From Bacteroidales bacterium (lineage in GTDB: Bacteria; Bacteroidota; Bacteroidia; Bacteroidales; GCA-2748055): a stretch of DNA of 22,666 nucleotides. Shown in pieces: positions 1-22,666 of this stretch. The notes under the pieces are model-generated. The model saw nothing but the letters and a program-made list of their open reading frames with translations, was not told where the DNA came from and did not search any database. Each line of letters begins with the position of its first letter. Position 1 is the first letter of the stretch. A program made the position numbers and the translations under genes. Location of the stretch: assembly GCA_029934875.1 (NCBI GenBank), contig JAOZLK010000005.1:1-22666 (forward strand), in the 5' to 3' direction.

Positions 1-207
1 CAGGGCATCAGTGAAAACCTGGCTCAATTGTGCCTGAACAATGGCTGCCCTGTTGGGAAAATATTGTACTGTATATGTGGTCACTTCAGGAGAAATATTT
101 ACGCCACTGAAAGAGTAGGTAACCTTGCATGAAGGAAGCCCCACCATCAGGATCAATAGTAAAATGGCCGGCAGCACCCTCCTTATATTTCTTCTGAGTC
201 TATTCAA
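1..207 (-). CDS. lptE: LptE family LPS-assembly lipoprotein (partial, N-terminal 69 residues)
   Basis: Only the N-terminus is in the window; the gene continues past base 1. The visible protein has a basic start (MNRLRRNIRRV), a hydrophobic stretch and a lipobox LPSC with the lipid cysteine at about residue 27. It then shows the segment YSFSGVNISPEV and later YFPNRAA, which I recognise from the Bacteroidota LptE family. LptE is the outer-membrane lipoprotein plug of the LptD translocon that inserts lipopolysaccharide. The start is uncertain. I chose TTG at 207-205, which overlaps the end of the upstream sigma-54 activator gene by 8 bases and gives a complete signal peptide. A GTG at 177-175 would remove the basic region and has a purine-rich AAGGAGG directly against it, too close to be a good ribosome site. 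Co-transcription with the upstream regulator is likely. No acidic run follows the cysteine, as expected for a periplasm-facing lipoprotein. Confidence 0.85.
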   Translation of the reverse strand, partial: MNRLRRNIRRVLPAILLLILMVGLPSCKVTYSFSGVNISPEVTTYTVQYFPNRAAIVQAQLSQVFTDAL

Positions 208-1444
208 TGTCGTATTCTTTAATCTTCCTGTAAAGGGTGCGTTCAGAAATTCCCAGATCCTGTGCTGCATACTTTCTTTTCCCATTATGCTTTTCCAGGG
301 CCTTTTTTATCAACTCTTTCTCCTTCTCTTCCAGCGAAAGGGACTCTTCAACGATCTCTTCTGTATCCATGATCCTTTCCTCATCCCTGTTTGACCTTAT
401 GGGCGCCTGGGGTACCATCTGGGAATCAGGAGCCAGGGGATTTTCCTCACCCCTTGTATAGAGCTTCTTAATAATCCCTTCATGTTCCTTTTCTATATCA
501 CCTCCAACATGCCCGGAATCCATAATCTGAGCCACCAGCTTTTTCAAATCAGTCATGTCCTTTTTCATATCGAACAAAACCTTATATAGGATCTCTCTTT
601 CTGAATTGAATGCATCCTCGCTTACCCCATCCCTGGGGATCAGGGCAGGCAAGCGGCTTTTCTGGTAATCGGGAAGATAGTGAACGAGCACTGTAGCTGA
701 GATTTCCCGCTCCTGCTCAATAATAGATAACTGTTCGGTTACATTCTTAAGCTGCCTGACATTCCCGGGCCACTCATAGTTGAGTATGACCTGCCTTGCC
801 TCTTCTTCCAGTCTGATGGAAGGCATCCTGTACTTCTCAGAAAAATCAGAGGCAAACTTTCTGAACAAAAGTAAAATATCGTTACCCCGCTCCCTCAATG
901 AAGGAATAGTTATGGGAACCGTATTCAGCCTGTAAAATAAATCTTCTCTGAATTTTCCCTTTTTAATCGCAGTAGGAATATCAAAGTTTGTAGCAGCTAC
1001 AACACGTACATCAGTTTTCAGCACCTTTGAAGAGCCAACCCTCATATACTCCCCGGTTTCAAGGACCCTCAGGAGGCGAACCTGGGTTGAGAGTGGAAGT
1101 TCAGCCACCTCATCAAGAAAAATTGTTCCCCCGTCGACCACTTCAAAGTAGCCCTTTCTTGTATCGGTGGCACCCGTAAATGACCCTTTTTCATGACCAA
1201 ACAGCTCTGAATCGATGGTGCCATCAGGAATAGCGCCACAGTTCACGGCAATATACTGACCGTGCTTCCTGATACCCAGGGAGTGTATGATTTTTGGGAA
1301 TGACTCCTTCCCTACACCGCTCTCACCGCTAATCAAAACGCTGAGATCAGTAGGGGCAACCTGCCGGGCTATATCAATGGCCCGTTCCAATCCACTGAAG
1401 GTCCCTATAATCCCAAAGCGCTGTTTTATCTGTTGAAGCTCCAT
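200..1444 (-). CDS. sigma-54-dependent transcriptional activator without receiver domain
   Basis: The 414-residue protein begins almost directly with the sigma-54 interaction AAA+ domain. Walker A is GESGVGKE at residues 40-47, the sigma-54 contact loop is GSFTGA at 87-92 (a variant of the usual GAFTGA), and Walker B is GGTIFLDE at 105-112. The arginine-rich region FREDLFYRLN and the block EWPGNVRQLKN follow. The C-terminus (about 380-414) is a Fis-type helix-turn-helix with NGKRKYAAQDLGISERTLYRKI. Between them lies a roughly 120-residue charged linker. There is no N-terminal receiver, GAF or PAS domain, so control must come from a partner, from the linker or from expression level. Such proteins drive open-complex formation by RNA polymerase with sigma-54. 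The gene overlaps lptE and diverges from kdsB, which suggests a link to envelope biogenesis, but its targets cannot be read from this sequence. Confidence 0.93.
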   Translation of the reverse strand: MELQQIKQRFGIIGTFSGLERAIDIARQVAPTDLSVLISGESGVGKESFPKIIHSLGIRKHGQYIAVNCGAIPDGTIDSELFGHEKGSFTGATDTRKGYFEVVDGGTIFLDEVAELPLSTQVRLLRVLETGEYMRVGSSKVLKTDVRVVAATNFDIPTAIKKGKFREDLFYRLNTVPITIPSLRERGNDILLLFRKFASDFSEKYRMPSIRLEEEARQVILNYEWPGNVRQLKNVTEQLSIIEQEREISATVLVHYLPDYQKSRLPALIPRDGVSEDAFNSEREILYKVLFDMKKDMTDLKKLVAQIMDSGHVGGDIEKEHEGIIKKLYTRGEENPLAPDSQMVPQAPIRSNRDEERIMDTEEIVEESLSLEEKEKELIKKALEKHNGKRKYAAQDLGISERTLYRKIKEYDIE

Positions 1445-1452
1445 TTGTTTCT

Positions 1453-1485
1453 ATGACAAAATAACCTGAAAACATGACAAAATTA
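1453..1485 (-). promoter_or_regulatory. promoter of the sigma-54 activator gene with 21-base-spaced direct repeats
   Basis: On the minus strand TAATTTTG (1485-1478) matches the Bacteroidota -7 consensus TAnnTTTG exactly and lies 33 bases before the ATG. A decamer, ATGACAAAAT on the plus strand, occurs twice, at 1453-1462 and 1474-1483. The 21-base spacing is two helical turns. The upstream copy overlaps the -7 element and the downstream copy falls near the start of the transcript. No convincing -33 TTTG is present at the expected distance. This could be an autoregulatory operator or two overlapping promoters. Confidence 0.45.
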
Positions 1486-1528
1486 CAATTTATAGCGGAT
1501 TCAGAAAGCTTTATTCCGATCCTTTGGC

Positions 1529-1536
1529 TATTTTTG
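1529..1536 (+). promoter_or_regulatory. putative -7 element for kdsB
   Basis: TATTTTTG matches the Bacteroidota -7 consensus TAnnTTTG. It ends 10 bases before the GTG start of kdsB, which would leave a very short 5' leader. No clear -33 TTTG was found at the usual distance, so the call rests on one element only. Confidence 0.35.
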
Positions 1537-1546
1537 AAATAAAAAG

Positions 1547-2293
1547 GTGAATCACTTCCTTGGCATTATCCCTGCCCGCTATGCCTCCACAAGGTTTCCG
1601 GGCAAACCACTGGCCCTCCTGGGAAAAAAGCCAATGATCCAATGGGTCTTTGAAAGAGCTTCAGCTATTCTGTCACATGTCGTTGTTGCTACAGATGATA
1701 TCCGAATCAAAGAAGCGGTAGAGGGATTTGGAGGGAAGGCAATAATGACTTCCCCCGAACACAATACTGGAACAGAACGGTGCGCCGAGGCACTGGAACT
1801 ATTTCAAGTCGAGCATTCCCATGAGTTTACACATGTGATTAATATTCAAGGCGATGAGCCGCTTTTGAAAAAGGAACATCTTTTAGCCCTAAAGGGCTGT
1901 TTTAAGGATGCCCAGACTCAAATTGCCACCCTGATCCAGGCCGTGAAGGATACTGAAGACTTAAGCAACCCAAATGTTGTTAAGGTGGTTGTGGACAAGC
2001 AGTTCCGGGCTCTCTACTTTTCCCGTTTACCTGTCCCCTTCATCAGGGCAGTACAGGGCGGGGAAAAACCGGATTCCCACACCTTCTATTCCCATATTGG
2101 CCTCTACGCCTACAGTACAAAAGTCCTGCGAAAGCTGATTCATCTTCCGACAACACCACTTGAGAAGGCCGAATCGCTGGAACAGCTCCGCTGGCTGGAA
2201 AGTTCCTATCCCATTCAGACGGCCATCACTGAACATCCTGCCATGGGTGTGGATACCCCTGAAGATCTTGAAAAGATTGCTAAAATGATCTAA
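1547..2293 (+). CDS. kdsB: 3-deoxy-manno-octulosonate cytidylyltransferase (CMP-Kdo synthetase)
   Basis: The enzyme makes CMP-Kdo from CTP and Kdo in the cytoplasm, the activated sugar for the lipopolysaccharide inner core. The 248-residue length is normal for KdsB. Signature blocks are visible: IIPARYASTRFPGKPL (residues 7-22), the nucleotide-binding loop; VATDD (47-51); TGTERCAEAL (74-83); NIQGDEPLL (99-107), whose aspartate binds the metal; LYFSRLPVPF; GLYAYS; and GVDTPEDLEK near the C-terminus. Translation starts at GTG 1547. No upstream in-frame start fits, and the family N-terminus aligns here. The gene diverges from the sigma-54 activator across 102 bases and ends flush against the convergent permease gene, leaving no room for a terminator outside coding sequence. 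With lptE nearby this gives the region a lipopolysaccharide theme. Confidence 0.97.
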   Translation: MNHFLGIIPARYASTRFPGKPLALLGKKPMIQWVFERASAILSHVVVATDDIRIKEAVEGFGGKAIMTSPEHNTGTERCAEALELFQVEHSHEFTHVINIQGDEPLLKKEHLLALKGCFKDAQTQIATLIQAVKDTEDLSNPNVVKVVVDKQFRALYFSRLPVPFIRAVQGGEKPDSHTFYSHIGLYAYSTKVLRKLIHLPTTPLEKAESLEQLRWLESSYPIQTAITEHPAMGVDTPEDLEKIAKMI

Positions 2294-4744
2294 CTATTCA
2301 TGGTGCAGTACATCGGCCGGATTTGAGATCGCTGCCCTGTATGCCAGGATGGAAACAGCGAAAATCGAGATTAGAACCGCGCTCATTGCTGCAATGGCAT
2401 AAATCCATGGTCTGAAGCCAATATTAAAGGGGAAGTTCTGCAGCCAATGCTGCATAAACAGGTAGGATAAGATCCAGGCGAATACCACCGATAAGCTAAC
2501 AAGGGAAACAATTTCACGGGAAACATGCAATACCACTTCTCCCACGCTGGCACCCATTGCTTTACGAATACCTATCTCTCGGGTTCTCCGGTGTGTATTG
2601 TGAAGGGTCAGTCCAAAGATTCCCAGGCAGGCTATAAAGGTAGCGATGATGGAGAAAAGCGTCGATAAGCGACCGGTCCGCCGCTCCTCTTTGTAGTAAC
2701 TATCCAGCTCCTCATCCAGGAAGAAGTACTGGAAGGGTGCCTCTCCTGTCATGGATAGCCAGGTTTTCCTTATCTTCTCCATTGTGCTGGGAATACCCTT
2801 CCCGGCCACACCCAGCCTGATTGTAATAAACTCGGACCAATCATGCCCCTTCTTCTTGTACCTGATCATGTAGGGCCCAACAGGTTCATATAGCGAGCTG
2901 TGGTGAAAGTCCTCAAGAATCCCTATAATCCTCAGCTTGCTGGTATCGCCTTCGAAGGTAGTCTCAAAAATAATTGTGCTGAATGGATCCTCTATTCCAT
3001 ACTCAGTTATGGCAGCCTGGTTGACCAGGATGGCACTTGTATCTCCAGGATGATTGTAGTCAAAAAAGCGGCTTTTCTCTCCCACAAGGCTAAATGCATA
3101 GGCATTCATAAAATCCGGGTCCACATAGTTTGTGGCGAAAAGGAAATTCTTTGAGGCCTTTCTACCCTCGATCTGGTAAGTCTCGGTACTATTGTCAAAT
3201 CCAAGATAGGTGGTGGAGTTGCTGGCACTGGCAACCCCGGGGATTTTTTCCAGTTCCCGGCAGAAAGTCTGAATGCTTGTGCCAAGTGGATAGATCCGTT
3301 TAAGTACTACAAGCTGGTCCTTTTCAAAACCCAATTCCTTATTGAGCAAATACCTGTGCTGACTGGCAACAATCAGGGTGCCAACGATAATAGCAACCGA
3401 TATTGTAAACTGGATTACCACCATTAAGTTTTTGAAAAACAAAGCCTGACGCCCTCCCCGATAGCCACCCCTGAATACCATAACCGGCGAAAACCGGGAC
3501 ATGAAAAGAGCTGGATAGATGCCACTTAATAATCCCACCAAAAGAGCCAGAGATATGAACAGGGGAAGCAGGATTAAATTTCTGTTGGAGTCCATTCTCA
3601 GGTTAAGATCCATTGCCCTGTTAAATAAAGGAAGGGATATTTCAACGATCATCAATGCAAACAGCAATGCAAACAGGCTAAGCAGGACCGACTCAATCAG
3701 GAATTGCCAGATAATTAAGCTGCGGTCCGAACCGGCCACCTTCCGAAGACCTACCTCCCTGGACCTTGAAGAAGACCTTGCGGTGGAGAGATTGGTGAAA
3801 TTGATGGACGCAATCAGTAGAATAAAGAAGGCAACCAGGGAAAATATCTTTATATAGAGCCCATCATTTACAGGACGGAAACAGATTTCCATGCCCACTT
3901 CAATATCAGGCTGCAGGTGAATATCCTGCAGGGCCTGCAGGTAGACTCCATAACGGTTCCCTCCCGCTTTCCATTCTTCAGGATTAACACCAAGAAATGC
4001 CTTCAGTTCCCCTCTGATGCGCTGTTGCATCACCTCATCCATCTTTTGCTCCACGAGAAGGGGATCCGCTCCTGGAGACAACATCACATAGCTGAATATG
4101 GAATTCTGGAACCATGTCTCCTCTCGAGAATATTCCAGGGTAGACATAGAGGCTATGAAATCGGCAAAAAAATGGGAGTTCTCAGGTAAGGGTTCTATCA
4201 CTCCGGTGACCACGTAGAAGTTGCCTTCGCGGTTTACACTCAGGGCTTGCCCGAGTGGGTCCTGATCCCCGAAATACTCCCGGGCCTTTTCATCGGTGAT
4301 CACTACCGATTTGGGTCTTGTCAGGGCAGTAAGGGGATCTCCCCGTAAAAAATTAATGGTGAAAATATCGAAGATGGATGAGTCGGCAAATAGAAAATTA
4401 TTTTCAATCCTTTTCTCACCATCAAACCAGATCAGCTGCTGGTTAAAAACATCAAATCGTACGAAATCCTCTATCTCAGAAATCTCATGGGTGAAGGTGG
4501 GTGCCATAACCATTGAGGTCCAGGCTCCCCTGAAGCCCTGATCGCCGATCCCTCCGTCAATATATAGCCTGTATATCTGATCGCTATGCTCATGAAAGCG
4601 GTCGAAACTCCTTTCCTTGATAATGAAGAGAAGGATCAGGATGGAGCTGGCAAGTCCGATGGCTAAGCCGGAAACATTGATAAGAGTAAATACCCTGTTC
4701 TTACTGATGTTTCTGAGAGCAACGGTGAAATAATTTCTCCACAT
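2294..4744 (-). CDS. ABC transporter permease of the FtsX/MacB type (8 TM, two FtsX domains)
   Basis: The 816-residue membrane protein has the duplicated FtsX layout. TM1 is at about residues 18-42, followed by a roughly 250-residue periplasmic MacB-core-like domain and TMs near 298-318, 345-372 and 390-413. The second half has TM5 near 438-460, a second periplasmic domain, and TMs near 694-714, 744-764 and 780-802. The cytoplasmic coupling motif occurs once per half: REVGLRKVAG at 329-338 and REIGIRKAMGAS at 722-733. Proteins of this class work with a separate ATPase in lipoprotein or antimicrobial-peptide handling or envelope stress sensing. No ATPase or MacA-like adaptor gene is nearby, so the partner must be encoded elsewhere. 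The stop codon at 2296-2294 directly abuts the stop of convergent kdsB. A 149-base gap separates the start from the upstream kinase gene. Substrate unknown. Confidence 0.9.
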   Translation of the reverse strand: MWRNYFTVALRNISKNRVFTLINVSGLAIGLASSILILLFIIKERSFDRFHEHSDQIYRLYIDGGIGDQGFRGAWTSMVMAPTFTHEISEIEDFVRFDVFNQQLIWFDGEKRIENNFLFADSSIFDIFTINFLRGDPLTALTRPKSVVITDEKAREYFGDQDPLGQALSVNREGNFYVVTGVIEPLPENSHFFADFIASMSTLEYSREETWFQNSIFSYVMLSPGADPLLVEQKMDEVMQQRIRGELKAFLGVNPEEWKAGGNRYGVYLQALQDIHLQPDIEVGMEICFRPVNDGLYIKIFSLVAFFILLIASINFTNLSTARSSSRSREVGLRKVAGSDRSLIIWQFLIESVLLSLFALLFALMIVEISLPLFNRAMDLNLRMDSNRNLILLPLFISLALLVGLLSGIYPALFMSRFSPVMVFRGGYRGGRQALFFKNLMVVIQFTISVAIIVGTLIVASQHRYLLNKELGFEKDQLVVLKRIYPLGTSIQTFCRELEKIPGVASASNSTTYLGFDNSTETYQIEGRKASKNFLFATNYVDPDFMNAYAFSLVGEKSRFFDYNHPGDTSAILVNQAAITEYGIEDPFSTIIFETTFEGDTSKLRIIGILEDFHHSSLYEPVGPYMIRYKKKGHDWSEFITIRLGVAGKGIPSTMEKIRKTWLSMTGEAPFQYFFLDEELDSYYKEERRTGRLSTLFSIIATFIACLGIFGLTLHNTHRRTREIGIRKAMGASVGEVVLHVSREIVSLVSLSVVFAWILSYLFMQHWLQNFPFNIGFRPWIYAIAAMSAVLISIFAVSILAYRAAISNPADVLHHE

Positions 4745-4893
4745 TTAATATACTTTGACTTCAATGAAACAGTTTTCGTGCCACAAAGTTTAAATTCTTG
4801 TTATTAAAATGAATAGGGAAAAGGTATTTTGATAACTGCTTTGCGATGCTGTCCGGAAACGTACTTGAGTTGTACGAAATAGAACACCCTGTA

Positions 4894-5406
4894 TCAAAGA
4901 TTGAGAACAACCCTGAAGGTATAGAGTGAAAACTCTCCCTTCAGTTCCTTAAAAGTATATTCGAGTTTACTCCCGCTTGTCTTCGCCATTTCAATAAAAC
5001 CCAGTCCGGCACCTCCCTGGGCAGAGAACTTTCCATTGGTGATAATCGATTTGTAAAGATTCTTCAACTCTTCCCTGTTCTGATTATTCACCGAATCAAT
5101 TTTAGTGCGGAGTGGTTCCACATCACTCTTCTTTACCGGGTTACTGGTGATTAACTCTATGGCTTTGGTGTTGCTATTAATGTTGCAGGTGGGGCAGAAT
5201 CCATCCTTTTCGGTAAGCTTGCAATGCAACTGATCATTGTATTTTGTAATGTTCTCGAGCGCTTCGATCATCACAGAAATCATCTTCTTGTAAGCCTTAA
5301 AGGAGATTTCATTTTCCTGCGATGCGATCTTAAACTCAGACAGCAACATATCGATGGTGCTGAAAGAGAGCGGTCCCTGATAAGACAAGATAGACTTGCT
5401 GAACAT
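4894..5406 (-). CDS. SiaB-like protein kinase (DUF6272 family)
   Basis: The 170-residue soluble protein resembles the SiaB family, small GHKL-type kinases that phosphorylate SiaC-like anti-sigma-antagonist partners in SiaABCD-type signalling. Visible hallmarks are the N-box-like MIEALENITKYN (residues 46-57, with E51 and N52) and the glycine-rich lid or G-box GGAGLGFIEMAKTSG (131-145), followed by a beta-rich end. The central KSDVEPLRTKIDSVNNQNREELKNLY region also fits. Cysteines at 62, 71 and 74, including FCPTC, are unusual but single-copy. It lies downstream of rnhA with a gap of 41 bases and may be the last gene of the S46 peptidase - rnhA - kinase unit. No siaA (phosphatase), siaC or siaD (diguanylate cyclase) gene is next to it, so its partners are unknown. 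Family assignment is from motif recognition. Confidence 0.8.
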   Translation of the reverse strand: MFSKSILSYQGPLSFSTIDMLLSEFKIASQENEISFKAYKKMISVMIEALENITKYNDQLHCKLTEKDGFCPTCNINSNTKAIELITSNPVKKSDVEPLRTKIDSVNNQNREELKNLYKSIITNGKFSAQGGAGLGFIEMAKTSGSKLEYTFKELKGEFSLYTFRVVLNL

Positions 5407-5447
5407 GGCAACTCACATTAATTAGCAACAATTTAAGAAAAACTCTA

Positions 5448-5924
5448 TTACGATTCCCCGATGTTATTCACATATCCGGAATCGATCAAAAGCTTATCTC
5501 CACCATAACTGGCCTCAACGGCCAGGCGGTCGCAACGCTCATTCTCCGGGATGTTGGCATGGCCCTTCACCCAGATAAATGAAACGTTTAACCTTCTGTA
5601 CACCTCCAGGAACTCAATCCAGAGATCGGGATTCTTCTTATTCTTAAATCTTTTTGCCTCCCAATTGAAGACCCATCTCTTATTCACAGCATCTGAAACA
5701 TACCGTGAATCGGTATAGACCTTTACCGGAATATCATTCCGTTTCAGAGACTGCAGTCCCCGTATCACCGCCAGCAGTTCCATCCGGTTATTAGTAGTCA
5801 TCTGGAATCCTTCTGACAACTCCCTCCGGTGCTTACCGTAGATCATTACCACTCCATAACCTCCAGGCCCCGGATTTCCCCTGGCTGATCCGTCTGTATA
5901 GATGACTATTTGAGCTGCTGACAT
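5448..5924 (-). CDS. rnhA: ribonuclease HI
   Basis: The enzyme hydrolyses the RNA strand of RNA-DNA hybrids. The 158-residue length is close to E. coli RNase HI. The complete acidic active site is present: D11 in YTDGSARGNPGPGGYG, E49 in NNRMELLAVI, D72 in YTDSRYV and D132 near the C-terminus, with H122 in KGHANIPENERCD. The gene follows the S46 peptidase gene with a 7-base gap and is probably translated from the same mRNA. A second RNase H gene (rnhB) lies just upstream of that peptidase, so this short stretch holds both RNase H types. Nothing looks truncated. Confidence 0.97.
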   Translation of the reverse strand: MSAAQIVIYTDGSARGNPGPGGYGVVMIYGKHRRELSEGFQMTTNNRMELLAVIRGLQSLKRNDIPVKVYTDSRYVSDAVNKRWVFNWEAKRFKNKKNPDLWIEFLEVYRRLNVSFIWVKGHANIPENERCDRLAVEASYGGDKLLIDSGYVNNIGES

Positions 5925-5931
5925 GGTTGCA

Positions 5932-8091
5932 TCATCTTATGAGTGTCATCTCTTCAATAAGATGACCGGCTCCGGCAAGCTTGTCTATAAGGAAAAGAAC
6001 ATACCTGATATCCACATTGATACATTTCTGCAACTCGGGCTCAAAGGCGATATCACCGCTCATGGCTTCCCAGTTCCCATCAAAGGCTATCCCAATGAGC
6101 TCTCCCCGACCATTAATCACCGGGCTGCCTGAGTTACCTCCTGTGATATCATTGTTAGTGGTAAAGCAAACATTCAGGGAGCCATCCGATCCATATTGCC
6201 CGTAATCCTTCTGCTCATACAAGACCTTCAATTTCGCCGGAACAACAAACTCATAGGAATCGGGATCTTCCTTTTGTATCACGCCTTCAATGGTGGTATA
6301 ATGGGAGTAGCGAACTGCATCCCTTGGAATATAGTCACCCACAGTCCCATAGCTAAGCCTCATGGTAGAGTTGGCATCGGAATAAAAATCCTTTTCTGCC
6401 TGCATCTCTATGAGCCCTTTCAAATATAGCCTGCTGCCCGAGGCTGCCTCCCTTTTATAGGCAGCAAGGTCTCCATTGACTTCTATATATTTTCTTGAAG
6501 CCTTGAAAGCCTGGTAGGCAGGATCCTTCTCAAGAGCCTTCAGGGATGGCTTGCTGAGAAAGGCATCGAACCTGGCCTCATCCACGACAAAGGACTTCTT
6601 AAAATAACGGTCCACATATTTCTCAACATCTCCCTTGTATTTTTCCTTCACCTCTATGATATTGGCGGGAAGGAATTCATCATCCAGTTCTTCGATAAGC
6701 AAGCCGATCATTGCGGTCATCACTTTCTGGTCGGTGGGAGGATTATAATCCTTATAAAAATCGGCCGCCTGTTGACGAAGAGCTTCTCTAGCCTCCTCCA
6801 CCCTCCGGGGATTCTCCTCTTCATTCATCAATGCCTTCTGGAGAGCTTCCAGGTACCTGGAGAAATAAACGGACTCCATACCTCCACCCCTGTTGACGGT
6901 TTCAAAGAGATACTGCTGGGCATTTTGAAGGGCCTTTCGATTCTCCACAGATGTGCGGATCTCATCGAGTACATTCCCATAAAGGGCAGCCCTGGCTTCA
7001 TCCTGCTTTATCCACTCGGTGAACCCGGCTTCCATGGCCTGTTTTTTCTCAAGCACATTCAGGTTTTTCAATCCCTCACTCTGTCCGATGGAATACTTCC
7101 AGTAATTTGCCGAATAGGCCATTTTGGCTGCGTACTGAAGCCTGACCTTCTCATCTGAGAGCATATCGGTCAGCTGGATATCCTGTTTGATCCCCCTGAT
7201 CCGGATTCTGTTTGGATGGGTAATCTCGAGGAGTTCATTGATCTCCCATGATGTCAGGTAACGGTTTGTCCTGCCAGGAAATCCCATCACCATGGCAAAA
7301 TCTTCCTTTTCATAGCCTTTCAGAGAAACCGGGAGATAATGCTTTGATTTCAGGGGAATGTTTTCCGGACTGTATTCGGCAGGCTTGCCATCCGGGCCAG
7401 TATAGACCCTGAACATGGAGAAATCACCCGTATGCCTTGGCCATTCCCAGTTATCAGTATCTCCACCGTATTTGCCGATTGATTCAGGTGGTGCTCCCAC
7501 AAGTCTCACATCTTTATATGTTTGGGTAACAAAAAGAAAAAACCGATTGTCATTATACATGCTCTTCACCGAGGTCTCATACTCATTGTTGCTCCTGGCC
7601 TCAGCGGCTATGGACTGGGAAAGGGACCTTATTCTTGCACGGCGTGCCTGGGGATCCATATCCTCACTCAGTTCATGCTCAAACTGATCTGTAAGCTCCT
7701 CCATGCTCACCAGGAAGGTGATAGTTTTTCCCTGATTGGGTAACTCTTCTTCCCTTGTCATGGCCCAAAAACCGTCCCTCAGGTAATCCTTCTCAACGCT
7801 GCTGTGATATTGAATTTCATCATAGCCACAGTGGTGATTGGTAAGCAGCAGTCCGTCGGGCGATACCAGTTCAGCAGTGCAAGAGCCCCTGTCAAGAGCC
7901 CCAACAGCATCTTTCAGGCTTGCCTGGTTAATGCTATAAATCTGATCGGCTGTTAACTGCAAGCCCATTTCTGTCATCTCATCCATATTCATCTTCTCAA
8001 GGAGGCTCAGGAGCCACATTCCCTCATCAGCTTTCACTCTTGCCTGAAATATGGAAAAAACAGCAAAAAGTGCAATTACAATCTTTTTCAT
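5932..8091 (-). CDS. S46 family dipeptidyl-peptidase, DPP7-like
   Basis: This 719-residue exported serine exopeptidase removes dipeptides from the N-terminus of peptides, a main peptide-feeding activity of asaccharolytic Bacteroidota. A signal peptide covers roughly residues 1-21. The chymotrypsin-fold triad is visible: His in TNHHCGY (86/87), Asp in RHTGDFS (about D223) and Ser in GGNSGSP (S654). The spacing matches the S46 family. Eighteen residues after the serine is a glycine (G672, in AFDGNWEAMSGD). In the family, glycine here goes with DPP7-type preference for hydrophobic P1 residues, while arginine marks the Asp/Glu-specific DPP11 enzymes. I therefore infer DPP7-like specificity. The long alpha-helical insertion in the middle (about 270-550) is normal. 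The gene has 84 bases upstream, possibly with its own promoter, and leads into rnhA. Confidence 0.95.
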   Translation of the reverse strand: MKKIVIALFAVFSIFQARVKADEGMWLLSLLEKMNMDEMTEMGLQLTADQIYSINQASLKDAVGALDRGSCTAELVSPDGLLLTNHHCGYDEIQYHSSVEKDYLRDGFWAMTREEELPNQGKTITFLVSMEELTDQFEHELSEDMDPQARRARIRSLSQSIAAEARSNNEYETSVKSMYNDNRFFLFVTQTYKDVRLVGAPPESIGKYGGDTDNWEWPRHTGDFSMFRVYTGPDGKPAEYSPENIPLKSKHYLPVSLKGYEKEDFAMVMGFPGRTNRYLTSWEINELLEITHPNRIRIRGIKQDIQLTDMLSDEKVRLQYAAKMAYSANYWKYSIGQSEGLKNLNVLEKKQAMEAGFTEWIKQDEARAALYGNVLDEIRTSVENRKALQNAQQYLFETVNRGGGMESVYFSRYLEALQKALMNEEENPRRVEEAREALRQQAADFYKDYNPPTDQKVMTAMIGLLIEELDDEFLPANIIEVKEKYKGDVEKYVDRYFKKSFVVDEARFDAFLSKPSLKALEKDPAYQAFKASRKYIEVNGDLAAYKREAASGSRLYLKGLIEMQAEKDFYSDANSTMRLSYGTVGDYIPRDAVRYSHYTTIEGVIQKEDPDSYEFVVPAKLKVLYEQKDYGQYGSDGSLNVCFTTNNDITGGNSGSPVINGRGELIGIAFDGNWEAMSGDIAFEPELQKCINVDIRYVLFLIDKLAGAGHLIEEMTLIR

Positions 8092-8175
8092 CCTATCGTA
8101 TATATAATCGTAAAGTTTTTGAAATATGAAGAATGCAAATATGGCAAAATCTTTTTTGAAATTGCCTGAGTATGT

Positions 8176-8778
8176 TTAAGAAAAGGCCAGGGACATCTGA
8201 TCATCCAATAGCCTGAAACTGCGCCGATGATGCTCACATGCACCCGCGTTCAGAATAGCGATGCGGTGCTCCCTGGTTGGGTATCCCTTGTTTTTGTTCC
8301 AGGCATAAGAAGGATATTGCTCATGCAAGATTCCCATATGCTCGTCTCGATAGGTTTTGGCCAGTATGGAGGCCGCAGCTATGGATGCATATATGCCATC
8401 TCCCCTGACAATGCAAGCATGCGGAATTTCCCCGATGGGCTTGAAACGATTCCCGTCCACAAGCAGGAATTCCGGCTTTTGACTGAGTTTATCCACAGCC
8501 CTGTGCATGGCAAGGATGGAAGCATTCAGAATATTGATCTGGTCGATTTCCTCCACATCTGCCGCAGCAACTGCATATGACAGGGCCTCTGACTCAATAA
8601 CATTTCTCAGGATTTCCCTGGTCCGGACGTTCAGCTTTTTACTGTCATTTAGCAGGGGATGGGAAAATTCCGGGGGAAGAATAACTGCAGCGGCAAAAAC
8701 CGGTCCAGCCAGGCAACCTCTTCCGGCTTCATCACAGCCAGCTTCAATGAGGCCCTTATTATAAAAAGCTTTAAGCAT
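8176..8778 (-). CDS. rnhB: ribonuclease HII
   Basis: The 200-residue enzyme removes RNA from RNA-DNA hybrids and single ribonucleotides from DNA. Active-site residues are D16-E17 in CDEAGRGCLAGPV, D108 in LLVDGNRF and D127 in GDGIYASIAAASILAKTYRD; the block LNDSKKL is also typical. The ATG overlaps the end of the upstream glycosyltransferase gene by 8 bases, so the two are translationally coupled. This start places DEAGRG at the usual distance from the N-terminus. The S46 peptidase gene follows after 84 bases. Confidence 0.97.
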   Translation of the reverse strand: MLKAFYNKGLIEAGCDEAGRGCLAGPVFAAAVILPPEFSHPLLNDSKKLNVRTREILRNVIESEALSYAVAAADVEEIDQINILNASILAMHRAVDKLSQKPEFLLVDGNRFKPIGEIPHACIVRGDGIYASIAAASILAKTYRDEHMGILHEQYPSYAWNKNKGYPTREHRIAILNAGACEHHRRSFRLLDDQMSLAFS

Positions 8779-9925
8779 CCCTGTCCATTACCTTCTCCAT
8801 GGATTCCCAAAGCTTGCGGGCTGTGTCGCCCCAGCTGAAAAGATCCCTTCTTTTTCGGCCCTTCTCAATGAGCTCGTCCCGAAGCCCTTTTTCCCTTACG
8901 ATCCTGATCATGGCATCGCGAATGCTACCGGGACTCTCCGGGGTGGTATAAATTGCTGCATCGCCTGCAATTTCCGGAAGGCTGGTAACTTTCGAGGCAA
9001 TCACTGGAATTTCGCAACGCATGGCCTCAACAATGGGGATTCCAAAACCTTCGAAATAAGGAACAAAAGTCATGGCCCAGGCAGCACCGATCACCTCGTT
9101 CAAACGGTCGGGTGAAAGCCTGCCGGTAAAGATTACATCCTTCTTATTGGGCATTTTTTCCAACTGCTCCTCCATGGGACTGGTAAGAAAGAATTTCTCT
9201 CCCACAAGAACCAGCTTGAAGTTTGCCTTGTTCTCATCCTTAAACAATTGAAATGCCTTCAAAAGGTTGGTGATGTTTTTCCTGGGATGGAGACTGCCCA
9301 CAAAAAGGAAATAGGGACAGCCCTTTGTAATATCATTCCTGACCTCATCAGCCTGTTCAGGAGCCAGTGGATGAAACTGTTCATTGGCTCCATTATAGGC
9401 CAGATCCACCAGGTCCTCATTCACGTCGTACTGGTTGATGATGTCCCTCCTGGAATACTCGGACACCGTAAGAATCCTTGAAGCTTTACGGGCATAACGT
9501 GGGAAAAAGTAGCGGTAATATTTTCCGGCTACCAGTGGAAGATCTCCGGGGCGGTGCTCAAAGTTTATGTCATGAATCACCTGTAAGGAAGGGACTTTTG
9601 AACGCAGGGGAAGAAAACCATCTGTACTGAGAAACAGGTCGGGTTTAATCCTTCTCAGAAATGAAGCCACCCTGCACTCTAACCAGAAATACCATAAAAA
9701 GGGGTGCCTTGTAGCAGGCCTCAAGATGACCGGGGTTACATTATCACCAAATATTACTTCGGGACTGTAGTTGCGGTCGAAAAGAAAATAAAAATGAGTT
9801 TCAGGATGGGATTTAGTAATTCTCTTAAGCGTCTCAAATGTGAACCATCCAATGCCATCCAGCTTTCCAGGCATTAACAACCTGGTATTCACTGCTATTG
9901 TCCGCTTTTTAACTTGCTTGCTCAA
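8771..9925 (-). CDS. GT4-type glycosyltransferase (GT-B fold)
   Basis: The 384-residue protein has the two-Rossmann GT-B layout of family 4 transferases. The N-terminal acceptor half starts AVNTRLLMPGKLDGIGWFTFE (glycine loop near residue 24) and includes VIHDINFEHRPG and ILTVSEYSRRDI. The C-terminal nucleotide-sugar half has FVGSLHPRKNITNLLKAF (208-225) and the EX7E motif EGFGIPIVE (E292, E300) that holds the donor sugar. The protein should act at the cytoplasmic membrane face in glycan assembly, but donor and acceptor cannot be read. It diverges from a polysaccharide flippase gene across 65 bases, which supports a role in the same exported glycan. The start is TTG at 9925-9923, chosen because it precedes the conserved first strand by only a few residues. 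Next in-frame ATG would cut that strand. Confidence 0.92.
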   Translation of the reverse strand: MSKQVKKRTIAVNTRLLMPGKLDGIGWFTFETLKRITKSHPETHFYFLFDRNYSPEVIFGDNVTPVILRPATRHPFLWYFWLECRVASFLRRIKPDLFLSTDGFLPLRSKVPSLQVIHDINFEHRPGDLPLVAGKYYRYFFPRYARKASRILTVSEYSRRDIINQYDVNEDLVDLAYNGANEQFHPLAPEQADEVRNDITKGCPYFLFVGSLHPRKNITNLLKAFQLFKDENKANFKLVLVGEKFFLTSPMEEQLEKMPNKKDVIFTGRLSPDRLNEVIGAAWAMTFVPYFEGFGIPIVEAMRCEIPVIASKVTSLPEIAGDAAIYTTPESPGSIRDAMIRIVREKGLRDELIEKGRKRRDLFSWGDTARKLWESMEKVMDRDA

Positions 9926-9954
9926 TATACCCGAAATATCTGGAGCGAACTTAT

Positions 9955-9962
9955 TACATTTG
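9955..9962 (+). promoter_or_regulatory. putative -7 element for the flippase gene
   Basis: TACATTTG matches TAnnTTTG exactly and lies 28 bases before the TTG start of the flippase, within the 65-base divergent spacer shared with the glycosyltransferase. No clear -33 TTTG is visible at the usual spacing. Confidence 0.4.
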
Positions 9963-9990
9963 TGTTGAATTAAAAAATATTTTTGCTGCT

Positions 9991-11424
9991 TTGAAAAAGC
10001 GCTTCCTTACTAACCTGGCATTACTGATCCTGTTAAACCTGTTGATCAAACCCTTCTGGTTTTTCGGTATTGAAGTTGGCGTTCAGAATCGGGTAGGTGA
10101 AGAGATGTACGGTTTCTACTTCTCCCTGTTTAACTTCGCTTTCATTCTTAATATCCTGCTGGACCTGGGAATTAACAATTTCAATAACCGCGCAATCTCA
10201 CGTGAATCCGGGCATCTGAAGGATTACCTGGCTGCCATTATTCCCTTAAAACTTGGTTTATCCCTGGTCTATGCCGGCCTTGTGTTTGCAAGTGGTAAGC
10301 TTATCGGATACTCTTCAGAACAATTCAGTATGCTCTGGGTTCTGATCGCTAACCAATTCCTGTCCTCATTTATACTTTATTTCAGAAGCAATATCAGTGG
10401 TCTGCAATATTTTCGAACCGACAGTCTGCTTTCAGTCATGGACAGGAGCCTGATGATCATCTTTACCGGTCTCTTGCTATGGGGCAATATTACCGAAGAA
10501 TCTTTTAAAATAGAATGGTTCGTTTACGCTCAAAGCCTATCCTACCTTATTACCCTCTCCACCGTGGCAGTCATTGTAAGGTACCGGTCCGGAGCATTTA
10601 TTCACAGGATCAACATGAAGCGGTCATTGGAGATTCTGCGCATGAGCTACCCATTTGCCCTCCTGATTCTGCTTATGTCCCTTTTCAACCGGATCGATTC
10701 TGTTATGCTGGAACGGCTACTGGAGAATGGAAAGGAAGAAGCGGGAATCTACGCTCAATCGTTTCGTATTTTTGACGCTGCCTCTCAATTCTCCCTCCTT
10801 TTTGCAGGACTATTGCTTCCCATGTTTTCCAGGATGATCAAACTGGGTGAAGATGTGAATGAGCTTCTTCGGACTGCACTTCCCTTGCTAATGGTTGCCG
10901 GCCTCTCACTGGCAATCAGCTGTAACTTCTACCGCGTCAATATCATTGAGCTCCTTTATATCCAGCCAGCCACACACAGCTCAACCATCTTCGGCATCCT
11001 GATGATTGGATTTCTATTCGTATCCACCAGCTATATATATGGCAGCCTGCTTACGGCCAACAACAATCTTCGCCAACTTAATATTGTCGCCGGATGCACA
11101 GTGATCCTCAATGTTACCCTGAACCTGATCCTGATCCCACGTTATCAATCAGTCGGAGCGGCCATCGCCAGTCTGAGCTCCCAGGCATTTTACGCCATCG
11201 CTCAACTGGTGCTCACACGTAAAATCCTAAAAATCTCCATGAACAGCGACATTATGTTCAAACTGGCCGCTTTCCTTGTTCTGAATACCCTGGTGGGATA
11301 CCTGACTCTACTATTACCCGGCTGGTTACCCGGATTCCTGGTCCTTCTAACATCATGCCTGGCAACTGCTCTCCTGCTTGGACTGATCCGTCCACGCGAA
11401 CTCCTCTCCATAGTTAGTAATTAG
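9991..11424 (+). CDS. polysaccharide biosynthesis flippase (MOP/Wzx-like)
   Basis: The 477-residue protein is almost entirely hydrophobic segments, with about 12-14 predicted membrane helices, the size and layout of oligosaccharide flippases in the MOP exporter superfamily. The N-terminal region FGIEVGVQNRVGEEMYGFYFSL, the loop LDLGINNFNNRAISRE, and the central SYPFALLILLMSLFNRIDSVML are typical of Wzx/RfbX-like proteins. Such proteins move undecaprenyl-linked glycans across the inner membrane. The start is TTG at 9991, directly before KKRFLTNLALLILLN; no better in-frame start lies between it and the putative promoter. It diverges from a GT4 glycosyltransferase, and the pair may serve one exopolysaccharide or O-antigen pathway, although no polymerase or ligase gene is in the window. 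The stop codon lies inside a repeat-rich spacer. Confidence 0.9.
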   Translation: MKKRFLTNLALLILLNLLIKPFWFFGIEVGVQNRVGEEMYGFYFSLFNFAFILNILLDLGINNFNNRAISRESGHLKDYLAAIIPLKLGLSLVYAGLVFASGKLIGYSSEQFSMLWVLIANQFLSSFILYFRSNISGLQYFRTDSLLSVMDRSLMIIFTGLLLWGNITEESFKIEWFVYAQSLSYLITLSTVAVIVRYRSGAFIHRINMKRSLEILRMSYPFALLILLMSLFNRIDSVMLERLLENGKEEAGIYAQSFRIFDAASQFSLLFAGLLLPMFSRMIKLGEDVNELLRTALPLLMVAGLSLAISCNFYRVNIIELLYIQPATHSSTIFGILMIGFLFVSTSYIYGSLLTANNNLRQLNIVAGCTVILNVTLNLILIPRYQSVGAAIASLSSQAFYAIAQLVLTRKILKISMNSDIMFKLAAFLVLNTLVGYLTLLLPGWLPGFLVLLTSCLATALLLGLIRPRELLSIVSN

Positions 11425-11487
11425 TTATCCGTTATTAGTGCTTGGTAATCAGTTATCAGTGCTTTGTTAGAAAGTTGTTAATTGTTA
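11411..11487. repeat. short degenerate AT-rich repeat spacer downstream of the flippase
   Basis: The stretch contains repeated variants of TTAGTTAT, GTTATTAG and GTTATCAG. The clearest pair is GTTATTAGTGCTTG (11431-11444) and GTTATCAGTGCTTT (11452-11465), 21 bases apart. It overlaps the last codons of the flippase gene. I recall similar TTATCAG-rich spacers between genes in other Bacteroidota. No terminator hairpin followed by a T-run is seen here. Function unknown. Confidence 0.45.
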
Positions 11488-11498
11488 CGCCAGGGTAA

Positions 11499-11780
11499 AT
11501 GGGGCCAAACAGAAGGCAATGTCTATTTTTAGCGAATCAAACATATACCAACAAGGTGGAGAACAAAAAAGACGAAAAACTGCGAAGGACATTCAGGTCC
11601 ACTCTGTTATTAAATGGCAGAGAGAAGGATGCCTTAGACCTCTATTGTGAAAAGTACAAGATTCGGAATAAATCTAAATTCATGCGTGAAACGATCATGA
11701 CAGAGATTCTGAAGAAATTTGATGAAGATTATCCTACCCTGTTCGAGTTTGAAAAACCCAACCTTTTCTACACGAAATAG
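11499..11780 (+). CDS. small conserved hypothetical protein, ribbon-helix-helix-like
   Basis: I do not know a characterised homologue. The 93-residue protein has a basic N-terminal strand (RRTFRSTLLLN, about 29-39), then helix A (REKDALDLYCEKYKI, 41-55) and helix B (NKSKFMRETIMTEILKKF, 57-74), followed by an acidic and aromatic tail (DEDYPTLFEFEKPNLF). The strand-helix-helix order and the NKS cap before helix B resemble MetJ/Arc-type DNA-binding dimers, so a small regulator is plausible. The start is uncertain. ATG at 11499 gives 93 residues. GTG at 11556 gives 74 residues, removes an unconserved-looking leader, and sits 24 bases after TATTTTTA (11524-11531), a 7/8 match to the -7 element. 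The family appears conserved in Bacteroidota as I remember it. The gene is convergent with the DUF4837 lipoprotein gene, with a 12-base gap. Confidence 0.7.
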   Translation: MGPNRRQCLFLANQTYTNKVENKKDEKLRRTFRSTLLLNGREKDALDLYCEKYKIRNKSKFMRETIMTEILKKFDEDYPTLFEFEKPNLFYTK

Positions 11781-11792
11781 CTTTGCCTGCAG

Positions 11793-12833
11793 CTAAATCA
11801 GCTCCAGTGAATAGATAATCGCTTCCAGCTGCTTAAGCTTTACTCTTTTCTTCTGGTTCGGATGGTAGAGATATCCATCAACTGTAACAATCCGATTTCG
11901 GGATGCATCATAAATAGAATGACTGATGAAGGGACCTCCCATAAAGCCGTTTTCCAGTTCCCATAGCCCCCTGAGCTCAACAATGTTCATTTCACCCTTT
12001 CGGAGATCGAAAGCGATGGGCTGGTACATCGGGGAGAGCGTCATATATGAATCTTCCCGGGGTCCTTGCACAAATGCCTTTGTAATCTGATTCCGCTTTG
12101 CGATCAGCGCCTCGGTATTCAAATCTTCCGGACCGCTGGCAGGATAATCGAAAATCTGGATGACCTGGGAAAGGTCAGGAGCTTCAATGCTCACAGAAGT
12201 ATACTCATCCTTGCTGAAATCCATATTATAACCTCTTGGAATGGCAAGTCGGACCTGGTGATGATTTGCAATTTCCTGCTGTATGATAGGATCCTTTGAA
12301 TCCTGGTAAGTAGCCATTAGCCTGCTTCGGTCGTACTGGACCAGGAAATTTTGAATGCGCTCCTCATTCTCTTCGAGCAGTACATGTAATGCTTTGCTAT
12401 TGGGTGCCTCAAGCTGCACAAGAATCTGAGGTTTTGCCCAGACATTCTCTTTGAACCTTACCTGGGGCTCAAGGCCTGCCTCAATGGTTGTCAGAACAAT
12501 AGAACGGTGGAACTTAAAGAAATTATCGAATGATGCAGCCGTAATCTGTATCACATCAAACAGGGGCTCAGACTGGGGAAGACCTGCAAGCTCCTCCTTC
12601 AGAATATCCTGAAGCAAGGATCCTGCATTGTTATCCCAGTTAAACTTATCCATAACCACAAGTACTTCGCCTGCTCCGCCGGTAATACTAGGCATAATCC
12701 GGCCGGACATACCACCCTGTTTACTTGTGGTGTCGCAGGAACTCAACATCAGGAGGAAACCTGACAACACAAAAAAGCCTGTCCACTTCAGTAAACAGGC
12801 CTTTATGCATCGGTGGAAATTACTTCTTTCCAT
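11793..12833 (-). CDS. DUF4837 family lipoprotein
   Basis: This is a Bacteroidota-specific lipoprotein of unknown function. From the ATG at 12833-12831 the protein has 346 residues with a signal peptide ending in LMLSSC (lipid cysteine about residue 33), then a mature part with [20 protein letters not shown], which is where the DUF4837 domain normally begins. Later blocks include [15 protein letters not shown] and [21 protein letters not shown] longer reading from 12863 is possible but overlaps tatA by 44 bases; the chosen ATG overlaps by 14. A strong terminator-like hairpin lies in the codons just before the hydrophobic core, so expression may be attenuated. Alternatively a later non-ATG start beyond the hairpin might be used, but that would leave almost no basic region. 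The mature sequence after the cysteine lacks the acidic run of surface lipoproteins, so periplasm-facing outer-membrane location is likely. Confidence 0.85.
12771..12804 (-). terminator. intrinsic terminator of tatA, inside the DUF4837 signal-peptide codons
   Basis: On the minus strand a 10-base stem GCCTGTTTAC / GTGGACAGGC (two G-U pairs) closes a TGAA tetraloop and is followed at once by six T. Upstream AAAG can pair with the T-run as in bidirectional-looking terminators. It starts 20 bases after the tatA stop codon, the right place for a tatA terminator, yet it lies 29-62 bases after the ATG of the DUF4837 gene. It may therefore limit read-through into that gene. Confidence 0.75.
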
Positions 12834-13041
12834 CCTTGATCTTTTTTGAATCCTCGGTGTCATCCACGATTACTTCATCATCGTCGTCGTCATCGGCAGT
12901 GGCTTTCTTAAACTCCTTCATTCCCTGTCCCACTCCACGCATCAGTTCAGGTATCTTACGGCCTCCAAAGAGCAACAATACCAACAAAACAACAACAACA
13001 ATTTGCCATACTCCTATTGCAAGGGTTATAAATGCTTCCAT
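12820..13041 (-). CDS. tatA: twin-arginine translocase subunit TatA/TatE family
   Basis: The 73-residue protein has one N-terminal membrane helix (about residues 7-26), the FGG hinge, and the amphipathic helix [20 protein letters not shown], exactly the TatA plan. It ends in an acidic stretch with six consecutive aspartates and a lysine-rich tail. TatA oligomers open the path for folded proteins bearing twin-arginine signals. The Rieske protein encoded at 20208-20648 has such a signal and is a likely client. tatC is not in the window. A 48-base gap to rseP contains an exact -7 element, and a terminator follows the stop codon, so tatA may also be transcribed alone. Confidence 0.95.
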
Positions 13042-13067
13042 TTTTATCTATTATAAGGTTTGAAATA

Positions 13068-13075
13068 CAAAAATA
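13068..13075 (-). promoter_or_regulatory. putative -7 element for tatA
   Basis: TATTTTTG on the minus strand matches TAnnTTTG exactly and lies 26 bases before the tatA ATG, in the 48-base gap after rseP. A matching -33 TTTG is not evident. It suggests tatA has a promoter separate from the M23-dxr-rseP unit. Confidence 0.4.
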
Positions 13076-13089
13076 GGTAAATAATCTTT

Positions 13090-14406
13090 CTATTTATTAA
13101 ATAATCCAATAACGTCGTTCAAATTTGCATAGAGCAGTAGGGCCAGCAGGAGAACCATTCCCACAATCTGTGCATACTCCAGGAACTTATCCCCCGGTTT
13201 GCGTCCACTAACCATTTCAAAGAGGGTAAACATTACATGCCCGCCATCCAGTGCTGGAATAGGAAGTATATTCATAACAGCCAGTATAATAGAAAGGAAA
13301 GCTGTCATATTCCAGAAGCTCTGCCAGTCCCATACCGGCGGGAAGATGCTACCGATTTTAATAAATCCACCAAGCTCTTCATAAGCTTTGGTTTTGGGCT
13401 TAAACAGCATCTTAAGTTGCTTCAGATAACTCTTGGTGATGTTTACACCATGCTTTATGCCGGCAGGAATTGATTGGAAAAAGGTGTATTTAATGATCAC
13501 CGGCTCGAAAATCTCAAACTGCTGAACATTTTGAAACCCAAACATCCCCTCAGCACTGGTGGTCACCTGCATATTTAATGTATCCCTTCCACGTAAAATA
13601 CCCAGATCGAAACCGGCATTCTTTTCACGATTGGTGGCTGCAACAAACTGATAATAGTAATCCACTGAAGTTCCGTTCACCGAAATTATCCGGTCTCCCT
13701 CCTGCCCTCCGGCATCCTTTAAAGAGCCATCAACAAGTTTTGATATTTCGCAGGGTACAATGGGTTCCATGGCATATTCAACCTTAAGCAGGCTGGCGGT
13801 CATCTCAGCAGGCACCTTGATGTCCATATATTCACCATCACGCTTAACTGAAATAACCTGGGTGTTGTTGACCACGATATCATGGTGGATGGTTCGCCAT
13901 TTCTCTACAGTAACTCCGTCAAGGGCCAGAATATGATCTCCATCGCGAAGCCCCATCTCATGAAAGGTATCCTCAAACCTGAGGCCGTAGTCGAGGCGAT
14001 CGGCCGGAACATAGGATTCACCCCATACAAAAAGAACTATGGTATAAATAAAAAGAGCAAGAATGAAATTGACCAGCACACCACCCAGCATGATCAATAA
14101 TCGTTGCCATGCAGGCTTCGACCTGAATTCATAGGGCTTCGGAGGTTGCTTCATCTGCTCCTTATCCATGGATTCATCGATCATTCCACTGATCTTTACA
14201 TAACCTCCCAGGGGAAGCCATCCAATCCCGTATTCAGTATCCCCTATTTTCTTCTTGAATAAGGAAAACCCAGCATCAAAAAAGAGATAGAATTTCTCTA
14301 CCCTGACCTTAAACAGACGGGCAATTAAGAAATGGCCCATCTCGTGTAATATGATAAGAATCGACAAACTCAAGAGTAGTTGAGCGATTCTGATTAAAAC
14401 ATCCAT
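13090..14406 (-). CDS. rseP: RIP site-2 metalloprotease RseP
   Basis: This inner-membrane zinc protease cleaves transmembrane anti-sigma factors and leftover signal peptides. The 438-residue protein has the zinc motif HEMGH at residues 21-25 in the first helix and the third zinc ligand in NILPIPALDGGH (D387) in a late helix. Between them are two PDZ-like regions, one around GLRDGDHILALDGVTVEKW and one around GQEGDRIISVNGTSVDYYYQF. Membrane helices fall near residues 1-20, 95-120, 365-390 and 412-430. It starts one base after the dxr stop, so the genes are one transcription unit, an arrangement common in Bacteroidota. The regulated anti-sigma factor is not in this window. Confidence 0.96.
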   Translation of the reverse strand: MDVLIRIAQLLLSLSILIILHEMGHFLIARLFKVRVEKFYLFFDAGFSLFKKKIGDTEYGIGWLPLGGYVKISGMIDESMDKEQMKQPPKPYEFRSKPAWQRLLIMLGGVLVNFILALFIYTIVLFVWGESYVPADRLDYGLRFEDTFHEMGLRDGDHILALDGVTVEKWRTIHHDIVVNNTQVISVKRDGEYMDIKVPAEMTASLLKVEYAMEPIVPCEISKLVDGSLKDAGGQEGDRIISVNGTSVDYYYQFVAATNREKNAGFDLGILRGRDTLNMQVTTSAEGMFGFQNVQQFEIFEPVIIKYTFFQSIPAGIKHGVNITKSYLKQLKMLFKPKTKAYEELGGFIKIGSIFPPVWDWQSFWNMTAFLSIILAVMNILPIPALDGGHVMFTLFEMVSGRKPGDKFLEYAQIVGMVLLLALLLYANLNDVIGLFNK

Positions 14407-14407
14407 T

Positions 14408-15562
14408 TTATTTAATTAATTCATGTGCGACCCGCCTGGCCTCCAGGTCTGTTTCAAAATAGTCATCCAGGTTGGGATTCTTGATAAAAAAGGACCTACC
14501 CAGCGTACGCTCTATCAGATCTGGAATATCCATAAATCCGATTCTTTTCTCAAGGAATGCATCCACCGCTACCTCATTGGCAGCATTCAGGATGCAGGGC
14601 CAGTTACCACCTTTTCCCAGCGCTTCATAAGAAAGTGCAAGATTACGAAAAATTTTCGTATCCGGCAGCTCAAAGTTTAGCTGTGGAAAATCGGTAAAAT
14701 TCAATCGTTTAAAATCAGAATTCAGCCTGGCTGGATGCGTGAAGGCATACTGGATAGGATGGCGCATATCGGGCAAGCCCATCTGGGCCTTAATGGATCC
14801 ATCAATAAACTGAACCATGGAATGGATAATCGATTGCGGGTGTACTACAACCTCAATCTGGTCGGGCCGGCATCCAAACAGCCACCGTGCCTCAATTACT
14901 TCAAGGCCTTTATTCATCAGGGTGGCCGAGTCTATGGTAATTTTCGGACCCATACACCAATTGGGATGATTTAGGGCTGCTTCGGGGGTGACATTCGCCA
15001 TTGCGTCCTCCTTCCACCCTCTGAAGGGCCCACCGGAGGCAGTCAGAATCAGCTTCTCAACCGAATACGGTGGCTCACCAGTCAGACACTGAAAAATTGC
15101 AGAATGCTCCGAATCAACAGGAATGATATTCACCTTCTTCTCTCTCGCCTCCTTCATGATCAGTTCGCCGGCAACTACCAGGGTCTCCTTATTGGCCAGG
15201 GCAATGTGCTTTCCGGCACGAATCGCTTCAATGGTTGGCCTCAGCCCGCTGAACCCAACCATGGCTGTGAGCACAAGATCTACTGAGTCAAACCCAATCA
15301 CCTGGTTCATTGCATCAGCTCCACAATATACTTTAACAGGGTGGTCCACAAGTGCATCTCTGACGAGCTTATAATGATCCTCGTTCCGAATAACCACCGC
15401 ATTGGGCTGATGCCGAATACTTTGCTTAATAAGTAAGTCGGCGTTATTCCCGGCTGCCAGAACCTCCACCTCAAAAGCCTCCGGATGGGCTGCGATCACA
15501 TCCAGGGCCTGTGTCCCAATGGATCCGGTTGAGCCAAGTATGGCAATCCGCTTCTTCCCCAT
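14408..15562 (-). CDS. dxr: 1-deoxy-D-xylulose-5-phosphate reductoisomerase
   Basis: The enzyme converts DXP to MEP with NADPH, the committed step of the non-mevalonate isoprenoid pathway. This supplies menaquinone side chains and undecaprenyl carriers. The 384-residue protein has the nucleotide loop GSTGSIG at 10-16, the metal site VDSEHSAIFQ with D150 and E152 at the same numbers as in E. coli, ASGGPFR, the HPNWCMGPKITIDSATLMNKGLEVIEA region with the third metal-binding glutamate, and the conserved C-terminal helical domain. It starts one base after the M23 peptidase stop and ends one base before rseP. No missing residue was seen. Confidence 0.97.
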   Translation of the reverse strand: MGKKRIAILGSTGSIGTQALDVIAAHPEAFEVEVLAAGNNADLLIKQSIRHQPNAVVIRNEDHYKLVRDALVDHPVKVYCGADAMNQVIGFDSVDLVLTAMVGFSGLRPTIEAIRAGKHIALANKETLVVAGELIMKEAREKKVNIIPVDSEHSAIFQCLTGEPPYSVEKLILTASGGPFRGWKEDAMANVTPEAALNHPNWCMGPKITIDSATLMNKGLEVIEARWLFGCRPDQIEVVVHPQSIIHSMVQFIDGSIKAQMGLPDMRHPIQYAFTHPARLNSDFKRLNFTDFPQLNFELPDTKIFRNLALSYEALGKGGNWPCILNAANEVAVDAFLEKRIGFMDIPDLIERTLGRSFFIKNPNLDDYFETDLEARRVAHELIK

Positions 15563-15563
15563 G

Positions 15564-16436
15564 CTAAAATACGATGTAATCCGCCGGATTTAAAGGCGCT
15601 CTATTGTGCCATAACTCAAAATGGAGATGAGGGCCTGTGGTAAGCTCACCTGAATTGCCAACGATGGCTATGGCGTCTCCGGCAACTACTTCCTGACCTA
15701 CCGATTTGAAAAGGGCGGCGTTATGTTTATATACTGATATTAGTTCATTGCCATGCTGGATCTGGATGACATAGCCGGTTTCAAGGGTCCAGGTGGACAT
15801 GATTACTGTCCCGTCAAGGGTAGCGTTCACAACCTCGTCGGGTGCTGCCACCAGGTCGATTCCATAGTGTCCTGCAACGGGATCAAACTCACGGGTTACT
15901 ATGCCGGTAACCGGTGTGAAAAAGTGCATGTTATAGAGATTGAGATTTCCATTTTGGTCTTCCAGAACATTCAGTCTGAATTGTTCTTCAGCTTCAACCT
16001 GGCGCCTGAGCAAGGAATCGTTGGCCGAACGATGGAAGGCAATCTCCTGCTGGTTTGACACTCCCGTGGTATCGTTCATGAAATTTTCGGGGGCCTCACC
16101 GCTAATGATTCTATTGAGATTATCGAAATACTGATCCCTGATGGACTGCTCATACTCAAGGGAATCGAGTTTCATGGCATTAGAGCGAATATGCTGCCGC
16201 ATCGCTGCATCCGGATAACCCGGAATTAATTCCCGGATATCGGTATAGGCAACAAGAGAATACACAATGGCTACCAGCAGAATCACAACTATTCCGGCAA
16301 AAGTAAAGAGATTCAACCTTGTGAGCCTCATGGTACCCACCTCTTCGTAGGTATCCTCATTCAGCAGTACCACCCGGTACTTGTTGGTCAGTTTACGAAG
16401 GAGTTTCCAACGTTTCTTATCTGAATTTTTAATCAT
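15564..16436 (-). CDS. M23 family metallopeptidase, membrane-anchored (LytM type)
   Basis: From the ATG at 16436 the protein has 290 residues: a short cytoplasmic N-terminus, one membrane helix (about 43-64), a coiled linker and a C-terminal LytM/peptidase_M23 domain. Zinc ligands are visible as GHYGID (H190, D194) and the HLH of TGPHLHFELW (H270/H272). H238 in YKHN is also in the expected place. Such enzymes cut peptidoglycan peptide cross-links in the periplasm, or act as regulators when degenerate; here the metal site is intact. A longer start at 16460 is possible, but that codon lies upstream of the inferred transcript start, so I prefer 16436. It heads the M23 - dxr - rseP run with one-base gaps. 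Confidence 0.92.
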   Translation of the reverse strand: MIKNSDKKRWKLLRKLTNKYRVVLLNEDTYEEVGTMRLTRLNLFTFAGIVVILLVAIVYSLVAYTDIRELIPGYPDAAMRQHIRSNAMKLDSLEYEQSIRDQYFDNLNRIISGEAPENFMNDTTGVSNQQEIAFHRSANDSLLRRQVEAEEQFRLNVLEDQNGNLNLYNMHFFTPVTGIVTREFDPVAGHYGIDLVAAPDEVVNATLDGTVIMSTWTLETGYVIQIQHGNELISVYKHNAALFKSVGQEVVAGDAIAIVGNSGELTTGPHLHFELWHNRAPLNPADYIVF

Positions 16437-16457
16437 GGGGTTTGCGCCGTAAGGGCA

Positions 16458-16481
16458 CAAAGATAATAAGAATCCGGATTC
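16458..16481 (-). promoter_or_regulatory. putative promoter of the M23-dxr-rseP operon with a palindrome
   Basis: On the minus strand TATCTTTG (16465-16458) matches TAnnTTTG exactly, 21 bases before the ATG at 16436. Just upstream, GAATCCGGATTC (16470-16481) is a perfect 12-base palindrome in the spacer between the -7 element and the expected -33 position, where a repressor dimer would block polymerase. No clear -33 TTTG is seen. Confidence 0.4.
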
Positions 16482-16486
16482 GGTTG

Positions 16487-16753
16487 TCAGGAGCCAAAAT
16501 CAAACATGGGAAGAACCTCACGGCGAATGTAATTCTGACCTATTTCCTGCTTCAAAAAGCCATCCCTGATAAGTGCCTCCTCTTCCGCAACAAAAAGCTC
16601 CATATGAATAAGGGTCCAGGGTCTGAACTCATATAAGGGATTATCAGATTCCATAACATTCATGGTAATCATGTAGTCTGTCAGGCTTGTGGTATAGCCC
16701 ACAAATAGTCGATCATGAAGATGTGAATAGAGTACAAAAACTTTATAACTCAT
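16487..16753 (-). CDS. GIY-YIG-like small protein with degenerate catalytic site
   Basis: The 88-residue protein follows the small stand-alone GIY-YIG (UvrC-N-like) pattern: KVFVLYS (4-10) and LFVGYT (16-21) correspond to the two beta-strands of the signature. RPWTLIHMELF (44-54) and EEEALIRDGFLK (57-68) align with the later conserved blocks. The residues normally used in catalysis are changed. The helix usually reading LxxRLxxH reads LTDYMITM, so the arginine is Y27 and the histidine is M31, and the metal-binding glutamate position is D64. Nuclease activity is therefore doubtful, and a binding or structural role is possible. The gene lies 29 bases downstream of the octahaem cytochrome gene and may be co-transcribed with it by read-through. 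It might also be a dead-end relic, but the frame is intact. Confidence 0.7.
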   Translation of the reverse strand: MSYKVFVLYSHLHDRLFVGYTTSLTDYMITMNVMESDNPLYEFRPWTLIHMELFVAEEEALIRDGFLKQEIGQNYIRREVLPMFDFGS

Positions 16754-16782
16754 ATGCTCTGGTTCGTTGACCTTTAAAAGTA

Positions 16783-18798
16783 CTAAAATTTAATGCGTAT
16801 ACGTTGCCAGGCCCGGATTGTTGCAACTAAATGTTTTCTTTCCTCTCCGGAGAGAGCCGGATAATCATCACCACCATAGCCCCATGATGGCATTGCAGTA
16901 CCCTCCCGCCCCATGGTTATAGTGGCCATAAGGTAGCCATTGGAAGCAGCACTCAGGAGTTCCTGGTTATTCAAGGCAGGGGCTTTGATGCCCTCCCCTG
17001 ATGGTCCGTGACACTCTGCACACCTGTCGGCAAAAACCTCAGCGCCCTTTATCCTGTCGCCCGGATTACTGCCGGGTAAGATATAGCTGAGAGGCTCCCC
17101 TGCCGATTTTCGCATATAGGCAATGATGTTGCTGATATCCTGCATCCCCAACTGCTCCTGGTCATAAACATCAGACGACCAGCCAAACATGGCTGTATGT
17201 TCCCGCCCCTCAGCTATGGTACCATGCAGAAAGCGATTGCTCGCCGCGTCGAGAAAATCAGCATTGATAATGGATGGCCCCGTTTCGCCCTCTCCAAAAT
17301 CGCCATGACAACGGGAGCATAGAAAATGATACCTCATGGCACCCTCTTCCAGATTGGGTGTCGGCAGGTCTAATTCGCCTGCAACCGGCCGGTCTGCGCT
17401 CCAGCTTTGGATTAAAGCCAGGAGGTCTCGAACCTCATCTACTTCCAGGTGCCACCATCCTGGCATGGCTGTGTTGCCCCTTCCCTTATGTATGGTTTCT
17501 ACGATGAACAGATCATTAGCCCTGGCGAGAAAATCATGCTGGTTCAGTGCTACTGCCACATCACCTTTCCCATCCTCACCGTGACAGGTCTTGCATTTCT
17601 GATCAAAGAGGCTTATCCCTTCTGCGAGCTTGCCATTGGAAGTAAGTATTGTGGAGCCTTGATCAAAAGCTCCCCTGTATTTTACAAAAGTAGCCGTAGC
17701 ATCCAGCTCACCCACCTTCATTCCTGAGATGGATGTGGTCCAGCTTCCCATTTGTCGCAAACTTCTCCCCTTTTCCAGGGTAAAACGAATAAAATCTTCT
17801 GAAGCCACCCTTTGAAAATCGGTATTACCCACCGAGGGAATCCCTGTGTTATACTCCTTATAATCCTTCCCTTCACCCTGCTTCCCGTGACAGGCCGAAC
17901 ATATATAAGCAAAGGCTGTAGCACCATCCAGGGTGTCCCGCACTCCTTTAAATTCATTTAGAGTTGGCATCGTAAAATAGTCAAAGGGAATATCAGGCCT
18001 GGACATGCCCATAACAAATATAGCCAGTGCGTCCAGGTCCTCCTCTTCAAGCTGAATTTGAAGCATCTGGGACCCGGGCGATACCATCTCAGGATCCTTA
18101 AAATGCTCCTTCAGCCAATGGGAGACAGTCCGGTCTCCGGAAATATTCTGAAAACTGTATTCGTGTTTGGTCTTTTCACCCTGGCGGGTGAGGTCGGGAC
18201 CCAGGATCCCCCCCACTTCACGTGCCTTGTGGCAACCCAGGCAACCCTCCTGGGAAAAGATGTATTTCCCCTTAATAAAAACATCCATCCCCTCAATGGC
18301 CCCATCCTGATTCTGTTCATTTACGTCAAATATTGCCAGGTGACATTTCCCGCAGGATGCCTGAATGTATGGGTACTCAAGGAGAGGATTCGGCCAGTGG
18401 GCAGAGCTGGATCTGCCAAACGCATCCTCCCTGGAAAGCGCCCTTCCCTGTCCGCCATGACAGATGGTACATCCGTATTTCTTCACCGGATGCTCATCCA
18501 GGAAGGTACCCGGATGAAAAGTATGGGGCTGGGGAGCATCCTTCATTCTGGAATCTTCGATACCATGGTGGCACGAGATACAGCGATCGACGCGATTAAA
18601 CTGAGGAAGGTCTACCTGCAGAATACCATTTTCAAAATCTTCACCCTCCTCAAGAAGGGCTCCATAATCCTTTTGCACCCGCCTCCACTCCTTTCCAAAT
18701 CCTTCATAGGCCCAGGCGCCTATCAGCAAAAGCAATAAAAGGCCTGCAATGATGCTCACTGCCAAAGTAATCCTGTATGTATATCTCTTTTCGTCCAT
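16783..18798 (-). CDS. membrane-anchored octahaem cytochrome c of a bc-type complex
   Basis: The 671-residue protein has one N-terminal membrane helix (about 9-30) and a large periplasmic part with eight CXXCH haem sites, at residues 73, 110, 149, 186, 300, 402, 494 and 593. The first three are close together, as in a small multihaem module. The fourth begins a class-I-like domain with candidate Met ligand M245. The last four are tandem class-I-like domains about 92-102 residues apart, sharing a T-I/L-x2-GR-x2-x-AM-x-x-W motif that supplies the methionine ligand (M350, M445, M537, M636). It is encoded 6 bases after the cytochrome b gene, so it should take the role of cytochrome c1 and pass electrons from the Rieske protein outward. 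Haem maturation needs a cytochrome c assembly system, not present in the window. The electron acceptor is unknown; the divergent octahaem lipoprotein is a candidate. Confidence 0.9.
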   Translation of the reverse strand: MDEKRYTYRITLAVSIIAGLLLLLLIGAWAYEGFGKEWRRVQKDYGALLEEGEDFENGILQVDLPQFNRVDRCISCHHGIEDSRMKDAPQPHTFHPGTFLDEHPVKKYGCTICHGGQGRALSREDAFGRSSSAHWPNPLLEYPYIQASCGKCHLAIFDVNEQNQDGAIEGMDVFIKGKYIFSQEGCLGCHKAREVGGILGPDLTRQGEKTKHEYSFQNISGDRTVSHWLKEHFKDPEMVSPGSQMLQIQLEEEDLDALAIFVMGMSRPDIPFDYFTMPTLNEFKGVRDTLDGATAFAYICSACHGKQGEGKDYKEYNTGIPSVGNTDFQRVASEDFIRFTLEKGRSLRQMGSWTTSISGMKVGELDATATFVKYRGAFDQGSTILTSNGKLAEGISLFDQKCKTCHGEDGKGDVAVALNQHDFLARANDLFIVETIHKGRGNTAMPGWWHLEVDEVRDLLALIQSWSADRPVAGELDLPTPNLEEGAMRYHFLCSRCHGDFGEGETGPSIINADFLDAASNRFLHGTIAEGREHTAMFGWSSDVYDQEQLGMQDISNIIAYMRKSAGEPLSYILPGSNPGDRIKGAEVFADRCAECHGPSGEGIKAPALNNQELLSAASNGYLMATITMGREGTAMPSWGYGGDDYPALSGEERKHLVATIRAWQRIRIKF

Positions 18799-18804
18799 TG
18801 CTTC

Positions 18805-20205
18805 CTATTGAACGGGCCATTGAGCTGCCGACCAGAAAAATTCCCAGTTTGGTCCCCTGAACCAGATTCCAACAACTGTAAATACTACAAGTGCAACAAA
18901 AGAGCAGGTGAATAGAACAAGGGCCCCCATCCTGCTTGATTTTTTTCTGCGCTTTACCATTTCTGCAGCCAGAATAAACAACCCAGCTGTAATGGTGGCC
19001 GGATTTATCAGCAAAACAAACCATTGAGAAATGCCCGGGATCCAGTCTTTCAGCCAGCCAAAACGGATCAATACAAAAAGCTGAAGGACCACAGCGAGAA
19101 GTGCTGCTCCGGCCGACCATAATACCAGTTTTTTGCCTTCATTCCCTGAAAACCATTGCCCCACGTATTCATCCTCCCTGTCCTTATAGGGGATTGAAAA
19201 GAGAAAAACCAGGTAAAGCACAGGTATTAGTAAACCTCCTGCAAAGGCGGAATAGGAAACCAGTTCCTGGATTCCCAAAAAGTACCATGGTGATTTTGCA
19301 GGATTGTCCGGGTGTGCCGGGTTAGCCTGTTCCAGCAGGGGAGCATCGGCAAAAATGGCCACCAGCAAAACCACAGCCACCACTCCAAGCAAAAGAGCCA
19401 GTTCGGTCCACATCAGCACGGGCCAGGCAAGCAATTTATTTTCGGTTCCCCTGTCCTTTAAATAGCGCACCGGTCTGCTCAAACCTCCATCTTTACGGAT
19501 GCGCCAAAAATGAATGGCCATCAACACAATAATGGAGAGAGGCAGAAGAATTACATGCAAGGCAAAAAACCTGGAAAGGGCAGGCTGACCAACACTCTCT
19601 CCTCCGATTAGCATTTTCTTCAGGAAGCCTCCCGGATCAAAAAAGCTTGTGATTCCTATAAGATCGGTCAACTCCCTTGCTGAAGCTGCAATGTTCGAAC
19701 CAATGGTAACCGCCCAATAGGCAAGCTGATCCCAGGGTAAGAGGTAGCCGCTGAAATTACTGAGCAGGACTATGACCATCAGGGCTACACCAATGACCCA
19801 GTTCAATGAACGCTTTCCCAGGTAGGAACCGGTATAAAATACCCTGAGCAGGTGAAGGAATACCACGATCACCATACCCTGTGAGGCCCAACGATGCATA
19901 TTACGGATAATTCGCCCTCCGGGAACCAGGTAAACAATATCTTTCACCGACCGATAAGCGGCCTCCACAGAAGGGGTGTAATAGATTATCAGGATCAGGC
20001 CGGTGAATACCATAATCAGGAAAAGGAAGCCAAGGATGATCCCCAGCCCGAAGGTATAGGTGGGCTTCATGGAATGAACGTGAACACGCGTGGCATGGAT
20101 ATGCAGGAAAAAGTTCCGTGTGATGATCCCTGCTCTTCTTTTTCGGTCCGGATCGCCCGTCCTGTCTGCTGTTGATCGCTCTATATCTTGCTCTTTTGCA
20201 GACAT
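18805..20205 (-). CDS. cytochrome b (full-length cytochrome b/b6 plus C-terminal domain)
   Basis: The 466-residue integral membrane protein is the quinol-oxidising core of a bc-type complex. Haem ligands are H104/H118 (13 residues between) and H217/H232 (14 residues between, the b6-type spacing). GYLLPWDQ (153-160) is conserved, and the Qo-site motif of the PEWY class appears as SPWY (305-308) in KSPWYFLGIQELVSY. The C-terminus ends GIWFRGPNWEFFW, typical of the fused b6/subunit IV proteins. No N-terminal cysteine for a covalent haem ci was seen. The N-terminal 40 residues are charged and His-rich. The gene sits two bases after the Rieske gene and before the octahaem cytochrome. Bacteroidota use menaquinone, so menaquinol is the inferred donor. 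Confidence 0.94.
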   Translation of the reverse strand: MSAKEQDIERSTADRTGDPDRKRRAGIITRNFFLHIHATRVHVHSMKPTYTFGLGIILGFLFLIMVFTGLILIIYYTPSVEAAYRSVKDIVYLVPGGRIIRNMHRWASQGMVIVVFLHLLRVFYTGSYLGKRSLNWVIGVALMVIVLLSNFSGYLLPWDQLAYWAVTIGSNIAASARELTDLIGITSFFDPGGFLKKMLIGGESVGQPALSRFFALHVILLPLSIIVLMAIHFWRIRKDGGLSRPVRYLKDRGTENKLLAWPVLMWTELALLLGVVAVVLLVAIFADAPLLEQANPAHPDNPAKSPWYFLGIQELVSYSAFAGGLLIPVLYLVFLFSIPYKDREDEYVGQWFSGNEGKKLVLWSAGAALLAVVLQLFVLIRFGWLKDWIPGISQWFVLLINPATITAGLFILAAEMVKRRKKSSRMGALVLFTCSFVALVVFTVVGIWFRGPNWEFFWSAAQWPVQ

Positions 20206-20207
20206 TA

Positions 20208-20648
20208 TCAGGTGTTTGTGAATTTCTCGTCAGCCGCTACGGTCTTACCGGGATCAATTAACACCTTTCCATCAGAACTTTTATTCACACTGAACCAGGA
20301 CAAATCCCGAGGGGCTGGCCCTGAAAGGACCTCTCCCTGACTATTGTAGCAGGAACCATGACAGGGACACTCAAAACCATCGGTAGTGCTTTCAAGGGTA
20401 CAACCCAGGTGGGTGCAGATGGCCGTAACCGCCCTTATTCCTTCATGATCTCTGTATACAAAAAGCTTGTGCTCGTCAATATAGGTAAAGGTGTCCACCG
20501 GGAAACGTGCTGAATCCCCCAGGGTGATCCGCCTTTTTTTTCCGGCGATCCTGGGAAAAAACTGGCGAAAATAGCTCAAAGCTGCCACTACTCCGGTGCT
20601 TGCCGCAAGTATCAGAGCCGTTTTATGTAGAAATTGTCTGCGTATCAT
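20208..20648 (-). CDS. Rieske [2Fe-2S] protein of a quinol:cytochrome c reductase
   Basis: The 146-residue protein carries a twin-arginine motif RRQFLHK at its N-terminus and one membrane helix (about 9-28), so it should be Tat-exported and remain anchored. The cluster boxes are CTHLGC (C78, H80, C83) and CPCHGS (C94, C96, H97): C78, H80, C94 and H97 bind the cluster, and C83 and C96 form the disulfide. An extra cysteine follows (C100). The GPAPRDL loop after the second box is typical. It takes electrons from quinol at the Qo site of cytochrome b and hands them to the octahaem cytochrome. First gene of the operon; its 106-base upstream region is shared with a divergent octahaem lipoprotein gene. 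Confidence 0.95.
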   Translation of the reverse strand: MIRRQFLHKTALILAASTGVVAALSYFRQFFPRIAGKKRRITLGDSARFPVDTFTYIDEHKLFVYRDHEGIRAVTAICTHLGCTLESTTDGFECPCHGSCYNSQGEVLSGPAPRDLSWFSVNKSSDGKVLIDPGKTVAADEKFTNT

Positions 20649-20719
20649 TTTTGCGATTCTAAATTATATAGATTCTTTTTGAATAGGGTACTTAAATCCT
20701 GCGATTTCTCTAATTTATA

Positions 20720-20727
20720 TACATTTG
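20720..20727 (+). promoter_or_regulatory. putative -7 element for the octahaem lipoprotein gene
   Basis: TACATTTG matches TAnnTTTG exactly and lies 27 bases before the ATG at 20755. In the opposite direction TAATTTAG, one mismatch from consensus, lies about 15 bases before the Rieske start, so the 106-base spacer probably holds divergent promoters. -33 boxes are not clear. Confidence 0.4.
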
Positions 20728-20754
20728 AAATTAATCATTTCGAGTTATTTAGCC

Positions 20755-22666
20755 ATGAAAGTTGGAGTTATTCCCAAACTACTGTTGACGCTTATTTTAA
20801 TCGCCGCGTCCCTGATTACATTAATAAACTGTAAACGTGATGATTCCGGGAAGAAAAACCTGAACAATGGCATCAGTCCAACAGTCGAGGCCAGGTATGT
20901 GGGTCGGGAAAATTGCAAAGAATGTCACGAGAAAGAATTCAATCTTTTCCAGGGATCGGATCACGACATGGCAATGGACACTGCAATTGAAGAGACCGTC
21001 CTGGGCGATTTCAATAATATTAGCTATACACATTTCGGGATCACCTCCAGGTTTTATAAGGAGGATGGCAAATACATTGTGAATACTGAAGGGCCGGATG
21101 GCTCCATGATTGACTACCAGATTTCATATGTGTTCGGGGTCAGACCTCTCCAGCAATACCTGATTGAATTCCCCGGCGGCAGATACCAGTGCCTGCCCAT
21201 ATGCTGGGATACCAGGCCGGATTCCGTGGGTGGCCAGAGGTGGTATCATATATACCAGGCCGAACGGATTCCTCCTGAGGATGTGCTTCACTGGACAAGG
21301 GTAACTCAGAACTGGAACTACATGTGTGCAGAGTGTCACTCCACCAACCTCAGGAAGAATTACAATTACAGTGAGAAGGCCTATCATACCACCTGGAACG
21401 AGATCGACGTTTCATGCGAGGCCTGCCACGGTCCGGGTTCCGTTCACATTGACTGGGCTCAAAAGGTGGAAAGTGGAAGCAGTCCGGACATCTACCCGGA
21501 TATGGGACTGGTACTAAGACTGATGGATACCGACAACGCTACATGGATCTTTGATCCGGATTCTGTAACGGCCCGCAGATCGGTTCCCAGGCAGTCGGAT
21601 GAACTGGTTCAAATGTGTTCAAGGTGCCATTCCCGGAGGGCTGTTGCAACAGAGGATTACTACCACGGAGGATCACTTTTGAATACCCATTGGCCCTCAC
21701 TCCTGGAGGAGGACCTCTATTTTGCAGACGGACAGATTCAGGACGAAGTTTATGTTTATGCCTCCTTCCTGCAAAGTAAGATGTATAAAGCCGGTGTGGT
21801 TTGTAAAGACTGTCACGAAGCTCACAGTGGAAAAACCTTTGCCCAGGGGAATACTCTCTGCTACCGCTGCCACATGGCCAGCGAATACGGAACGCGCAAG
21901 CACCACTTCCATGATCCAAGCAAGGAGGGAGCAAGCTGTACCGAGTGTCACATGCACGAAAGAACCTACATGGTGGTGGATCCGCGCCGTGATCATAGCA
22001 TTCGGATCCCCAGGCCCGACCTGTCCGACAAACTGGGAACCCCCAATTCCTGCAATCAGTGCCATCCCGAGAAAACGACCAAATGGGCCAGCGACTACCT
22101 TAGAAAATGGTACGGTCAGGATTTACTGGACCAGGAACATTATGGAGAGATTTTCTGGGCAGGCCGGCAACGCTACCCTGAGGCTGAAGAAGGATTGCTC
22201 AGGCTGGCGTCTGATCGGGAGCTTCCTCCCATGGTAAGGGCCAATGCCATCTCCCTGCTTTCAGGGTACAGCAGTCCCTCTACGGCACAATTGCTTTCAT
22301 TGATGATCAATGATTCAAATCCGCTGATCAGGTATGCAACACTGACCGTGGCTCAATACGGAGAAGCAGAATTTATAAGGAACCTGGCTGTTCCAAGGCT
22401 GAGGGACAGTATCAAGCTGGTAAGAATGATGGCGGCAAACTCGCTTACTGCTGTTCCTGGAAATCTGATTCCTGAAGGGTCAAAGGAACTGCTGAACAAG
22501 GTACTGGTAGAGTACAATGCATCTCTGATGATCAATGCCGATCACCCCAGCACCCACCTCAACTTCGGGAACCTTTACCTTAATACCGGCAATTATGAAA
22601 AGGCTGAGGCTTCTTTTAAAGAGGCCATAGATCTTGAGCCAGGCCTGGTGGGGCCCTATATCAACC
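20755..22666 (+). CDS. octahaem cytochrome c lipoprotein with HEAT-like and TPR repeats (partial)
   Basis: The frame is open from ATG 20755 to the window end (637 residues visible, no stop). The N-terminus is a lipoprotein signal with LINC, lipid cysteine C26, followed by K-R-D-D-S, which resembles the Bacteroidota surface-export signal. Eight CXXCH sites are at residues 54, 191, 221, 288, 350, 369, 395 and 433. The opening ENCKECHEKEF and the later SCEACHGPGS resemble cytochrome c554-type and related multihaem proteins. A conserved block, YVFGVRPLQQYLIEFPGG, lies between haems 1 and 2, next to a non-haem cysteine pair (C146, C150). After haem 8 come HEAT-like repeats (about 475-590), and TPR-like HLNFGNLYLNTGNYEKAEASF begins near 600. 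The protein probably sits on the outer membrane, perhaps facing outward, and moves electrons to or from an unknown partner. Divergence from the bc operon suggests a joint role. It is not obviously a nitrite reductase: no CXXCK active-site haem is visible. Confidence 0.9.
   Translation, partial: MKVGVIPKLLLTLILIAASLITLINCKRDDSGKKNLNNGISPTVEARYVGRENCKECHEKEFNLFQGSDHDMAMDTAIEETVLGDFNNISYTHFGITSRFYKEDGKYIVNTEGPDGSMIDYQISYVFGVRPLQQYLIEFPGGRYQCLPICWDTRPDSVGGQRWYHIYQAERIPPEDVLHWTRVTQNWNYMCAECHSTNLRKNYNYSEKAYHTTWNEIDVSCEACHGPGSVHIDWAQKVESGSSPDIYPDMGLVLRLMDTDNATWIFDPDSVTARRSVPRQSDELVQMCSRCHSRRAVATEDYYHGGSLLNTHWPSLLEEDLYFADGQIQDEVYVYASFLQSKMYKAGVVCKDCHEAHSGKTFAQGNTLCYRCHMASEYGTRKHHFHDPSKEGASCTECHMHERTYMVVDPRRDHSIRIPRPDLSDKLGTPNSCNQCHPEKTTKWASDYLRKWYGQDLLDQEHYGEIFWAGRQRYPEAEEGLLRLASDRELPPMVRANAISLLSGYSSPSTAQLLSLMINDSNPLIRYATLTVAQYGEAEFIRNLAVPRLRDSIKLVRMMAANSLTAVPGNLIPEGSKELLNKVLVEYNASLMINADHPSTHLNFGNLYLNTGNYEKAEASFKEAIDLEPGLVGPYIN

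Follow-up and report, generated by a model that had tools for sequence, protein, structure and literature searches.

The locus described here raises the question of whether a gene for an octahaem c-type cytochrome that diverges from a bc operon belongs to the electron transport chain of that operon and, if it does, which part its product might play. The window, by which we mean the whole stretch of DNA analysed (22,666 nucleotides), is one entire contig (G000:C9:1-22666) from a draft assembly that comprises 749 contigs, totals 4.77 Mb and has a completeness of 88%. An earlier note on this DNA had proposed that quinol electrons pass from cytochrome b through the octahaem subunit of the bc operon to an octahaem lipoprotein of the outer membrane. 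In the following this second octahaem protein is called octahaem-TPR.

The locus and the octahaem-TPR gene

The following features of the window are relevant here:

16783..18798, minus strand: octahaem c subunit of the bc operon, 671 amino acids, with an N-terminal membrane anchor (by eye)
18805..20205, minus strand: cytochrome b, 466 amino acids (Pfam/profile match)
20208..20648, minus strand: Rieske [2Fe-2S] protein of the divergent bc operon (Pfam/profile match)
20649..20754, no strand: divergent intergenic region, 106 bases between the Rieske and octahaem-TPR genes
20755..22665, plus strand: octahaem c-type cytochrome and likely lipoprotein with HEAT/TPR solenoid (octahaem-TPR); 637 of about 797 residues are present, the 3' part being cut off where the contig ends
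20755..20832, plus strand: signal peptide with lipobox-like LINC (by eye); the mature protein would begin with Cys 26
20884..22110, plus strand: haem domain with eight CXXCH motifs, its fold like that of OcwA and MccA and including strands from about residue 74 to 165, between haems 1 and 2; from motif positions and fold comparison
22111..22665, plus strand: start of a HEAT then TPR alpha-solenoid that extends to the C-terminus in full-length relatives (Pfam, secondary structure)

The octahaem-TPR reading frame has no stop from 20683 through the end of the window. Its start was placed at the ATG at 20755 (MKVGVIPK...), which matches the N-termini of close relatives in the alignment. The automatic start, a TTG at 20725, was out of line with the starts of these relatives and was rejected. 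The closest relative among the protein matches listed (P0001) has 797 residues and is 95% identical, and full-length relatives have about 770-800 amino acids; the last fifth of octahaem-TPR is missing because the window ends where the assembled contig ends. The protein contains eight CXXCH motifs (residues 54, 191, 221, 288, 350, 369, 395 and 433), compared with a mean of 0.02 and a maximum of 1 in 5000 shuffles of its sequence. Cytochrome_C554, Cytochrome_C7, HEAT_2 and TPR_8 matched above the Pfam cut-offs. With the GSU2203 decahaem model NF041028 the truncated protein reached 52.5 bits, below the curated cut-off of 325. The open frame with a lipobox-like site, eight CXXCH motifs and HEAT and TPR repeats, running past the window edge, was thus confirmed as described earlier.

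The c subunit of the bc operon carries eight CXXCH motifs as well, and the 16 c-type haem sites claimed for the locus are borne out by this count (8 + 8). No CXXCH was present in any other stop-to-stop frame of the window longer than 80 codons. The intergenic region contains one TAnnTTTG on the plus strand, which we take to be a Bacteroidota -7 type element. Beyond the bc operon (window 13090-16460) lie genes for an M23-like peptidase, DXR and RseP, an order that is kept in two congeneric genomes (L119 and L120). These three names, the names antitoxin and PIN, the membrane anchors and the lipobox positions were all assigned by eye.

Association with the bc complex

The co-occurrence of octahaem-TPR and the bc complex, which the earlier note had pointed to as informative, was examined in 247 genomes of the order, and the association was strong. 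The octahaem-TPR family is present in 23 and bc-type cytochrome b in 21 of these genomes. Both are found together in 20 genomes from 14 families, the family alone in 3 and cytochrome b alone in 1 (Fisher's test, relatedness ignored: p 2.8e-25, or 3.3e-27 without two distant members). Counted as distant were L140 and L141 (25-26% identity), and two weak matches in the source genome itself (L002, L003) were excluded from the counts. The octahaem c subunit of the bc operon (E <= 1e-25) occurs in 7 of the 247 genomes, the same 7 that have an octahaem-TPR of the window type, and it adjoins the octahaem-TPR gene in all 7.

The search of these genomes gave 25 places with a family member, 23 of which were fetched, leaving out G000 itself and a 145-residue fragment (G309:C7). 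Among these 23 regions 6 are divergent, 11 have all genes on one strand, 4 are without an adjoining bc gene and 2 are the distant ones. The one-strand loci consist of cytochrome b, Rieske and octahaem-TPR, and the stretch read holds no further frame with at least two CXXCH motifs. Small deviations occur: an additional small ORF sits between cytochrome b and Rieske at L134 and L139, cytochrome b is split at L127, and the genome of L128 has one stop within the cytochrome b match. The members without an adjoining bc gene in readable sequence are L126, L130, L135 (cut) and L136; the genomes of L130 and L136 have cytochrome b on a different contig. Only about 400 bases upstream were available at L135, and about 200 at L012. 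At L123:12446-14467 a homologue of the bc octahaem c subunit has seven CXXCH motifs only.

Rieske, cytochrome b and multihaem c genes are found together, that is, the gene set of a multihaem-c bc complex. The link between octahaem-TPR and the bc complex is real, and the protein belongs with the bc operon as the earlier note had assumed. Since octahaem-TPR is nearly always accompanied by Rieske and cytochrome b in this group, it is the probable electron destination of the complex. With 20 of the 21 cytochrome b genomes carrying it, octahaem-TPR offers a testable electron destination for complexes without a c1 or f subunit.

Two clades and the likely lipoprotein signal

In a tree of 112 rows the divergent and the one-strand layouts form separate clusters. 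Three layout labels require 7 changes on this tree, compared with 23.8 in shuffles, the divergent label taking in L014 (no Rieske match) and L015 (Rieske only). L020 from Ignavibacteria falls outside the main divergent cluster, at an unsure fork. In the clade of the window protein (window clade) a Cys stands at the lipobox place in 14/14 rows by eye, and the lipobox pattern fits at that Cys in 12 of the 14; L016 fails and L020 fits at another Cys. In the one-strand (operon) clade 14 of 15 rows, by eye, have a membrane anchor without the lipobox Cys, and a lipobox is found in one. It is therefore likely, judging from sequence, that octahaem-TPR of the window clade carries a lipoprotein signal, as proposed before, with the reservation that an Asn at lipobox position -1 is not canonical.

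Fold of the haem domain

By structure comparison of the predicted fold, the haem domain of octahaem-TPR is of the OcwA/MccA type, and the two best matches are OcwA (PDB 6i5b) and the S-layer cytochrome 6qvm. Its haems align with OcwA haems 1-4 and 6-9; the fifth OcwA motif was aligned only by one weak alternative, flagged as doubtful by the program, and octahaem-TPR has eight CXXCH motifs. Strands at residues 74-165, between the CXXCH at 54 and that at 191, form a beta-sheet domain between haems 1 and 2. A beta-sheet domain common to OcwA and MccA is placed at 75-156 of OcwA in the available part of its description (PMC6703420); the correspondence is one of position, not of superposing the domain alone. 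The C-terminal three-helix bundle is absent from the full-length predicted model, which instead has short helix pairs after the last haem, and these match HEAT and TPR in both secondary structure and domain matches. The sequence match to MccA (PDB 4rkm) is low (E 6.6e-4). All eight CXXCH motifs are invariant in an alignment of 56 family members, which share 40-86% identity with the first of them. Outside these motifs six His are present at 56/56, one at 55/56 and H384 at 50/56, and three Met at 56/56.

The wider family and its sulfatase neighbourhoods

The protein search gave at least 7999 candidate relatives, all with E <= 0.001, in Bacteroidota, Aminicenantes, Ignavibacteria, Planctomycetota, Acidobacteriota, Pseudomonadota and others. 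The matches listed carry unspecific protein names (tetratricopeptide repeat protein, predicted CXXCH cytochrome, multiheme c-type cytochrome). We found no description of the octahaem-TPR family in the literature searched, which was judged mostly from listings and had subscription papers outside its scope. For a wider contig scan the best 80 of 589 relatives were kept, and this sample is therefore biased to close relatives. About two thirds of the 89 wider loci are Pseudomonadota by record title. Besides the window's own locus, bc genes adjoin octahaem-TPR in 7 of the 89 (L007, L013-L016, L018 and L020; the flanks are cut in many cases). At L087 a weak match to cytochrome b (79 bits, 5.6 kb off) was not scored as linked.

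A sulfatase-family ORF is found in the flanks of at least 36 of the 89 loci, among them L004-L008, L010, L011, L017, L026, L027, L029, L062, L063, L066, L067, L083, L085 and L091; the annotated arylsulfatase of L009 was missed by ORF picking. HAD hydrolases flank 13 loci and the next commonest family 9; representatives were matched to Pfam. These figures would fit a periplasmic redox enzyme tied to sulfatase/hydrolase clusters, for example one that oxidises or reduces a sulfatase product or a sulfatase residue, with the bc complex as its quinone partner in Bacteroidota and neighbours only. The stretch L125:3484-10752, from a Bacteroidota genome of the order studied here, would fit as well, where the genes follow each other on one strand in the order sulfatase, a small secreted protein, HAD, cytochrome b, Rieske and octahaem-TPR, and so would the replacement of CxPxR by CTAGR at the active site in 20/48 sulfatase ORFs across all loci read. 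We nevertheless consider this explanation unlikely. No sulfatase was seen in the flanks read at 53 of the 89 loci (many flanks cut), and in the window clade sulfatases occur, among the loci read, only at L013 and L121, where they lie beyond the bc operon and are of the CxPxR type. Plasmids often carry the CTAGR sulfatase at a distance from the cytochrome; in a reverse search it was within 4 kb in 2 of the 5 records that appear in both lists of 60, which is a weak test taking the best place per record. A published link of the octahaem-TPR family to sulfatases was not found in the literature searched.

The sulfatase neighbourhoods do bear on the family as a whole. The earlier note had regarded its own proposal as refuted if the family occurred mostly in genomes lacking the bc operon. 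Outside Bacteroidota and neighbours most loci indeed have no adjoining bc genes (many flanks cut), whereas inside the order the family and cytochrome b occur together in 20 of 247 genomes and the family alone in 3. Relatives in rhizobia, vibrios and methanotrophs adjoin sulfatases, hence the whole family is not a bc-bound conduit. The few adjoining bc genes and the sulfatase flanks suggest that the family probably has more than one electron donor, and its ancestral role may have been enzymatic rather than conductive.

Three further observations were made at these loci. In Aminicenantes (L016:3894-4573) two small genes that by eye resemble a toxin-antitoxin pair lie between cytochrome b and Rieske. 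In Ignavibacteria a frame with 20 CXXCH motifs lies downstream (L020:15377-17107). In the source genome a 424-codon frame (L002; G000:C126:11054-11380) has a weak 26-bit match to the haem domain and is perhaps another multihaem cytochrome.

Outer membrane and extracellular transfer

Extracellular electron transfer by octahaem-TPR is possible. That the octahaem lipoprotein is exposed on the outside of the outer membrane and conducts electrons to minerals or partner cells is, in our view, improbable. Such a conduit would agree with the two best fold matches, both cell-surface cytochromes, with the lipobox Cys of the window clade, and with a gene for a small outer-membrane beta-barrel (PF13568) directly downstream at L122:1477-2199 and L123:7293-8087, in two genomes of family f64. 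On the other hand, MtrB_PioB (PF11854) was found in 0/6 genomes, two of them less than 90% complete and with no control genome above the cut-off, and no barrel gene adjoins at L119 or L120 in the stretch read (Pfam was run on the L119 downstream gene only). The sulfatase-adjoining relatives in rhizobia, vibrios and methanotrophs also argue against it, as to our knowledge these organisms are not known for extracellular conduits. The residues KRDDSG after the lipobox Cys presumably fit acidic surface-export signals only weakly. The quinol route to an octahaem lipoprotein that was proposed earlier is supported in part, by the bc linkage, the one-strand loci, the likely lipoprotein signal and the OcwA-like fold. 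Support was not found for surface export, for a crossing of the outer membrane or for an insoluble acceptor, and the two readable loci of the same genus, one of them cut, have no downstream gene in common.

Proposed mechanism

We favour, as fairly probable, the reading that octahaem-TPR accepts the electrons of the Rieske/cytochrome b/octahaem c complex and that, most likely, it ends the chain as its terminal reductase. It rests on gene linkage and predicted fold. Rieske/cytochrome b complexes normally oxidise quinol, and here cytochrome b and the Rieske protein would oxidise menaquinol. In the window clade the electrons would then move to the octahaem c subunit, which as an anchored protein could bridge the periplasm to the lipoprotein, and from there to octahaem-TPR. 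In the operon clade the Rieske/cytochrome b pair might pass them to octahaem-TPR directly; this is plausible because octahaem-TPR is the sole multihaem c of those loci. One haem, most likely the second by analogy to OcwA and MccA, would reduce the substrate, and the HEAT/TPR tail might serve for docking to the complex or to a partner. The acceptor could be a soluble nitrogen or sulfur species, or one at the surface. All six genomes inspected have a cytochrome c assembly gene. The haem-copper oxidase family (PF00115) is likewise present in 6/6, so the octahaem chain need not be the sole respiratory option.

More tentatively, the locus could represent a new layout in which an MccA/OcwA-like octahaem enzyme, having swapped its three-helix bundle for an alpha-solenoid, docks directly on Rieske/cytochrome b and replaces cytochrome c1 in the operon clade, while the window lineage has turned it into an outer-membrane lipoprotein with a second octahaem subunit as bridge, so that a proton-motive bc complex would be wired to its own terminal reductase. 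A reverse flow, in which octahaem-TPR oxidises a substrate and delivers electrons through Rieske and cytochrome b to quinone, is very unlikely: sequence cannot tell the direction, OcwA can also oxidise hydroxylamine and HAO is a member of this broader fold group, but Rieske/cytochrome b complexes normally work as quinol oxidants, and the nearest folds, OcwA and MccA, are described as reductases in the available part of the source (PMC6703420).

Comparison with known systems

OcwA is a nonahaem terminal reductase of the cell surface of Thermincola potens (PDB 6i5b; PMC6703420, available in part). Octahaem-TPR differs from it in having eight haems, with no firm counterpart of the fifth OcwA motif, and in its HEAT/TPR solenoid, which follows the last haem and takes the place of the three-helix bundle of OcwA and MccA. 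Unlike OcwA it is a predicted lipoprotein or membrane-anchored protein of Gram-negative bacteria, and in Bacteroidota its gene is linked to those of a bc complex. MccA, the octahaem sulfite reductase of Wolinella (PDB 4rkm), is without a solenoid as well.

According to the accessible portion of PMC12954380, Rieske/cytochrome b complexes of an anammox bacterium carry a hexa- or octahaem c, and one cluster adds an HAO-like octahaem protein. The likeness lies in a multihaem c that substitutes for cytochrome f and, in this one case, in a second octahaem protein in the cluster. That protein is HAO-like in the anammox bacterium and OcwA/MccA-like with a solenoid here, and the anammox complexes include an NAD(P) oxidoreductase, which we did not happen to notice beside the present one. 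In Caldithrix abyssi, as far as the part of PMC5317091 at hand describes it, Rieske/cytochrome b genes lie beside the octahaem nitrite reductase eHao and are proposed to feed it. There, too, a Rieske/b pair without a nearby monohaem c adjoins an octahaem terminal reductase; the difference is the eHao family with a Nap cluster, and no such solenoid protein appears in that part of the source.

Rieske/b complexes with a multihaem c, or beside an octahaem enzyme, are hence already known. What is new here is a different octahaem enzyme, with a solenoid, as a likely lipoprotein or in anchored form: an OcwA/MccA-type reductase core joined to a putative protein-docking solenoid. The members of this family number in the thousands and, among the matches listed, carry generic names.
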